Origin: Candidatus Lustribacter telmatis
GTDB lineage: Bacteria; Vulcanimicrobiota; Vulcanimicrobiia; Vulcanimicrobiales; Vulcanimicrobiaceae
DNA length: 64,000 bases
Reading direction: 5' to 3'
Assembly (NCBI GenBank): GCA_003164045.1
Contig: PLRU01000090.1
Span: 49,532 to 113,531, forward strand
Position numbers and translations under genes: made by a program. The notes beneath the pieces are model-generated. The model worked only from the letters and a program-made list of their open reading frames with translations. It did not search any database and was not told where the DNA came from. Below are positions 1 to 64,000 of this stretch, piece by piece (the first letter of the stretch is position 1; the number at the start of each line of letters is the position of its first letter).

Positions 1-1064
1 ATGGTCGGGCGTCCTTCGACTTCGGCCGTGTGCATGTACACTTCGACCGGGAACACCGTGCCATCCGAACGCTGATGCAGACCCTCGTACACCAAACCCT
101 CCGGACGATCGCCGAGCGCAAGCATTTCATCGTCGACCATATCGTCGGGCGCGTGCAGGATGCGAGTCGGTTGACCGATGAGGTTCGCGTATCCGTACGC
201 TGCGAGTGCCGCCGCATTCGCGTCGATAATGGTCATATTGTCGCGATCGATGAACAGGATGATGTCGTGCGTGACTTCCGAGAGAAGGCGATAGCGTTGT
301 AGCTCGCGCTCGCGTTGGCGTTGGAAGGCGACCGAGTCATGGAGTGCCCGGTCCAGCACGCCGATCTCATCGGTTCGCGTTGAGGGCCGATCGAGCGGCT
401 CGCCCTGGCGATAGCGGTTGGCCTTGTCCGCAAGGTCGATCATCGCATTTACCGCGCTTACGGCGTAGTAGCCCACCAGCGCGCTCGTGAAGACCAACAT
501 CGCCAGAAGTACGGCCAGCAGCACGAGTGACGTTTTCCACAGGTCGTCGAGGGCTGCCAATGCCGTGAGTTCGTTGGAATGGTCGATATCGTCAAAGGCA
601 TTCACGCTTTGACGAAGGTCGAGTGCGGCGACGCTGTAGCTACGGTTGACTTGCGAATTGAGCGCTCGATAAACGCTCGCTGAGCTCCCATGCTCGATCA
701 CCGCATCACCGAGCCGGACGTACGCTGCCGCGGCACGGCCGACGTCGGCAGACGCACGCTCCGTGCTCCGCTCGCCCACGGATAAGGCTTCTAGGCGCCC
801 AACACCGTCGTTGATCTTGCTAACGTTCTGTGCGTATTCGAGCCTTGCGCCCGGCACGCCACGCGCAATGTCTTTCGTTGCGACGCCGAGATCGAGAGCG
901 GTTTCTTCAACTTCGCGCGCGATTTCGCTTAGGAAATCCGAATGGCTCGCTCGTGCTACCGCCAGGCTCGAATTGGATTGGACGAAGGCCTCAGGAATGG
1001 CGAGTACGAGCGTTATGAACAACGGAAGAAGCGAGAGTGCGATGCCGCGCGTTCGCAGGTTCAT
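1..1064 (-). CDS. Membrane sensor protein with HAMP and PAS domains (3' end outside window)
   Basis: This frame is absent from the ORF track because it runs off the window without a stop. My translation begins MNLRTRGIALSLLPLF, with one membrane segment near the N-terminus, a helical extracytoplasmic stretch of about 150 residues, and a second membrane segment (LLAVLLAMLVFTSALVGYY). A HAMP-like linker and a PAS domain follow (LLSEVTHDIILFIDRDN...GYANLIGQPTRI). The catalytic or output domain lies beyond position 1, so it could be a histidine kinase, diguanylate cyclase or chemoreceptor. Its ATG overlaps the stop of the upstream regulator (ATGA), so the two are translationally coupled and probably form one signalling unit. 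Confidence 0.8.
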   Translation of the reverse strand, partial: MNLRTRGIALSLLPLFITLVLAIPEAFVQSNSSLAVARASHSDFLSEIAREVEETALDLGVATKDIARGVPGARLEYAQNVSKINDGVGRLEALSVGERSTERASADVGRAAAAYVRLGDAVIEHGSSASVYRALNSQVNRSYSVAALDLRQSVNAFDDIDHSNELTALAALDDLWKTSLVLLAVLLAMLVFTSALVGYYAVSAVNAMIDLADKANRYRQGEPLDRPSTRTDEIGVLDRALHDSVAFQRQRERELQRYRLLSEVTHDIILFIDRDNMTIIDANAAALAAYGYANLIGQPTRILHAPDDMVDDEMLALGDRPEGLVYEGLHQRSDGTVFPVEVYMHTAEVEGRPT

Positions 1065-3256
1065 AGTAAGACCCCGGCATGTTGCGACGCAAGAAGCGCA
1101 TCGAATTCGTCGATCGGCATCGGTCGCCCGTAGAGATAGCCTTGGCCGAGCGCGCAGCCGGCGGACTGCAGGAACGTGGCCTGGGCTTCGTGTTCGATGC
1201 CCTCGGCCAGCGTCTCGAAGCCGAAGCTGCGCGCGATCGAAAGCACGGCAACGACGACGGCAACGTCAAAGCGGTCGCCGGGCAGGCCGGTGATAAAGGC
1301 CCGGTCGATTTTGACGACGTCGATCGGCAGCCGTTTGAGGTGCGCGAGCGAACTATAGCCGGTTCCAAAGTCGTCGAGCGCGACCTGGATTGCGGCGCTG
1401 CGAAGGGCATCCATCACCGCAAGCGTTTCAGAGACGTTTTGCATCGCGACCGTCTCGGTGATTTCAACGCCCAACCCCGAAAGGTCGCCGCCTTGTTCGC
1501 GCAGGCGGGGGACGAGCGTGGCATCGCGCATTTCCGCAGCCGAGAGGTTAAACCAGGCGCGAAACGCCGGATCGGCGCTCCGCCATTCGCGCGAAGCGCG
1601 CGCGGTCTCGCCCATGACCCAAGCGCCGATCGCGCCGGCGAGTCCATGCCGCTCGGCAAACGGGATAAAGGCGTTCGGTTCGACGAGCCCGCGGGTCGGA
1701 TGGTGCCAGCGGATCAGGGCCTCCGCGCCGCGGATGCGACCGGTAGCGAGTTCGACGTGCGGTTGAAAGTAGAGGACGAACTCGTTGCGCGTGAGTGCCG
1801 CTTGCAGATCGTTCTGCAAGAGGCGGCTTGCCGCGAACGTCTCTTCGACGGCGATATCGAAGAATGCGTAGCGCCCGCGGCCGGCATTCTTGGCGGCGAG
1901 ACAAGCCGCATCGGCGCGCGCGAGGAGCATTTCGAAACCGTCGGCATCCTGGGGCGCCAGCGCGATCCCGATACTCGCGCCAAGCGATATGCGTTCGCGG
2001 TCTTCGCGATCGCCGGTCCCGAACGGATAGTGAAATGCCTCCAAGTAGCGATTTGCGCTTGCCAGAGCATCCGCTCGATCCTGACAATTGGCGATCAAGA
2101 CGCCGAACGTATCGCCGCCGAGCCGCGCCACCGTTTCGTCGCTCGTGGCCGTCGCGTTCAGGCGCGCGGCGACTTCGACCAAAAGTGCATCCCCGGTCTG
2201 CTGGCCGAGCGTTTCGTTCGCGTGCCGGAAATCATCGAGGTTCAAGATCAGGAGGCCGAGCGCGTTGGAAGCGCGCATCGCGGCAAACCCGCGCGCCCGG
2301 AAACTCGATCGATTGAGAATCGCCGTTAGCGCATCGTATTCGGTTTGAAAACGCAGCCGCTCGAACTGGGCACGTTGCTGAAGTCGCGCCGAGCACAGAT
2401 TCGCGATCGTCTCGAGGAACGCCGTATCGAATGCGCTGAACGGCGTAGCCTTGGGCTCGGTCGAGAGAAAGCCGACGAAGTAGCGGTCCGCGCCGACGTT
2501 AAACGGAGCGAACAGCGCCGCGCGCCAGTTGCCGGCGCCGCGACGCTCGAGCGGGAGATCGGCGACGGCTTCGATCGCATCGGCGTCGACGGCTTCGCGG
2601 TGAGCGGCGACCGCGATACGCCGGCCGACGCCTTCGCCCCCATAATCTGCGACGGCATTGCCGACCTCGATGACAAAGTCGGTGCCGTCCAAGCGTGCGA
2701 TCATCGCGGCGAAGGCGCAGCCATCGACGATGGCGTGCGATGCGCCCTCAATGAGATCGTGCAGGAACGTTTCGTCGTTGGCGATCGACGTGCCGGCGCG
2801 CCAGATCAGGTCGAGGCGCGCGGCGTTGAGCCGAGCTGCCGCCTCCTCGCGCTCGAGATGCTCGGCAGCCTCGTTTCGCGAGGCCTCCAGCGCGAGCAGA
2901 TTACCGATTCGCTTCGTGAATTCACGCGGATCGATCGGGCGGACGAGAAAGTCGCTGGCACCGCGTTCGAGTGCTTCGTAGCAAACGGTGCGCTCCTCGG
3001 CTGCCGTGATCATCACGACCGGCGTATGATGCGTCCGTCCGTCGGCGCGGATCGCAGAGAGCATCGCCATGCCGTCGGGCGCCGGCATGCGGTAGTCGAT
3101 GATAAACAAGCTCGCGCCGAGCATCGGGGCGCGTTCAAGCGCTTCGGCCGAGCGGCCGAACGCGAGCACCTCAACATCGAAGAGTTGGGCCACCAGCGAT
3201 TCGAGCATCCGCCGGTTGAGTGCCGAGTCATCGACGATAACAATCCGTTGCGCCAC
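1061..3256 (-). CDS. Response regulator with GAF, degenerate GGDEF and EAL domains
   Basis: The 731-residue protein has a receiver domain (IVIVDDS at the N-terminus, phosphoacceptor Asp54 in FIIDYRMP), a GAF-like region (about 150-290), a GGDEF domain (about 305-465) and an EAL domain (about 480-725). The cyclase signature reads GGDTF at 380-384 instead of GGDEF, so cyclase activity is doubtful. The phosphodiesterase side keeps EAL at 512-514, plus EITE and LDDFGTGYSS, so hydrolysis of c-di-GMP looks likely. The start is GTG with GGGGAG upstream. Its stop overlaps the start of the sensor gene, which suggests that the sensor and this regulator act together. The target pathway cannot be read from the sequence. 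Confidence 0.9.
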   Translation of the reverse strand: MAQRIVIVDDSALNRRMLESLVAQLFDVEVLAFGRSAEALERAPMLGASLFIIDYRMPAPDGMAMLSAIRADGRTHHTPVVMITAAEERTVCYEALERGASDFLVRPIDPREFTKRIGNLLALEASRNEAAEHLEREEAAARLNAARLDLIWRAGTSIANDETFLHDLIEGASHAIVDGCAFAAMIARLDGTDFVIEVGNAVADYGGEGVGRRIAVAAHREAVDADAIEAVADLPLERRGAGNWRAALFAPFNVGADRYFVGFLSTEPKATPFSAFDTAFLETIANLCSARLQQRAQFERLRFQTEYDALTAILNRSSFRARGFAAMRASNALGLLILNLDDFRHANETLGQQTGDALLVEVAARLNATATSDETVARLGGDTFGVLIANCQDRADALASANRYLEAFHYPFGTGDREDRERISLGASIGIALAPQDADGFEMLLARADAACLAAKNAGRGRYAFFDIAVEETFAASRLLQNDLQAALTRNEFVLYFQPHVELATGRIRGAEALIRWHHPTRGLVEPNAFIPFAERHGLAGAIGAWVMGETARASREWRSADPAFRAWFNLSAAEMRDATLVPRLREQGGDLSGLGVEITETVAMQNVSETLAVMDALRSAAIQVALDDFGTGYSSLAHLKRLPIDVVKIDRAFITGLPGDRFDVAVVVAVLSIARSFGFETLAEGIEHEAQATFLQSAGCALGQGYLYGRPMPIDEFDALLASQHAGVLL

Positions 3257-3415
3257 GCCGACTCCCCACCGTCAGACCGCGTGTCGTCTGCCCCCGGAGC
3301 CGTTTGCCGGAATGTTAAACCGCGCGGCCTTCAGACAAAAATCGCGCTATCCGCCACCGTAGCACCTCGCCCGGCGCCAAAGGTGAAGATATGGCGAAGA
3401 ATTGTAAAGTCGCAA

Positions 3416-3444
3416 AGCATACGCCTTATCGACAGGCGTATGCT
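3416..3444 (-). terminator. Hairpin downstream of biotin carboxylase gene
   Basis: A perfect 10-bp inverted repeat (AGCATACGCC / GGCGTATGCT, 9-nt loop) lies just beyond the stop of the carboxylase gene. On the minus strand it is followed by a weak T-rich stretch (TTTGCGACTTT). A second perfect 8-bp hairpin (GCTGACGT / ACGTCAGC, 3442-3466) straddles the stop codon itself. Terminator function is inferred. Confidence 0.6.
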
Positions 3445-3456
3445 GACGTTAAGGTG

Positions 3457-5220
3457 TTACGTCAGCGTGATGAGCGGCGCGCGCGCTTCCACGGTCGCGC
3501 CTTTTGCAACGTGGATTTTTGCCACGGTTCCGGCCTTGTGCGCGCGGATTTCGTTCATCATTTTCATCGCCTCGATGACGGCCACCACGTCCCCGCTCGC
3601 GACCGCTGCGCCTTCCGCCAGCGGCAGCTCGACGACAACCCCGTGCATCGGCGTCAGGATGTCGTTGCCTTGCGGTCGATCGCTCTTGCGCGCGGCGGCC
3701 GGCTTCGGCGCCGTTTTTGCCGGTGCGCTTGCGCCGCGAACGTGACCCGGCAAATCGACGAAGCGCACGCGGAAGAGTTTGTCGTTAACTTCAACCCGGA
3801 TCGCGTCGTCGCTGCCGGCAGGCGCGGGCGTTTCGTCCTCCGTGCGGCCCGCGCCGGCGGCGGCGCCGAGCGAGGCCGCAAACGGCTCGAGGGTTTGCGT
3901 GCCGTACGAAGCGTCGATCACCGGTGCGAAGTCGACGAGCGCCCGCAAGAGGGGTAGCGTCGTCGGGACGCCGGCGATGCGGTACTCGTCGATCGCGCGC
4001 CCGAGGCGTTGCAGCGATTCATCCCGGTCGCGGCCCCACACGATCAGCTTCGCGATCATCGAATCGTAGTCGGGCGTGATGGTGAAGCCGGGGAACGCGG
4101 CAGAATCAACGCGCACGCCGAAACCGCCGGGCTCCTCGTAGCGCGTTAGCGTACCGGGCGCGGGGCGGAAGTTCTGCGCCGGATCCTCGGCATTTACGCG
4201 CACCTCGATCGCATGGCCCCGAAACCCGGCGTCGACCGCGGTTTGATCGAACGTCAGCGGACGCCCGGCGGCGACGAGGATTTGTTCGCGCACGAGGTCG
4301 ATCCCCGAGATCATCTCGGATACGGTGTGCTCGACTTGAATGCGCGTGTTCATTTCGAGGAAGAAGAACTCGCCGCCGGCGACGAGGCACTCGATCGTGC
4401 CGACGCTATCGTAGGCAATTGCTTTTGCGGCGGCGATGCCGGCCTTACGCAAGCCGTCGCGCACGTGATCGGAGATCGCGGCCGGCGCTTCTTCCCAGAG
4501 TTTTTGGTGCCGGCGCTGGAGGGAGCAGTCGCGCTCGCCGACGTGCAGCACCCCTCCGTGCTTGTCGGCGAGGATTTGCAACTCGACGTGTTTGGGGTTT
4601 TCTAGATAGCGTTCGGCATAGATCGCCGGGTTGCCGAAGTACGCGGCTGCCTCGCGCTGCGCGTTGGCGAAGGCAGACTCGATCTCATCGAGCGTGTGCG
4701 CGACCTTCAGACCCTTGCCGCCGCCGCCGCCGGATGCTTTGAGGGCTAGCGGCAATCCGTACTTGCCGGCGGCTTCGCGCGCAGCGGCCGCATCGGCGAG
4801 CATCTCGGTGCCGCCGGGCACGACGGGAACGCCCGCCGCGACCATCGCTTGGCGCGAGCGCACTTTGTCGCCCATCGCGTCGATGGCGTCGGGATGCGGG
4901 CCGATCCACGTGAGTCCCGCGGCGATCAGTGCTCGCGCGAACGGAGCGCTCTCGGCAAAGAAGCCGTATCCCGGATGCACCGCTTCGGCGCCGCTGCGCT
5001 TCGCGACATCGAGGATGCGCTCTAGGTTTAAATACGATTGCGCCGGCGTTGCGGGCCCGAGGTGATACGCTTCATCGGCGAGCGCGACGTGGCGCGCGTT
5101 GCGGTCGGGGTCGCTATAGACGGCGACGGTCGCGCAGCCCAGCTCCTTTGCGCTGCGAATGATGCGAATGGCAATCTCGCCGCGATTCGCGACGAGAATC
5201 TTCGCGAAGGGCGCGCTCAC
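3457..5220 (-). CDS. Acyl-CoA (acetyl/propionyl) carboxylase alpha chain: biotin carboxylase fused to biotin carrier
   Basis: The 587-residue protein carboxylates its own biotin with ATP and bicarbonate and passes the carboxyl group to a partner carboxyltransferase. The biotin carboxylase domain fills residues 1 to about 445 (ILVANRGEIAIRIIRSA; glycine-rich KASGGGGGKG ATP loop; EMNTRIQVEH). A linker leads to the biotinyl domain with Lys553 in EAMKMM. The start is GTG, overlapping the stop of the small upstream gene (GTGA). The carboxyltransferase gene lies two genes upstream on the same strand. A fused alpha chain of this type is usual for acetyl/propionyl-CoA carboxylases of Actinobacteria and relatives. 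Substrate choice between acetyl- and propionyl-CoA is not decided here. Confidence 0.93.
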   Translation of the reverse strand: MSAPFAKILVANRGEIAIRIIRSAKELGCATVAVYSDPDRNARHVALADEAYHLGPATPAQSYLNLERILDVAKRSGAEAVHPGYGFFAESAPFARALIAAGLTWIGPHPDAIDAMGDKVRSRQAMVAAGVPVVPGGTEMLADAAAAREAAGKYGLPLALKASGGGGGKGLKVAHTLDEIESAFANAQREAAAYFGNPAIYAERYLENPKHVELQILADKHGGVLHVGERDCSLQRRHQKLWEEAPAAISDHVRDGLRKAGIAAAKAIAYDSVGTIECLVAGGEFFFLEMNTRIQVEHTVSEMISGIDLVREQILVAAGRPLTFDQTAVDAGFRGHAIEVRVNAEDPAQNFRPAPGTLTRYEEPGGFGVRVDSAAFPGFTITPDYDSMIAKLIVWGRDRDESLQRLGRAIDEYRIAGVPTTLPLLRALVDFAPVIDASYGTQTLEPFAASLGAAAGAGRTEDETPAPAGSDDAIRVEVNDKLFRVRFVDLPGHVRGASAPAKTAPKPAAARKSDRPQGNDILTPMHGVVVELPLAEGAAVASGDVVAVIEAMKMMNEIRAHKAGTVAKIHVAKGATVEARAPLITLT

Positions 5221-5375
5221 CGCTTATTCCAGCGTGAGCGCCGGGCGTCGGGCGCGAGCGCGCGGGCGGCAAGGCGCCAGCGCGAAACCGGCGGCGCGGG
5301 CGGCGTTTCGCTGCGCTTCAAGCTGAGGTACGCGACCGCAATAGCCGCGAGTTCCTCTTCGGTCGGAACGTGCAT
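5217..5375 (-). CDS. Small AccE-like protein (possible acyl-CoA carboxylase epsilon subunit)
   Basis: This 52-residue gene is too short for the ORF track. It reads MHVPTEEELAAIAVAYLSLK, then a Pro-rich hinge, then SRWRLAARAL and a basic tail ending SRWNKR. A helix starting TEEELAA followed by a Trp/Arg-rich tail resembles the epsilon subunits of actinobacterial acyl-CoA carboxylases (ACC_epsilon family). Small subunits of biotin-dependent decarboxylases are the alternative. The ATG overlaps the fabI stop (TGATG) and its TGA overlaps the GTG of the carboxylase gene. That places it between two genes by translational coupling at both ends, which is strong evidence that it is translated. Its epsilon-subunit role is inferred. 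Confidence 0.72.
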   Translation of the reverse strand: MHVPTEEELAAIAVAYLSLKRSETPPAPPVSRWRLAARALAPDARRSRWNKR

Positions 5376-6151
5376 CAGGCTTTTGGGGTTTCCGGGTACA
5401 TCCCCATGGCATGATAGCCGGCATCGACGAAATGCACGTCGGCGGTAATTTGGCTCGAGAGGTCCGATGCGAGATACACCGCGCAGTTGCCGACGTCGTC
5501 GGCCGTAATCGTCCGCTTGAGCGGAGAAGCCGCCGCTACTTTGGCCGGCATGGCGGAGAAGCCCGCGACTTGGCGCGAGGACGCCGTCGAGATCGGGCCG
5601 GCCGAGATCGCGTTAACGCGGATGCCGCGTTCGCCCAGATCGTAGGCCAGATAGCGGACGATCGATTCGAGCGCCGCTTTGGCGATGCCGGCGACGTTGT
5701 AGTTCGGCACGATCTGCGTTCCACCAAGGTACGTGAGCGCCATGATGGAGCCGCCGTCGTTGAGGTTATCTTTGAGATGACTCACGAGCGCGATGAGCGA
5801 GTACGAACTGATGTCCATCGCCATCGCGAAGCCGTCGCGCGACGTATCGTAGACCTTTCCGCTCAAGTCTTCTTTCTTGACGAACGCGATCGAATGGACG
5901 ATCCCGTCGATGCGTCCGGCCGACGCCGCAAGTTTATCCAGCGACTCGTCATTGGTCACGTCGCATTCATAGACGGCGCCGCCGCCAAGCTCGGCCGCGG
6001 CTTTGCGCACGGAGTCTTCGACGCGCTCGCCTTGATAGGTGAGGATCAGTTTTGCGCCGTGCGCGTGTAATTGCCGCGCGATGCCGCTGGCGATCGACCA
6101 GCGGTTTGCCACGCCGGTAACGAGGATCGTTTTGCCGTCGAGAAGTGCCAT
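5375..6151 (-). CDS. fabI: Enoyl-[acyl-carrier-protein] reductase (NADH)
   Basis: FabI reduces trans-2-enoyl-ACP in the last step of each fatty-acid elongation cycle. The 258-residue protein is of normal family length. It begins with the short-chain dehydrogenase nucleotide-binding motif in FabI form (GKTILVTGVANRWSIASGIA) and has the catalytic Tyr-x6-Lys in NYNVAGIAKAALE. The C-terminal DVHFVDAGYHAMGM is also FabI-like. It is followed, with overlapping stop and start codons, by the AccE-like gene and the biotin carboxylase, so fatty-acid reduction and malonyl/acyl-CoA supply are expressed together. Confidence 0.95.
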   Translation of the reverse strand: MALLDGKTILVTGVANRWSIASGIARQLHAHGAKLILTYQGERVEDSVRKAAAELGGGAVYECDVTNDESLDKLAASAGRIDGIVHSIAFVKKEDLSGKVYDTSRDGFAMAMDISSYSLIALVSHLKDNLNDGGSIMALTYLGGTQIVPNYNVAGIAKAALESIVRYLAYDLGERGIRVNAISAGPISTASSRQVAGFSAMPAKVAAASPLKRTITADDVGNCAVYLASDLSSQITADVHFVDAGYHAMGMYPETPKA

Positions 6152-6880
6152 TCAGCGGGTACCTTGTGCGCCGTGGGCGTGCATCCATGCCAAAATCTGC
6201 GCCGTGACGTCCGTTTCGATGCCGTCGTAGCCGTGCGCGGAATACGGTTCACAGGGATCGTTGCCGGTTACGGGGCTCGTGACGTCGATACGCGTGACGT
6301 CGGTTCCCTTCGGAAACCCCGCGATCAACGCGGCGATGCCGCTCGGCGGAGACACGGAGCACCCGTCGTTTCGGTTATGCACGAACAGTACGGGAACGGT
6401 AATTTTTGCGGCGTATGCCGCCGTTACCGGTTGAGATATGCGCCCTCGCCCGGTAACGGTCGACGTCAGGATGATGCCGTCGGGGCCGTCGCTGCCGAGA
6501 CGCGCGGCGTTCGCCGCGGCGACGCCGGTGCCGTTGCTCGTTGCGAGAAAGAAAACGGGGCGCGCGACGGAACGCATGCGCCTGATGAGCGGGCCCAAGT
6601 CGCCGGGATCAGCGACGTAGGCGACGGCGTATCCCGCGCGCGTGAACGCACCGCGAATGCGCATGACGAAGTTGCCTTTGTTCCCCGGTGCTCCGTCGGG
6701 ATCGATGCTCTGCAGCGTCGTGCCCCCGGGGATCAAGATGACGCTTCCGATTGGCTGGTCGTCGGGTAACACGATAGCTGCGCGCGTGTGGCCGACCTGT
6801 TCGACCGTCGTGCCGGCGGCGCCGCATAGTGCGATTGCCGCGCACGCCGCAAAGACGGCCTTCGTGTTTAGGAGTCTCAT
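6152..6880 (-). CDS. Secreted alpha/beta-hydrolase-like protein
   Basis: The 242-residue protein has an N-terminal signal peptide (AVFAACAAIALCGAAGT) and an alpha/beta-hydrolase outline. There is an early strand ending VILIPGG, a nucleophile-elbow-like ATSNGTGVAAA, a candidate acid in VLFVHNRNDGC and a candidate His in YSAHGYDG. The elbow SNGTG departs from the usual GxSxG, so catalysis is uncertain. It lies directly between fabI (adjoining its start) and the carboxyltransferase gene, four bases downstream of the latter, so it is part of the same transcription unit. The substrate is unknown. Confidence 0.7.
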   Translation of the reverse strand: MRLLNTKAVFAACAAIALCGAAGTTVEQVGHTRAAIVLPDDQPIGSVILIPGGTTLQSIDPDGAPGNKGNFVMRIRGAFTRAGYAVAYVADPGDLGPLIRRMRSVARPVFFLATSNGTGVAAANAARLGSDGPDGIILTSTVTGRGRISQPVTAAYAAKITVPVLFVHNRNDGCSVSPPSGIAALIAGFPKGTDVTRIDVTSPVTGNDPCEPYSAHGYDGIETDVTAQILAWMHAHGAQGTR

Positions 6881-6883
6881 TTG

Positions 6884-8452
6884 TTAGAGTGGGATGTTCC
6901 CATGTTTGCGGTGAGGGCGATCGACGCGCTTACCCGCGAGAAGATCGAGTGCGCGCGACAGAACCTGACGGGTTTTTGATGCTTCGATCACGTCATCGAC
7001 GTAGCCGCGCTGCGCGGCGATGTACGGGTTGGCGAAGCGTTCGGTATATTCGGCGATGAGTTCCGCCGACTTCGCCTCCGGATCCGCGGCGGCACCGATC
7101 TCGCGGCGAAAGATCGTCTTCACCGCGCCGGCCGAACCCATCACCGCAATCTCCGCGGTCGGCCAAGCGAAATTGAAATCGGCCCGGATGTGCTTGGAAG
7201 CCATCACGTCGTACGCGCCGCCGTAGGCCTTGCGCGTGATCACGGTGATCTTGGGCACGGTCGCTTCGGCAAAGGCGTAGAGCAGTTTCGCGCCGTGCTT
7301 GATGATGCCGCCGTATTCTTGCGCGGTGCCGGGCAAGAAGCCGGGCACGTCGACGAACGTGACGAGCGGGATATTGAACGCATCGCAAAAGCGCACGAAG
7401 CGCGCGGCTTTGCGCGAGGCATCGATGTCGAGCACGCCGGCGAGACGGTTCGGCTGGTTCGCGACGATGCCGACGCTGCGGCCGCCGATGCGTCCGAAAC
7501 CGGTGACGATGTTCGGCGCGAAGAGCGGCTGCAATTCGAAGAAGTCGCCGTCATCGACGGTCGGCACGATCGCATCGAGGATATCGTACGGCTTGTTGGG
7601 CGAGTCGGGAATCAATTCGTCGAGCTCGGGCACCAGCCGTTGTGGATCGTCGTCGCTCGCGACGAGCGGTACGTCATCGAGATTGTTCTGCGGGATAAAC
7701 GAGATGAGCCGCCGGACGTGCTCGTTCATCTCGTCCTCGTCGGCCGCGACGAGATCGCACACGCCGGATTTTGTGGCATGCGTCATCGCGCCGCCGAGTT
7801 CTTCGAACGTTACGTCTTCGCCGGTGACGGTTTTGATGATTTCGGGTCCGGTGATGAACATCTGCGAGATGCCCTCGACCATGATCGTGAAATCGGTGAT
7901 CGCCGGCGAGTATACCGCGCCGCCCGCGCACGGGCCGGCGATCAAGCTGATCTGCGGGACGACCCCGGAGGCTTGCACGTTGCGCCAGAAAATCTCAGCA
8001 TAACCGCCCAGGCTCACGACGCCCTCTTGGATGCGCGCGCCGCCGGAGTCGTTGATCCCGATCATCGGTGCGCCCGTACGGACGGCGAGATCCATCACCT
8101 TGCAGATTTTTTCGGCATACACTTCGCCGAGCGAGCCGCCGAGCACGGTGAAGTCTTGCGAGAAGAGGAAGACGTTGCGGCCGTCGATCGTCGCGCTGCC
8201 GGTGATGACCCCGTCGCCGAGAAATTGCCGTTCTTCCAAGCCGAACGCGGTCGAGCGATGCACCGCAAACCGGTCGAGCTCGACGAACGAACCGGGGTCC
8301 ACCAGCGTCTCAATGCGCTCGCGCGCGGTCCGTTTGCCGCGTTCGTGCTGCCGCTCGTTTGCGGCCTCGCCGGCCGGTGCGAGCGATTCGGCGCGCATCG
8401 CTTCCAAGCGCTGATACGCGTGATCGTGCGGCGAGTCGCTCCCGGTCGTCAT
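6884..8452 (-). CDS. Acyl-CoA carboxylase beta chain (carboxyltransferase)
   Basis: This chain transfers the carboxyl group from biotin to acetyl-, propionyl- or a related acyl-CoA, completing the reaction of the biotin carboxylase gene downstream. I place the start at [14 protein letters not shown] (522 residues), because the longer ORF would run into the divergent gene and its extra 48 residues are low-complexity. Typical features are [20 protein letters not shown], the oxyanion-hole regions GGARIQEGV and [15 protein letters not shown], and a C-terminal [15 protein letters not shown], characteristic of PccB/AccD5-type chains. It probably opens the operon carboxyltransferase, hydrolase, fabI, AccE-like, biotin carboxylase. 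Confidence 0.92.
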
Positions 8453-8508
8453 ATCAGCGCGCTTCGAACAGGGCACGGTTCGCGCCTGTGGAGAAAACGC
8501 CCCGGGAC

Positions 8509-9558
8509 ATGGAATTTGGGCTGCAGTTCTTTCCGTCGGTCGGGAACGAGATTCGTGCGGAAGACTATTTTGAGGATGCGCTCCGGCTGACCGCACTTGG
8601 CGAGGAGCTCGGCTTTTCGCACGTGCGCATCGTCGAGCATTACTTTACGCCGTATGGCGGCCTCTCGCCGAACCCGCTGCTGTTCTTGAGTGCGGCAGCT
8701 CAACGCACGAAGACGATGCGGCTGATCACGGGCGCCGTATTGCCCGTCTTCAACCATCCGCTCAAACTGGCCGGTGAGATCGGGATGCTCGATGCGATCT
8801 CGCACGGCCGGCTCGAGGTCGGTTTCGCGCGCGCGTTTTTGCCCCACGAGTTTGCGCGTTTCGGGATCAGCCTCGACGAGAGCCGCGAACGGTTCGACGA
8901 AGGTTTGGAAACCGTGCGCCGCTTGTTAGAAGAAGAGAACGTTGCGGTGAGCGGCAAGTTTCACTCGTTTGGAAAGACGACGTCGCTGCCGCGCCCGACG
9001 CAAAAGCCGCGGCCGCCGTTTTGGATCGCCGCGCTGGCGACCGAATCGTCGTTTGTGAACGCGGGCCGGTTGGGACACGGGGTGATGGGCATTCCGATCC
9101 TCCACGCGGAGATGCGGCGGCTGATGGAAGTTTATCGCGAATCGTGGCGTGCGGCTGGGCATCCGGGCAACGGCCGCGTGATGATCGCCTTCCACATGTT
9201 CTGCCACGAGAACGGCGAGATGGCCGTGCGGATCGCGCACGATCCGCTCAACCGCTATTTACTGGCAATCGCCGAAGCGGCGAGTGATTGGACGACGGGC
9301 ACGACGTCGAAAGACTACGCCGGGTACGGGAAGATGATCGAGCAACTCAAGGCGGACAGTTTCGAGAGCAACCTCGCGAGCGGCGCGGCCTGGGTCGGCA
9401 CGCCGAAGCAGATCGTCAAGCAGATCAACGCCTACCGCCGCGACGTTGGGGAATTCGAGATCGCCTCACTGCAAGTAAACTTCAACACGATCCCGTTCGC
9501 CGAGGCGAAGGCATCGATGGAGTTGTTCGCCCGCGAAGTGATCCCGGCGGTTATTTAG
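8509..9558 (+). CDS. Luciferase-like flavin-dependent monooxygenase
   Basis: The 349-residue protein starts [21 protein letters not shown]. It has the TIM-barrel features of bacterial luciferase-like monooxygenases: HVRIVEHYF, the [35 protein letters not shown] segment, and [11 protein letters not shown]. These enzymes use reduced flavin and oxygen on diverse substrates. The ATG at 8509 is preferred; an in-frame GTG seven codons earlier is possible and the ribosome site is unclear. It is transcribed divergently from the carboxyltransferase gene, 56 bases away, and converges on the SufT-like gene. The substrate cannot be predicted. Confidence 0.85.
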
Positions 9559-9566
9559 AGGGCGGC

Positions 9567-9608
9567 TTGGGCGAAGCCCAAACGCGAAGAGTTCGCGTAA
9601 GCGAACTC
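9567..9608. terminator. Bidirectional terminator between convergent genes
   Basis: Two hairpins fill the gap between the monooxygenase and the SufT-like gene: TTGGGC-GAA-GCCCAA (9567-9581) and a perfect 8-bp stem GAGTTCGC-GTAA-GCGAACTC (9589-9608). The second reaches into the last codons of the minus-strand gene. Neither has a long T-tract, so termination is inferred from position and symmetry. Confidence 0.5.
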
Positions 9609-9918
9609 ACCAAATGCCGAGTTGGTTTTTTACGTCGTCGGAGGCCATGGTCTTCGGGTCCCACGGCGGCGAGAAGGTCAGGTCTACCTTACAGCGGTCG
9701 ACGCCGTCGAGGCCTTCGACCTTGGACTGCACCGCTTGGGTGAACATCGGACCGACCGGGCACATCGGCGAGGTCAGCGTCATCACGACCGTGACGTTCT
9801 TGGCCTCTTCGTCTTCGATGATCACGTCGTAGACCAGCCCGAGCTCCATGATCCCCATGTGGAGCTCGGGGTCCTGGACTTCGGCTAGGGCTTCGCGGAC
9901 GATCTCTTGTGTAACCAT
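9607..9918 (-). CDS. SufT/MIP18-like metal-sulfur cluster assembly protein
   Basis: The 103-residue protein belongs to the DUF59 (MIP18/PaaD/SufT) family: VREALAEVQDPELHMGIMELGLVYDV, then TLTSPMCPVGPMF with the conserved cysteine, then VDLTFSPPWDPKTMA. Family members help mature Fe-S proteins. The start MVTQEIVREAL at 9918 is chosen because GAGGGAG lies just upstream; the longer ORF start adds a basic, unconserved stretch. It stands alone here, without other suf genes. It converges on the monooxygenase gene and is divergent from clpC. Confidence 0.88.
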   Translation of the reverse strand: MVTQEIVREALAEVQDPELHMGIMELGLVYDVIIEDEEAKNVTVVMTLTSPMCPVGPMFTQAVQSKVEGLDGVDRCKVDLTFSPPWDPKTMASDDVKNQLGIW

Positions 9919-10232
9919 ATCGCTCCCTCGAACCGCTCCGGGCGCCCGGCGGTTCCGTCTACTGTACCGCAATAGAGTGCGGCATCATCTCGCTGCGTAC
10001 GCCTTAATGTCTAGCGACGAAGAAAGCGCATTTTCCACAGGAGGGCGCAGGGTCATCCCCGGAACGGGCACGGGGCGTACAGCAGTCGGGGTGTTCCGTC
10101 CGCCAAAGGGCTAAACGTTTGAAACCACCGCAACCCGAAGTAAGTTAAAGGAGAAACCCTCACTCCTGGAGCGATTCGGAAGTAACGGGTACGCAGGGAG
10201 CGAGATCACCGCTCGGGGAGTTCAGAGCCGTT
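9919..10232. other. Intergenic region upstream of clpC
   Basis: About 310 bases separate the SufT-like gene and clpC, which are divergent, so both promoters should lie here. A GGGGAG stands 13 bases before the clpC start. I saw no CIRCE (TTAGCACTC-N9-GAGTGCTAA) element and no clear heptad-repeat CtsR site. A 35-codon ORF (10008-10114) has no ribosome site and is not called. Confidence 0.6.
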
Positions 10233-12734
10233 ATGTCTATGTGGGAACCGTTTACCGAACGCGCACGCCGGAGCATCGTTCTGGCGCAAGAAGAGGCGCA
10301 GCGTCTCGGTAACAATTATATTGGGACCGAGCACATTCTGTTGGGGATTATCTCCGAGGGTGAAAGTCTTGCGGCCAAAGTGCTGGAGACGCTCGGCGTT
10401 AATCTTTCGAAGGTACGCCAAGAGGTCGAGGCGATCGTCGGCCGCGGCGGACAGACCGTCCAGCAAGAGATGGTCTTCACCCCGCGCGCCAAGCGCGTGA
10501 TTGAGTTGGCCTTCGAAGAAGCCCGGCAACTGAACCATAACTACATCGGTACGGAACATTTGCTGCTTGGCCTCATCCGCGAGGGTGAAGGCGTCGCGGC
10601 CCGCGTGCTCACGAACCTCGGCGTCGACCCGGCCAAGGTTCGCGTCCAGACGACCTCACTGCTCGGTGCCGAGGGCCAGCCGCCCGCGCCGAAGGGCAAG
10701 TCCAAGACGCCGACCCTCGATGCGTACGGTCGCGACCTAACCGTGCTCGCCCGCGAAAACAAATTGGACCCGGTCATCGGCCGTGCGTCAGAGATCGAAC
10801 GCGTCATTCAGATCCTCTCGCGCCGCACCAAGAACAACCCCGCGCTCATCGGCGAACCCGGCGTCGGTAAGACGGCGATCGCCGAGGGCCTCGCGCAGCG
10901 CGTCATCAAGGCTGAGGTTCCCGAGCCCCTGCGCGACAAGCGCGTGATCACGCTTGACCTCGCCGGGCTCGTCGCCGGCACCAAGTACCGCGGCGAGTTC
11001 GAAGAGCGCATGAAGCGCGTGATGGACGAGATCCGTGGCGCCGCCGGTGAGATCATCCTCTTTATCGACGAGCTGCACACGCTCGTGGGCGCCGGCGCGG
11101 CCGAAGGCGCGATCGACGCGTCCAACATCATCAAGCCGGCACTTGCTCGCGGCGAGCTGCAATGCATCGGCGCGACCACGCTCAACGAGTTCCGCAAGTA
11201 CATCGAAAAGGACTCGGCCCTCGAGCGACGCTTCCAGCCGGTCATGGTCGGCGAGCCGTCGGTCGAGGAGACCGTCGAGATTCTCAAGGGCCTGCGCGAA
11301 CGCTATGAAGCGCACCACAAGGTCGTCATCACGGACGAAGCGCTCGTGGCTGCCGCGAAGCTCGGCGACCGCTACATCAGCGATCGTTTTCTGCCCGATA
11401 AGGCCGTCGATCTGATCGACGAAGCGGCTTCACGCGTGCGCTTGCAAGCGACGTTGCCGCCGCAATCGATTCGCGACGTCGACAACGAGATTCGCAAAGT
11501 CAAACAAGAAAAAGACGCCGTCGTCAAGTCGCAAGAATTCGAGAAGGCCGCGCAGATCCGCGACCGCGAGGAAAAACTTCGCCTCGAGAAGCAGCGGCTC
11601 GAGCAAGAGTGGGCTGAGAAGAAGAAAGCCGACGCCGACAAGGTCATCAAAGTTACTGAGGAAGACGTTGCGCACATCGTCAGCTCGTGGACCAAGATTC
11701 CGGTCGCGCGTCTCGAGCAGACCGAATCGACGAAGCTCCTGGGCATGGCCGATCAACTGCACAAGCGGATCGTCGGGCAAGACGCTGCGGTCAACGTCGT
11801 CACGCGGGCGATCCGCCGTTCGCGGGCCGGCCTCAAGAATCCGAAGCGCCCGATCGGCTCGTTCATCTTCCTCGGCCCCACGGGCGTCGGGAAGACCGAA
11901 GTCGCGCGTTCGCTCGCGGAATATCTCTTCGATGACGCCGAGTCGATGGTCCGCATCGATATGTCGGAATATATGGAGAAATACGCCGTATCGCGACTCG
12001 TCGGCGCACCTCCCGGGTACGTCGGTTATGAAGAAGGCGGTCAGCTGACCGAAGCCGTGCGGCGCCGTCCGTACGCGGTCGTGCTGCTCGATGAAATCGA
12101 GAAGGCGCATCCGGACGTGTTCAACTTGCTGCTGCAAGTGCTCGAAGACGGACGCCTCACCGATTCTCAAGGCCGCGTCGTCGACTTCAAAAACGTCTTG
12201 ATCATCATGACGTCCAACGTCGGTGCGACCGGCATGACGACGACGAGCGACATCGGTTTCCGCCCGCAAAAAGATACCGGCGCGACCGACGAGCAGAACT
12301 ACGAGAAAATGAAGAACAAAGTGCTGGAAGAGGTCAAACACACGTTCCGGCCCGAGTTCCTTAATCGTGTCGACGAAGTCGTCGTGTTCCATCAGCTGAC
12401 GCGCCCGCAGATCGAAGAGATCGTCGGACTCGAACTCGAGAAAGTCGTCCGCGAAGTCAAGGCGCAAGAAATGCACCTCGAAGTCACGGAAGACGCAAAG
12501 CAGCTGCTTGCGAAAAAAGGCTGGGATCCGCAGTTCGGAGCGCGTCCGCTCCGCCGCGCGATCCAGCGTGAGGTTGAGGACGAACTTGCCGAAGAAATGC
12601 TCAAGGGCACCTTCGGCAGCGGCGATCGCATCCTCGCGGAAGTGAATCCGGACAATCCGGACAAGCTGCGCTTCTCGAAGATTCCCTTGGTTGAGCCGCC
12701 TCCGCAGCCGATCCAGGAAATCCAGCCCGCCTAA
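10233..12734 (+). CDS. clpC: ClpC-type AAA+ unfoldase (ATP-dependent Clp protease ATP-binding subunit)
   Basis: The 833-residue chaperone unfolds proteins for the ClpP peptidase. Domains in order are two Clp-N repeats (both with NYIGTEH, residues 28-34 and 103-109), first AAA+ module with Walker A GEPGVGKT (207-214), a UVR segment ([21 protein letters not shown], about 430-460), which separates ClpC from ClpA and ClpB, and second AAA+ module with Walker A GPTGVGKT (about 548-555), plus a C-terminal D2 small domain. Length is normal for ClpC. The usual ClpC partners McsA, McsB and CtsR are not adjacent. A second Met two codons in is an alternative start. Confidence 0.97.
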
Positions 12735-12756
12735 CATTTCCCAGAGCGAGTAAACC

Positions 12757-15700
12757 GTGGCGGTTGCGGCGAATACGCCACGGTTGACTCCTTTTGCCCT
12801 GTGGCGATCGCGCTTGCCGGCGTCGATCGGAAATTGGTTCGCACGCGACCTGACCCGTGCTGCTCTCGACCTCGCTGAAGCGGGCCGCGTCACCCTACGC
12901 TCCGTTGAAGGCGCGAAGATCGAGGCTACCGTTGCCGACCAAGGCGGGGTTTCGTGTTCCGTCGAGTGGGCCACGGGAACGGGGCCGCAGGCGCTGCGTA
13001 GCGTGTGCACGTGCGGTTCGACCGGCGTGTGCGAACACGTCGTGGCGACGCTCGAGACCGTCCGCCGGGCCGACGAGGCGCCGGTGCCGATCGATCCCGC
13101 CGATGCGGAGATCGACCTGACGTGGCTGCCCGCAACCGACCTCGAAGCGCCGCGCGCTCGTGCCCGCAGCGTGTGGCCGGTTATCTCGTCGACCGACGGC
13201 AAGGTGCTCTCCGGCGCGCTGTATCTCGATACGCCGCGGTTGCGCGGCGTCATCCGCGATGCGGAATCGATCCTCGCGATGATGGAATCGACGCCGGCCG
13301 ACGACTGGGATAACGCCGACCGCGAACTGATCCGCGACGAAGCGGTGCAAGAAGCCTTCGGCACCCGCGTCTCGCAGCGTGCGCTCGCTCGCGCGTTGTT
13401 CCGCCTCGCGCGCCATCCGCGTACGCGATTTGACGATGAGCCTGGCGCCAACCGGCATCCGGTGGAACTCGTGCCGTTCGATATTGACGTTCGCGGAATA
13501 CGTCTACGCGCCGTGCGGGAAGGCGACCGGTTCGTTCCGGCGCTCGAGCGCGGCAACGGAGAACGCTTTACGCCCCATGGCGCCCTGATCGTCGATGGAC
13601 CGCCGTCGTGGCTGGTCGTCAATCGCACGGCGTATTTGCTCGACGATAGTTTTGATGCGAAGCGCGTGGTTGCGGCGGCGGCGGCGCAGATGCCGGCCAA
13701 CGGCAGTGCGACGAACGGGAAGCATCCGTCGATCGGCACGATCGCGCGCGTGGCGCCATTTCTTTCCGCCGAAGACCGCCATGAGCTCGGCGTCGTCGAT
13801 GCGGAAGCGCCGGCAGCATTAGCGCGCTTACGCTGGAGCGACGGAGCGTTGATCGGCCGGTTGTCGTTTATCGACCGCAAGAGCGAAGCACATGCTCCAT
13901 TCTCCGTGCACGGTGCGGTCGCGGCGAACAACGGACGCTTCGTGCGTTTTGCACCCGCGACGGCGCGCGCGTTCGCGCATCGCTTCCTTGAAGCTGGGTT
14001 CGTTCCACGCGGCGGAGATGCGTTCGCCCTGCACGATGTCGAACGTGCGGCGAATTTCGTGCGCGAAGTCGTCGGCGATTGGGATGACGTTGACGTCGTG
14101 CTCGACGACTCACTCACCGCCGTTGCGGCCGGTGAATCGGCCATCGACGTCTCGATCTCCGCCCGTCCGACCGATGTCGACGGCGAGCGCGACTGGTTTG
14201 AGCTCAACGTCGACGTCTTCGTCGGCGATGGGACCGCGCTCACGCCAAAAGAACTCGCCGCCCTCTTGCAGTCCAGTGGCCGCTACGCAGAAGTACGGGG
14301 GAAGCTATTCGACGTCGAGGCGTTGCGCATGCGGCGCACGCTCCTCGCCGAGCTGAACGACCGGCGTCGCACCGGAATGGCGGCGCTCGTCGCGCTGCAC
14401 GACGAGATTCACGAAGCATTCGGCGACGTCGCGCTCCCGGAAGAAGTCGAGATCTTGCGCGAGCGTCTACGTAATTTTGAAGGCATAGCCAGCATCGAAC
14501 CGCCGACCGCCGTCGCGGCAACGCTGCGCGATTATCAACGGCGCGGCCTCGATTTCTTAGATTATCTGCGCTCGTTTAAATTCGGCGGCGTTCTTGCAGA
14601 CGAGATGGGGCTGGGGAAATCGCAAGCGCTTTCGTCTTTGGTTTTAACGCCCGACGGGTGGCGCCGTTTTGGCGATCTGAAGCTCGGCGATCCGATCATG
14701 AATGCGCAAGGCGGCATTTCGCGCGTCACTGGGATTTTTCCGCAGGGAAAACTTGAATCGTTCCGAGTCAAGTTCTCTGATGGAGCCAGTACGCTTTGTT
14801 CTGACGATCATCTGTGGCTCGTCAATTCACCGCTCCGCAAATCGCGTGGCAATCCGCCTCGGGTGAAGACGTTGCGCGAAATTCGCGAGCGCCTACACGA
14901 TGCGGCCGGAAACGCGCGTCATTTCATTCCCATTGCCGAACCGATGCACTTCGAGCGGAACGACGAGCTTACGGTACCGCCGTATCTGCTGGGGTGCATT
15001 CTCGGCGACGGAAACATCACTCATCGTGTGGTGAGTTTGGCGAATGCGGACGTTGAGCTACTCGAGGAATGCCGCGCGTTACTTCCGACGGGTACCGATC
15101 TCGTTCACAAGGCCGCGTATGACTACGTCATTCGTCCGCAGCGAGATGCCGACGGGCGACTGGGCAGTCATCATGTTCGCAGCGCCTTGCGCGAACTCGA
15201 TCTGATGGGCTGCGGGTCGGCAACGAAGTTCGTCCCGCAGCAGTACTTGTATGCGAGCGTCTCCGATCGCCTAGCGGTGCTGCAGGGCTTGATGGATACC
15301 GACGGCAGTGTTTCACTCAAGGACAATCATGTCGAGTTTACGTCGGTGTCGGAGATCCTGGCGCAAGACGTCGCGTTCCTCGTGCGCTCGCTAGGCGGTG
15401 TCGCTCGGCTCCGCATTAAGGCCAAGCCGACATACACCTATAAGGGTGAAAAACGTATCGGAAAGCCCGCGTATCGCGTCTCAATCGCGATGCCGCCGGA
15501 TTACAATCCGTTCCGCCTTTCGCGTAAGGCCGATTCGTATCGGGGACGCGTGAAGTATCATCCCGTACGCGCGATCGTTGAGATTATTCCGGAGGGCGAC
15601 GCCGAGATGCAGTGCATCGCGGTCGATTCGCCCGACCATCTCTACGTTACTGATGACTTCATCGTCACGCATAACACGCTCCAAGTAATCGCGCAGCTCT

Positions 15701-16986
15701 TGCACCGCAAGGAAGTTGACGGAGCCGCTCCTGCGCTTGTGATCGCGCCGACCTCGGTTACGCACACGTGGGAAAACGAAATTGCCCGGTTCGCGCCAAA
15801 CTTGACGACCCTGCGCCTGCAATCGGGCGCGGATCGCGCGCAACGTTATGCAGAGCTCGAAAATTACGACGTCATTATCACGTCATATGCTTTGGCGCGG
15901 CTTGATGCAGAGCAATTGGAACGCTTCAACTTTCGTACGCTGATTCTCGATGAAGCGCAGAACGCGAAGAACCCAAGCTCGCAAATTGCCAAAGTCGTGC
16001 GCAATCTGCGCGCGGATCATCGTTTGGCGCTAACCGGTACGCCCGTTGAAAACTCGCTACGCGATCTGTGGTCGATCTTTGCCTTTGTCGAACCGGGATT
16101 ACTCGGGTCAGAGGCGTCGTTCCGCCGGCGGTTTGAGAACCCGATTGCCGAGGGCGACGAAGTTGCGGCGCATCAACTGCGGTCGCGGCTTGAGCCGTTC
16201 GTGCTTCGCCGAACCAAAGAAGATGTGGCGCGCGAGCTTCCTGAGCGCACGGAACAGATCATCGAGTGTGATCTCTCGCCGTTGCAGCGCCGGCTCTATC
16301 GCGGTATCGCCGAGGCCGCGCGTCGCGATGTCATCGCAAACATCGGCGGCGAGAACGGTATGGAAGGCGCGACGGTCCACGTGCTGGCGGCGCTGACGCG
16401 CTTGCGCCAGGTCTGCGCGCATCCCGGGCTCATTCTGCCCGAGTACATCGACGAACCTGAAGCGAGCGGCAAGTTCGACGCGTTCATCGAGACGGTCGAA
16501 GAAGTGCTCTCCGGCGGTCACAAAGTGCTCGTATTCTCGGCGTTTGCCTCGATGCTCAAGATCATGCGCACGGCACTCTCGAAGCGTGACGTCGTCTTGG
16601 GGTATCTCGACGGCTCGACGAAAGATCGCGATCGTCAGGCCGAGGTTGAACGCTTCATGTCGGCCGACGGTCCGCCCGTGTTCTTGTGTTCCCTCAAAGC
16701 GGGCGGCGTCGGCTTGACGCTCACCGCAGCCGATTACGTCATCCTCTACGATCCGTGGTGGAACCCGGCGGTCGAACGTCAGGCGATCGACCGCACGCAT
16801 CGCATCGGGCAAACGCGTCCGGTCACGGCGTACCGGATGGTGACCGCCGGTTCGGTTGAAGAAAAGATTCGCGCGCTCGCCGAGCGCAAGAGCGCGCTCT
16901 CGCGTTCGGTCATCAAAGCCGACAGCGCGATCGCGAAATCGCTCACCAAAGACGATCTCGAGTTTCTCTTCGCCGACCCCGCGTAA
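12757..16986 (+). CDS. SNF2-family DNA helicase with SWIM zinc finger, interrupted by an intein
   Basis: The 1409-residue precursor would give a 1057-residue helicase after splicing. The N-terminus has a SWIM-type zinc motif (CTC at 84-86, CEH at 92-94). The RecA-like domain 1 has motif I split by the intein (DEMGLGK at 615-621, then TLQ from 974), LILDEAQNAKNP (DExx box) and LALTGTPVENSLRDLW. Domain 2 carries LCSLKAGGVGLTLTAADYV and DRTHRIGQ. SNF2 enzymes are ATP-driven DNA translocases; the bacterial SWIM-containing type has no settled role. The start is GTG, 22 bases after clpC. Removing residues 622-973 restores the canonical DEMGLGKTLQ, the main proof of the intein boundary. Confidence 0.95.
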   Translation: MAVAANTPRLTPFALWRSRLPASIGNWFARDLTRAALDLAEAGRVTLRSVEGAKIEATVADQGGVSCSVEWATGTGPQALRSVCTCGSTGVCEHVVATLETVRRADEAPVPIDPADAEIDLTWLPATDLEAPRARARSVWPVISSTDGKVLSGALYLDTPRLRGVIRDAESILAMMESTPADDWDNADRELIRDEAVQEAFGTRVSQRALARALFRLARHPRTRFDDEPGANRHPVELVPFDIDVRGIRLRAVREGDRFVPALERGNGERFTPHGALIVDGPPSWLVVNRTAYLLDDSFDAKRVVAAAAAQMPANGSATNGKHPSIGTIARVAPFLSAEDRHELGVVDAEAPAALARLRWSDGALIGRLSFIDRKSEAHAPFSVHGAVAANNGRFVRFAPATARAFAHRFLEAGFVPRGGDAFALHDVERAANFVREVVGDWDDVDVVLDDSLTAVAAGESAIDVSISARPTDVDGERDWFELNVDVFVGDGTALTPKELAALLQSSGRYAEVRGKLFDVEALRMRRTLLAELNDRRRTGMAALVALHDEIHEAFGDVALPEEVEILRERLRNFEGIASIEPPTAVAATLRDYQRRGLDFLDYLRSFKFGGVLADEMGLGKSQALSSLVLTPDGWRRFGDLKLGDPIMNAQGGISRVTGIFPQGKLESFRVKFSDGASTLCSDDHLWLVNSPLRKSRGNPPRVKTLREIRERLHDAAGNARHFIPIAEPMHFERNDELTVPPYLLGCILGDGNITHRVVSLANADVELLEECRALLPTGTDLVHKAAYDYVIRPQRDADGRLGSHHVRSALRELDLMGCGSATKFVPQQYLYASVSDRLAVLQGLMDTDGSVSLKDNHVEFTSVSEILAQDVAFLVRSLGGVARLRIKAKPTYTYKGEKRIGKPAYRVSIAMPPDYNPFRLSRKADSYRGRVKYHPVRAIVEIIPEGDAEMQCIAVDSPDHLYVTDDFIVTHNTLQVIAQLLHRKEVDGAAPALVIAPTSVTHTWENEIARFAPNLTTLRLQSGADRAQRYAELENYDVIITSYALARLDAEQLERFNFRTLILDEAQNAKNPSSQIAKVVRNLRADHRLALTGTPVENSLRDLWSIFAFVEPGLLGSEASFRRRFENPIAEGDEVAAHQLRSRLEPFVLRRTKEDVARELPERTEQIIECDLSPLQRRLYRGIAEAARRDVIANIGGENGMEGATVHVLAALTRLRQVCAHPGLILPEYIDEPEASGKFDAFIETVEEVLSGGHKVLVFSAFASMLKIMRTALSKRDVVLGYLDGSTKDRDRQAEVERFMSADGPPVFLCSLKAGGVGLTLTAADYVILYDPWWNPAVERQAIDRTHRIGQTRPVTAYRMVTAGSVEEKIRALAERKSALSRSVIKADSAIAKSLTKDDLEFLFADPA
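14620..15675 (+). other. Intein with LAGLIDADG homing endonuclease in SNF2 Walker A motif
   Basis: This is an in-frame insertion of 352 codons between GLGK and TLQ of the helicase. Position 1 is Ser, the splicing block A reads LVLTPDGW at positions 7-14, and a block-B-like CSDDHLW lies at 60-66. Two LAGLIDADG-type motifs (LLGCILGDG, 123-131; LQGLMDTDG, 221-229) indicate a homing endonuclease, both ending in the Gly-Asp-Gly or Thr-Asp-Gly acid position. Block F/G is CIAVDSPDHLYVTDDF ... IVTHN, with the terminal His-Asn at 351-352 and Thr as the +1 extein residue. All residues required for class 1 splicing are present, so both splicing and endonuclease look intact. Confidence 0.95.
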
Positions 16987-17040
16987 TCCGGCCCGCCGCA
17001 CCCAGGACCTCACGCCCGGCCTAAACAACGAGCGCTTATC

Positions 17041-18672
17041 ATGAAAGCGTCCGCGGCGATCGCCGAAATCCTCAAACGCGAAGGCGTGGAGATCCTGTTC
17101 GCCTATCCGCGCAACGCCGTCATCGAGGCCGCTGCGGAAAACGACATCCGCCCGATCATCGTGCGCCAAGAGCGAATCGCGGTACACATGGCCGACGCCG
17201 TCGCACGGCTTTCGCGCGGCAAGAAGATCGGCGTGTTCGCGTGTCAGCACGGCCCGGGCATCGAGAACGCGTACGGTTCGGTTGCGCAAGCGTACTCCGA
17301 ATCGATTCCGCTGTTGATCTTGCCCGGCGGCTACGCGACGCGTATCGCGCACGTGCCGGATAATTTCAATGCTACGATCGTGATGTCGCACGTTTCCAAG
17401 CACGCCGAACCGATCACCTCGGGTGCCGAAGTGCCGAACATCTTGCGGCGCGCGTTCTCGCTGCTGCGTAACGGACGCCATCGTCCGGTCGTCGTCGAGA
17501 TTCCGAATGACCTCTACGACGCCGAAGTTCCGGAACCGCTCGACTACGAGCCGGTCTACGCAACGCGCAGCGGCCCCGATCCGGCCGACGTGCAGCGCGC
17601 GGCCGAGACGCTCGTCGCCGCGAAGCGGCTCGTGATTTACGCGGGCGCCGGCATCCATTGGGGCAACGCGTACGCGGAGCTCAAAGAATTGGCCGAATTA
17701 CTGGGGTCGCCCGTGTGCACGAGCCTCGAGGGCAAGAGCGCCTTTGATGAGACGCATCCGCTCGCGCTCGGCGCGGGCGGTGCCGCGATGCCGAAAACCG
17801 TGCGCCACTTCCTCGATAATGCCGACGTTATTTTCGGCGCCGGCTGCAGCTTCTCCGAGAACTCGTTCGCGGTGAAAATGCCGAAGGGCAAAACGATCGT
17901 TCATCTCACGAGCGATGCCAACGACTTGAACAAGTCGGTACGTTCGCAAGTCGGTCTCGCCGGCGACACGCAGCTCGCCTTGCGCGCGCTCGTCGATGCC
18001 TGCCGCCAACTTCTCGACGGCACCTCGAGCGACCCGACGCGCGCGCACGCGGAGATCGCCTCGGTCGAAGCCGCCTGGCTTGCCGAATGGATGCCGAAAC
18101 TTACGTCGAGCGACACGCCGATCAGCCCGTATCGCGTGCTGTGGGATCTGCAGCATACCGTCGATAAAGCCCAGACGATCATTACCCACGATGCGGGCAG
18201 CCCGCGCGATCAGCTCACACCGTTCTGGAAATCGACCGCACCGCTCAGCTATCTCGGCTGGGGCAAAACGACGCAGCTCGGCTACGGCCTCGGCTTGGCG
18301 ATGGGCGCCAAGCTGGCGTGTCCCGACAAGCTCTGCATCAACGTCTGGGGCGACGCCGCGATCGGCTTCACGGGCATGGACTTCGAAACGGCCGTGCGCG
18401 AACGCATTCCGATCCTATCGATCCTGCTCAACAACTCCGCGATGGCGATCGAGCTCAACGTTATGCCGGAGGCGACGAAGAAGTATCGCTCGACGGATAT
18501 TTCGGGCGACTACGCCGCAATGGCCCGCGCGTTCGGCGGCTACGGCGAGCGCATCACCAAGCCCGAGGAAATCATCCCAGCGATCAAGCGCGGCATCGAG
18601 CAAACGCGCGCCGGCAAGCCCGCGCTGCTCGAGTTCATCACGGCGCAAGAAACGAAGGCGTCGCGCTACTAG
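17041..18672 (+). CDS. Thiamine diphosphate-dependent enzyme (acetolactate synthase-like superfamily)
   Basis: The 543-residue protein has the three-domain ThDP decarboxylase/carboligase plan. The N-terminal pyrimidine-binding domain has the activating Glu44 in VRQERIAVHMADAVARL; the central domain follows (LVIYAGAGIHWGNAYAEL). The C-terminal diphosphate-binding motif starts WGDAAIGFTGMDFE and ends ILLNN. The family includes acetolactate synthases, benzoylformate decarboxylases and oxalyl-CoA decarboxylases; none is clearly favoured. No regulatory ilvH-like gene is nearby, which argues against a biosynthetic acetolactate synthase. It lies 54 bases after the SNF2 gene and converges, with a 4-base overlap, on the STAS-like gene. 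Confidence 0.85.
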   Translation: MKASAAIAEILKREGVEILFAYPRNAVIEAAAENDIRPIIVRQERIAVHMADAVARLSRGKKIGVFACQHGPGIENAYGSVAQAYSESIPLLILPGGYATRIAHVPDNFNATIVMSHVSKHAEPITSGAEVPNILRRAFSLLRNGRHRPVVVEIPNDLYDAEVPEPLDYEPVYATRSGPDPADVQRAAETLVAAKRLVIYAGAGIHWGNAYAELKELAELLGSPVCTSLEGKSAFDETHPLALGAGGAAMPKTVRHFLDNADVIFGAGCSFSENSFAVKMPKGKTIVHLTSDANDLNKSVRSQVGLAGDTQLALRALVDACRQLLDGTSSDPTRAHAEIASVEAAWLAEWMPKLTSSDTPISPYRVLWDLQHTVDKAQTIITHDAGSPRDQLTPFWKSTAPLSYLGWGKTTQLGYGLGLAMGAKLACPDKLCINVWGDAAIGFTGMDFETAVRERIPILSILLNNSAMAIELNVMPEATKKYRSTDISGDYAAMARAFGGYGERITKPEEIIPAIKRGIEQTRAGKPALLEFITAQETKASRY

Positions 18673-18989
18673 GCTGAAATCAGGATGCGCTGCGCCGAGA
18701 TAAGGGCCGGCGCGTCCACGATCCAGGTGCCGTCGAGGCCGACTTCGCGCAGCAGCGCTCGCCCGGTTGGCGGCACGCTGGTGAAGCAGACGCGGGCATC
18801 ACGGTAGCGGCCGTGCAGCGATTCGGCGAGTTCGCACAAAGCGTCCCAAGACCACCGCGCAGTCCATTGCAGCGAAATGACGATCGTGCGGCCGCGTGCC
18901 GCCGCGTTGCCGAGGGAGTCGGAGACTTTCCGCGCGATGGCGGAGGTAAAATCGCCGACGGGGAGGATGACGGTCGTGGCGTTTTCCAT
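18669..18989 (-). CDS. Small STAS-like domain protein
   Basis: The 106-residue protein (start MENATTVILPVGDF) has the alternating strand-helix pattern of a STAS domain: VILPVGDFTSAIARKVSDSLGNAAARG, RTIVISLQWTARWSWDALCELAESLHG, ARVCFTSVPPTGRALLREVGL. In STAS anti-anti-sigma factors a Ser/Thr sits at the start of the helix after strand TIVISL; here that position falls in QWTARWS. It is transcribed divergently from the pirin gene and is not next to an anti-sigma kinase or sigma factor. The fold assignment is by pattern only, and its partner is unknown. Confidence 0.6.
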   Translation of the reverse strand: MENATTVILPVGDFTSAIARKVSDSLGNAAARGRTIVISLQWTARWSWDALCELAESLHGRYRDARVCFTSVPPTGRALLREVGLDGTWIVDAPALISAQRILISA

Positions 18990-19089
18990 GGCCGCATCAT
19001 CGCGCCGGACCTTGGGAAGGCCCTCGGGTGGGCCTGGCAATCCGCGCGGTTGCAGCCGTTGCAACCCGGGTGCGGTTATGGTGAAGGCG

Positions 19090-19956
19090 ATGAGCACCGA
19101 GACTTCTCCCATTTCCGTTGTGCCGACCCAGGTGACCCTCGAGGGCGGCGGCTTTCAGATTCGCCGGGCCTTTCCGGTCGCCGGCCTCTCCTACTTCGAC
19201 CCGATTCTCTTGATCGACGAGATGGGTCCGGTCACGTATGGGCCGGGCGAAGCGATCGGCGCGCCGGATCATCCGCATCGCGGCTTCGAAACGGTCACGT
19301 ACATCATCGACGGCGCGATGGAGCATGAGGATTCGCACGGACACCGCGGCGCGCTGCGTCCCGGTGACGTGCAGTGGATGACCGCCGGCGCCGGCGTGAT
19401 CCACTCGGAGATGCCCGCAGCCGACATTTTGCGCGACGGCGGGCGCATGCACGGTTTCCAGATTTGGGTCAATCTGCCGAAGACGCAGAAACTCGCGCCG
19501 CCCCGGTATCAAGAATACGCAAGCGCAAGCCTGCCGGTCGTCACGGGACCCGGAACCTGGGCGCGTGTGATTGCAGGCGAACTCGACGGCAAGCGTTCCC
19601 CGATCGAAACGACGGTTCCGACGACGATGGTGCATCTGAAGCTCGAGGCAAACGCGCGCTTGGCGATTCCCGTCGCCGCGGGTTCTAACGCGATCGTCCA
19701 CACGATCGACGGTGACGGCCGCGTGCAAGAGACACCGCTGGGCGACCACCGCGTCGCGCTGATCCCGAACTCACCGGCAACGCTCGATATCGTTGCCGGC
19801 CCGAACGGGTTCGAAGCGCTCGTGCTCGCCGGGATGCCGCTAAACGAGCCGGTGGCACGCTACGGACCGTTCGTGATGAACACGAAGGCAGAGATCGAGC
19901 AGGCGTTCCGCGACTACCAGGCCGGACGCTTCGGCGAGATCGCGCGAACCAACTAG
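19090..19956 (+). CDS. Pirin-family bicupin protein
   Basis: The 288-residue protein shows the pirin N-terminal cupin: FPVAGLSYFDPILLIDEMGP, then the metal-binding APDHPHRGFETVTYIIDGAMEHEDSHGH, then GDVQWMTAGAGVIHSEMP. Pirins bind Fe(II); some act as quercetinases and others as redox-dependent regulators. The C-terminal cupin (VHLKLEANARLAIPVAAGSNAIVHTIDGDG) is weaker, as is usual. The ATG at 19090 is chosen (AAGG five bases before); an in-frame ATG four codons upstream is possible. The gene is followed after 39 bases by the Rieske oxygenase gene on the same strand, so the two may be cotranscribed. Confidence 0.9.
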   Translation: MSTETSPISVVPTQVTLEGGGFQIRRAFPVAGLSYFDPILLIDEMGPVTYGPGEAIGAPDHPHRGFETVTYIIDGAMEHEDSHGHRGALRPGDVQWMTAGAGVIHSEMPAADILRDGGRMHGFQIWVNLPKTQKLAPPRYQEYASASLPVVTGPGTWARVIAGELDGKRSPIETTVPTTMVHLKLEANARLAIPVAAGSNAIVHTIDGDGRVQETPLGDHRVALIPNSPATLDIVAGPNGFEALVLAGMPLNEPVARYGPFVMNTKAEIEQAFRDYQAGRFGEIARTN

Positions 19957-19995
19957 AGGGGCGTAACCCTCCGTGCGGAAGGGCGAAAAACCCTG

Positions 19996-21102
19996 ATGCA
20001 AACCCATGAAAAGCCATCTCAGAGCAACGATGAAACCGGTTCGTCGGCGGTAGCGCCGACCGGGAAATTTCTGCGCAACACGTGGTACCCGATCTTGTGG
20101 TCATCGGATCTCGCCGCCGATCAGTTGATCGGGCGCACGGTGTTGGAAGAGCCGATCGTTTTTTTCCGCAAGGACGACGGTGCGCCGGCGGCGATCGCCG
20201 ACATGTGCCCGCACCGCTTCGCGCCGCTGCATCTTGGGAAGCGGAAACCGGGCGACCGCATCCGCTGCCTTTATCACGGGCTCGAATTCGATGCGACCGG
20301 TGCGTGCGCGTTCAATCCGCACGGCGACGGCCGGATCCCGCACAACTCGACCGTCGCAAGTTATCCCATGATCGAGAAACACAAGATTCTGTGGTTGTGG
20401 ATGGGGCACCGCACGCCCGATCCGGCGCTGATCCCCGATTTCAGCATCTTCGATACCGACGATGCGGGTGCGCTGACCAAGTTCGATTACATCACGATTG
20501 CCGCGAACTACGAGCTGGTCACCGACAACCTCATGGATCTCAGCCACACGGCGTTTTTGCATGAAGGTTTGCTCGGCACGGAATTTAGCGTGCGCGGCGA
20601 GTTGACGGTGACCCAAGACGGCAACGCGGTGATCGTTTCGCGCTACAACCGCAACACGCCGGTCGCCAAAGTGCACGACTTGATCTTCCGCCAAGACGGC
20701 CAGCCATGCGACACCTGGGATTCGATCCGCTGGGATGCTCCGGGCTGTTTCGTCCTCGACGTCGGCGTTCACGCCCCAGGCGCAACCAAGGCTGAGGGGA
20801 GCGGGCTCTACGCGGTGCACTTGCTCACGCCGGAGACGGCGACCTCGACGCACTATAACTTCTCCGCCGTACGGCAAGGCATGGCGAACGGACAGAAGCC
20901 GAGCCCCGAGATCAGCAAACAGATCGGCGACATGCGCCGTGACATCTTCCTCAATCAAGACGCGATGATCATCGAAGCGCAGCAAGAAAACATCCGGCGC
21001 TTTCCGGAGCGCACCAAACGTCCGGCGCTGTTCTCAACCGACGCCGGACCCGCCCGGCAACGGCGAGTCCTGAACGCGCTCTTGGCGGCCGACGCCGACT
21101 GA
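19996..21102 (+). CDS. Rieske-type aromatic-ring oxygenase, vanillate demethylase-like alpha subunit
   Basis: The 368-residue protein has an N-terminal Rieske [2Fe-2S] domain with Cys71-x-His73 (CPHR) and Cys91-x2-His94 (CLYHGL). A catalytic domain follows with the mononuclear iron signature VTDNLMDLSHTAFLHE (His184, His189). This arrangement and length match VanA-type oxygenases, which hydroxylate or demethylate aromatic acids with electrons from a reductase. No reductase gene is adjacent; it must be supplied from elsewhere. Its end overlaps antisense with the small minus-strand ORF at 21034-21258. With the nearby gentisate dioxygenase-like gene, it suggests aromatic acid catabolism. Confidence 0.92.
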   Translation: MQTHEKPSQSNDETGSSAVAPTGKFLRNTWYPILWSSDLAADQLIGRTVLEEPIVFFRKDDGAPAAIADMCPHRFAPLHLGKRKPGDRIRCLYHGLEFDATGACAFNPHGDGRIPHNSTVASYPMIEKHKILWLWMGHRTPDPALIPDFSIFDTDDAGALTKFDYITIAANYELVTDNLMDLSHTAFLHEGLLGTEFSVRGELTVTQDGNAVIVSRYNRNTPVAKVHDLIFRQDGQPCDTWDSIRWDAPGCFVLDVGVHAPGATKAEGSGLYAVHLLTPETATSTHYNFSAVRQGMANGQKPSPEISKQIGDMRRDIFLNQDAMIIEAQQENIRRFPERTKRPALFSTDAGPARQRRVLNALLAADAD

Positions 21103-21258
21103 GTGTAGGCGCTCGGAACGGCTGAGATCGCGCGAAATCGTCTGACAATCGGCGCATTGCGGGAGCATCGTGCTGCGGTATGCGGTCGTGGCGAGTTGCG
21201 TTCCGAGTGCGGCCACGATGGCGAGTGCTAAGATCATCGATGCAAAGAAGTTGAACAT
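21034..21258 (-). CDS. Small membrane-anchored peptide with CxxC motif
   Basis: The 74-residue ORF starts MFNFFASMILALAIVAALGTQ, a single N-terminal membrane segment or signal anchor, then LPQCADCQTISRDL. GGGAG lies six bases before the ATG. Upstream is a copy of the AATTCTnTAGT motif also found before the pentapeptide protein and blaI-like genes, which is the best sign it is real. The last 23 codons run antisense to the Rieske oxygenase end, so the true C-terminus is uncertain. The CADC motif recalls the CIGC motifs of its two neighbours. Function unknown. Confidence 0.5.
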   Translation of the reverse strand: MFNFFASMILALAIVAALGTQLATTAYRSTMLPQCADCQTISRDLSRSERLHSVGVGRQERVQDSPLPGGSGVG

Positions 21259-21275
21259 GTCAGTCTCCCTATGAG

Positions 21276-21289
21276 CTACTAGAGAATTA
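21276..21289 (-). promoter_or_regulatory. Shared AATTCTnTAGT motif, copy 1
   Basis: On the minus strand this reads TAATTCTCTAGTAG, 17 bases before the ATG of the small CxxC peptide. It matches the copy before the pentapeptide gene at 13 of 14 positions. It may be a BlaI-family operator or a shared -10 region. Confidence 0.5.
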
Positions 21290-21310
21290 ATATCTAGCGG
21301 TGCGAAAAAG

Positions 21311-22006
21311 TTACGGGAGCAGCGCGCCGTCGAATGCGTTGCGGCCGTAGCGGCGGAGTTCGTCTGCCGTTACCGGACGGCAGCTGCGGTCGATGTGTTC
21401 GCACCAGCGCACGTTGCGGAAGTCGGCCCCGTTTACGCGTGCGCCGGAGAAGTTTGCACAGCGTTTGTCGTCGTTGTCGCCGCACAGTGCCGCGCCGTTG
21501 AGGTTGGCGTTTTCCAGATTCGCATCGCGGAAATCGGCTCCGGGCAATGAAGCACCGTGCATATCGACGCCGTGCATATCCGCATGCTTGAAATCGCAGC
21601 CGATACATTGGGCCAGAAGCGCGTGGGTATCGACTTTGGCAAACGACATGCGGCCGAGCTCGGCTCCGGTAAGGTGGACGCCGCTTACTCGCGCGGTGCT
21701 GAGCGTTGCGTCGCCGAAATCGGCGCCGGTGAAGTTCGCACCGCGCAGGTCGGCGCCGTCGAGGTGCGCGCCGCTCAGGTCGACGCCGATGAACTTGGCA
21801 TCGCGCAGATCGGCGTCGCGCAAGTTTGCGTTTTGCATATCGGCGCCGATGTAGGTAACCCCGTGCAAATCACGGCCGTGCAGATCCACGCCGCGCATGC
21901 TGCAGCCGATACATTGTGCGCCGAGAGTAACGTTGTCGGCTCCCGCGGGCGTTGCGGTGAAGAGGAGCGCCAGCGCGGCGTACGCGGAGATCGATCGTAA
22001 GAGCAT
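21311..22006 (-). CDS. Secreted pentapeptide-repeat protein with CIGC motifs
   Basis: The 231-residue protein starts MLLRSISAYAALALLFTATPAGAD, a clear signal peptide. I prefer this start because the longer ORF start overlaps the upstream gene and skips the promoter-like region. About 25 A(D/N)LxG-type pentapeptides follow (DLSGAHLDGADLRGANFTGA), expected to fold as a right-handed beta-helix in the cell envelope. The motif LGAQCIGC opens the first block and LLAQCIGC the second; two further Cys pairs occur (CGDNDDKRC, CEHIDRSC). There is no CxxCH, so haem binding is not indicated. The gene lies 53 bases downstream of the BlaR-like gene, which ends in the same repeat type. Redox or metal sensing is possible but unproven. 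Confidence 0.85.
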   Translation of the reverse strand: MLLRSISAYAALALLFTATPAGADNVTLGAQCIGCSMRGVDLHGRDLHGVTYIGADMQNANLRDADLRDAKFIGVDLSGAHLDGADLRGANFTGADFGDATLSTARVSGVHLTGAELGRMSFAKVDTHALLAQCIGCDFKHADMHGVDMHGASLPGADFRDANLENANLNGAALCGDNDDKRCANFSGARVNGADFRNVRWCEHIDRSCRPVTADELRRYGRNAFDGALLP

Positions 22007-22017
22007 GGTGCATTTAC

Positions 22018-22032
22018 CTACTATAGAATTAG
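22018..22032 (-). promoter_or_regulatory. Shared AATTCTnTAGT motif, copy 2
   Basis: On the minus strand this reads CTAATTCTATAGTAG, 11 bases before the pentapeptide-protein ATG. It includes a good -10 hexamer (TATAGT). It lies in the gap between the BlaR-like gene and the pentapeptide gene, which suggests the latter has its own regulated promoter. Confidence 0.55.
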
Positions 22033-22059
22033 TTGCAAGGGGCAAAGAAACGGAAGCGC

Positions 22060-23775
22060 TCATGGGAGCGAGCTTCCGATAAGCTGGATGCCGGATTCGT
22101 TCGCGCCGGTGAGCGAGGCGTGACCGAGATCGACACCCGTTAGCGTGGCGTTGCTTAAGTTTGCGCCGTCGAGGATGGCGTGGCTGAAATCGACGCCGGT
22201 GAGCTTCGCTAGGCGGAAGTTCGCATTCCTGAGAATCGCGTGACTGAAATCCACCCCTTGAATCGTCGAGTGCGCAAAGTTCGCGCCGGCGAGGTTCGCC
22301 CCGGTGAAGTCATCGCCAACCATCGAGAGGTTGCTCAGGTTGATGCCGCTCAAGTTGCGGCCGGAAAAATCGCAGCCGATGCAGTGCCGCACGAGATCGC
22401 GCGTCACCGGGCCGCTCGTGTCGGCCGCAATGACGACGCCGCGCCGGTTCAGCGCGTCGCCGAGTTTTTTCTGAACGTCAGCGGCGATTTTCTGCCCCAT
22501 GTTTTCCGCGTCGTTCGTGTCGACATTCGGATCCACGTCGGCGACGCGCACCGGCGCCGGCGGCGGGACGGGCTTCGCCGCAACCGAGGGCACGGGCGCC
22601 GGCGCCGGCTTCACGACCACATGTGGCGCGGCACTCGGGGCCGGCGCGGACGTCGCGACCTCGTCGATGGATTCCATGGGTTCTACCGCAGGTTGTGCCG
22701 TGTTGCTTTGTGCGAGCAAGATCGGCGGCGCGCTTGCAGCGAGCCCGGCAACGCCGGTGGCCGCAAGAATCGCAATGGTGAACGCCGCCGCGCCGACGTG
22801 ACGCCGGCCGACCGGGCTCTCGTCGAGCAGGCGCTCGATGCGCACGGAAATCTGTTTGCGCGTCAACATCGCGCCGGGCGCAACGACGACGTGTTCGGGC
22901 ATGCGCATCTCTTGCGCCATCCGCCACAGCGTCGATGCGTACCGCTTGGCATCATGCGTGCGCGCAACGACGGCTTCGTCGGCAGCGACTTCGCGTTCGA
23001 GCGCGATGCGCCGGCCGAGAATCCACACCAGCGGGTTGAACCAGAAGAGGCGTTCGGTCGCGCGTTGCGCGAGGTTCGACCAATCGTCGTAGCGCGCAAG
23101 GTGTGCGTACTCGTGCATGATCAGCGGCTCGATGGACGTGAGCCCGTCGGCGGTCGCCATGTCGGTCGGCAAAAGAATGACGGGGCGCCGGAAGCCGACG
23201 GCGATCGGCGTTTCCGTTTCGTACGAGAGGCGCAAGTAGATCTCGCGCCCGGCGGTTGTGGTGAGCCACGGCAGCTCGGTCGCGAGCGTGCCGTCGAGCG
23301 GGCTCGAGCGCGCTTTGAGGCCGCGCACGCGGACGAGGCTGCGGCCGAGGCCGATGAGGCCGATCAGCGCGCCGAGCACCCAGACGCCGACGATGGAGCG
23401 CGCGACAATGGGTGCGAGATCGGGCGGTCCAGGAACGTGCAGAAGGGCCGTGCGCGCCGGTGCCGGACCGGCATCCTCAGATGCGCCGCCGGCGGGAGAG
23501 CCGCCGGCGGCCGTCACGTGCGCCGCAGGTCCGTTCGGCATCGGCTGCATGTCTTCGGCCGCGCCGGCTAAGGTGCCGCGCACGAGCATCACGGCCAGGA
23601 TCGCCACCGGCGCGAAGCCGGCGGCAACGAGGGCGATCGACCACAGCGCCTGCCGCGTCGCGCCGGCCGGCCGGGCGAAGGCGATCAAGCCGGCGACCAG
23701 AGCGCCCAGCACGACGGAGAGCAGCAAGCTGGCAACGAGCGCCCATATCGCCGCGGAGACGATCGTGCCGATCAT
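22060..23775 (-). CDS. BlaR1/MecR1-type M56 metalloprotease with C-terminal pentapeptide-repeat domain
   Basis: This 571-residue membrane protein has several N-terminal membrane helices and an M56 zinc-protease core with HEYAH at 221-225 and downstream LEREVAADE. Another membrane helix follows (about 328-348), then a long Pro/Ala linker and an extracytoplasmic domain. In BlaR1 that domain is a penicillin-binding sensor; here it is CIGC (465-468) followed by about 20 pentapeptides (DFSGRNLSGINL...). The blaI-like gene overlaps its start (ATGA), as in classical pairs where the protease cleaves the repressor after signal binding. The inferred role is a transmembrane sensor whose ligand is not a beta-lactam or is unknown. 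Confidence 0.88.
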   Translation of the reverse strand: MIGTIVSAAIWALVASLLLSVVLGALVAGLIAFARPAGATRQALWSIALVAAGFAPVAILAVMLVRGTLAGAAEDMQPMPNGPAAHVTAAGGSPAGGASEDAGPAPARTALLHVPGPPDLAPIVARSIVGVWVLGALIGLIGLGRSLVRVRGLKARSSPLDGTLATELPWLTTTAGREIYLRLSYETETPIAVGFRRPVILLPTDMATADGLTSIEPLIMHEYAHLARYDDWSNLAQRATERLFWFNPLVWILGRRIALEREVAADEAVVARTHDAKRYASTLWRMAQEMRMPEHVVVAPGAMLTRKQISVRIERLLDESPVGRRHVGAAAFTIAILAATGVAGLAASAPPILLAQSNTAQPAVEPMESIDEVATSAPAPSAAPHVVVKPAPAPVPSVAAKPVPPPAPVRVADVDPNVDTNDAENMGQKIAADVQKKLGDALNRRGVVIAADTSGPVTRDLVRHCIGCDFSGRNLSGINLSNLSMVGDDFTGANLAGANFAHSTIQGVDFSHAILRNANFRLAKLTGVDFSHAILDGANLSNATLTGVDLGHASLTGANESGIQLIGSSLP

Positions 23776-24155
23776 GCCGGACCCGCCTTCCGATCGATCA
23801 GCTCGCGCAGGCGAGCCAATTCGGCATCGTCGACCGATTCGGATTCGAGCAGGTTGAGCACGAGCTCGCGGGGCGAGCCGCCGAAGAACCGGGCCACGAC
23901 GTGGTTGACCACGTCGCGCTGGGCCTCGTCACGCCCGACGTTTGCGCGGTAAATGAACGCCCGTCCGGATGCTTTATGGGCCAGGTACCCCTTCTGTTCG
24001 AGGATGCGTAACGTAGTCAGGACGGTGTTGTAGGCAAGTGGCGGATCACCGACCCGCTCCAGCACTTCGGCAACGGAGAGCGGCCCGTTGGTCCACACGA
24101 TGTCCATCAGGCGGTACTCGGCTTCGGTCAGCGTGGGCGTCTTTTTGCGGGCCAT
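23772..24155 (-). CDS. BlaI/MecI/CopY-family transcriptional repressor
   Basis: The 127-residue winged-helix protein starts MARKKTPTLTEAEYRLMDIVW. It continues LSVAEVLERVGDPPLAYNTVLTTLRILEQKGYLAHKASGRAFIYRA, the characteristic recognition helix and wing of the BlaI family. The C-terminal half (VVNHVVARFFGGSPRELVLNLLE) is the dimerisation part. An upstream Met (MYRRRMARKK) is an alternative start. It overlaps the protease gene and probably represses its own operon by binding the motif at 24189-24203; BlaI-type repressors are inactivated by proteolysis triggered by the partner protease. Confidence 0.92.
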   Translation of the reverse strand: MARKKTPTLTEAEYRLMDIVWTNGPLSVAEVLERVGDPPLAYNTVLTTLRILEQKGYLAHKASGRAFIYRANVGRDEAQRDVVNHVVARFFGGSPRELVLNLLESESVDDAELARLRELIDRKAGPA

Positions 24156-24188
24156 GCGGCGACGATACATCAGCTCGGGCAGGGCTGT

Positions 24189-24203
24189 CAACTAAAGAAT
24201 ACG
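24189..24203 (-). promoter_or_regulatory. Shared motif copy 3, adjoining a TTGACA box upstream of the blaI-like gene
   Basis: On the minus strand this reads CGTATTCTTTAGTTG, running into a perfect -35 hexamer (TTTAGTTGACA). It shares ATTCTnTAGT with the copies before the pentapeptide and CxxC-peptide genes. It sits in the 134-bp divergent gap to the gentisate dioxygenase-like gene and could affect both. Confidence 0.5.
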
Positions 24204-24289
24204 TTTTAATCCCAAAAGCCCCGGAAACCCAGGGCGCTGTGGGGAAGGTCCTGGTTACCGACACCGCCCGCAAGCACCGGAGATCGCCC

Positions 24290-25243
24290 ATGACCGTCGC
24301 CCCGCAAAAGGACAGCCTCGACCAACTCTTCGAGGAGGCCGTGGTCGAGCACGCCGAGCCCCTATGGCCGTTGCTGAGCGCGGTGTCGCCGCCGTTTCCG
24401 GTGGCTAAAGCTGCGCCGTACGTGTGGGACTACGAAAAGCTGCGTCCGTTCTGCGAGCGCGCCGCGCGTCTGGTCGGCACCGACCTCGCCGAACGCCGCG
24501 TGTTCATGCTCATCAATCCGAAGCTCAAAGCGCCCTACACGACGGATACGCTCTATGCCGGACTGCAGACGATTCTGCCCGGTGAGACGGCGCGCGCGCA
24601 CCGGCATTCGCCGTTTGCGCTGCGCTTCATCATCGAGGGCGAGCGCGGATTTACCGCGGTCGAAGGCGAGAAGGTGATGATGCAACGCGGCGACATGGTG
24701 CTTACGCCGTCATGGGAATGGCACGATCACGGCAACGAGGGCGACCGTCCGATGATCTGGCTCGACGGTCTCGATCTGCCGCTATGGCAAGTGCTGCCGA
24801 GTAATTTCACGGAGCACTACGCCAACGCGCGCTATCCCTCGGAGTTGCTCAACACCGCATCAAATCGCCGTTACCCGTGGGCCGAGATGCAAGCGAAACT
24901 CGATGCCGCGCCGGGTGCGGTCGCCGAAGAGCGCTATCGCATGCGCGCGAACGGCGGCGAGATCAGCGCGACGATCGGCGCGTCGGCGTTCCGCTTCGAT
25001 AAAGGCGCGAAGTCCGCACCGCTGCGCGAAACGGCGAGCGCCGTGATGCACGTGTATGAAGGCAGCGGTCAAACGCGCGTCGGCGACACCGTGCTGACGT
25101 GGAAACAAGGCGACACGTTTGCGCTGCCGGCGTGGCAGAAGATCGTCCACGAAAACACCGGCGCCGGACGCGCCTATTTGTTCCGCTTCGACGATCGGCC
25201 CTTGATGTCGGCGCTGGCGGCGCTGCGGACGGACGCGGGCTAG
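24290..25243 (+). CDS. Gentisate 1,2-dioxygenase-like bicupin
   Basis: The 317-residue protein has two cupin domains. The first contains the metal site (TARAHRHSPFALRFIIEGE ... GDMVLTPSWEWHDHGNEG); the second is HVYEGSGQTRVGDTVLTWKQGD. The order and sequence follow gentisate 1,2-dioxygenases, Fe(II) enzymes that open the ring of 2,5-dihydroxybenzoate to maleylpyruvate; salicylate or 1-hydroxy-2-naphthoate dioxygenases are alternatives. ATG at 24290 is preferred since the longer ORF overlaps the blaI-like gene. No maleylpyruvate isomerase or hydrolase gene is next to it. It converges on the first Liv operon with a 4-base overlap. Confidence 0.88.
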   Translation: MTVAPQKDSLDQLFEEAVVEHAEPLWPLLSAVSPPFPVAKAAPYVWDYEKLRPFCERAARLVGTDLAERRVFMLINPKLKAPYTTDTLYAGLQTILPGETARAHRHSPFALRFIIEGERGFTAVEGEKVMMQRGDMVLTPSWEWHDHGNEGDRPMIWLDGLDLPLWQVLPSNFTEHYANARYPSELLNTASNRRYPWAEMQAKLDAAPGAVAEERYRMRANGGEISATIGASAFRFDKGAKSAPLRETASAVMHVYEGSGQTRVGDTVLTWKQGDTFALPAWQKIVHENTGAGRAYLFRFDDRPLMSALAALRTDAG

Positions 25244-25956
25244 GCCGGAACGTCAGTCAGACCCATGAGCGTGCGGATGCGGTCGGTGTCCTCACGCAGG
25301 CTATGGGCATCGCCTGCGTACACGATACGGCCGCCATCCATCACGTAGGCACGATCGGCGAATTTGAGTGCGAGCAGCGCGTTCTGTTCGACCAGCAGAA
25401 TCGAAACGCCGCGCGCCTTCATCTCGGCGAGAATCCGATACACGTCCTCGACGATCATCGGGGCCAAGCCCTGCGACGGCTCATCGACGAGCAATAAGGT
25501 TGGATTGGTCGCGAGTGCGCGGCCGATCGAGAGCATCTCTTGCTCGCCGCCGGACAAGCGGCCGGCCTTGCGCGAACGTAATTCACCGAGTTTGGGAAGC
25601 TGCTCGATGACCCGTGCGATCGACCATTCACCCGGACGGCCGTTTTCCGCCAACTGCAGGTTTTCGAGCGTCGTTAGATCCCGGAACATGCGGCGGCCCT
25701 CTGGGACGTAGCCGATGCCGAGGCGCGCAACCCGGTAGGCCGGCCAGCCCGTAATGTCTTTGCCTTCGTAGGCAACAGCGCCCGACCGCAGACGCATCAG
25801 GCCGAGGATGCAACGCATGGTCGTCGTTTTTCCGGCACCGTTGAGGCCGAGCAGCGCAACGATCTCGCCCTTGCCGACCGTCAGTGACACGTCGTGCAAG
25901 ATGTGGCTCTTGCCGTAGTAGGCGTTGAGTGCTTCGAGCCGCAGAAGCTCAGACAT
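25240..25956 (-). CDS. livF: Branched-chain amino acid/amide ABC transporter ATP-binding protein (LivF type), system 1
   Basis: The 238-residue ATPase (start MSELLRLEALNAYYGKSHIL) has Walker A GLNGAGKTTT, the signature LSGGEQEMLSIGRAL and Walker B LLLVDEPSQGLAP, with the LivF-typical GYVPEGRRMF. It energises uptake through the LivHM permease. The start I chose overlaps the end of livG by eight bases; the ORF track extends 15 codons further upstream without support. Gene order from the promoter is livK, livH, livM, livG, livF. Substrates of this large family range from Leu/Ile/Val to urea, amides and aromatic acids. Confidence 0.93.
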   Translation of the reverse strand: MSELLRLEALNAYYGKSHILHDVSLTVGKGEIVALLGLNGAGKTTTMRCILGLMRLRSGAVAYEGKDITGWPAYRVARLGIGYVPEGRRMFRDLTTLENLQLAENGRPGEWSIARVIEQLPKLGELRSRKAGRLSGGEQEMLSIGRALATNPTLLLVDEPSQGLAPMIVEDVYRILAEMKARGVSILLVEQNALLALKFADRAYVMDGGRIVYAGDAHSLREDTDRIRTLMGLTDVPA

Positions 25957-26719
25957 GGTCGATGACCTCTTTGCCGAGATATGCGTCGCGAACCGCCTCA
26001 TCGGCAGCGATTTCGGCCGGCGTGCCCTCCGCGAGCAGCCGGCCGCGGTCGAGGACGGTGATGCGATGTGCCAGCGACAGCACGACGCGCATGTTGTGTT
26101 CGACGAACACGACGGTGAGCCCGAGCCGCTCGTGCAGGTCGCGGATGACGGCGATGACGCGATCGGTCTCGGCTTCGGCTAAGCCCGCCATCGGCTCATC
26201 GAGGAGGACGAGCTTCGGTTCGGTCGACAGACTCATCGCGATTTCGACCAGCCGTTGGCTACCGTGTGAGAGTTCGCTCACCGTGCGCGACTTCGCCGCC
26301 GCGAGGCCCACGAATCCGAGCAATTCGTCGACCCGGGCGTCGATTTCGCCGCGCGCTTTCGCGCTGGGCGAATTTAGGCGAAATGCAACGCCGCGTTTCG
26401 CTTGCGTGCCGATCAGCAGATTTTCATAAACGCTCAGCTCGGGGAAGATGCTGGGCGTTTGAAACGTGCGGCTCATGCCGCGCTTGATGCGGCGCCAATT
26501 TGTCTCGTTCGTGATATCGACGCCGTCGAACCAAACCGTCCCGGAGTCGGGAAAGAAAAACCCGGAAAGCGTATTGAAGAAGGTCGTCTTGCCGGCCCCG
26601 TTCGGGCCGATAACGGCGTGGATCGAGCCGCTCGCGACCTCGATCGATACGCGGTCGACGGCTTGAACGCCGCCGAATTTCTTCGACACGGCGTCGGCGA
26701 TGAGGAGCGCGTCGCTCAT
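25949..26719 (-). CDS. livG: Branched-chain amino acid/amide ABC transporter ATP-binding protein (LivG type), system 1
   Basis: The 256-residue ATPase starts MSDALLIADAVSKKFGGVQAVDRV. It has Walker A GPNGAGKTTFFN, the signature ELSHGSQRLVEIAMSL, Walker B LVLLDEPMAGL and the LivG C-terminal tail (GRLLAEGTPAEIAADEAVRDAYLG). Its start overlaps the livM stop (ATGA), so the two subunits are translated in step. Confidence 0.94.
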   Translation of the reverse strand: MSDALLIADAVSKKFGGVQAVDRVSIEVASGSIHAVIGPNGAGKTTFFNTLSGFFFPDSGTVWFDGVDITNETNWRRIKRGMSRTFQTPSIFPELSVYENLLIGTQAKRGVAFRLNSPSAKARGEIDARVDELLGFVGLAAAKSRTVSELSHGSQRLVEIAMSLSTEPKLVLLDEPMAGLAEAETDRVIAVIRDLHERLGLTVVFVEHNMRVVLSLAHRITVLDRGRLLAEGTPAEIAADEAVRDAYLGKEVIDHV

Positions 26720-27741
26720 TGAACGGAATCCGACTGGATCTTCGCGCGGGCTTGGTCGATGGCCACTGCGGGGACAAGCTCTTCCTCAGGCTCCGCCCGG
26801 CCGCGATTGAGTGCGGCGCCGATTGATCCCAGAATGCCCTTGGGAAAGCCGAGGACGCATGCGATGAAGAACGCGCCGAGCACGATCTCCCAGGCGGGCG
26901 TGATCGTCGAGATAACGTCTTTGCCGATGACGAAAATGATTGCGCCGACGAGCGGTCCGAAAATCGTTCCCGCGCCGCCCAGCATCGTCATCAAGATAAA
27001 GTTGCCCGACTGGTGCCAATCGAGCAGCAACGGGAAAGCAAACCGTAACAGCAGTCCGTATAGCGCGCCGGCGAGCCCCGCGTATACCGCGGCGATGAGG
27101 ATGCCGACGAGGATGAAGCGGTCTGCGTTCAGACCCAGATAGCGCACGCGTAATTCATTTTGCTTGATCGCGACCAAGGTTCTCCCGAACGGTGACCGGA
27201 CGATGAGCCAAAATGCGACCGTCGCAACCACGAACAATGCATACGTGACGTAGTACATCAGCGTATCGCTGACGGTGCCATGAATCGGCCCCAGATTGAG
27301 CGGCGGGCGAGCGAACGACATGCCGTCTTCGCCGCCCGTCAAGTCGGAATAGCGATACGCAATGAAATAGAAGACCTGACCGAATGCAAGCGACAACAAT
27401 CCGAAGTAGATATTTCGCCGGCGCAGCAAGAACGGTGCGATGATCAACGCGCCGACGAGAGCGGCGGCTATGCCCAGCAAGATCGAGACCAAGAATCCGA
27501 CGTGCCAGTTCTTGATCGAGAGTCCGGCGCCGTACGCGCCAAGACCGAACAGCGCCGCATTGCCGAAGATCGGCAAGCCCGTGTAGCCGAGCAGCAAATT
27601 GACGCCCATCGCCGCGATCGCCGTGAGCAAGACTTCGGCCAAGAACGACGTGTCGATGTTCATGCGCCCGCCGATCGCGGGTCCAAAGGCCAGTACGACC
27701 AGGACGGCGAGCCCGGCAAAGATGCCGCGATTTTGGTTCAT
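26716..27741 (-). CDS. livM: Branched-chain amino acid/amide ABC transporter permease (LivM type), system 1
   Basis: This 341-residue inner-membrane protein has roughly nine hydrophobic helices. The LivM signature region reads GYTGLPIFGNAALFGLGAYGA, and GGAGTIFGPLVGAIIFV lies near the C-terminus. The segment LAFGQVFYFIAYRYSDLTGGEDG is also typical of the family. It pairs with LivH to form the channel. Both ends overlap neighbours by four bases (livH upstream, livG downstream). Confidence 0.93.
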   Translation of the reverse strand: MNQNRGIFAGLAVLVVLAFGPAIGGRMNIDTSFLAEVLLTAIAAMGVNLLLGYTGLPIFGNAALFGLGAYGAGLSIKNWHVGFLVSILLGIAAALVGALIIAPFLLRRRNIYFGLLSLAFGQVFYFIAYRYSDLTGGEDGMSFARPPLNLGPIHGTVSDTLMYYVTYALFVVATVAFWLIVRSPFGRTLVAIKQNELRVRYLGLNADRFILVGILIAAVYAGLAGALYGLLLRFAFPLLLDWHQSGNFILMTMLGGAGTIFGPLVGAIIFVIGKDVISTITPAWEIVLGAFFIACVLGFPKGILGSIGAALNRGRAEPEEELVPAVAIDQARAKIQSDSVQ

Positions 27742-28610
27742 CCGAAGAGGCCTTCCTCACCAAACAAACCGCGCGGTCGGATCAAGAGGATGACCGCCAT
27801 GATGACGTACATCGAAACATCGCTCGCCGCCGGGAAGAAGAGCGTCATCAAGCTGATCGTCATGCCGATGAGCAGACCACCGGCGAGCGCTCCGAGCAGA
27901 CTGCCCATCCCGCCTACGATGACCGTTACGAACGCCGGCATCAGCAGCGCGTTGCCGGAGGTCGGGTTCAAGCCGAGCTGCGTAGCTGCGAGGACGCCGG
28001 CCAAACCCGCCAGGAGCACCCCCAGGCAGAAATTCACCATGTAGAGGACTTGCGTGTTCGTTCCAAGCGCGGCGATCATCTCCGTGTCTTGCACGGCGGC
28101 CCGCAGCCGCAGACCGAAGCGCGTTCGATTGAGGAACAGCCACAATGCCGACATCGCGATCACCAAAACCGCTGCCGTAAAGAGTTGAATCGTCGGCACT
28201 TGGAACGAGCCGAACGAAACGCCCCCTTGCAGCGCAGCCGGCGCGCTTACCGGAACGCCGTTGGACCCCCAGATGAGCCGATAGACCTCTTCGGCGATCA
28301 GCGATAAGCCGAAGGTGAGCAGTAGGCTATAGAGCGGGTCCCGCCCGTAGAGGGGTCGCATGAGGCCGCGCTCGATCGCAAGACCGACGAGGGCGGTCAG
28401 AATCGGCGCTGCGATCAGCACGATCGCGAACGGCGTGCCGATCGCAGCGAGCATGAAGGCGAAGTACCCGCCTAGAGTCAGGAGGCTCCCGTGCGCCATG
28501 TTGATCACGCCCGTGAGGTTCATGATCAACGAGAGCCCGATGGCGACGGACGCGTAGAACGCGCCGAGCATCAGGCCGTTGACGATTTGTGGCGCAAGGT
28601 GCTCGAGCAT
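27738..28610 (-). CDS. livH: Branched-chain amino acid/amide ABC transporter permease (LivH type), system 1
   Basis: The 290-residue permease starts MLEHLAPQIVNGLMLGAFYASVAIGLSLIM. The family regions are present (NLTGVINMAHGSLLTLGGYFAF; AFVTVIVGGMGSLLGALAGGLLIG). It lies 33 bases downstream of the binding-protein gene and overlaps livM by four bases. Confidence 0.93.
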   Translation of the reverse strand: MLEHLAPQIVNGLMLGAFYASVAIGLSLIMNLTGVINMAHGSLLTLGGYFAFMLAAIGTPFAIVLIAAPILTALVGLAIERGLMRPLYGRDPLYSLLLTFGLSLIAEEVYRLIWGSNGVPVSAPAALQGGVSFGSFQVPTIQLFTAAVLVIAMSALWLFLNRTRFGLRLRAAVQDTEMIAALGTNTQVLYMVNFCLGVLLAGLAGVLAATQLGLNPTSGNALLMPAFVTVIVGGMGSLLGALAGGLLIGMTISLMTLFFPAASDVSMYVIMAVILLIRPRGLFGEEGLFG

Positions 28611-28643
28611 CCCGACTCCTAGGTCACGACTCCGTCCCGCAGT

Positions 28644-29909
28644 TTACGACGGGTAGGTGATCGTGCAAACTTTGGCCTTTTCGGCGACCGTTTGCTCGAC
28701 CTTATCCGCGGGCTGCGAACCGATGATTTTGAAGAGGTTGTCCTTGTCGCCGGGTGTTCCGTTGGGCTGAATCTCACCGATCAGCATCGGCCACATCAAC
28801 TGATGGTCTTCCTTACGGAAGTATGCCGAGCCCTGAAAGATCGAATTGAACTTGGAGTTCTCCAGCGCCCGGCAGGTTTTGAGGGCATCGGTCGACTTCG
28901 CTTCGGCCATCGACCACAGCACCCGGTCCATCGAGATGTAACCGAACGCGCTGCGTGCCGACGCCGTTTTGCCGTACCGCTTCTTATAGTCGGCGGCAAA
29001 TTTGCGTCCGGGCGTGCCGGCCGGCCCGACGGAAAGCGGCGAGTCGTAATACCACTCGACGCCCCAGAACCCGACGCGGGCTTCGACCGGAAGCGCCTCG
29101 ACGGCCTCGAGTTCGCATTGCGGACCGCCGATCGGCGTCGATTTCGCAATCCCGAAGGCCGAGGCTTGCTTGAGGGCGTTGACAAACTGATCGCCCTGGT
29201 TGAGTACGATCAGCAGGCTCGGCTTCGCGGCTTGTACCTTGGTCAGCACCGGGCTGAAGTCGGTCAACGTGAGCGGCACGAGGTCGTTCGCGATAATCTC
29301 GACGCCGAGTTTTTTCGCCACGTCGACGTATCCGTCATAGAGCGAGTGGCCGAACGCGTAGTCGGGCGTAATGAGATACCACTTCTTGCCGAAGCGTTGC
29401 GCGAGATCGACGCCGGTAGCGTGCGTTTCCATCCAGGTCGAATGACAAACGCGGAACGTGTTCCAATTGCAATTTTTGCCGGTGACGTCGTCTGTGTGAC
29501 CGCCGGAGTCCATGAACATCACGCCCAGGGAATTGGCCGCGCCGGATACCGAGAGGCTGATTCCGCTGTTGATCGTCCCGATCAGCGCGACGCAGTGGTC
29601 CTGCTGCACCAGCTTGCGCGCTTTCTGCACGCCGACGCCGGGATCGTTCGCATCGTCTTCGGCTACGGTCACGACCTTACGGCCCATCACGCCGCCCCGC
29701 GCGTTCCATTCATCGACGGCCATTGCTATGCCGGCGCGTTCGTACTCGCCATAGGTTGCATAGATACCGGTTGTCGGTTCGACCAGGCCAATCGCCAATT
29801 CCGCGGCGGCGTCACCGATGCGCGGGAGGAATGCCGGTATACCGAAAGCTGTTGTGGCTGCAACGGCGCTCTTGAGCACCGTCTTACGTGAAATAGTGCG
29901 ATGTAGCAT
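28644..29909 (-). CDS. Periplasmic amino acid/amide-binding protein of Liv system 1
   Basis: The 421-residue type I periplasmic binding protein starts MLHRTISRKTVLKSAVAATTAFGIPAFL, a secretion signal with an Arg/Lys n-region. Mature segments match the LivK/AmiC class: AIGLVEPTTGIYATYGEYERAGIAMAVDEWNARGGVMGR and VALIGTINSGISLSV. The form resembles proteins binding amides, urea or aromatic acids more than Leu. AGGAG lies eight bases before the ATG at 29909, which fixes the start; the seven extra codons of the ORF are unlikely. The gene opens the operon and is divergent from the WYL regulator. Confidence 0.88.
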   Translation of the reverse strand: MLHRTISRKTVLKSAVAATTAFGIPAFLPRIGDAAAELAIGLVEPTTGIYATYGEYERAGIAMAVDEWNARGGVMGRKVVTVAEDDANDPGVGVQKARKLVQQDHCVALIGTINSGISLSVSGAANSLGVMFMDSGGHTDDVTGKNCNWNTFRVCHSTWMETHATGVDLAQRFGKKWYLITPDYAFGHSLYDGYVDVAKKLGVEIIANDLVPLTLTDFSPVLTKVQAAKPSLLIVLNQGDQFVNALKQASAFGIAKSTPIGGPQCELEAVEALPVEARVGFWGVEWYYDSPLSVGPAGTPGRKFAADYKKRYGKTASARSAFGYISMDRVLWSMAEAKSTDALKTCRALENSKFNSIFQGSAYFRKEDHQLMWPMLIGEIQPNGTPGDKDNLFKIIGSQPADKVEQTVAEKAKVCTITYPS

Positions 29910-30089
29910 AAGGTCAACTCCTAAAAGCAAACGTGGGTCGCGAAAAAAAAGGAACCCATAGTCCTTGGAGCCTGCCGTAATCGGATTGACCGCTATTTGT
30001 CGGAAGCCGCAGGAAACTTCCTTTCTTGGCGTCCTCGCGCAGCACCGCGCGGCAAGGCGGCGGCGCGTGTCGACCGAACGGAGCCCAGC

Positions 30090-31070
30090 GTGAGGGAAGA
30101 ACGGTCCGAGCCGAAGGTCGTCCTCCTTGTCCGGCTGCTGAGCGCCATCGACGACGGCCGGTATTCGTTCGAGGAGCTCAAGGACCGCATCGCCGACGAC
30201 AAGCCGCCGAGTACGCGCAGCCTGCGGCGCTACCTTGCCGTGCTCTCGGAAGCGGGCTTCCCGTGGTACTTCGACCGGAATTCATCGACGTACAAGTTCG
30301 CCGAGGGCTACAGCCTGCGCCGCCTCAACCTCAGTCAGCGCGAGTTGCTGGGCCTCGTCACTCTCAAGCGCCTGGGTTCATCGCTCGGCGGGACACTCTC
30401 GGCCTACATCGATGAGACGACCGCCAAGCTGCTGCAGTCGAGCGATCAGCGCTCGGCCACGGCCATGCAGTCCTCGTCGCTTGCCATTCGCCTGGAGTCG
30501 GTCGCGCTCGAGCCGCACGCCGAGCGCAATTTCGAGACATTGCAGACCGCGGAGCGCGACCACCGGGTCGTGCAGTTCGACTACATCGATAAGCGCGGTG
30601 CAAAAACGCAGCGCCGCGTCGACCCCTATGGCTTCATCGTATCGAACGGGCGTATCTATCTCGTCGCCTACGATCACAACCGTTCCGAGATGCGGGTCTT
30701 TGCGATCGACAACATCGACGCGATCGCGGTGCAGCCGCAAACGTTCGAACGGCCGGCCGACTTCAATCTCGAAGCGTACGGCGCCCATTCGGTCAGCGGC
30801 GTTTGGCAGAGTACCGACCTTACCGACGTGACGGTGCGCTTTTCTCCGGTCATCGCCAAAGCCGCGGCCGCCGCAAGCGTTGCGCGCGACCGGCGCATCG
30901 AGCGCCGCGACGACGGTTCGGTCGAGATTACGTATCGCGTTGCGGACCCGCTCGAAATCGTGCGCTGGTCGCTCAGTTGGGGTACCGAGGGTGAAGTGAT
31001 CGCACCGCCGAGCGCGCGCGAACACGCCCGCACGATCGCGCAGACGCTCGCAAAAACGTACGACGCGTAA
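30090..31070 (+). CDS. WYL-domain transcriptional regulator
   Basis: The 326-residue protein has an N-terminal helix-turn-helix (VVLLVRLLSAIDDGRYSFEELKDRIADD ... TRSLRRYLAVLSEAGF). Its WYL domain reads HRVVQFDYIDKRGAKTQRRVDPYGFIVSNGRIYLVAYDHNRSEMRVFAIDNI, and a C-terminal WCX-like part follows. WYL domains bind ligands or nucleic acids and commonly regulate stress and defence genes. The GTG at 30090 (GGAG seven bases before) is preferred to the ORF-track TTG at 29997, which adds an Arg/Pro-rich tail. It is divergent from the Liv system 1 operon and may regulate it, but no phage-defence genes are present. Confidence 0.85.
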   Translation: MREERSEPKVVLLVRLLSAIDDGRYSFEELKDRIADDKPPSTRSLRRYLAVLSEAGFPWYFDRNSSTYKFAEGYSLRRLNLSQRELLGLVTLKRLGSSLGGTLSAYIDETTAKLLQSSDQRSATAMQSSSLAIRLESVALEPHAERNFETLQTAERDHRVVQFDYIDKRGAKTQRRVDPYGFIVSNGRIYLVAYDHNRSEMRVFAIDNIDAIAVQPQTFERPADFNLEAYGAHSVSGVWQSTDLTDVTVRFSPVIAKAAAAASVARDRRIERRDDGSVEITYRVADPLEIVRWSLSWGTEGEVIAPPSAREHARTIAQTLAKTYDA

Positions 31071-31391
31071 AAAGCGACGACGCCGCGGGACGTGGGCCCC
31101 GCGGCATCGATCAACACGAGAACTCGATCTGCGCACGTCCTCGCCGATCAGCTCAGCCAAGACGACGTCGTACTTCGGTAATGAGCCGGAGAGCCACGAA
31201 CGGACGAGCCGTGCGTCGTAACCGAGTCACTGCGAGCTTCTCGTCACTCGCCCGCCGGCGAACCGGCGTGAAAGGAGCATACGTCGGTCGCCCCGGCGAC
31301 GCAAGATGGCGCTTGCGGTTATCCACAAGAAAGTTGCGTTTTCCACCGCGCTCGCCCGGGCATCCATCTTTTCCACCGCGAAGTTCCGGCC
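31071..31391. other. Intergenic region with hairpin and DnaA-box element
   Basis: This 320-base stretch starts with a perfect 8-bp hairpin (GCCGCGGG / CCCGCGGC, 31082-31105) after the WYL gene, without a T-tract, then about 200 bases without recognisable features. Near its end is copy 1 of a duplicated DnaA-box element (31317-31350). No ORF with codon bias or ribosome site was found. Confidence 0.6.
31317..31350 (+). repeat. Duplicated DnaA-box element, copy 1
   Basis: This 34-bp element begins GGTTATCCACAAGAA and ends CACCGCG. It contains a perfect DnaA box (TTATCCACA, 31319-31327) and a second box-like site (TTTTCCACC) exactly 20 bases later. It matches copy 2 at 32969-33002 in 29 of 34 positions. 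Confidence 0.7.
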
Positions 31392-32216
31392 ATGTTCGTA
31401 ATCGTTCGCATCTTGCTCAGCGTTTTGCTGGCATGTATGGCGATTGCGCCGGCACAAGGCGCGTCGCCGATCGTGGGTGTCGTTCTCTTGCACGGCACGG
31501 CCGGCGTGCCGCTCGGATCGGCCGGAAAGAACGGCCGCACGATCGGCGGGGGCCTCGTCGGCGCGCTGCGCAAAGCCGGCTTTCGGGTTGAGACACCGGA
31601 GATGTGCTGGTCCGATCGCCGCATATACGACCGCCCGCTCGCCGATTGTTTTGCCGACATCGACAGTGCGATTGCGCGTTTGCGTGCGCAGGGTGCCACG
31701 GAAATCGTCGTCGGCGGATTGAGCATGGGCGGAAATGGTGCTATCGCTTACGCCGCAACGCATACCGGCTTACTCGGCGTGATCGCCTGCGCGCCGGCGC
31801 ACGATCCGGTCGGCTACGTTCACAACGCCGCGATCGCGGCCGCGCTGGCCGATGCGAAGGCGGCGCTCGCCGCGGGCACTGCCGATCGCGTGCAGACGTT
31901 TCCAGACTTCGACGGCAGTAAGCGGCAGCCCGAGTTCTCCGTCCGTGCGACGCCCCGTGCGTACGTAAGTTTTTTCGACCCCGACGGACCGTCGAATATC
32001 AACGCCAACGCCGCTCGTCTCACCGTGCCGATCATTTGGGTGGCCGGCACGCTCGATCCATCGCAGCGGAGCAGCGCTGAGGAGTTCGAACGCATCCCCG
32101 CCAATCCGCAGAGCAAATACGTCAGCGTCGACTCGACGCACCTCGACACGCCGGATGTGGGAGCTTCTGTGATCGTACAATGGATGCAAGCGCTCGTCGC
32201 TGGAGCGCCGTCATGA
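31392..32216 (+). CDS. Secreted alpha/beta hydrolase
   Basis: The 274-residue protein has a signal peptide (MFVIVRILLSVLLACMAIAPAQGAS). Its hydrolase core contains the oxyanion strand VVLLHGTAG, nucleophile elbow GLSMGGNGA, a likely acid in VAGTLDPSQR and catalytic His in VDSTHLDTP. All triad members are therefore present. The substrate is not predictable; a small esterase or dienelactone-hydrolase-like activity is possible. Its TGA overlaps the ATG of the His-rich gene (ATGA), so the two are translated together. A DnaA-box element lies 42 bases upstream of the start. Confidence 0.8.
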   Translation: MFVIVRILLSVLLACMAIAPAQGASPIVGVVLLHGTAGVPLGSAGKNGRTIGGGLVGALRKAGFRVETPEMCWSDRRIYDRPLADCFADIDSAIARLRAQGATEIVVGGLSMGGNGAIAYAATHTGLLGVIACAPAHDPVGYVHNAAIAAALADAKAALAAGTADRVQTFPDFDGSKRQPEFSVRATPRAYVSFFDPDGPSNINANAARLTVPIIWVAGTLDPSQRSSAEEFERIPANPQSKYVSVDSTHLDTPDVGASVIVQWMQALVAGAPS

Positions 32217-32710
32217 AGCGCGTGCTGGTGCCGCTGGCGGCAGCGGCCGTGTGGCTGGCGACGCTCGGAGCGATTCCCACGGGTCAGCCCGTCGCCGGCA
32301 TCCACTGCGATCAGATGGAGGGCAACGTCCTCCATATCCACCAGCATCTGGCGATCTTCGATCACGGCAAACCGGTCGGGGTACCGGAAGACGTCGGCCG
32401 GCCGCTGCTGGGCGGCTGCTTTTATTGGCTGCATACGCACACGCCGGACGGCATCATTCACGTCGAGTCGCCGACGTTTCGCACGTATACGCTCGGGCAG
32501 TTCTTTGCCGTTTGGGGCCAGCCGCTTTCGCGTACGAACGTTGCCGGCGCCAAGCCGCGTCCGGGCGAACGCACGACGGTGTGGGTCGACGGAAGCGTTT
32601 ATTCCGGAGATCCGCAGAAGATCGAACTGACGCAGCATCTCGACGTGACGATCGACGTCGGTCCGCCGGCGAAAAAGCCCGCGCCGTTCGCGGCTTGGAA
32701 CGGCCAATAG
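32213..32710 (+). CDS. Secreted His-rich protein, possible metal-binding
   Basis: The 165-residue protein (start MKRVLVPLAAAAVWLATLG) has a signal peptide, then IHCDQMEGNVLHIHQHLAIFDHG and GGCFYWLHTHTPDGIIHVES. This gives two His clusters and two cysteines, followed by FRTYTLGQFFAVWGQPL. Proteins with the HTHTPDGIIH motif occur in many bacteria as uncharacterised exported proteins; the His/Cys arrangement suggests copper or zinc binding, by inference. It is coupled to the secreted hydrolase by a 4-base overlap and followed 15 bases on by a strong terminator. Confidence 0.75.
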   Translation: MKRVLVPLAAAAVWLATLGAIPTGQPVAGIHCDQMEGNVLHIHQHLAIFDHGKPVGVPEDVGRPLLGGCFYWLHTHTPDGIIHVESPTFRTYTLGQFFAVWGQPLSRTNVAGAKPRPGERTTVWVDGSVYSGDPQKIELTQHLDVTIDVGPPAKKPAPFAAWNGQ

Positions 32711-32725
32711 CGGCGTAGTAATGTC

Positions 32726-32759
32726 AGAAAGCCCCGTGGCGCGAACCACGGGGCTTTCT
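32726..32759 (+). terminator. Strong rho-independent terminator after His-rich protein gene
   Basis: A perfect 14-bp stem (AGAAAGCCCCGTGG / CCACGGGGCTTTCT) with a 6-nt loop CGCGAA, ending in TTTCTT, 15 bases after the stop codon. It could also act on the opposite strand. Confidence 0.88.
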
Positions 32760-32968
32760 TCATGCGAGTTTCTGGTGTTGCGCACGCCCGCGCCGATTGC
32801 TCAGCCCAGTGCGGCGTCGAAGGCCATTAGCTTTCGGGGGGTGCCGATTGCTCGGCGCCGGTCCTTACTCGCCGCGACTGTCTCGCCAGTCGCACGACAA
32901 TCGCTTGTCGTGATTCAATGATGTCATACGCGAAATTCGTTTGCAATAGGCCGCGTGCGCTATGGCCG

Positions 32969-33002
32969 GGTTATCCACAAGAACTTTTCGTTATGCACCG
33001 CG
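32969..33002 (+). repeat. Duplicated DnaA-box element, copy 2
   Basis: Second copy of the 34-bp element: perfect DnaA box TTATCCACA (32971-32979) and TTATGCACC 20 bases later, flanked by CACCG repeats to about 33030. It lies at the far end of the two-gene hydrolase/His-rich module, so the copies bracket the module as direct repeats about 1.65 kb apart. Confidence 0.7.
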
Positions 33003-33033
33003 ATTCACCGATATTCACCGTTTCCACAGCGAT

Positions 33034-34044
33034 TTAGGTGAGTTTGCCGGTGGCTTTCTCGAGCAAATCCCATGCGGCCGAGCCGAATTCCGTCTTCCAG
33101 CGGTTGTAGAACGGCTTTAGCTGAGCGCGCATCGACTCGGTGTCGGCCGTGTTGAACGTCATGCCCTCGCGGCGCAGCTTGTCGGCGATCGCGTTGCTCT
33201 GCTGTTCGGTATCGCGGCGTTCGAGGATCGCGGCCGTCTCGGCGTGTTTGAGGACGATCGACTGCATCGAGCTGGGAAGCGCGTTCCACGCGTCCATGTT
33301 GCCGAGGAACCAGAAGACGGTCGCCGTGTGATTGGTGACGCTCAGGTATTTCTGCACTTCGTGGAAGTTCGAGATGTCGATCGTGCTGTACGGCGTCTCT
33401 TGTCCATCGACGACCTTCGTTTGCAGCGCGAGATAGAGTTCGGGAAACACGATCGGCGTCGGCGATGCGCCGAGCGTCTTGAAGAGATCGACGGAGATCG
33501 GGGCGGGAGGCGTGCGGATCTTGAAGCTACTGAAGTCCGCGGCGTTGCGAATCGGATGCGACGAAGACGTCACCTGGCGCATGCCGAAATTGAACACGCG
33601 CGGAAACGCGAAGATGCCCTTGTCCAAGACGAGTTTGCGCAGGTATGTGCCGAGCGGTCCGTCGTAGGCGCTCTCCGCTTGCGCCGAGTTCTTGAACGCG
33701 AAGCCCACGCCGTCCAGAGACACGCCGGGAACGACCGACGAGAGCGAAACGCCTTGCATGATCATGAACTGGATCGCACCCGATCGCAATTGCGACATCT
33801 GCGCGAGTTCGCTCCCGAGTTGATTGTTCGGAAAAATCTTGACGTCGATCGCACCGTTGGTCTCGCGCTTCACAGCGTCCCACATCTGTGCCGAGCGCAC
33901 GTGCACCGGGAAGTTGGTCGGCGTGGCGCCGGCCATCTTGTATTCGAACTGCGCCGCCTTGGCCGGGGCGCGTACGATCGCGATTGACGCGAATGCCGAC
34001 GCGGTGCCGGTGACGAAGCGCGAGCGCGAAACACGAAGTGCCAT
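33034..34044 (-). CDS. TRAP transporter substrate-binding protein (DctP family)
   Basis: The 336-residue protein has a signal sequence (SRSRFVTGTASAFASIAIVRAPAKA), with a twin-Arg-like SRSRF start. It has the TRAP binding-protein pattern: SAQMWDAVKRETNGAIDVKIFPNNQLGSE, SGAIQFMIMQGVSLSS and FKIRTPPAPISVDLFKTLGASPTPIVFPELYLALQTKVVDGQETP. These proteins bind carboxylates such as dicarboxylates or sialic acids outside the membrane. It is divergent from the fused permease gene (56 bases apart), which is its natural partner. The ligand cannot be named. Confidence 0.92.
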   Translation of the reverse strand: MALRVSRSRFVTGTASAFASIAIVRAPAKAAQFEYKMAGATPTNFPVHVRSAQMWDAVKRETNGAIDVKIFPNNQLGSELAQMSQLRSGAIQFMIMQGVSLSSVVPGVSLDGVGFAFKNSAQAESAYDGPLGTYLRKLVLDKGIFAFPRVFNFGMRQVTSSSHPIRNAADFSSFKIRTPPAPISVDLFKTLGASPTPIVFPELYLALQTKVVDGQETPYSTIDISNFHEVQKYLSVTNHTATVFWFLGNMDAWNALPSSMQSIVLKHAETAAILERRDTEQQSNAIADKLRREGMTFNTADTESMRAQLKPFYNRWKTEFGSAAWDLLEKATGKLT

Positions 34045-34100
34045 GGACGGTCCTCTCGGGCGTAAGGAAAAGTTACTTCTGAGGTAAACAATTCCGGAAC

Positions 34101-35963
34101 GTGAAATCCTTCCCTGAGGGCGAAGTGCCGTTCGCCGGGCGGTATGCCTGGACAGCCGCCGTGGACCGGTGGATCGGTTATCTCACCGAGCCGTTGGCGG
34201 CGGTGCTGTTGGTCGTGGAAGTCGCGATCCTTGCCGCCGGCGTATTTTCTCGCTACGTCATGCACAACGCGCTCGTCTGGACCGACGAGGTCGCGACGAT
34301 CTTGCTCCTGTGGCTGGCGATGCTTGGAGCGGTATCGGCCTACCGGCGCCGCGAGCATATCCGGCTGACCGCGATCGTGCGGCGCGTGCGTCCGGATACG
34401 GCCTCACTGATGGAGGTCATATCTGCGGTCGTCGTCGCGATCTTCGCGCTCGAACTCTTTCCGGCGAGCCGCGTCTTTTTGATCCAAGAGCAGACCGACA
34501 TGACGCCCGTGCTGGGCATTCCACATTCGGATATCGTTGCGTCGATCGTGTTCGCGCTCATCGCGTTTCTGGTCATCTCGGTGCTGCGTTTGGTCGAGGC
34601 GCCGCCGAAGCAGGTCGCGATCGTGATAGCCGTTGCTGCGGTCGTATGTATCGCGGCATATTTCGGGCGCCCGCTGCTCGTGCCGCTCGGCAACTTCAAC
34701 CTGCTCGTGTTCTTCGTGCTGCTCGTCGGGGCGTGCGTGGCGATCGGCATTCCGATTGCCTTTGCGTTCGGTTTCGGCACGCTGAGTTATCTCGGGCTCA
34801 CGACGACCGTGCCGCTCAGCACCGTGGTCTCCCGGATGGACGAGGGCATTTCGAGTTTGATCTTGCTGGCGATTCCGCTGTTCATCGTGCTCGGGCTCTT
34901 GATGGGCAATGCCGGCATTGCGAAGCGGCTCGTGAACGCAATGGCGAGCGTTGTCGGCCACTTGCGCGGCGGCCTGGGCTACGTGCTGGTGTTCGCGATG
35001 TATCTCGTCTCCGGAATTTCCGGTGCCAAAGCGGCCGATATGGCGGCCGTGGCGCCGGTGCTCTTTCCGGAAATGGAACGCCGCGGCACCCCGCGGCCGG
35101 AACTCGTCGCGCTGCTCGCATCGTCCGCCGCGATGGCGGAAACGATCCCGCCGAGTCTCGTGCTGATCATCATCGGCTCGACGGCCGGCATTTCGATTGC
35201 CGCTCTGTTTGCCGCCGGGCTCGTTCCGGCGGCGCTGGCCGCGCTCTTTTTGCTCGTCGTCGTTTGGTTCCGGTCGCGCGACGATCGCACCGAACTCGCA
35301 CCGCGTCCGGCGCTACGCGACATCGCGTGGGCGTTCTTCGTCGCGATCCCCGGCTTCGTGCTGCCGTTCGTCATTCGTGCCGCAATTCTTGGCGGCGTGG
35401 CGACCGCGACGGAAGTGAGCACGATCGGCATCGTGTATACGATCCTCGTCGGCGTCTTCGTCTATCGCGAGTTCGATTGGCGGCAGATGTATCCGGTGTT
35501 GCGCGAGACGGCCAGCCTAACCGGCGCCATCATGCTCATCATTGCAACCGCAACGGCTATGGCTTGGGCCCTAACGCAATCCGGCTTCGCCGATCAACTC
35601 GCCACGGCGCTGAGCAACGCCCCCGGCGGCAAAGCCGGCTTCATGGCGCTATCGGTGATTCTGTTCCTCGTACTCGGCTCGATTCTCGAGGGCATCCCGG
35701 CCATCGTCCTCTTCGGCCCGCTACTCTTCCCGATCGCAAAAGCCGCCGGTATTGCGGAAGTCCACTTCGCGATCGTGGCCGTTCTCGCCATGGGCGTCGG
35801 CCTCTTCGCTCCGCCGTTCGGCGCCGGCTACTACGCCGCGTGCGCCATAGGAAAGTGCGATTCGGATCTAGCAGCGCCCCGCATCGTGCCCTATCTGCTT
35901 GCAATCGTACTCGCGCTCATCTGCGTAGCCGCAATCCCGCAACTCTCACTCGGCTTCCGATAG
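34101..35963 (+). CDS. TRAP transporter permease, fused small (DctQ) and large (DctM) subunits
   Basis: The 620-residue inner-membrane protein joins a DctQ-like domain (about 1-165, FSRYVMHNALVWTDEVATILLLWLAMLGA) to a DctM-like domain of about twelve helices (GIPIAFAFGFGTLSYLGL; GGLGYVLVFAMYLVSGISGAKAADMAAVAPVLFPEM; LGSILEGIPAIVLFGPLLFPIA; GVGLFAPPFGAGYYAACAI). Fused QM permeases are known and use a sodium gradient. The GTG start is accepted with a poor ribosome site. It is divergent from its binding-protein gene. Confidence 0.93.
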   Translation: MKSFPEGEVPFAGRYAWTAAVDRWIGYLTEPLAAVLLVVEVAILAAGVFSRYVMHNALVWTDEVATILLLWLAMLGAVSAYRRREHIRLTAIVRRVRPDTASLMEVISAVVVAIFALELFPASRVFLIQEQTDMTPVLGIPHSDIVASIVFALIAFLVISVLRLVEAPPKQVAIVIAVAAVVCIAAYFGRPLLVPLGNFNLLVFFVLLVGACVAIGIPIAFAFGFGTLSYLGLTTTVPLSTVVSRMDEGISSLILLAIPLFIVLGLLMGNAGIAKRLVNAMASVVGHLRGGLGYVLVFAMYLVSGISGAKAADMAAVAPVLFPEMERRGTPRPELVALLASSAAMAETIPPSLVLIIIGSTAGISIAALFAAGLVPAALAALFLLVVVWFRSRDDRTELAPRPALRDIAWAFFVAIPGFVLPFVIRAAILGGVATATEVSTIGIVYTILVGVFVYREFDWRQMYPVLRETASLTGAIMLIIATATAMAWALTQSGFADQLATALSNAPGGKAGFMALSVILFLVLGSILEGIPAIVLFGPLLFPIAKAAGIAEVHFAIVAVLAMGVGLFAPPFGAGYYAACAIGKCDSDLAAPRIVPYLLAIVLALICVAAIPQLSLGFR

Positions 35964-35978
35964 CCCTTCGCCCAGAGG

Positions 35979-36683
35979 TTAGGTGCCGAGGTAGGCGGCG
36001 GTTACTTCGCGGTTGTCGAGGAGTTCGGCGCCGGTGCCGGTGAGGACGATGCGGCCGCGTTCCATGACGTAGGCGCGGTCGGCGATGGCGAGGGCGCGGC
36101 GAGCGTTTTGCTCGACGAGTAAAATCGATGTTCCGTTGGCGCGTTCGCTTGCGATGATGTGGAAGATCTCATCGACGAGTTTTGGTGCTAGTCCCATCGA
36201 GGGTTCATCGAGCAGTAATGCGGTCGGGCCGGCAGCGAGGGCGCGGGCGATGGCGAGCATTTGCTGTTCGCCGCCGGAGAGAGAGCCGGCCGGTACGTTG
36301 CGGCGCGTTCGCAAGATGGGGAAGCGGTCGAGCAATCCGTCGATCGATGCGAAGCCTGCCGCGCCGCGCACGGCCGCGGCCACCTGCAAGTTTTCCTCGA
36401 CGCTCATTTGCGCGAGCATGCGCCGGCCTTCGGGAACGTGCAGCAATCCACGATGCACCAGCGCGTGCGGCGGGAGTTTGGTCACGTCGGCGCCGTTGAA
36501 GTACACGGTGCCGGCGCGTTTGGCGATGATCGCGGATATAGCCAGCAGCAGCGTCGTCTTGCCGGCGCCGTTGGCGCCGACGATCGCGCAAAGCGTACCG
36601 GCTTCGAGCGCGACGTCGACGTCGTGCAGGATGTCGATCTTGCCGTAGCCGGCGCGCAAGCCGCAGACCTCGAGCAGCGCCAT
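35979..36683 (-). CDS. livF: Branched-chain amino acid ABC transporter ATP-binding protein (LivF type), system 2
   Basis: The 234-residue ATPase starts MALLEVCGLRAGYGKIDILHDV. It has Walker A GANGAGKTTLLL, the signature LSGGEQQMLAIARAL, Walker B ALLLDEPSMGLAP and the LivF hallmark LLHVPEGRRML. Its ATG shares one base with the livG stop (TAATG). Together with livK, livH, livM and livG upstream it makes a complete second Liv system, independent of system 1 (different binding protein and gap lengths). Confidence 0.94.
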   Translation of the reverse strand: MALLEVCGLRAGYGKIDILHDVDVALEAGTLCAIVGANGAGKTTLLLAISAIIAKRAGTVYFNGADVTKLPPHALVHRGLLHVPEGRRMLAQMSVEENLQVAAAVRGAAGFASIDGLLDRFPILRTRRNVPAGSLSGGEQQMLAIARALAAGPTALLLDEPSMGLAPKLVDEIFHIIASERANGTSILLVEQNARRALAIADRAYVMERGRIVLTGTGAELLDNREVTAAYLGT

Positions 36684-37408
36684 TAGGCGATCTCCTCGAT
36701 CGTGCCGAGATAGGCTTCGATCACGGCGGGATTGCGCGCGATCTCGGCGGGCGTACCGCGCGCCAGCACCTCGCCGAAGTTCAGGACGACGACGTTATCA
36801 CAAGCCGCGCGTACGAGCGTCATGTCGTGCTCGATGAGCAGAATGCCGATGCCGTCGCGCGCCAACGTCCGAATCGTCTCGACCAGGCGCGCGGTTTCGG
36901 TGGGGTTCATTCCCGCGGCCGGTTCGTCGAGCATCAGAATGGATGGGTGTGCGGCAAGTGCGCGCGCGATTTCCAGTCGCCGTTGGTCGCCGTATGGAAG
37001 CGCCGAGGCCAGCGCGTCGAGAGCAAGATGGGGAACGCCGGCACGTTCGAGGAGCGCACGCGCGGCGTCGTCGCTGAGCGTGCCGGGTTGGGCGTAAGCT
37101 CCGGCGGCGAGGTTCGTGCGCACGTCGAGCGCACCGAACAGGCGGATGTTCTGATACGTCCGCGCGATGCCGGCGCGTGCAATGCGGTGCGCCGGGAGGC
37201 CGTTCAGACGGAGCGCGCCCAGGGAGATCGTTCCCGTTGCGAGCGGCGCGATTCCGGTCGTAGCGTTGATGAGCGTCGTTTTACCGGCGCCGTTCGGGCC
37301 GATGAGGCCGAGTGTCTGGCCGGGCTCGACCGTGAGCGAAACGTCGCAGAGCGCGATGACGCCGCCGTAGCGCACACCGACGCCGTCGAGGATAAGCGGG
37401 TCAGGCAT
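36683..37408 (-). CDS. livG: Branched-chain amino acid ABC transporter ATP-binding protein (LivG type), system 2
   Basis: The 241-residue ATPase starts MPDPLILDGVGVRYGGVIALCDV. It carries Walker A GPNGAGKTTLIN, the signature-region LPYGDQRRLEIARAL and Walker B ILMLDEPAAGMNP (the PAAGMNP form is typical of LivG). It overlaps livM by eight bases and livF by one. Confidence 0.94.
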   Translation of the reverse strand: MPDPLILDGVGVRYGGVIALCDVSLTVEPGQTLGLIGPNGAGKTTLINATTGIAPLATGTISLGALRLNGLPAHRIARAGIARTYQNIRLFGALDVRTNLAAGAYAQPGTLSDDAARALLERAGVPHLALDALASALPYGDQRRLEIARALAAHPSILMLDEPAAGMNPTETARLVETIRTLARDGIGILLIEHDMTLVRAACDNVVVLNFGEVLARGTPAEIARNPAVIEAYLGTIEEIA

Positions 37409-38255
37409 CGCGCGTCACGGGCGGGCGGCGGGAGCGCCACAGTGCCGAGAGGCCACTCGGGGCGAAGAGAATCACCACGAGCAAAATGATCCCGTTGGTG
37501 ACCTCGCGGAAATCCGCCAGCGCGCGGATCGCTTCGGGCAAGATCGAGAGGAATACCGCACCCGCAACGGCGCCGATCGGGCTCGTTACGCCCCCGATCA
37601 CACACCACACGAGGATTGCTTCCATACGAGGAAAACCGAAGTCGCCCGGCGCGATGAAGTAGAACGCGTGCGCGTAGAGCGCGCCGGCTAGGCCGGCAAT
37701 TGCGCCGCCGAGCGCGAGCGAAGCGAAGCGCACCATGCCCACGTCGACGCCCACGCCGCGGGCCGCCGCTTCATCTTCGCGCGTTAGGGCGACGGCGAGC
37801 GCGAACTTCGTGCGCGAGAGCAAGTACAGCGCAACCGCGACAAGCGCCAGTGCTCCGTAGATGATCGGGGTCGTCACGTCGTTGGGAATCCCGCTCAGCC
37901 CCTCGGCACCCCCGGTAATGCTCAAGTTGTTCACGACGACGCGCACGATCTCGCCGAAACCGACCGTCGCGATCGCAAGAAAGATGCCGCGCAGTTTGCG
38001 CACGGGATAGGCGAGCAGCGCGGCGACCAGCGTCGAGCATAAGACGGCCAGCAGAATGCTCGCCGCAAGCGGCCAGTGGTACTGCATGCTCGCAATTGCC
38101 GACACGTAGGCTGCGATGCCGGCGAAGGCGGCTTGCGCGAGCGCGAGTTGTCCCGCTTGCAGCGAAACCGATAACGAGAGCGCCAAGAGCGCGTTGATGC
38201 CGATCTGGTCGATCAGCCGCGAGTGGTGCCCGTAGAAGTCGACGAGGACGTTCAT
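37401..38255 (-). CDS. livM: Branched-chain amino acid ABC transporter permease (LivM type), system 2
   Basis: The start is set at MNVLVDFYGHHSRLIDQIGINALLAL (284 residues), where ATG overlaps the livH stop (ATGA). The longer ORF start lies inside livH and adds an Arg-rich stretch. LivM family segments include QAGQLALAQAAFAGIAAYVSA, KLRGIFLAIATVGFGEIVRVVVNN and GGVTSPIGAVAGAVFLSILPE. Multiple membrane helices are evident. Confidence 0.92.
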   Translation of the reverse strand: MNVLVDFYGHHSRLIDQIGINALLALSLSVSLQAGQLALAQAAFAGIAAYVSAIASMQYHWPLAASILLAVLCSTLVAALLAYPVRKLRGIFLAIATVGFGEIVRVVVNNLSITGGAEGLSGIPNDVTTPIIYGALALVAVALYLLSRTKFALAVALTREDEAAARGVGVDVGMVRFASLALGGAIAGLAGALYAHAFYFIAPGDFGFPRMEAILVWCVIGGVTSPIGAVAGAVFLSILPEAIRALADFREVTNGIILLVVILFAPSGLSALWRSRRPPVTRDA

Positions 38256-39130
38256 GCGTTGCGCAGCGCGCGCGCGCCGAAGATCCCCGCCGGACGCGCG
38301 ACCAAGATTAGAAACATCACGCCGAACGTCAAGGCATCGCGCCACGCCGAGAGTCCGTATGCGACTGCGAGCGTCTCGACCGCCCCGATCACGAACCCGC
38401 CGACGACGGCACCGGTGATGCTGCCCATGCCGCCGAGGATGATCACCGCGAGGCCCTTGAGCTCGATCGAGCCGGCCATGTCGACGCTTACGGCATTGTA
38501 TTCGAGACCGGTAAGGATGCCGGCAGCGCCGCCGAGGGCCGAGGCGATGAAGAAGGTCGCGGCGATCGTGCGTTCGATGTTCACGCCGAGCAAGGCCGCG
38601 GCGATGCGGTCTTGCGACACCGCGCGAATGTTTCGCCCGAGCGTTGTCGAGCGCAGCACGTAGCTCAGGATCAGCATCAGCGCGATCGCCGTGGCGAAGA
38701 TGATCGCCTCGACGCTGGTAAACGTTACCGGTCCGAGGTGGATCGGCGTCGCGTCGGTTCCGCCTTCGACAAAATGCCGTTCGTTGATGCCGTAGATGCC
38801 GCGCGCAATCGCGCCGATGATGATCGCCGCGCCGATCGAGGAGATCAGCGGCACGAGCGTTCCGGCGTTCCGGCGCCGCAGCGGCGCGAAGGCAACCTTA
38901 TCGAGCAGTATCCCGACGACGCCCGCCAAGATGACCGCGCCGACAAACGCCACCGGCAGCGGCAGACCGTCGGCGACGAGCGAGTATGCGGTGAACGCCG
39001 CGATCATATAGATCGCCGCGTGCGCGAGATTGAGGATATCGAGCACGCCGAAGACCAGCGTGTACCCGACCGCAAACAGCGCGTAAACGGCGCCTAAGAA
39101 AAGCCCGTTTACGAGCTGTTGCGCGATCAA
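38252..39130 (-). CDS. livH: Branched-chain amino acid ABC transporter permease (LivH type), system 2
   Basis: The 292-residue permease starts MIAQQLVNGLFLGAVYALFAVGYTLVFGVLDILNLAHAAIYMIAAF, a textbook LivH N-terminus. A second family region reads VIILGGMGSITGAVVGGFVIG. It follows the binding-protein gene by three bases and overlaps livM by four. Confidence 0.94.
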   Translation of the reverse strand: MIAQQLVNGLFLGAVYALFAVGYTLVFGVLDILNLAHAAIYMIAAFTAYSLVADGLPLPVAFVGAVILAGVVGILLDKVAFAPLRRRNAGTLVPLISSIGAAIIIGAIARGIYGINERHFVEGGTDATPIHLGPVTFTSVEAIIFATAIALMLILSYVLRSTTLGRNIRAVSQDRIAAALLGVNIERTIAATFFIASALGGAAGILTGLEYNAVSVDMAGSIELKGLAVIILGGMGSITGAVVGGFVIGAVETLAVAYGLSAWRDALTFGVMFLILVARPAGIFGARALRNA

Positions 39131-39133
39131 GAG

Positions 39134-40270
39134 CTAGAAGGGCGCGAAGCCGCCCTTTGCGATCTGCAAGACGACCGGAGCCGCCTTCACATCGCGATTG
39201 GCATCGAAGCCGATGTTGCCCAACACCGTGGAGTACGTCTTGCCGCTCTTGAGCCCGGCGAGAATTTCTTCTTTTGTCGTTGCGCCCGTTTTGGCGAGCG
39301 CTGCAACGACTTGCGCGCCGGCATAGGCTTGCGCGGCGAACTGGTCGGGGTCGTTGCCGTACTTCGTCTTGAAGCGCTTCACGAACTCGAGGTTGCCGTT
39401 TTCCTTGCCGCCGATGAACCACGCTGCCCCGACGACCACGCCTTCCGAGGCCGGACCGGCGACGGCGTACATCTGGGTTGAGTTGAGGCCGTTGCCGCCG
39501 AGCATGTGCGCCTTGATGCCGAGCTTACCGGCTTGCGCGATGATCTGCGTCGCTTCGGGGAAGAGACCGCCGATGGCGATCGCGTCGGGCTTCTTCGATG
39601 CGATTTTGGTCAGCGATGCGCCGAAGTCTTTATCGCCGATGTGGAACGTCTCGGTATCGACGACCGTCGCGCCGTTCTTTTCGAACTCTTTCTTGAAGAG
39701 GTCGCCGTCGGTCTTGGTAAACGCGTTGTCATCACCGTAGATAATCGCGAGTGTTTTTGCATGCCACTTCGCTTGCACTTTGGCGACGGTCGGCGGGATC
39801 GCTTGCGACTCGGCGAGAGAATCGCGGAAAACGGTCGGACCGATGTCGGTAACGCCCTCGGCCGTGGTCGAAGTTCCCATCACCGGGAAGTTCGCGGCTT
39901 TTGCGATCGGAAATGCCTTGAACGCTTCACCGGAAAGCGTCGGGCCCATCACGAGCGGCGTCGATCCGTCGGTCGTGAATTTCTGCATGAGGTTGACGAC
40001 TTGCGCGCCGTCGCTCGCTGCGTCTTGCACGTCGAACGAGAGGTTGGCGCCGCCGGCGTCGATGATGCCCGTCTTGATGTCCTCGGTCGCGAGGTCGTAG
40101 GCGTTCTTTTGCATCGTGCCATAGACGGCAGCCGAACCGGTGACGTCGGCGATGACGCCGACTTTGACGGTTTTTCCAGCGGCGGGTCCTTTGGTCAGTG
40201 CGGCCGCACCGGGGAGGGCAACGCCCACCGCCAAGACCATCGCAAGCGAGCACAACAGCGTTTTCTTCAT
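39134..40270 (-). CDS. Periplasmic branched-chain amino acid-type binding protein, system 2
   Basis: The 378-residue protein has a signal peptide (MKKTLLCSLAMVLAVGVALPGAAAL). The type I periplasmic binding fold shows in VGVIADVTGSAAVYGTMQKNAYDLATEDIK, LVMGPTLSGEAFKAFPIAKAANFPVMGTST and LAIIYGDDNAFTKTDGDLFK. It is LivK-like and delivers ligand to the LivHMGF2 transporter; ligand identity is unknown. It is the first gene of the operon, 68 bases downstream of the beta-lactamase-like gene on the same strand. Confidence 0.92.
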   Translation of the reverse strand: MKKTLLCSLAMVLAVGVALPGAAALTKGPAAGKTVKVGVIADVTGSAAVYGTMQKNAYDLATEDIKTGIIDAGGANLSFDVQDAASDGAQVVNLMQKFTTDGSTPLVMGPTLSGEAFKAFPIAKAANFPVMGTSTTAEGVTDIGPTVFRDSLAESQAIPPTVAKVQAKWHAKTLAIIYGDDNAFTKTDGDLFKKEFEKNGATVVDTETFHIGDKDFGASLTKIASKKPDAIAIGGLFPEATQIIAQAGKLGIKAHMLGGNGLNSTQMYAVAGPASEGVVVGAAWFIGGKENGNLEFVKRFKTKYGNDPDQFAAQAYAGAQVVAALAKTGATTKEEILAGLKSGKTYSTVLGNIGFDANRDVKAAPVVLQIAKGGFAPF

Positions 40271-40338
40271 ATGGTAATAGGCTCCGAATCAAGAGCGTGA
40301 ATTAGGAAAACTAATCGACAAGGCCGCGCCCGCTCCTC

Positions 40339-41124
40339 TTACGGCTCGATTAACAGGGGACGAATTCGCCGCATGAATGCCGCGAAGCGCGCGTCCGTTT
40401 CGTCGTTCGAGGTGAGCTCGCTGTACACGACGAGCACGTACCGGCCGCCGCCGGCCAGCTCGAGGATGCCGCCGTCGTGGCTCGTGTCGTCGGTATCGCC
40501 GGTTTTGTGCGCGAACCGGTCGCCGGGTTCGAGGCCGGCGGAGAGCTTGGTGTTCCAGACTTGCCCGCGCAAAAAACGCAGCAGCAGAGTGGCCGAGGGT
40601 ACGGTGCCGCGTGCGATCCGTTCGAACAGGTCGGCCGCGTCGCGGGCCGGATGGCTGTTCCGGCCGCTGGCTTCGGGATCGTCGATGAGCGGCAGCTTCC
40701 CCGAGAGTTTGCGGCGGAAGGCCGTTTCCCGCAGCCCGAGCGCGTGGACGTCGCTCGTGGCCGGGTCGCGTCCGAGGTGCTCCATGAGCACGTTCGTGGC
40801 CACGTTGTCCGACCGGGTGAGCATCAACTCGACCAGCTCGACGACGGTTGTGGTGTAGCCCGGCTCCAGCGGCGAGGGCGCATCGTTAAAGGTCATGTTG
40901 GCGGCGTCGACCAGGACCGGCTCGTCCCAGCGCGTGCGGCCGGCTTCAACGGCGACGGCCGCGGCCGCCGCCAGCGGAGTCTTGATCATGCTGGCCGGGT
41001 AGATCGTGCGGCCGGAGTCGAGGGCGAGACGCGGGCGCTCCCGGTCGAGGGCGGCTAGATAGATCGTCGCCGAGCCCAGGCCGGCTGCATCGGCGACAAT
41101 GGCGACCTCTGCGGAATCGATCAC
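40339..41124 (-). CDS. Class A beta-lactamase-like serine hydrolase, probably cytoplasmic
   Basis: The 261-residue protein has the serine active-site set: Ser45-x-x-Lys48 (SMIK), Ser105-Asp-Asn (RSDN) and Lys207-Thr-Gly (HKTG). A class A general-base Glu in an ExxLN omega-loop motif is not seen (DPEASGRNSHPARDAADLFE instead), so it may acylate without efficient hydrolysis. No signal peptide is present. Start is set at GTG 41124 (GAGGG six bases before); the ORF-track TTG adds twelve codons. It is divergent from the STAS-LolA/TetR/EmrA/TolC operon across an operator-rich gap. A peptidase, esterase or beta-lactamase role is possible. Confidence 0.78.
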   Translation of the reverse strand: MIDSAEVAIVADAAGLGSATIYLAALDRERPRLALDSGRTIYPASMIKTPLAAAAAVAVEAGRTRWDEPVLVDAANMTFNDAPSPLEPGYTTTVVELVELMLTRSDNVATNVLMEHLGRDPATSDVHALGLRETAFRRKLSGKLPLIDDPEASGRNSHPARDAADLFERIARGTVPSATLLLRFLRGQVWNTKLSAGLEPGDRFAHKTGDTDDTSHDGGILELAGGGRYVLVVYSELTSNDETDARFAAFMRRIRPLLIEP

Positions 41125-41155
41125 CGCCCGCCCTCGCAGCTCGGCGGAACTTCCA

Positions 41156-41173
41156 TGCAAGTGGGTACTTGCA
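41156..41173. promoter_or_regulatory. Inverted repeat, likely TetR operator 1
   Basis: A perfect 7-bp inverted repeat TGCAAGT-GGGT-ACTTGCA in the divergent gap. It overlaps a possible -35 (TTGCAC, 41169-41174) that is followed 17 bases later by TATGGT (41192-41197). Confidence 0.55.
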
Positions 41174-41197
41174 CTATCTCGTTTTCTACGGTATGGT
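41169..41197 (+). promoter_or_regulatory. Candidate promoter of the STAS-LolA/TetR/efflux operon
   Basis: TTGCAC and TATGGT with a 17-base spacer, ending about 30 bases before the chosen ATG at 41229. Hexamers are only moderate matches. The two inverted repeats flank or overlap it, as expected for repression by the TetR encoded in the operon. Confidence 0.4.
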
Positions 41198-41199
41198 TA

Positions 41200-41213
41200 T
41201 GCAAGCACTTACA
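41200..41213. promoter_or_regulatory. Inverted repeat, likely TetR operator 2
   Basis: TGCAAGCACTTACA, an imperfect palindrome (10 of 14 positions symmetric) with the same half-site TGCAAG / CTTRCA as operator 1, though with shorter spacing. It lies just downstream of the candidate -10. Confidence 0.45.
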
Positions 41214-41228
41214 CGCATGGCAAGAGTA

Positions 41229-42215
41229 ATGAACGAACCGACATATTTGACGTTAGCCGTTGACGACGAAAACGCCCGCGCCCGCTTCGATGCGGCGGTC
41301 GATGTTCTCGTCGGCGCAAAACCGGCCGCACCGCGCCTGATCGTCACCCTTGAGGGTGAGACGCTGCCGAGTACCCTGATCGCAACGATGGTCGGCGGTC
41401 TGCGCCGGTTGCGCGAAGTCGGCGGCGCAATCGCCGTCGAGCCCCGCACGCCGGCCCTGCGCGACACCTTCGCGCTCTACGGCCTCGACCGCGTCTTCGC
41501 TCTGCCGCTGGACCCCGAAGCGGCCCCGCGCTCGCGCTATCGCCCCTGGGTTCCGCGCGTCGCGGCCGCAATGCTGGCGATCCTCGTGACCGGTGCCGGC
41601 GCCTGGCCCGCCCGGGCGGCCGTAGAGCCGCCGTCGGACCCGGCCGATCCCGCCGCGATCCTCGCGCGCGTCATCGAGCGCAATCCGAACCTGTCGTCCT
41701 ATCAGGGGCGCATGCACGTCGACATCCGGCTCACCTCGTTTCCGTTCATCCGCGAGCACCTCGACGCGACGACGTATTACAAGCGTCCGTCAAACTACGA
41801 AGTCGTGTTCGACAAACTACCGTCATATGCGCGCGGCTTTGAGAGGCTATATACGGATATCGGCGACCCGGCGAATTGGGAGAAGCGTTTCGTCATCACA
41901 TCCGGCGGCGACGCGCTCTTCGATCGTCACCGCGACCTGGCGCTCCACCTCGTGCAGCGCGTGCGCGGCATGATCGATCACGAAACCGTGCTGGTCGATC
42001 CGGCCACGTGGTCGATCGATCAAATTCGCTATGATTACTACAACGGCGGCTCGATTACCATGTCGCAGGCTTTCCGCCAAATCGGCGGCAATTTGCTCCT
42101 CGTCTCGCAACGCGCCGACATCGCGATCCCGCACGTTCGCGCCGTAGCATACGGCACGTATAGCGATTATCAGACGAACGTTGCGGTCAACGCCGCAGTC
42201 TTCGAGAAGAACTGA
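41229..42215 (+). CDS. STAS domain fused through an internal signal-like segment to a LolA-like domain
   Basis: The 328-residue protein (start MNEPTYLTLAV; ATG 41217 also possible) has three parts. Residues 1-95 look like a STAS domain (RLIVTLEGETLPSTLIATMVGGLRRLREVG). Residues 105-131 (PWVPRVAAAMLAILVTGAGAWPARAA) look like a signal peptide or anchor with an AxA-type site. Residues 140-328 resemble LolA/lipoprotein-sorting proteins (LARVIERNPNLSSYQGRMHVDIRL; TYYKRPSNYEVVFDKLP). A cytoplasmic regulatory fold joined to a periplasmic lipoprotein-carrier-like fold is unusual. It may be a fusion, or Met115 may start a separate secreted form. It overlaps the TetR gene (TGATG). Confidence 0.72.
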   Translation: MNEPTYLTLAVDDENARARFDAAVDVLVGAKPAAPRLIVTLEGETLPSTLIATMVGGLRRLREVGGAIAVEPRTPALRDTFALYGLDRVFALPLDPEAAPRSRYRPWVPRVAAAMLAILVTGAGAWPARAAVEPPSDPADPAAILARVIERNPNLSSYQGRMHVDIRLTSFPFIREHLDATTYYKRPSNYEVVFDKLPSYARGFERLYTDIGDPANWEKRFVITSGGDALFDRHRDLALHLVQRVRGMIDHETVLVDPATWSIDQIRYDYYNGGSITMSQAFRQIGGNLLLVSQRADIAIPHVRAVAYGTYSDYQTNVAVNAAVFEKN

Positions 42216-42817
42216 TGCTCGCACCGCAACGCACGCACGCCGGCGTCGAAGAGACGCGCGCTCGCATCTTGGCGGCCACGCGTGAAATTTTCGAGCGCAA
42301 CGGTACGCGCGGCACGACGACGCGTGAAGTCGCCGAACGTGCCGGCGTCAACGAAGCGACCCTCTTCCGGCACTTCGGATCGAAGGCGGCGCTGATCGGT
42401 GCGATGCGCGAAGATTCGTGCGGCATCGAGGCGATCCGGAATCTCGTGATTGGGCTCGACGGCGCCGATATCGCCGCCGACGTCAAGACCATGGCCCATC
42501 ACGGCACCCGGGTGATGGCCGGGCAGCGGGCCCTGATGTGCATCGCGCTGGCGGAAGACGCGATCGAACAGACCCCCCCCGATTTCGACGATCCGGAATG
42601 GCGGGGACCGCGCCAAGTCCTCGAGCTGATGCAGGAGTATTTTGCCGCCCGCGCCGCCGAGGGCCGGCTGGCCGGAGACCCGTCGTTCCTTGCCCGCATC
42701 TTTATGGGTATGATGTTCCAGCGCGTCGTTGCGCGCAAACTTTGGGGCGATAGCCCGATCGACCACGAGGCGATCGACGAGATTGTCGACGTCTTTTTGA
42801 ATGGAGTACTACGCTAG
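42215..42817 (+). CDS. TetR-family transcriptional regulator
   Basis: The 200-residue protein has the N-terminal TetR helix-turn-helix: EETRARILAATREIFERNGTRGTTTREVAERAGVNEATLFRHFGSKAALIGAM. An unrelated ligand-binding helical domain follows. Its ATG overlaps the stop of the STAS-LolA gene (TGATG) and its TAG overlaps the GTG of the EmrA-like gene, so it is embedded in the operon it probably represses, through the inverted repeats at 41156-41213. The inducer is unknown; efflux operons commonly respond to the exported drug. Confidence 0.93.
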   Translation: MLAPQRTHAGVEETRARILAATREIFERNGTRGTTTREVAERAGVNEATLFRHFGSKAALIGAMREDSCGIEAIRNLVIGLDGADIAADVKTMAHHGTRVMAGQRALMCIALAEDAIEQTPPDFDDPEWRGPRQVLELMQEYFAARAAEGRLAGDPSFLARIFMGMMFQRVVARKLWGDSPIDHEAIDEIVDVFLNGVLR

Positions 42818-44214
42818 TGGAAACGCGCACCGAATCCCCCCGCACGGCGGAGGGTCGCGGTAACCCGCCGCCGCCGCCGATCGTGAACGATCGGGGCGAT
42901 GAGATCAAGCCGCCGTCATCGCGCCGCAAACCGCCCGTCATCGCTATTATTGCAGGCGCTATCGTGCTGATCGCGGTCCTCATTTGGGGGATCCGTTTCC
43001 TCGCGTATGCCACGACGCACGAGACGACCGACGACGCGCGCGTCGATGCGGATACCGTGACGATCACGAGCAAGATCACCGAACGCGTGAGCCAGATCCT
43101 CACCGATACGAACGAAACGGTGCACAAGGGCCAAGTCCTGATCCGGCTCGACGACCGCGACGAGCGTACCAAGTACGAACAGTCGCAAGCGGCCGTTGCC
43201 GCGCAACAGGCGCAAGCGCGTGCGGCGCAACAAAACGTCGCGCTCACGAGCGAACAGCAGAACGCGCAAAAAGACCAAGGCACCGGCGGCGTCAAGGCCG
43301 CGCAGGCGCAAGTGAGCAATGCGCAGGCGATGTTCGAAGCGCAAGAGCAAACGGCCGATGCCGCCAAGGCCGCGGTCGCCGGAGCGCAAGCGCAACTGCG
43401 CGTTGCCCAGGCACAAGTGCCGAGCGCCAATGCCGCACTGGCTCGCGCCAACGCCGACTACGAACGCTATAGTTCGCTGGCAAAAACCGGCGATGCTTCG
43501 CAGCAGCAGCTCGATGCCCAACGCGCCACGCAAGCGCAGGCGCTCTCGCAGTATCGCGCCGCGCTCGATCAAGTAACGTCGGCCCAAACGAACGTCGCGC
43601 AAATGCAAGCCCGCGAAACGTCGGCGATCGCCTCGACGACGGCGGCGGAAGCCGGCATCGGTGCGGGCGAGGGTCAGCTCGAAACGGCGCAAGGGCGGCT
43701 CGTCGAGTCGGCTGCGCCGTCGCGCGTTCCGGCCATTGCCGCGCAAGCCAATGCGGCGCAAGCTCAGGTGACGTCGGCCTCGGCGCAGGCACAAACCGCC
43801 AAGGACCAACTGAATTACACGGTGATCCGTTCGCCGATCGACGGCATCGTCGGCGCCAAGAATATCGAAGTCGGCGCTACGGTCGCACCCGGCCAAGCGC
43901 TGCTCGAGCTCGTTCCGCAATCGAATATCTACATCACGGCGAACTACAAAGAAACCCAACTCACCAGCATGAAGGTCGGCCAAGAAGTCGACGTTAGCGT
44001 CGATGCCTACAAGGGCACAACGTTTACCGGCCGGGTCGACTCGATCGGGCCGGCGTCGCAGAACACGTTCAGCCTCATTCCAGCGCAAAATGCAACCGGG
44101 AACTTCGTCAAGGTGACGCAGCGCCTGCCCGTGCGTATCGCAATCGTCAATGCACCGGCCGACAAACCGCTGCGGGTCGGGATGTCCGTCGAGACATCCG
44201 TCAAGGTAAAGTAG
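42817..44214 (+). CDS. EmrA/HlyD-type membrane fusion protein
   Basis: The 465-residue protein has a cytoplasmic Pro-rich N-terminus, one membrane anchor (VIAIIAGAIVLIAVLIWGI, about 41-59) and a biotinyl-lipoyl-like strand pair (DADTVTITSKITERVSQILTDTNETVHKGQVLI). A long Ala/Gln-rich coiled-coil hairpin follows (about 115-320), with a second lipoyl half and beta-barrel (IRSPIDGIVGAKNIEVGATVAPGQALLELV). It links an inner-membrane pump to TolC. Start is GTG overlapping tetR. An EmrB-type MFS pump gene is missing from the operon, so the pump partner must be encoded elsewhere. Confidence 0.93.
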   Translation: METRTESPRTAEGRGNPPPPPIVNDRGDEIKPPSSRRKPPVIAIIAGAIVLIAVLIWGIRFLAYATTHETTDDARVDADTVTITSKITERVSQILTDTNETVHKGQVLIRLDDRDERTKYEQSQAAVAAQQAQARAAQQNVALTSEQQNAQKDQGTGGVKAAQAQVSNAQAMFEAQEQTADAAKAAVAGAQAQLRVAQAQVPSANAALARANADYERYSSLAKTGDASQQQLDAQRATQAQALSQYRAALDQVTSAQTNVAQMQARETSAIASTTAAEAGIGAGEGQLETAQGRLVESAAPSRVPAIAAQANAAQAQVTSASAQAQTAKDQLNYTVIRSPIDGIVGAKNIEVGATVAPGQALLELVPQSNIYITANYKETQLTSMKVGQEVDVSVDAYKGTTFTGRVDSIGPASQNTFSLIPAQNATGNFVKVTQRLPVRIAIVNAPADKPLRVGMSVETSVKVK

Positions 44215-44224
44215 AGCAACTTCC

Positions 44225-46192
44225 ATGTTCGTACGACTCCTCGCGGGGATGCTGGGCATCTCCGTCGTGCTGTGCTCGGCGGTCGAACCCGCCTTCGCGC
44301 AGCCCACATCCGTAACCACGCCGGTCAGCACGCCGCAACCGGTGCCGCTCGGCATGCCGTCGTCATCGCCGCAGCAGCAGCAAGGACAAGGGCAAGAACT
44401 CCCGCCGCCGCCGATTCCGGCCGTGCTTCCCGCCGTGCCGAACGTCGCGCCGGGCTATGTGGCGCCGGCGAACGCGCCGTTGCCGACCGGCGATCTGGTC
44501 GGCGTGAACCAGCCGTTCGTCGGCATCGGTTTGCAGGACGCGATCACGATGGCGCTCCAGCGCAACACCGATCTCTCGATCAGCGAATCGAACAACCGGA
44601 TCGCGAACTACCAGATCGTCGCCGCCAAGGGCGCCTACGACGTGCAGTTTCAACTCGAGCCGCAATACTCGCATACCGTGCAGCCGGCAACGTCGCCGTT
44701 CCAGGCGGGCCCGAACGGTGGGCCGATCACGCAGATTACCGACGGGGCGAGCGCCGCGTTCACCGGTATGACGTCATCGGGCGGCCGCTACAGCCTCAGC
44801 GGCAGTCAGCAGGCGATCCAGAACAATGCCGCGCTCAACAGTTACAACCCGTACTATCAAACGGCCATCGCCTTGCAGTTCACCCAACCGCTCTTGCGCG
44901 GCGCGGGCGACGGCAGCCCGATTCGCCGTCAGCTGGTGATTGCCGGTGCAAATGCACAGGCGGCCTCCGCGCAACTGCTCGTGCAAGCCTCGCAAACCGT
45001 CACCAACGTTTCGAACACCTACTGGGATCTCGTCGCCGCGTGGCGCGACGTCGGCATCCAAGAAGAAGGCCTCCGCAACGCGCAGGCCCAGGCCGCATCG
45101 AACGGACGTTTGGCGAAGAACGGCGCTGCCGCGCCGGTCGACGTCGTCGAATCGTACACGCAAGTCAACGTCTTTCAAGACAACGTGTTCTCGGCGTTGC
45201 AGCGCGTACAAGCGTTGCAGACGCAACTCAAGTCGCTCATCGTCGCGAATCCCGCCGACCCGCTGTGGATGGCGAATCTGGTCCCGACCTCGCCCGTACT
45301 GCAGCTGCCCACCGAACCGAAACTCGACGATCTCATCATTACCGCACTGAAGAACCGGCCGGAGCTTGCCCAATTGCGCGCGCAGCGGCTCGTGGCGGCT
45401 GCGAACCTCGCGTATGCGAAGAACCAGCGGTTGCCGCAGCTCGACCTCGGCGTGGGTGTTACGGCGAACGGCTATTCGGGTGTGCCCAACAATCTCAGCG
45501 GGACTCCGTTCTTTCAGACGCTCGGCGGCGAGATCACCGCACTCGATCAGCTGATCACCAACTACAACACGACCGCCACGCCGGGGAATCAGATCCCGCT
45601 GATCGTTCCGAATTTCGGAACGACGCCGGCGTTCCAATCCGGGACGCTCGGTCAGTCGTATCGGAATCTCTTCGATTTCCGATTCCCGACCTATAACGTT
45701 TCGCTCACCCTGCAGTTCCCGATCGGCAATCGCACGGCGAAGGCCGACTATGCGATCGCGGCCGAACAGGCGAAGCAAATCGCCGTGCAAGAGCTCGCGC
45801 TCTTGCAGCGGGTGCGCGGCGAGTCAGTCAACGCGATCCAGACGTTGCGCGAAACGCAGTACCGTCTCGCCGCCGCGGGTGCCGCGCGCGTCGCGGCTGC
45901 ACGCGTGTTGCTCGCCGAGCAGCGGCGTTTCTCGGCCGGTACGTCCACGACGTTCCTCGTGTTGCAGCGTCAGCTCGACCTGGCGAATACCGAAGGCCGC
46001 GAACTGCAGGCGCAGACTGACCTGAACAAGGCGGTCGTTCAGCTGAACGCAGTGGCCGGAACGAACTTCGCGACGTACAACATCGACGTGCAGAGCGTCG
46101 GTGCGACGACGCTGAACACCGTTACGCCGACGACGACCGTGCTGCCACTCCCGGCCGACGCACAAGTTTCGCCCCCGCAGCCTCGTCGATAA
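44225..46192 (+). CDS. TolC-type outer membrane efflux protein
   Basis: The 655-residue protein has a signal peptide (MFVRLLAGMLGISVVLCSAVEPAFAQ) and a Pro/Gln-rich segment before the core. Two TolC repeats follow (VGIGLQDAITMALQRNTDLSISESNNRI; ITALKNRPELAQLRAQRLVAAANLAYAKNQRLPQLDLG), with VSLTLQFPIGNRTAKADY near the second membrane segment. It forms an outer-membrane channel for the EmrA-like protein ten bases upstream, and shows that the cell has an outer membrane. It is longer than E. coli TolC. Its last 71 bases overlap antisense with the convergent pgl gene. Confidence 0.92.
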   Translation: MFVRLLAGMLGISVVLCSAVEPAFAQPTSVTTPVSTPQPVPLGMPSSSPQQQQGQGQELPPPPIPAVLPAVPNVAPGYVAPANAPLPTGDLVGVNQPFVGIGLQDAITMALQRNTDLSISESNNRIANYQIVAAKGAYDVQFQLEPQYSHTVQPATSPFQAGPNGGPITQITDGASAAFTGMTSSGGRYSLSGSQQAIQNNAALNSYNPYYQTAIALQFTQPLLRGAGDGSPIRRQLVIAGANAQAASAQLLVQASQTVTNVSNTYWDLVAAWRDVGIQEEGLRNAQAQAASNGRLAKNGAAAPVDVVESYTQVNVFQDNVFSALQRVQALQTQLKSLIVANPADPLWMANLVPTSPVLQLPTEPKLDDLIITALKNRPELAQLRAQRLVAAANLAYAKNQRLPQLDLGVGVTANGYSGVPNNLSGTPFFQTLGGEITALDQLITNYNTTATPGNQIPLIVPNFGTTPAFQSGTLGQSYRNLFDFRFPTYNVSLTLQFPIGNRTAKADYAIAAEQAKQIAVQELALLQRVRGESVNAIQTLRETQYRLAAAGAARVAAARVLLAEQRRFSAGTSTTFLVLQRQLDLANTEGRELQAQTDLNKAVVQLNAVAGTNFATYNIDVQSVGATTLNTVTPTTTVLPLPADAQVSPPQPRR

Positions 46193-46889
46193 ACCAGTGT
46201 AGCTCGCCGTCCGTGGGGGCGACGAGCTGCACCGGATAGGTGTCGGGCTCGGCGGGACCGTCGAGCACCGCATGCACCGCATCGGCCTTCGATGAGCCGC
46301 CGGTCGTAATGACGACGTGGGTCGCATCGTTGATGACGTGAGGGGTGAGCGTGATGCGCCAGGTGTTGAATTTCTCGACCCAGTTGGCCACGACGAGTTT
46401 GGTGTCGTCGATGCCGGCGTACGTGCCCGGAAAGATCGACGCGGTGTGGCCGTCGGGTCCCATGCCCAAATACAGCAGATCGAAGCGCGGGCGCGTGCCG
46501 AGTTCGCGCACCAATACTTGCGCGTAGGCCGCGGCCGCCGCTTGCGGATCGTCTTCACCGTGCATGCGGAAGATGTTACCGGCGGGGATGCCGAGCGGCT
46601 CGAAGAGCGTCTCGCGCGTCATGCGGTAATTCGACTCGGGATCGTCCGGCGGCACGGTGCGTTCGTCGCCGAAGAAGAAGCGGACGCGATTCCACGGTAT
46701 AGCACCGCGTCGCGGCGACGAGGCCAGGAGCACGTTCATCGCCCGCGGCGTGGAACCGCCGGCGAGCGCGACGTCGGCTACCTGACGGTAGCGCAGCGTC
46801 GATTCCACGATGCCGATGAAGCGGTCGGCGGCCGCTTCGGCGAGATGCTCCTCGTCGGGCAGAATTTCAATAGCCGAGTTGACTGGCAT
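46122..46889 (-). CDS. pgl: 6-phosphogluconolactonase
   Basis: The 255-residue protein hydrolyses 6-phosphogluconolactone in the oxidative pentose phosphate pathway. Family motifs are ALAGGSTPRAMN (phosphate-binding), FFFGDERTVPPDDPESNYRMTRETLF and LLYLGMGPDGHTASIFPGT (catalytic loop). It is the last gene of the tkt-tal-zwf-opcA-pgl operon, four bases after opcA. Its last 71 bases overlap the end of the convergent tolC gene. Confidence 0.94.
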   Translation of the reverse strand: MPVNSAIEILPDEEHLAEAAADRFIGIVESTLRYRQVADVALAGGSTPRAMNVLLASSPRRGAIPWNRVRFFFGDERTVPPDDPESNYRMTRETLFEPLGIPAGNIFRMHGEDDPQAAAAAYAQVLVRELGTRPRFDLLYLGMGPDGHTASIFPGTYAGIDDTKLVVANWVEKFNTWRITLTPHVINDATHVVITTGGSSKADAVHAVLDGPAEPDTYPVQLVAPTDGELHWFIDEAAGAKLVRRPGVAARSSSA

Positions 46890-46893
46890 GGCG

Positions 46894-47886
46894 TTATCCG
46901 TCGATCAGTGTTTGGACCATACGAAGCGCGGTTTCGAAGATCTCGTCGGTTCCTCCGCCCTCGAGCGCGGCCTGTTCGATCAAGGACGCGTTGTCGACGG
47001 CTTGTAGCGGAAAGATGCGCATGTCGCGCGCGTTCTGGCCTTCCACCCACACGCGGACGACGCTGGGATCGGTTTTGTCCACGTCGCCTTGGTAGAGCGA
47101 CGTGGCCGTCGTGAGCGCGACACTGTGGACGCGTCGCGCCTGACCGCTGCGTTCGTGATCGAATGCGATGCGGTTGCCGTTCCGGTCGGAGAACTCGTCG
47201 TGCGCCGTGGCGTTCCAGCCCAGCCGGCTCGCGAGCCAGCCGCTCAGATAGAGCGCTTCCGCATCGGACCCTGAAACGATGCGCAATTTTTGGATGGAAA
47301 AGAGTTCTTCCCGGAGTGCCGGATCGTCGAAGAAATGCGCGATGATGTCTTGCCAGGGGTGAAGGCGCATCCAAGCGAGGTCGCGCAACGCGACGCTGCG
47401 GTGCTGGGCGTAGAATTCCGAAAGCTCGGCGATCGTGGAGGCGTCCTGTACGCCGAGCGATGAGTCGACGACGGCCGCGGTGGCATTGTCGAAGAAGCAG
47501 CGGAATGCCGTGTCTTCGTTGATGGAGTCGGCGCTCCACCAGAGCACGGTCGGCACGTCCGGCGCGGCGAGCGAGGTGGCCAGCTCGCACGCATCCCACG
47601 GGGCCATATCGGCCACCCCGATGTCGATGAACGAGCTTTGGTGGGTGGGGTCGTCGGCGTCGATCGGGCGCACGTGCGCGCCGGTGCGGCCGGGCGTGGA
47701 GTCCAAGATGATCGTGCGCGACGGATGTTTCTCGGAAACTTTGGTCGCGCGTTCGATGACCCAATCGCGCTTGTGTTCGCTGTCGATCCAAACGACGAGG
47801 TTCATCGTCGTCATCAGCGGCTTCGCGCGGGCTAGTTCGGCGCGAATCACTTCAAGGTCGGCGGTCGGAAGCGCGTGCTGGGTCAT
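46894..47886 (-). CDS. opcA: Glucose-6-phosphate dehydrogenase assembly protein OpcA
   Basis: The 330-residue protein (start MTQHALPTADLEVIRAEL) activates or assembles G6PD in Cyanobacteria and Actinobacteria. It has the OpcA segments MTTMNLVVWIDSEHKRDWVIE, RTIILDSTPGRTGAHVRP and LPTVLWWSADSI. Its ATG overlaps the zwf stop (ATGA) with GGAGG five bases before, fixing the start; four ORF-track codons are dropped. Its place directly after zwf matches the family's role. Confidence 0.92.
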   Translation of the reverse strand: MTQHALPTADLEVIRAELARAKPLMTTMNLVVWIDSEHKRDWVIERATKVSEKHPSRTIILDSTPGRTGAHVRPIDADDPTHQSSFIDIGVADMAPWDACELATSLAAPDVPTVLWWSADSINEDTAFRCFFDNATAAVVDSSLGVQDASTIAELSEFYAQHRSVALRDLAWMRLHPWQDIIAHFFDDPALREELFSIQKLRIVSGSDAEALYLSGWLASRLGWNATAHDEFSDRNGNRIAFDHERSGQARRVHSVALTTATSLYQGDVDKTDPSVVRVWVEGQNARDMRIFPLQAVDNASLIEQAALEGGGTDEIFETALRMVQTLIDG

Positions 47887-49451
47887 ATCTTCCTCCATTC
47901 CCGTCCATCGGCGGCGAGTAACCGGTCGGACGATGACGGCCCTTGCGAACCGGCGGAATAGTTCGGGAAACTATCGTCGTAGCTGTTCTGCCAACGCTCG
48001 AGGATCGGCATCACTTGCTCCCACGCTTGCTGTACCGCGTCCCAGCGCGTGAAGAGCGTGGCATCGCCGCGCATCGCGTCACCGATGAGGCGTTCGTATG
48101 CCGGCGCCGATACGACACCGAAGCCGGTGCCGTAGTTGAAGTCCATGGAGACCGAGCGTATGTGCATCTTCGGTCCAGGTACCTTCGCGGAGAAGCGAAG
48201 TGACACGCCTTCTTCAGGCTGGATCTTCATGACGAGCACGTTGCTGTCGATCGAGTCGCCGGTCTCGCCGAAGAGGCGATGGGGGATGCCTTTGAAGCGG
48301 ATCGCGATCTCGGAATTCTTGCGCTGCAGCCGCTTACCGCTGCGCAGGTAGAACGGAACGTCCGCCCAGCGCCAGTTGTCGATGAACAGTTTCACCGCAG
48401 CATACGTCTCGGTGTTCGACTGCGGGTTGACGTTGGGTTCTTCGCGGTAGCCGGGAACCGGTTTGCCGCCGATGCTGCCGGGATCGTACTGGCCGCGGGC
48501 GGAGTCTTGCATGATCCGGTTGCGATCCATCGGCCGCAGCGCGGAGAGTACCTTGAACTTCTCATCGCGGATGTTGTCGGCGGTCGGGGAGACCGGCGGC
48601 TCCATCGCCACGAGGGCGAGCAAGTTCATCACGTGGTTCTGAATCATGTCGCGCAGGGCGCCGGCGTTATCGTAATAGCCGCCGCGGTCTTCGACGCCGA
48701 CGGTTTCGGCGGCGGTGATCTGCACGGAGTCGACGTAGCGCCGATTCCAGAGCGGCTCGAAGATCACGTTGGCGAAGCGCAGGGCCATGATGTCCTGGAC
48801 CGGCTCTTTGCCGAGATAATGATCGATGCGGTAGATGGCCTTCTCGTCGAAGACCTTGCTCACTTCGGCTTGCAGGGCGCGTGCGGAGTCCAGATCGGTG
48901 CCGAACGGTTTCTCGACGATGACTCGCGTCCAGCCGGTCTTGTTGTTGTTCGGTCCGAGGCCCGCTTCATCGAGCATGTCGATGATGAGGCCGAACACCG
49001 ACGGCGGCGTCGAGAGATAGAACAGGCGATTCGCAGCGGTGCCGAGCTCCGCGTCGTTCGCTTCGAGCTGTTTGCGCAGTTCGGCATACGCCGCTTTGTC
49101 TTCGAACGAGCCCGACACGTACGAGAGCCGTTTGGCGAAGTCGCTCCAGAGCGGGTCCTTGGCCGGTCCGGTGCGCGAGAACTCGTCGATCGATTTGTGC
49201 ATCTCGTCGCGAAACTGTTCGCTGTCGTATTCCGAGCGCGCAAAACCGACGATGCCGTAATTGGCCGGCAACACGTCGCCGAGCCGGAGATTATACATCG
49301 CCGGCATCAGCATTCGTTTTACTAAGTCGCCGCTCGCTCCGAAGAAGATGACGTTACACGGGTCGGTGATGCGGCTCGAGGTGACGCCCGCGCGAAGCGG
49401 ATTGACGTCGCCCCCGGAGGAGCCGTTTGTCCCGGCGATCGTTTGCGTCAC
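47883..49451 (-). CDS. zwf: Glucose-6-phosphate 1-dehydrogenase
   Basis: The 522-residue enzyme oxidises glucose-6-phosphate with NADP(+). Signatures are the nucleotide-binding VIFFGASGDLVKRMLMPAMYNL, VIVEKPFGTDLDSARAL and the active-site RIDHYLGKEPVQDIMALRFAN. Length is normal. It overlaps tal upstream and opcA downstream by ATGA junctions, so flux genes of the pathway are made in fixed ratio. Confidence 0.97.
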   Translation of the reverse strand: MTQTIAGTNGSSGGDVNPLRAGVTSSRITDPCNVIFFGASGDLVKRMLMPAMYNLRLGDVLPANYGIVGFARSEYDSEQFRDEMHKSIDEFSRTGPAKDPLWSDFAKRLSYVSGSFEDKAAYAELRKQLEANDAELGTAANRLFYLSTPPSVFGLIIDMLDEAGLGPNNNKTGWTRVIVEKPFGTDLDSARALQAEVSKVFDEKAIYRIDHYLGKEPVQDIMALRFANVIFEPLWNRRYVDSVQITAAETVGVEDRGGYYDNAGALRDMIQNHVMNLLALVAMEPPVSPTADNIRDEKFKVLSALRPMDRNRIMQDSARGQYDPGSIGGKPVPGYREEPNVNPQSNTETYAAVKLFIDNWRWADVPFYLRSGKRLQRKNSEIAIRFKGIPHRLFGETGDSIDSNVLVMKIQPEEGVSLRFSAKVPGPKMHIRSVSMDFNYGTGFGVVSAPAYERLIGDAMRGDATLFTRWDAVQQAWEQVMPILERWQNSYDDSFPNYSAGSQGPSSSDRLLAADGREWRKI

Positions 49452-50575
49452 GTGGCCTCGACTTTCGCGCTAAGTGCTTCGTGCTTTGCGGAGATGGCAT
49501 CGAGCATCTCTTTGAACGATTGGGCGAACGACTTCACACCGTCGGCGACGAGTTGTTCGGTCACGTCGTGCAGCGAGATGCCTTTGGCCGCGAGCGCGTC
49601 GATTGCGCCTTTGGCACCGGCGATGTCTTCGTAGATCGTGTCCGGATTGATCACGCCGTGATCGAGCAGCGCGTCGAGCGTGGCCGGCGGCATCGTGTTT
49701 ACCGTATCGGTGCCGACGACGTTTACGACGTACATCAGGTCGTCGTACTTCGGGTTTTTGGTCGACGTGCTGGCCCAGAGCGGGCGTTGGACCTTCGCGC
49801 CCTTGGCCGCGAGCGCCGCGAAGCGGTCGCCGCGGAAGAGCAGCTCGAATTTGGCGTACGTCAGCTTGAGGTTCGCGATGCCGGCTTTGCCCTTGAGACT
49901 CTCGAGCGGCTCGCCCTTTGCGATGCGCTCGTCGAGGGTTTTGTCGATCATCGTATCGATGCGCGACACGAAGACGCTGGCGACCGATGCGATCTTGTCG
50001 ATGGGCAGGCCGGCCTTGACGCGATCCTCGAGCCCTTCGATATAGGCGTTACCGGCGGCCGCATACTGATCGACCGAGAAGAGCAGCGTAACGTTGATGT
50101 TTATCCCGGCCGCGATGCTGGCGCGAATCGACGCGATGCACTCCGGCGTGCCGGGAATCTTGATCATCACGTTCGGACGGTCGACGGCTTTCCACAAACG
50201 CGCGGCCGCGTCGGTCGTCGCCTTCGTGTCGTGCGCGAGCGTCGGCGAGACCTCGAGCGATACGTACCCGTCGAGCCCGTTCGTGCTCTTGAAGACCGGC
50301 GCGAACACGTCGCATGCGCTGCGAATATCTTGGATCGCCAGCGCTTCGAACAAGTTCTGCGCGTCGTGCTCGCTGCCGATCAGGCTCTTGAGCTGAGCAT
50401 CGTAGTCGGTTCCCGTCCCGATCGCGTGTTCGAAGATCGTCGGGTTCGACGTTTGACCGCGCAGCCCAAGGTCGACGAGCTTCTGCAACTCGCCGGAGGC
50501 GAACATCGAACGGCGGATGTTGTCGAGCCAGACGCTCTGACCGGCGGCGGCGAGTTCCTTAAGTTGGTTTCCCAT
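49448..50575 (-). CDS. tal: Transaldolase
   Basis: The 375-residue protein starts MGNQLKELAAAGQSVWLDNIRRSM, the start of the large transaldolases found in Actinobacteria and Cyanobacteria. The Schiff-base Lys lies in LWASTSTKNPKYDDLMYV, and QTSNPTIFEHAI is a further family mark. It exchanges three-carbon units between sedoheptulose-7-phosphate and glyceraldehyde-3-phosphate. It follows tkt by 17 bases and overlaps zwf. Confidence 0.95.
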   Translation of the reverse strand: MGNQLKELAAAGQSVWLDNIRRSMFASGELQKLVDLGLRGQTSNPTIFEHAIGTGTDYDAQLKSLIGSEHDAQNLFEALAIQDIRSACDVFAPVFKSTNGLDGYVSLEVSPTLAHDTKATTDAAARLWKAVDRPNVMIKIPGTPECIASIRASIAAGININVTLLFSVDQYAAAGNAYIEGLEDRVKAGLPIDKIASVASVFVSRIDTMIDKTLDERIAKGEPLESLKGKAGIANLKLTYAKFELLFRGDRFAALAAKGAKVQRPLWASTSTKNPKYDDLMYVVNVVGTDTVNTMPPATLDALLDHGVINPDTIYEDIAGAKGAIDALAAKGISLHDVTEQLVADGVKSFAQSFKEMLDAISAKHEALSAKVEAT

Positions 50576-50592
50576 GATGCGATCCTTTAGCT

Positions 50593-52584
50593 CTAGACGC
50601 CGGCCAAGAGGCCCGAAGCGACGTCGGCGATGTGTTCGGGGGTGAAGCCGTACTCTTTTTCGATAGCCGGTGCGGGGGCCGAGGTTCCGAAGTGGTCGAG
50701 TCCGTACGCGATTCCATGGTCGCCGACGTATTTGTGCCAGCCGATCGTCGCGGCCGCTTCGATCGACACGCGCGCCGCAATCGCGGCCGGCAGCACCGAC
50801 TCGCGATACGCTGCGTCTTGTTTGTCGAAGAGATGGAACGACGGCATGGAGACGACGCGCGCTTTCGTGCCCTTTGCTGCCAGCAGTTTCGCCGCTGCGC
50901 GCGCAAGCTGAACTTCCGATCCGCTGGCTATGAGGATCAAGTCGGGCGTTCCGGCCGGTTCATCGAGAATGTAGGCGCCGCGCGAGACCGCCGCGTTGCG
51001 GTCTCCGAGGTACGGCAGCTTCTGGCGCGAGAGCACGATCACCGACGGCCCGGTTTCCGGCTGAATCGCGAACTTCCAGGCCTCGAGCGTTTCGAGTGCG
51101 TCGGCCGGGCGCATGTCGATGACGTTGGGCGTCGCGCGCAGCATGGCGAGCTGCTCGATCGGCTGATGCGTCGGACCGTCTTCGCCCAAGAACACCGAAT
51201 CGTGCGTGAACACGTACACGCAGCGAATCTTGTTGATCGCCGCGAGCCGCAGCGAGGGTTTGAGATAGTCGAGGAAGTTGAAGAAGGTCGCGCAGAACGG
51301 CAGGATGCCGCCATGTAGCGCGATGCCGTTGGTTGCCGCGGCCATTGCGTGTTCGCGCACGCCGTAGTGAACGTTGCGGCCGCCGTACGTGCCGGGCTGG
51401 AAATCACCGTAACCCTTGAGGTACGTCTTGGTCGAAGGATCGAGATCGGCCGAACCGCCGACGAGTTCGGGCAGCGCTTTGGCGATCGCGTTCATCACGG
51501 TGCCGCCGGCATCGCGTGACGCGACACTGCCGTTTTCCGCGTTGAACGTGGGCCACGGCAAGTCGTCGGGCAGCTTGCCGTCGCGCGCGCGCTCGAACTG
51601 TTTTGCCAGATCGGCGTTGGCGCGTTTCCAGTCGGTGTAGACGGCGTCCCATTTGGCGTGCGCCTTGCCGCCGGCGGTTTTGCGTTCGTTGAAGTACGTG
51701 CTCACATCGTCGGGCACGAGGAACGCCGGCTCGACCGGCCAGCCCAGCGCTTCCTTCGTCTTGGTGACGTTTTCGACGCCCAGCGGTTCGCCGTGTGCGG
51801 CGAACGTGCCGGCGCGCGGGGACGCGAAGCCGATCGTCGAGTGGATGAGGACGATCGAAGGCCGGTTCGATTCAGCTTGCGCCTTCTTGAGCGCGGCATC
51901 GATTGCGGCGACGTCGTTCGCGTGGGCTTCGTCGATGTGCTGGATGTGCCAGCCGTAGCCCTCGAAGCGCTTGCCGACGTCTTCGGTAAACGTCACCGAC
52001 GTCGGAGCGGCGAGTGAAATCTTGTTATCGTCGTAGAGGCAGATCAGCCTGCCGAGCTTGAGGTGCCCGGCCAAGGAGGCGGCCTCGCTCGAGACGCCCT
52101 CCATCATGTCGCCGTCGCCGGCCATTACGTAGGTGAAGTGGTCGAAGAGATCCCCGCCGTTCGCGTAGGTCGCCGCGACCTGCGCTTGCGCGATCGCTAG
52201 GCCCACCGCGTTTCCGAAGCCCTGGCCGAGAGGTCCGGTCGTCACCTCGACCCCGGCGGTGTGGTGGTACTCCGGGTGACCCGGCGTCCGGCTGCCCAGT
52301 TGGCGGAACGACTTAAGGTCGTCGATGGTCAGGTCGTAGCCGAAGAGGTGGAGCAGCGCGTACAGCAGCGCCGACGCGTGGCCGGCGCTGAGCACGAAAC
52401 GGTCGCGATTGAACCACTTGGGGTCGGCCGGGTCGAACTGCATGTGGCGCGACCACAGGGTGTAGGCCGCGGCGGCCGCGCCGAGCGGCATGCCGGGGTG
52501 ACCGGAATTTGCTTTTTGGACCGCGTCAACCGCCAGGAAGCGGATCGTGTTGATGCGTTTTTCGTCTTCAGCCGAGTTGGCCAT
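50593..52584 (-). CDS. tkt: Transketolase
   Basis: The 663-residue ThDP enzyme transfers two-carbon ketol units in the pentose phosphate pathway. Signatures are [30 protein letters not shown] (N-terminal), the ThDP motif [35 protein letters not shown], and [27 protein letters not shown]. It is the first gene of the operon and divergent from dapD. Confidence 0.97.
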
Positions 52585-52685
52585 ACATCTCCAGGATTAA
52601 GCGTGGCGCCGGGACCACGAGATTCGCCGGAGACCCAACCGTTCTTCCCTGGGAACCATCTCTCGCGAACCGAAGAGGTGAGCAG

Positions 52686-53540
<855 letters not shown>

Positions 53541-53542
53541 TC

Positions 53543-54667
53543 TTGAATCCAAAGCTGGCGACGATCGAACCGTCGCTGATTCGCGCGCTCAACGCGAAGA
53601 AGCGGCCGACGTCGATCGATCTGGGGCTCGGGGAGCCGACGCTCATGCCGCAGCAGCGTTTCATCGACGCTGCCGCACGGCAGACGAGTGAGCTCGGGAT
53701 GAAGTACACGCTCAACGCAGGCGACGTGGAGTTGCGCGCGCTCATCGCGCAGCGCTACGCCTATCCGGGGATGGCCGAGGCGCGCAACGTGTGCATCACC
53801 AACGGATCGCAAGAAGCGATGTACGTTGCGATGAAAACGCTGCTCGATCCGGCGCGCGACGAAGTGCTGGTGATCGAGCCCGCCTATCCGGCGTATGGGA
53901 AGATCGCGCAGTTGGAGGGCATCACGGTCCGCTCGGTCGGCATGCCGGCGAGCACCGGTTTCCAATACGACGCCGATGCGATCGTGGCGGCGCTGACGCC
54001 GGCGACGCGACTGATCGTGATCGGCTCGCCCGCCAATCCCACCGGGCGCGTCATCTCACGCGCCGCCGTGAAATCGTTGACTGCGGCGTTGCTTGCTCGT
54101 GGCGGCGAGCCGGTATGGGTTCTCGATGACGAGCTCTATCGCGAACTGACGTACGTCGACGATGCCGGTTCGATTGCGGCGAGCTATCCCTATACCATCG
54201 CGATCAACGGACTTTCCAAATCCAACGCGCTCACCGGAATGCGCATCGGCTGGACGATTTCACCCGCGCCGCTGTGCGATCAGCTCACCCAAGTTCATGC
54301 CTGGGTCACGACGTCGGCGAGCACGTTCGGACAGCGCGTCGCGCGCGCGATCCTCAGCGAGCCGGGTGCGATCTCGGAGCAAGCGGCGTGGTATCGTACC
54401 CAACGCGCTGCGGTGCTAGAGGTGCTGCGCGGCTCGGGTCTGACCTATGTCGAGCCCGACGGCGCGTTTTACGTGTGCGTGCGCTTGCCCCACGGCACCG
54501 ACTCGCTGGCGGCGGCGCTGCGCCTGGTCGACGAGTACGACGTCGTTACCGTGCCGGGACGGACGTTCGGCAACACGCTCGAAGGGTGGCTTCGCTTGAG
54601 CTGGGTCGCGCCGATCGACGCGTTCCGAGAAGGCCTCGCGCGCATCGCGTCGGCCGCGCTCGTCTAA
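53543..54667 (+). CDS. Fold-type I PLP aminotransferase, likely succinyl-DAP aminotransferase
   Basis: The 374-residue protein starts TTG two bases after dapD. It has IDLGLGEPTLMPQQRFIDAA, NGSQEAMYVAMKTLL, the cofactor-contacting SPANPTGRVIS and WVLDDELYRELTY, and the PLP lysine in AINGLSKSNALTGMRIGW. These mark a class I/II aminotransferase. Position next to dapD suggests it performs the DapC step (N-succinyl-2-amino-6-ketopimelate to N-succinyl-LL-DAP), inferred from context; other aspartate-type activities remain possible. Confidence 0.88.
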   Translation: MNPKLATIEPSLIRALNAKKRPTSIDLGLGEPTLMPQQRFIDAAARQTSELGMKYTLNAGDVELRALIAQRYAYPGMAEARNVCITNGSQEAMYVAMKTLLDPARDEVLVIEPAYPAYGKIAQLEGITVRSVGMPASTGFQYDADAIVAALTPATRLIVIGSPANPTGRVISRAAVKSLTAALLARGGEPVWVLDDELYRELTYVDDAGSIAASYPYTIAINGLSKSNALTGMRIGWTISPAPLCDQLTQVHAWVTTSASTFGQRVARAILSEPGAISEQAAWYRTQRAAVLEVLRGSGLTYVEPDGAFYVCVRLPHGTDSLAAALRLVDEYDVVTVPGRTFGNTLEGWLRLSWVAPIDAFREGLARIASAALV

Positions 54668-54678
54668 GGGGTCGGTCG

Positions 54679-55053
54679 GTGGAATTGCACGTTCTCGAAG
54701 AAACGCTCGCCATAGCGCGCCTCGCAGCCGACGCGCCCGTGCCGCCGTGGGTCGCCGGCCGCGATTTCCTCGCGGTCGTGCGCACGCCGCGCGAACTCTC
54801 GATCGTTTGCCGCGACGATGCCGTGCCGGCAACGCACGCCGAAGTGGAACGCGGCTTTCGCGCGCTCGCCGTCGCCGGCACGCTCGACTTTACGCTCACC
54901 GGCATCGTTGCGTCGCTCGCGACCCCGCTCGCCGCTGCCGGCATTTCGATCTTCGGTATCTCGACGTACGACACCGACCACATTCTCGTGCGCGCCGACC
55001 GGCTCGCCGATGCAAAGGCCGTGCTCGCCGCCGCGGGTCACACGGTGCGTTAG
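54679..55053 (+). CDS. ACT-domain protein (ACT_7/CASTOR-like)
   Basis: The 124-residue protein begins at GTG 54679 (VELHVLEETLAIARL), eleven bases after the aminotransferase. The ORF-track start lies inside that gene and is a shadow. It has LSIVCRDDAVPATHAEVERGFRALAVAG and the ACT pattern GISIFGISTYDTDHILVRADRLADAKAVLAAAGH. Such proteins bind amino acids and may sense lysine-pathway products, by analogy with CASTOR-like ACT modules; that role is inferred. It converges on the glutathione transferase gene with a 4-base overlap. Confidence 0.85.
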   Translation: MELHVLEETLAIARLAADAPVPPWVAGRDFLAVVRTPRELSIVCRDDAVPATHAEVERGFRALAVAGTLDFTLTGIVASLATPLAAAGISIFGISTYDTDHILVRADRLADAKAVLAAAGHTVR

Positions 55054-55991
55054 GACATCCGTTCGCGGCCGTGCGCCGAGGTGAGATCGAGCAGCGGGCC
55101 GATCGGGACGATGCGCGTCGGATTGATCTCGTCGTGCGTCATGTAATAGTGGCGCTTGATATGATCGAAGTTGACCGTCGCTGCAACGTTGCGGAATTGG
55201 TAGAGATCGCGCAGGTAGCCCCAGAGGTTCGGATAGTCGACGATGCGGCGGAGATTGCACTTGAAATGTCCGACGTACACGGCATCGAAGCGGATCAGCG
55301 TGACGAAGAGGCGCCAATCGGTCTCGGCCGGTGACGTGCCGAAGAGGAAGCGGCTATCGGCGAGCTGCGTTTCGAGCCGATCGAGTTCGTTGAACACCGA
55401 TTGGGCGGCGTCGGCGTACGCGTCTTGTTCGGTGGCGAAGCCGGCACGATAGACGCCGTTGTTCACGCTCTCGTAGATCTCGGCGTTCAGGGCGTCGATC
55501 TCGCTGCGGTGCGCTTCGGGATAAAAATTGAGATCGTTGCTGCCGGCAACGGCGTCGAACTCGACCTCGAGCATACGCATGATGTGGTCGTCGTTGTTGC
55601 TGACGATGCGCTTCGAGTGTTTGTCCCATAGTACGGGGACGGTCACGCGGCCGCGATAACTGGGATCGGTCTGGGTGTAGGCCTCGGCGAGGAAGTGAAA
55701 GCCGTTGACCGGATCGGCACCCATGCCGGCGCCGGGATTGAAGGCCCAGCCGCGATCGTCGCGGATCGGGTCGACGACCGTCATGCCGATGGCGTCTTCG
55801 AGCTTTTTGAGCGAACGCACGATGATCGTGCGGTGTGCCCACGGACACGCCAGCGACACGTAGAGGTGATAGCGTCCCGCGACCGCGGGATAATCCGTGC
55901 TGCCGTCGGCGCGCACCCAGTTGGTGAACGCGTCCTCTTGCCGCGCGAACGCGCCGTCGACTTGTTCGTCCGGAAATTGTGCGGTCGTCAT
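55050..55991 (-). CDS. Glutathionyl-hydroquinone reductase-like (omega/xi-class GST)
   Basis: The 313-residue protein has the xi-class pattern of E. coli YqjG and yeast ECM4. Catalytic Cys49 lies in YVSLACPWAHRTIIVRSLKKL, with DPIRDDRGWAF and RYSDP-like PSYRGRVTVPVLWDK. The C-terminal helical domain has FGTSPAETDWRLFVTLIRFDAVYVGHFKCN. These enzymes reduce glutathionyl-hydroquinones with glutathione. It follows a glutathione peroxidase gene by 18 bases on the same strand, so both thiol-linked genes are probably cotranscribed. Confidence 0.92.
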   Translation of the reverse strand: MTTAQFPDEQVDGAFARQEDAFTNWVRADGSTDYPAVAGRYHLYVSLACPWAHRTIIVRSLKKLEDAIGMTVVDPIRDDRGWAFNPGAGMGADPVNGFHFLAEAYTQTDPSYRGRVTVPVLWDKHSKRIVSNNDDHIMRMLEVEFDAVAGSNDLNFYPEAHRSEIDALNAEIYESVNNGVYRAGFATEQDAYADAAQSVFNELDRLETQLADSRFLFGTSPAETDWRLFVTLIRFDAVYVGHFKCNLRRIVDYPNLWGYLRDLYQFRNVAATVNFDHIKRHYYMTHDEINPTRIVPIGPLLDLTSAHGRERMS

Positions 55992-56009
55992 GCGGGGACT
56001 CCGTAACGG

Positions 56010-56561
56010 TTAGGGTTTAGCGAGTTCGGCGTCGATTGCGGCGAGCAGCAGCGGGTCGTCCACCGTGACGTCGGGTGCGAAGCGGGCGACCACGGCGCCG
56101 TTGCGGCCGATCAGGAACTTCTCGAAGTTCCAGAGGACGTCGGTCGGATCGTTCTGCTTGATCCCATACCCAGCGAGCTTCGCTTTGAAATCGCTGCCGG
56201 GCTTCTCGGTGGCGGCGGGCTGTGCGGCGATCAGTTCGCGATAGAGCGGATGACGATCGTCGCCGCCGACCGAGATCTTCTCGAACATCGGAAACGAGAC
56301 GCCGTAGGAGAGCGAGCAGAACTCCGCGATTTCGGCATTCGAGCCGGGCTCTTGCGAACCGAAGTTGTTCGCCGGAAAGCCGAGGATTTGCAGCCCGCGT
56401 GCGCGCTGCGCTTCGTAGAGTTTCTCCAGGCCTTCGTACTGCGGCGTCAGCCCGCACTTCGAGGCAACATTAACGATCAATAACACTTGGCCCGCGTACT
56501 CGCGCAGTGCGGCCGGCGTGCCGTCGATTTTGTGGACGGGAATCTCATATACGGTACTCAC
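56010..56561 (-). CDS. Glutathione peroxidase-family protein (Cys type)
   Basis: The 183-residue protein has the peroxidase Cys36 in VNVASKCGLTPQYEGLEKLY (cysteine, not selenocysteine). Other family marks are LGFPANNFGSQEPGSNAEIAEFC, with a second Cys at the resolving position region, and LWNFEKFLIGRNGAVVARF. Cys-type enzymes of this family often use thioredoxin rather than glutathione. It precedes the GST gene. Length is normal. Confidence 0.93.
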   Translation of the reverse strand: MSTVYEIPVHKIDGTPAALREYAGQVLLIVNVASKCGLTPQYEGLEKLYEAQRARGLQILGFPANNFGSQEPGSNAEIAEFCSLSYGVSFPMFEKISVGGDDRHPLYRELIAAQPAATEKPGSDFKAKLAGYGIKQNDPTDVLWNFEKFLIGRNGAVVARFAPDVTVDDPLLLAAIDAELAKP

Positions 56562-56603
56562 GTAGCGTACGAACCGGCCCGCTACGACGGAGATGCAGCT
56601 TCT

Positions 56604-56702
56604 CTCTGTCAGCCCGAGTCTGTCGAGGGACCGCCTCGATCGTCCACGTTGGTAGCGGTCCTTCGACTACGCGCCTGCGGCGCTGCGCTCTGGATGACAG
56701 AG
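56604..56702. repeat. REP-like imperfect inverted repeat
   Basis: Left arm CTCTGTCAGCCCGAG ... GTCGAGGGACCGC (56604-56634); right arm, reversed, CTCTGTCATCCAGAG ... GTCGAAGGACCGC (56655-56702), with about 20 extra bases inside the right arm. It fills the gap between gpx and radA. The form is that of small dispersed palindromic repeats found in many GC-rich genomes; other copies were not seen in this window. Confidence 0.6.
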
Positions 56703-56708
56703 GGGTGG

Positions 56709-58022
56709 CTACCGCGCGAGGGCGAGGTCGATCGCGGCGACGAGGGTCTTGGCGTTTTCCGGGGCGATCACGCGGGTGAAGCCGAGTTTGGTGGCTTCGG
56801 TCGCGCGGCGGACGGTGTGCGAGACGTTGCGCACCTCGCCGGAGAGGCCGAGTTCGCCGAAGGCGGCGACGTTGCGCGCGAGCGGGATGTCGCGGAACGC
56901 CGATGCGATCGCAAGCGCGATGCCGAGATCCGCGGCGGGTTCGACGATGCGCAGGCCGCCGGCAACGGAGCAGTAGATGTCGTGGCCGCCGAGCTGCATG
57001 CCGGCGCGGCGTTCGAGGATCGCGACGATCGTCGTCAGCCGTGCGGCATCGACGTTGGTGGCGAGCCGGCGTGGCGTGCCGTACGACGTCTCGCCGACGA
57101 GCGCTTGCACTTCGACGAGCACCGGGCGCGAGCCGACGACGCTCGGCACGATGCACGAACCGCTGGGGCGTTCGCCGCGCTCGGCGAGGAAGAGGGCCGA
57201 TGGATCGGTGATCTCGTGCAGCCCCGCGTCGTCCATCGAGAACACGCAGATCTCATCGACGCCGCCGAAGCGATTTTTGTACGCGCGCACGATGCGGTAT
57301 TCGCCGGTCGAATCGCCTTCGAAGTAGAGCACCGTGTCGACGAGGTGTTCGAGCAACCGCGGGCCCGCGATCGCGCCGTCTTTCGTGACGTGCCCGACGA
57401 TGAACACCGCGCAGCCCGTGCGCTTGGCGAATTCCATCAGCGCTTGCGTGCAATCGCGCACCTGCGACACGCTACCGGCGAATGACTCCACTTCCGGCAA
57501 CGACATCGTTTGGATCGAGTCGATCACGATCACGTCGGGCGACCGGCGTTCGCATTCATCGAGAATCGCGCGCAGGTTCGTTTCGGGGAAAACGAGCAGA
57601 TCGTCGGTCGCGCCGATGCGCGCGGCGCGCAGTTTCGTCTGCGCGGCCGACTCTTCGCCGCAGACGTAGATCGCGCTCGCGCCGCGTTCGGCCAGGGCGT
57701 TGATGATTTGCAGCAGCAGCGTCGACTTGCCGGCGCCCGGCGGACCGCCCAGCAGCACGAGGCTGCCGGCGACGAGTCCGCCGCCGAGTAAGCCGTCGAA
57801 CTCGCCGAAGCCGCTGCGCATGCGGGCGAAGCGCGCTTCCGCGATTTCTGAAAGCCGCACCGGCCCGCTCGACGGGCGCGCGTGCGCCGTGCGGCCTTTG
57901 ACCGGCGTGACGGTCTCTTCGACGAACGAGTTCCAGGCTTCGCACTGCGGGCATCGGCCGAGCCAGCGGGCCGAATTGTGCCCGCAGCCCGAGCACGAGA
58001 AGACCGTTTTGGTTTTCGCCAA
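56709..58022 (-). CDS. radA: DNA repair protein RadA
   Basis: The 437-residue protein branch-migrates recombination intermediates. It has the N-terminal zinc finger (Cys10-x2-Cys13, Cys24-x2-Cys27), RecA-like core with Walker A LLGGPPGAGKST, the RadA-specific RAYKNRFGGVDEI motif and a Lon-protease-like C-terminal domain (VGSRPVLVEVQALVGETSYG; DIYCSVAGGLRIVEPAADLGIALAIASAF). The length is slightly short for the family. A hypothetical gene stops seven bases upstream. Confidence 0.96.
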   Translation of the reverse strand: MAKTKTVFSCSGCGHNSARWLGRCPQCEAWNSFVEETVTPVKGRTAHARPSSGPVRLSEIAEARFARMRSGFGEFDGLLGGGLVAGSLVLLGGPPGAGKSTLLLQIINALAERGASAIYVCGEESAAQTKLRAARIGATDDLLVFPETNLRAILDECERRSPDVIVIDSIQTMSLPEVESFAGSVSQVRDCTQALMEFAKRTGCAVFIVGHVTKDGAIAGPRLLEHLVDTVLYFEGDSTGEYRIVRAYKNRFGGVDEICVFSMDDAGLHEITDPSALFLAERGERPSGSCIVPSVVGSRPVLVEVQALVGETSYGTPRRLATNVDAARLTTIVAILERRAGMQLGGHDIYCSVAGGLRIVEPAADLGIALAIASAFRDIPLARNVAAFGELGLSGEVRNVSHTVRRATEATKLGFTRVIAPENAKTLVAAIDLALAR

Positions 58023-58028
58023 CGCCGC

Positions 58029-58472
58029 TCAGTACCAGCCGTCGGCGAGCAGCATCAAATGCGTGGCGATCTGGTCGCTCGTTGCGGACGGCAACGCCTC
58101 GCGGATCGCGCGGTCGAAGGCGGCGTTGCGCGCGCGCTTGGCTTCGGTGAGCCGTTCGATGTCATCTCGTTCGAGCAGTTCCCCGATGCGGGCGTTGGCT
58201 TGCGCGCGCAGCCGGGCAACTTCGCCGCGCGCCAGGTCGGCCGTATTCGCGGCGCGCACGGCGTGCGCGTGCGAGGCCGGGATCGAGGGCACGTAGGTGT
58301 CGAGCGGATCGAAGTCGCCGTACTCGGTCGCCGCGCGCGTCTGCTCGCGCAGTTGCGCGACGTTGGAACGAAACTGCGCCATCGTTTGGAGCAGCGCGGT
58401 CGACTTTGCCGGCGGCAACTGCGCCTCGATGGCGGCCCGATACGCGCGATCGGCGTCGTCCATGCGCCGCAC
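58029..58472 (-). CDS. Hypothetical helical protein upstream of radA
   Basis: The 147-residue ORF (GTG start) is rich in Ala, Arg and Glu and predicted mainly helical (LLQTMAQFRSNVAQLREQTRAATEYG; LARGEVARLRAQANARIGELLERDDIERLTEAKRA). It has no recognised family. The reading frame stays open upstream to about 58620 without ATG, GTG or TTG, so the true start is uncertain. It is sandwiched between a ThDP enzyme gene and radA, on the same strand. Confidence 0.55.
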   Translation of the reverse strand: MRRMDDADRAYRAAIEAQLPPAKSTALLQTMAQFRSNVAQLREQTRAATEYGDFDPLDTYVPSIPASHAHAVRAANTADLARGEVARLRAQANARIGELLERDDIERLTEAKRARNAAFDRAIREALPSATSDQIATHLMLLADGWY

Positions 58473-58579
58473 GGCGCCGGTGAGGTTCGCGAGCAGCGTA
58501 TCGTCGAGATCGACCGGGGCGCGCGCGGCCGCAAAAGCGGCCAGCGCGCGGACCAGCGGAGGTGCCGTTGCCGGGGGCG

Positions 58580-60334
58580 TTACCGTTTGCTCGGTTCCTT
58601 GGCGGCAGCCTCGGCTTTACGGCGGTCGTCGAGATCGGGGGAGACGTACACGTCGATGACGCACACCTTGCCCGCTTCGACGTGCTTGATGCCCTCGGCA
58701 ATTGCCGCGCCGATGTTTTCGCGGCCGTCGATGCGGCCGATGCCGATCGCGCCTTGTCCGCGCGCGAGCATGGCGAGGTCGGGCGCGGGCTCGGTGATCA
58801 TCTGTCCGATCCACTTGCGTTCGACCGGCCGGTCGCGTTGACGCGCGATGCGGTCTTGATGCGCGACATCGTTGTTGTAGCAGTTGTTGTTCGCGACGAT
58901 CACGAGCAGCGGGATGTCGTTTGCAACGGCCGTCCAGAGTGCCGTGAGGCCCATCAGGAAATCGCCGTCGCCGAGCACGGCCACCGGCATCCGGCCCGTT
59001 CCCTTGAGGGCGAGCGCGGCGCCGACCGCGATGCCGGGACCCGCACCGACGCCGCCGCCGCCGTCACCGCCGAGAAAGTCGAGCGGGTGGGTGAACGAAA
59101 ACGGCGAGCCGTCGTTGAGTCCGAGCGGCAGGCGGCTGAAGCAGACATCGCGTCCGGCGAACGCTTCGGTCAGCGCCTCGCAGAACGATTCGATGCCCAT
59201 CTCGCCGCTCGCCGCGCCGTTGGCGGACGGCTTCGTTTTCGCCGCGCCGTTGGTGGCGATTGCCTTCGGTTTCGGATTGCCGAGTTCGGCCAGCATCGCC
59301 GTGACCAGATAATCGGTGACGACCGCCAGGTGCAGATCGGCCGGCGGCAGCGTCTGATGGTCCATGCTCCAGCCGTTGTGTACGTATTGGTCGACGGAGC
59401 AGTTGATGATCGTCGCCTTGGGCGATTCCGCTCCGAACGTTTGCGTGAGCGCTCCGCCGAGATCGATCGCCTCGAGGCTCAGGATCGCGTCGGCTTCGCG
59501 CAACACCGCGAGTCCGGCATCGGTGACGCGGGCGGCAGAACGGCCGACGTGCAGCGGATGCGCGGTCGGGAACACCGAGCCCGCCTTGAAATCGGTGATC
59601 ACGCGCGCGTTGAGCGCTTCGGCCAGGGCGATGCGGTTGTTATATGCCTGAAGATCGCGCGACATGCGCCCGACCAGCATCACCGGATGCTTGGCATTCT
59701 TCATGATCTCGACGGCGCGCTTGACATCGGCTGCAGCGGGCAGTGCCGGCGCGGGCGCCGTGAAGCGTTCCAGCTTCGGCATCGGCAGCGGCTTGGCAAG
59801 TTTTTGTTCTTGCATCGCAACGTCGAGCACGACGAACGTGGGGCCGTACGGCGGCGTGGTCGCGATTTTATACGCGCGCGTGATCGATTCGAGACACGCT
59901 TCGACCGAGCCCGGTTCGTCATCCCACTTCGTGTAGTGGCGCACGAGCGCAGCGGGATCGCGCGAAGTGTGGATCCAGTCGATCCACGGCCGGCGCTTCG
60001 CCGCATCGTGCGGGCCGTTCGCGCCGAGCACCACGATCGGCGCCCGGTCGCACCAGGCGCCGTAGAAGGCCATCGTCGCGTGCATCAACCCGACGTTCGC
60101 ATGCACGACGGCCAGCATCGGCTTGCCGGTCACCTTGGCATAGCCGTGGGCGATCGCGACCGTGTGCTCTTCGTGCAGGCACACGAGCATCTTCGGATCG
60201 CGCGCCTCGAGATAGTTGACGAAGCTGTCGTGGAGTCCGCGGAAGCTCGAGCCCGGCGTGAGGGCCGCGTAATCGAGCTTCAGATCGCGCAGCAGCTGTG
60301 CGATCGCGTCGCTTGCCCAGCCCATCTCAGTCAT
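58580..60334 (-). CDS. Thiamine diphosphate-dependent enzyme (benzoylformate decarboxylase/acetolactate synthase-like)
   Basis: The 584-residue protein has the activating Glu in LVCLHEEHTVAIAHGYAKVTGKP, a central domain (HPVMLVGRMSRDLQAYNN) and the ThDP motif GDGDFLMGLTALWTAVANDIPLLVIVANNN. An Ala/Lys-rich insert (about 355-385, NGAAKTKPSANGAAS) is a linker. Family members decarboxylate 2-oxo acids such as benzoylformate, indolepyruvate or 2-ketoarginine; the substrate here is unknown. It lies 63 bases after the maleate-isomerase-like gene, in the cluster ending at 63209. Confidence 0.86.
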   Translation of the reverse strand: MTEMGWASDAIAQLLRDLKLDYAALTPGSSFRGLHDSFVNYLEARDPKMLVCLHEEHTVAIAHGYAKVTGKPMLAVVHANVGLMHATMAFYGAWCDRAPIVVLGANGPHDAAKRRPWIDWIHTSRDPAALVRHYTKWDDEPGSVEACLESITRAYKIATTPPYGPTFVVLDVAMQEQKLAKPLPMPKLERFTAPAPALPAAADVKRAVEIMKNAKHPVMLVGRMSRDLQAYNNRIALAEALNARVITDFKAGSVFPTAHPLHVGRSAARVTDAGLAVLREADAILSLEAIDLGGALTQTFGAESPKATIINCSVDQYVHNGWSMDHQTLPPADLHLAVVTDYLVTAMLAELGNPKPKAIATNGAAKTKPSANGAASGEMGIESFCEALTEAFAGRDVCFSRLPLGLNDGSPFSFTHPLDFLGGDGGGGVGAGPGIAVGAALALKGTGRMPVAVLGDGDFLMGLTALWTAVANDIPLLVIVANNNCYNNDVAHQDRIARQRDRPVERKWIGQMITEPAPDLAMLARGQGAIGIGRIDGRENIGAAIAEGIKHVEAGKVCVIDVYVSPDLDDRRKAEAAAKEPSKR

Positions 60335-60397
60335 GACGTCGTTGCTCCTTGTCGTGGTGGTGTTGCGAATGCGTCGCGGGCGTACTTCCCCGGCGCA

Positions 60398-61138
60398 TCA
60401 GAAGTCCCTTAGCAGCCGGCCGAAGCCGGCGATCCGGTCGTTGATGCCCGTATCGCGCAGCGCGCGCCAGAGCATCGCTTGATTGCTGGTGAGCACCGGC
60501 TTGCCCAGTGCGTCTTCGAGCGCGTCGATCACGTCGGCCGAACGGATCGTGGTGCAGCTGATGAAGTAGGCCTCGGCCGCGGGATCGCGCAGCGCGAGCG
60601 TTTCGTCGAACCACTGCTGCGGTTCGACCGCGGCCATCTCGACGCCGCCGTCGATGCCGAGGCCGCGTTCGCGCAGCACGTTGATTCCGTGATGCGCGAG
60701 AAAGCGCACCTCGCGATCGTTGGTCGCCTGGTCGTACGGCGTCATCAGCACGATATTGCGCGCGCCGAGCACGCCGAGCGCCTCGACGATGGCCTCCGAG
60801 GTGATCGTCAGCGGAATATCGGTAATCGCCGCCACGCGGCGCGTGATCTCGCCGGGAATCTCGGGTGAGTGCATGCTCACGGCAGTGCAGTGGAAGATGA
60901 GCCGGTCGACGGCGCCGTCCGCCATCAATTGCGTGCCTTCCTCGAGCCGCTCGAGCATGCCGAGCGCTTCGCGTCCGTTGCGCAGGCGCAGACGCGTGGT
61001 GTGCAGCGACACGCCGGGCGGCAGCATCGCGGCGATTTGCGGTTCGGCAATCGTATTCGATGACGGCAGCATCATGCCGAGTTTTGCACGCAGGCCGTAG
61101 TTGATGGCCGGCGCGCCCGTCGCGCTCGCGGCGTGCAT
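60398..61138 (-). CDS. Maleate isomerase/arylmalonate decarboxylase-family protein (Asp/Glu racemase superfamily)
   Basis: The 246-residue protein has both active-site cysteines, Cys84 in LIFHCTAVSMHS and Cys195 in YFISCTTIRS, and a substrate-binding MMLPSSNTIAEPQI segment. This is the maleate cis-trans isomerase/AMDase fold, used in nicotinate and gentisate breakdown to convert maleate to fumarate, or in decarboxylation. Its ATG overlaps the stop of the binding-protein gene upstream (TGATG). Confidence 0.85.
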   Translation of the reverse strand: MHAASATGAPAINYGLRAKLGMMLPSSNTIAEPQIAAMLPPGVSLHTTRLRLRNGREALGMLERLEEGTQLMADGAVDRLIFHCTAVSMHSPEIPGEITRRVAAITDIPLTITSEAIVEALGVLGARNIVLMTPYDQATNDREVRFLAHHGINVLRERGLGIDGGVEMAAVEPQQWFDETLALRDPAAEAYFISCTTIRSADVIDALEDALGKPVLTSNQAMLWRALRDTGINDRIAGFGRLLRDF

Positions 61139-62106
61139 CAGTGCATCCCGGCCGGCGGCTTCCAGATCAGTTCGTTCGCGTCGAGCGGTTTATCCAGCAT
61201 GCCGTAACGGACGGCATTATCGAGCACGGGTTGCAGTTGCGCGGGTTCGAGCGAAGTCGCATACACGGCGCGGCCCATTGAAGCGGCAACCTGCGGGTCG
61301 AGTTTGGTGAACTTGGTCAACATCACGGCCGATTCTTTGGGATGCGCGTTGGCCCAGACCGCCGCTTTGCGAATCGCTCCGGCGAATTTGACGGCGAGGT
61401 CGGGATGCGCGTTCAGCCACGTGTCGGTCGCGAAAAAACCGAAGACCAGAATCGTCGCGGGCATCGAGGCATACACGCTGCCGAGAACGCGGTTGGCCGC
61501 AAGTCCCTGCGAGGTGAACGGCTCCGAGGGGATCGCCGCATCGACGCGGCCGGAATCGAGCGCGCCGATCATTTCCGGAAAGGGGATCTCGATCAGCTTG
61601 ATCGATTTCGAGTCGCCGCCGTGCTTGTCGACCCAGAGCAGAAATGCCGCATGCTGCATCGTCTTCATCGCGACGATCGCGACCGTCTTGCCGTTGAGGT
61701 CGGCAACGGTTTTGAGCGGCGAGTCTTTCTTCACCATCACGGGGTCCGTCATGGTGGTGGGCGTCGCGATCGATGCCGGCGCGAAGAACTTCAGCAGCAA
61801 ACCGCGTTCGCGCGCCGCGGCAATCGAGGCGATGTTCGCCGCGCCGACGTCGAGCGTGCCGCCGATGACGGCGGGCGCGATGACCGGTCCGCTTTGAAAG
61901 AGCGAGATCTCCACGTCGAGCCCGGCATCTTTGAAGTAGCCGAGGTCGTTCGCATACGTGATCACGGCGCTCACGTCGGCGGGAATCGTTCCGGCGCGAA
62001 TCACTGCGGGATCGCCGGCTGCGGCAAACGCAGCATGCGGCAGGGCGGCGAGCGCGGCGGCGCCGGCGATAAATGCCGAGCGCGCGATGGTGTGGGGGGA
62101 CGTCAT
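61138..62106 (-). CDS. NMT1/SsuA-type ABC substrate-binding protein
   Basis: The 322-residue protein has a signal peptide (SAFIAGAAALAALPHAAFAAAG) and the NMT1/THI5-like fold: VSAVITYANDLGYFKDAGLDVEISLFQSGP, IGGTLDVGAANIASIAAARERG and DSPLKTVADLNGKTVAIV. Relatives bind nitrate, sulfonates, pyrimidines or aromatics. The window has no matching permease or ATPase genes, so it is an orphan partner here. It overlaps the upstream monooxygenase by an ATGA junction. Confidence 0.9.
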   Translation of the reverse strand: MTSPHTIARSAFIAGAAALAALPHAAFAAAGDPAVIRAGTIPADVSAVITYANDLGYFKDAGLDVEISLFQSGPVIAPAVIGGTLDVGAANIASIAAARERGLLLKFFAPASIATPTTMTDPVMVKKDSPLKTVADLNGKTVAIVAMKTMQHAAFLLWVDKHGGDSKSIKLIEIPFPEMIGALDSGRVDAAIPSEPFTSQGLAANRVLGSVYASMPATILVFGFFATDTWLNAHPDLAVKFAGAIRKAAVWANAHPKESAVMLTKFTKLDPQVAASMGRAVYATSLEPAQLQPVLDNAVRYGMLDKPLDANELIWKPPAGMH

Positions 62107-63209
62107 GGGGCCTCCGGTGCGGGGGTGCGTAATCCGAGCCGTTCGAGCCGCGGCAACACTTCGTCGCGAAAGAACGGCAATTCATCGGTGTAGTTGACGA
62201 ACGAGATCGCGATCCCGTTCAAGCCGGCCCTCGCGATTTGCGCGAGCGACGCGGCGATGGAGTCGGGCGTACCGGTCAACGGCAGCCCGCCCATGCCGCG
62301 CGCATAGCCCGCGCGGATGCGTTCGCGAATCTCGGGCGGCCGTTCGTTGAGGCCCTTCATTTCCATGATCGAATCGACGGCGTTCCAGTCGGTGTTATCT
62401 TCAACGTGCTGCACGTAGTCGTCGGCCTCGCGCTGCGTGGGGCGCACGGTCACGACGCCGACGCAATACACGCCGATCTCACGACCTTGCGCGCGCGCTT
62501 GCTCCTTTGCGGCCACGACGTCGCGCGCGGCTTCTTCGAACGGCGCCTCTTCGTCGGTGGCGCGGCGCGCGGTGGTGAAGAGCGCGTCGCAGTTGCGAAT
62601 TGCGAACGCCTTCCCGTCGGGCGAGGAGCCGGCATTCATGATGAGCGGCCGCGTCGCGTGCCACGGTTTGGGTTTGGCGCGCACGCCGTGCAGGTGAAAC
62701 GTGGCGCCGTCAAAGTCGAAATCGTCTTCGGTCCAGATGCGGCTCAGCGCGTCGATCCATTCCTGACCTTGCGCATAGCGCCGCTCATGGTCGCCCGGCT
62801 GTACGCCGAACATATCGAATTCGCCCTCGTTCCAGCCGCACACGATGTTCAAGCCGAAGCGGCCTTCGCCGACGTGATCGGCGGTGACCATTTGCTTCGC
62901 CGCGATGATCGGCGGAAAGAGCGGCGCGTGGACGGTTCCGAACACGGTGATGCGTTTGGTTTGCGCGAGCAGGCCCGTCGCCCAGGTGATCGTTTCGAAC
63001 GTCGCGCCCTGGTAGTCGGTATCGCCGCCGTAGCCTTTCCAGCGCCCGATCGGGAGCAGGAAGTCGAGGCCGGCGTCGTCGGCCATCTGGGCGAGCGCGA
63101 CATTGTCGCGCCACGATGCGCGCCAGCGCTCGGGAACCATCGTCACGGCGCGGCCCGAGGAGCAGTTGGCACCGAAGAGGCCGAGTTTGAAGGCGTTGTC
63201 GTTGTACAT
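62103..63209 (-). CDS. RutA-like flavin-dependent monooxygenase
   Basis: The start is MYNDNAFKLGLFGANCSSGRAVT (368 residues); 33 ORF-track codons upstream run into the divergent cmk promoter and are dropped. Features: MVPERWRASWRDNVALAQMADDAGLDFLLPIGRWKGYGG, TGLLAQTKRITVFGTVHAPLFPPIIAAKQMVTADHVGEGRFGLNIVCGWN and the C-terminal LTGTPDSIAASLAQI. These resemble RutA (pyrimidine ring opening) and the DszA/NtaA group. It heads the four-gene cluster and is divergent from cmk. The substrate is inferred to be a heterocycle only by family. Confidence 0.88.
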   Translation of the reverse strand: MYNDNAFKLGLFGANCSSGRAVTMVPERWRASWRDNVALAQMADDAGLDFLLPIGRWKGYGGDTDYQGATFETITWATGLLAQTKRITVFGTVHAPLFPPIIAAKQMVTADHVGEGRFGLNIVCGWNEGEFDMFGVQPGDHERRYAQGQEWIDALSRIWTEDDFDFDGATFHLHGVRAKPKPWHATRPLIMNAGSSPDGKAFAIRNCDALFTTARRATDEEAPFEEAARDVVAAKEQARAQGREIGVYCVGVVTVRPTQREADDYVQHVEDNTDWNAVDSIMEMKGLNERPPEIRERIRAGYARGMGGLPLTGTPDSIAASLAQIARAGLNGIAISFVNYTDELPFFRDEVLPRLERLGLRTPAPEAP

Positions 63210-63293
63210 TGAGGTGCGTCCGGGTGCCACACTGCCCAACGTAACGGGGCCGAAACTGATTTTCCTCTGCTTCGCCGAAATCGCTCGCCCGGC

Positions 63294-63971
63294 ATGACGA
63301 ATCGACACGTGGCGATCGACGGACCGGTTGCGAGTGGAAAAACTGTTGCGGCGCGTGCGCTAGCTTCCTCCCTGGGACACCTTTATCTCGATACCGGCGC
63401 GATGTATCGCGCGGCCGCATATCTTGCCTTGCACTACGGCGTCGACCTCGACAACGAGCGGGCGATCCTTGCGCTGATCGAGCACCATCGCATCCGGCTC
63501 GAGCCTGACGAGGCCACGAGCGCCGGCTATCGCGTCGAGATCGACGGCAGCGACACGGGAACGAAGCTCTTCGACCCCGAGGTATCTTCGGCGGTGTCGA
63601 CCGTCGCGGCGTTGCCCGGCGTGCGCACCGCGATGGTCTCCGAGCAGCGGGCAATCGCCTCCGAAGGCCCGGTCGTCATGGCCGGCCGCGACATCGGGAC
63701 CGTCGTGCTGCCCGATGCGCGGTTCAAGTTCTACCTCACCGCTTCAGTAGAAGAGCGGGCCGACCGGCGGGCCAAGGAGTTCGCCGAACGCGGCCTCGAC
63801 GTCGGGATCGAGGAGGTGCGCGAGCAGATCGAAGAGCGCGACCGGCTCGACCGGAACCGCGCGGTCGCACCGCTGCGCCCGGCCGACGATGCGCTGCTCA
63901 TCGATTCGACCGCGCTCCAGGCGGCCGACGTGATCGCCCGGATGCGGGCGATCATCGACGCGGCGCCGTGA
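63294..63971 (+). CDS. cmk: Cytidylate kinase
   Basis: The 225-residue enzyme phosphorylates CMP/dCMP. It has the P-loop VAIDGPVASGKTVAARALA (residues 6-24), LYLDTGAMYRAAAY, the CMP-binding insert region and VMAGRDIGTVVLPDARFKFYLTAS, all diagnostic for the family. Its stop overlaps the GTG of the next gene (GTGA). Confidence 0.96.
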   Translation: MTNRHVAIDGPVASGKTVAARALASSLGHLYLDTGAMYRAAAYLALHYGVDLDNERAILALIEHHRIRLEPDEATSAGYRVEIDGSDTGTKLFDPEVSSAVSTVAALPGVRTAMVSEQRAIASEGPVVMAGRDIGTVVLPDARFKFYLTASVEERADRRAKEFAERGLDVGIEEVREQIEERDRLDRNRAVAPLRPADDALLIDSTALQAADVIARMRAIIDAAP

Positions 63972-64000
63972 ACCTGCCCTTCTACACGTTCAGCCGCGGC
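63968..64000 (+). CDS. Start of a plsC-like acyltransferase gene (cut by window end)
   Basis: Only eleven codons are visible (GTG start, MNLPFYTFSRG). The overlap with cmk (GTGA) and the opening resemble 1-acylglycerol-3-phosphate acyltransferase genes, which commonly follow cmk. The call rests mainly on neighbourhood. Confidence 0.45.
   Translation, partial: MNLPFYTFSRG

Follow-up and report, generated by a model that had tools for sequence, protein, structure and literature searches.

A class 3 intein that carries a LAGLIDADG endonuclease and is probably active splits the Walker A motif of a SNF2-family helicase of Candidatus Lustribacter telmatis

Class 3 inteins are defined by a WCT triplet, and in these proteins the attack on the upstream junction comes from the cysteine of block F and not from residue 1 (PMC5222942, PMC7664689), while class 1 inteins possess an aspartate at position F:4 (PMC4031507, PMC6195587). 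Most known members of the class come from phages, Actinobacteria and Deinococcus. In a survey of 1,701 class 3 inteins it was defined operationally by a cysteine at F:4 without Cys1, and LAGLIDADG motifs were present in most of these inteins (PMC7891396); several papers word the definition literally as a position 1 without a class 1 nucleophile (PMC3196547, PMC5050341). Insertion between the lysine and the threonine of a P-loop has been termed classic (PMC5050341). Work on Deinococcus radiodurans (Brace 2010, Southworth and Perler 2002) characterised its class 3 Snf2 intein, whose splicing, going by the passages of PMC3196547 and PMC5222942 that cite this work, was shown experimentally; the gene is also discussed in a passage of PMC11219805. 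The intein described here shares its class and its type of host protein, a bacterial SNF2 helicase, with that of D. radiodurans, a likeness drawn from the descriptions in these citing papers.

In the window analysed here, a stretch of 64,000 nucleotides from contig PLRU01000090.1 of Candidatus Lustribacter telmatis, the gene for a SNF2-family helicase (12757–16986, + strand) encodes 1,409 amino acids without an internal stop. An insert of 352 codons (14620–15675, +; residues 622–973) splits its Walker A motif between lysine and threonine (DEMGLGK|TLQ, with GLGK|TLQ as the core), and its removal joins ...LADEMGLGK to TLQVIAQ... in a protein of 1,057 residues. Pfam finds LAGLIDADG_3 (PF14528, 2.7e-14) within the insert and SNF2-rel_dom and Helicase_C on the joined helicase, and a curated model of NCBIfam, 'sll1366 family intein-prone helicase' (589 positions), matches as far as residue 621, directly before the insert. 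The GC content is 57.7% in the intein vs 63.5% in the extein. By eye, the N-terminus of the helicase carries a CxC..CxH (SWIM-like) pattern near residues 84–94. Elsewhere in the window, an ORF of 250 amino acids (21311–22063, −) encodes a pentapeptide-repeat-like sequence (ADLRGANFTGADF...).

The insert is in frame, restores a conserved protein upon removal, contains blocks A, B, F and G, ends in His-Asn and is followed by a threonine at +1, one of the three residues (Cys, Ser or Thr) that mark an intein at this position. Since the helicase of a sister species is uninterrupted and relatives of 53–65% identity are occupied at the identical site, the insert is more than a chance feature and is confirmed, at the level of sequence comparison, as a real and codon-exact intein. 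An earlier note on this DNA had placed an intein of 352 codons exactly in the SNF2 Walker A motif; its coordinates proved right, excision restores DEMGLGKTLQ, and the motifs it had listed (Ser1, VLTPDG, two LAGLIDADG motifs, the His-Asn end and the +1 Thr) were all found.

The AlphaFold model of the intein, built with the alignment of its relatives (pLDDT 97.1, pTM 0.94), confidently displays a HINT and a LAGLIDADG fold. When compared to the PDB with foldseek, PI-SceI and TliVMA match the whole length of the intein, the class 3 DnaB inteins of Mycobacterium smegmatis (MsmDnaB, 6bs8) and M. chimaera (MchDnaB, 6riy and 6rix) match the HINT part and I-DmoI matches the endonuclease. As Pfam and the alignment indicate, both LAGLIDADG motifs have kept the acid residue that marks a homing endonuclease of this fold, LLGCILGDG at intein residues 123–131 (14986–15012, +) and LQGLMDTDG at residues 221–229 (15280–15306, +). 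One orthologue (G126, L040) possesses LLDTGG for LMDTDG and LADG for LGDG; its splicing residues are intact and its endonuclease looks degenerate. The genome of the window (G000) harbors a second intein outside the window, in the replicative helicase DnaB (L002, G000:C80:252190-255639); the sequence of this intein (Cys1, Asp at F:4, Ser+1) assigns it to class 1, and it has LAGLIDADG-like motifs.

Several other inteins resemble that of the window. The two mycobacterial DnaB inteins share the WCT triplet, the His at B:10 and the HINT fold with it, and that of M. smegmatis also its P-loop insertion site (PMC6195587, PMC7664689); in contrast, they are mini-inteins without an endonuclease and with Ser+1 (and Ala1 in M. 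smegmatis), whereas the window intein has a full LAGLIDADG domain, Ser1 and Thr+1. Matches to 752 phage records concern class 3 inteins of helicases, terminases and other ATPases with 37–42% identity over 93–100% of the length, for example PhiPA3 gp233, annotated as a SNF2 helicase, but these differ in their hosts and diverse exteins and do not sit in the orthologous cellular gene. Helicase inteins of Hymenobacter (43–45% identity) share the ADDMGLGK|T junction and the class (Ala1, WCT), but belong to Bacteroidota, start with Ala1-Gln-Pro-Leu and form a separate, well supported clade. Further relatives (35.7% identity) reside on Enterobacteriaceae plasmids of Enterobacter, Citrobacter and Klebsiella (H48-H52, e.g. 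KR827394.1), and one of these matches falls under TraD. Streptomyces loci (L050, L052-L054, L057-L059 and others) form a large class 3 intein clade in GEVGSGK|T, the host being by eye a RecG-like helicase.

Within Candidatus Eremiobacterota, the inferred phylum of the window, the helicase was detected (E <= 1e-150) in 37 of 149 genomes, nine of which carry the intein, and in the genus g9 six helicases are occupied and four are empty. The earlier note had proposed to compare the insertion site with intein-free relatives and had suggested recent or active homing. The closest relative, a member of the same genus (G001), indeed possesses a contiguous helicase with an empty site and the same downstream gene. 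When its helicase is compared with that of the window, identity is 0.76 inside a tract of about 97 codons around the insertion vs 0.98 outside, and 24 of the 31 amino-acid differences fall within codons −53 to +43 (97 of 586 codons). This divergent tract consists of an upstream arm (codons −53 to −1; 14461–14619, +), a candidate for co-conversion, and a downstream arm (codons 0 to +43; 15676–15807, +). Because occupancy is patchy, the site of the congener is empty and the flanks are divergent, the suggestion of recent homing gains support, and the window intein was probably acquired recently. The natural reading of the flank divergence is co-conversion as the intein was copied in.

Alternatively, the flanks may have diverged by fast or compensatory local evolution, or the intein-free congener may have been the converted copy instead, which we consider unlikely but serious enough to be weighed. 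Variability is generally a little higher in the flank region (mean entropy 0.53 vs 0.41), and comparison with third genomes marks neither the window genome (G000) nor G001 as the altered copy. Against this alternative, a null model weighted for this variability gave a mean of 10.0 differences in the best-scoring stretch and never reached the observed 24 in 5,000 shuffles; moreover, differences are 14.5 times as dense inside the tract as outside it for G000/G001, vs 3.3 times for the next pair and a median of 1.3, and the insertion sits close to the middle of the tract. At fourfold sites, identity is about 0.5 within the tract as well as beyond it, so that these sites are too diverged for an independent check of conversion, and a donor search among the genomes of the phylum revealed none whose flank is closer to that of the window than ordinary divergence would give. 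On the reading of co-conversion, the endonuclease would cleave helicase genes that lack the intein, within the conserved codons of the P-loop, and the intein would be copied in during repair; the window lineage would have gained it once it had separated from the congener, about 160 bp of upstream and about 130 bp of downstream flank being co-converted in the process.

In the intein tree the genome G103 groups with the inteins of the window and of g9, and a grouping of G103 with G008 is rejected (AU p 0.015), while in the extein tree G103 groups with G008 and its neighbours. This conflict, the only one that supports intein transfer within the family, argues modestly for a passage of the intein from one lineage to another; monophyly of the g9 inteins was not rejected (AU p 0.17). 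The record JANYGA010000177.1 (L044), apparently identical with the 9,173-base contig G008:C144, is titled Rhodospirillales bacterium but placed in the family of the window and probably represents a mislabelled MAG.

The residues expected of class 3 splicing are all present. Block B (SDDHLW) contains His64 (B:10), Leu65 and Trp66 (B:12; 14809–14817, +), the class 3 tryptophan, which is invariant across the aligned relatives; like block F, this block can be aligned with the class 3 DnaB inteins 6rix and 6bs8. Block F (MQCIAVD) supplies Cys332 (F:4; 15613–15615, +), the predicted first nucleophile, which is equally invariant and aligns with the cysteine of the DnaB inteins 6rix and 6bs8. Block G (VTHN) holds Thr350 (G:5), the third WCT residue, followed by the penultimate His351 and the cyclising Asn352 (15667–15675, +). 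The threonine at +1 of the C-extein (15676–15678, +), which is the Walker A threonine, is predicted to be the second branch point, and the serine at residue 1 (TCG; 14620–14622, +) is probably not a catalytic nucleophile. With Ser1 and Cys332 the intein agrees with the operational definition of class 3 and departs from the literal one, which allows no Ser, Thr or Cys at position 1; it equally departs from class 1, as F:4 is a cysteine instead of an aspartate and position 1 is variable. Tori and Perler are said to have widened class 3 in 2011 to inteins with Ser1 and WCT, e.g. Catera Gp206. We thus file the window intein, by its sequence, in the already known splicing class 3, on the operational definition only. 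Its notable feature is this class 3 chemistry and not a rare Ser1.

Conservation among relatives underlines this assignment. In the nine orthologues of the phylum, all inserted at the identical site, the His, Trp, Cys, Thr, His and Asn of the splicing blocks are the same in 9/9, whereas at residue 1 six possess Ser and three Ala. Scans of bacterial genome contigs and viral contigs with patterns from the single sequence gave no match, while patterns from an alignment of three orthologues yielded 45 loci in bacterial genome contigs and 80 in viral contigs, from which the wider set of relatives comprises 39 inteins of other bacterial genomes and 73 of viral contigs. Among 121 distinct related inteins, Trp B:12, Cys F:4 and Thr G:5 are kept in 121/121, a count in which Trp is partly built in for the bacterial genomes, as their patterns contained HLW, and unbiased for the 73 viral inteins, whose patterns lacked the W, C and T residues. 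An alignment of 72 inteins has only 14 invariant columns, which include His64, Trp66, Cys332, Thr350, His351 and Asn352 (the last two being built in by the His-Asn end required at extraction) and do not include residue 1. Position 1, read directly after the nearest Gly-Lys where this was close, so that a few distant relatives may be misplaced, shows at least ten identities among the 121 relatives, mostly Ala, but also Ser, Gly, Phe, Cys, Leu and others. Of the nine orthologues, two use TCG and four AGC or AGT for Ser1, and the Ser/Ala state changes at least three times on their tree; because of these mixed codons and repeated changes, position 1 looks like a free, non-essential site. The helicases of G127 (L039, Ser1) and G129 (L041, Ala1) are identical at 578 of 582 positions over the part compared and their inteins are 81.5% identical, a contrast that would fit very fast intein evolution or allele replacement.

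The class 3 signature of WCT and His at B:10 makes the internal Cys332, not Ser1, the likely first nucleophile. The earlier note, right about the intein, its place in Walker A and its intact-looking LAGLIDADG endonuclease, had taken Ser1 and Thr+1 as the nucleophile pair. This part needs correcting: given the WCT triplet, the invariant Cys at F:4 and Ala1 in three orthologues of the same site, splicing of the window intein very probably does not run through a Ser1/Thr+1 pair.

A dual-nucleophile form, in which a regained Ser1 beside Cys F:4 bridges class 3 and class 1 in evolution, is a very unlikely prospect; if true, the Ser/Ala alternation in the near-identical helicases of G127 and G129 would be a ready-made experiment. 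We give hardly any credence to the related view that Ser1 and Cys332 both open the N-terminal junction, as two entry routes. Both side chains are there, but the route through Ser1 needs the activation geometry of class 1, while block B reads SxxH, not TxxH, Asp at F:4 is missing and Ser1 is under no conservation pressure. That the intein belongs to class 1, with Ser1 performing the initial N-O shift and Thr+1 as second nucleophile, might be read from the serine at position 1 in the window and five orthologues; it is very improbable in view of Cys in place of Asp at F:4, of Trp B:12 and Thr G:5 completing the class 3 triplet, of Ala at position 1 in the remaining three orthologues and most relatives, of the TCN and AGY codons and repeated Ser/Ala changes, and of the DnaB intein of the same genome, which by contrast has Cys1 and Asp F:4. 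Decay does occur in the family, as the G126 orthologue without the acid of its second motif illustrates, but a loss of splicing or of endonuclease cutting is scarcely plausible for the window copy, which keeps an open frame, every splicing residue and both acids, in a helicase that retains all its domains and that an unspliced P-loop insert would inactivate.

We hence favor, with high confidence, the view that a chromosomal SNF2 helicase is interrupted in its Walker A motif by a full-length class 3 intein, probably active, in which a LAGLIDADG homing endonuclease is embedded, a reading drawn from sequence and structural model. In the proposed course of splicing, which would follow translation, Cys332, aided by His64 and Thr350, would attack the Lys621-Ser622 bond and form a branched thioester at block F, the N-extein would then be transferred to Thr+1, cyclisation of Asn352 would release the intein, and an O-N acyl shift would restore GLGKT and, with it, ATPase activity.

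The window intein leaves the understanding of splicing unchanged. A literature search found no paper linking inteins with Eremiobacterota, and the full-length inteins of the nine Candidatus Eremiobacterota genomes enlarge class 3 by a group that is apparently undescribed. Its orthologues with Ser1 and Ala1 at the same site offer a test of how important Ser1 is in WCT inteins, and the pair of an occupied and an empty site within one genus is unusually clean for tests of homing and co-conversion.
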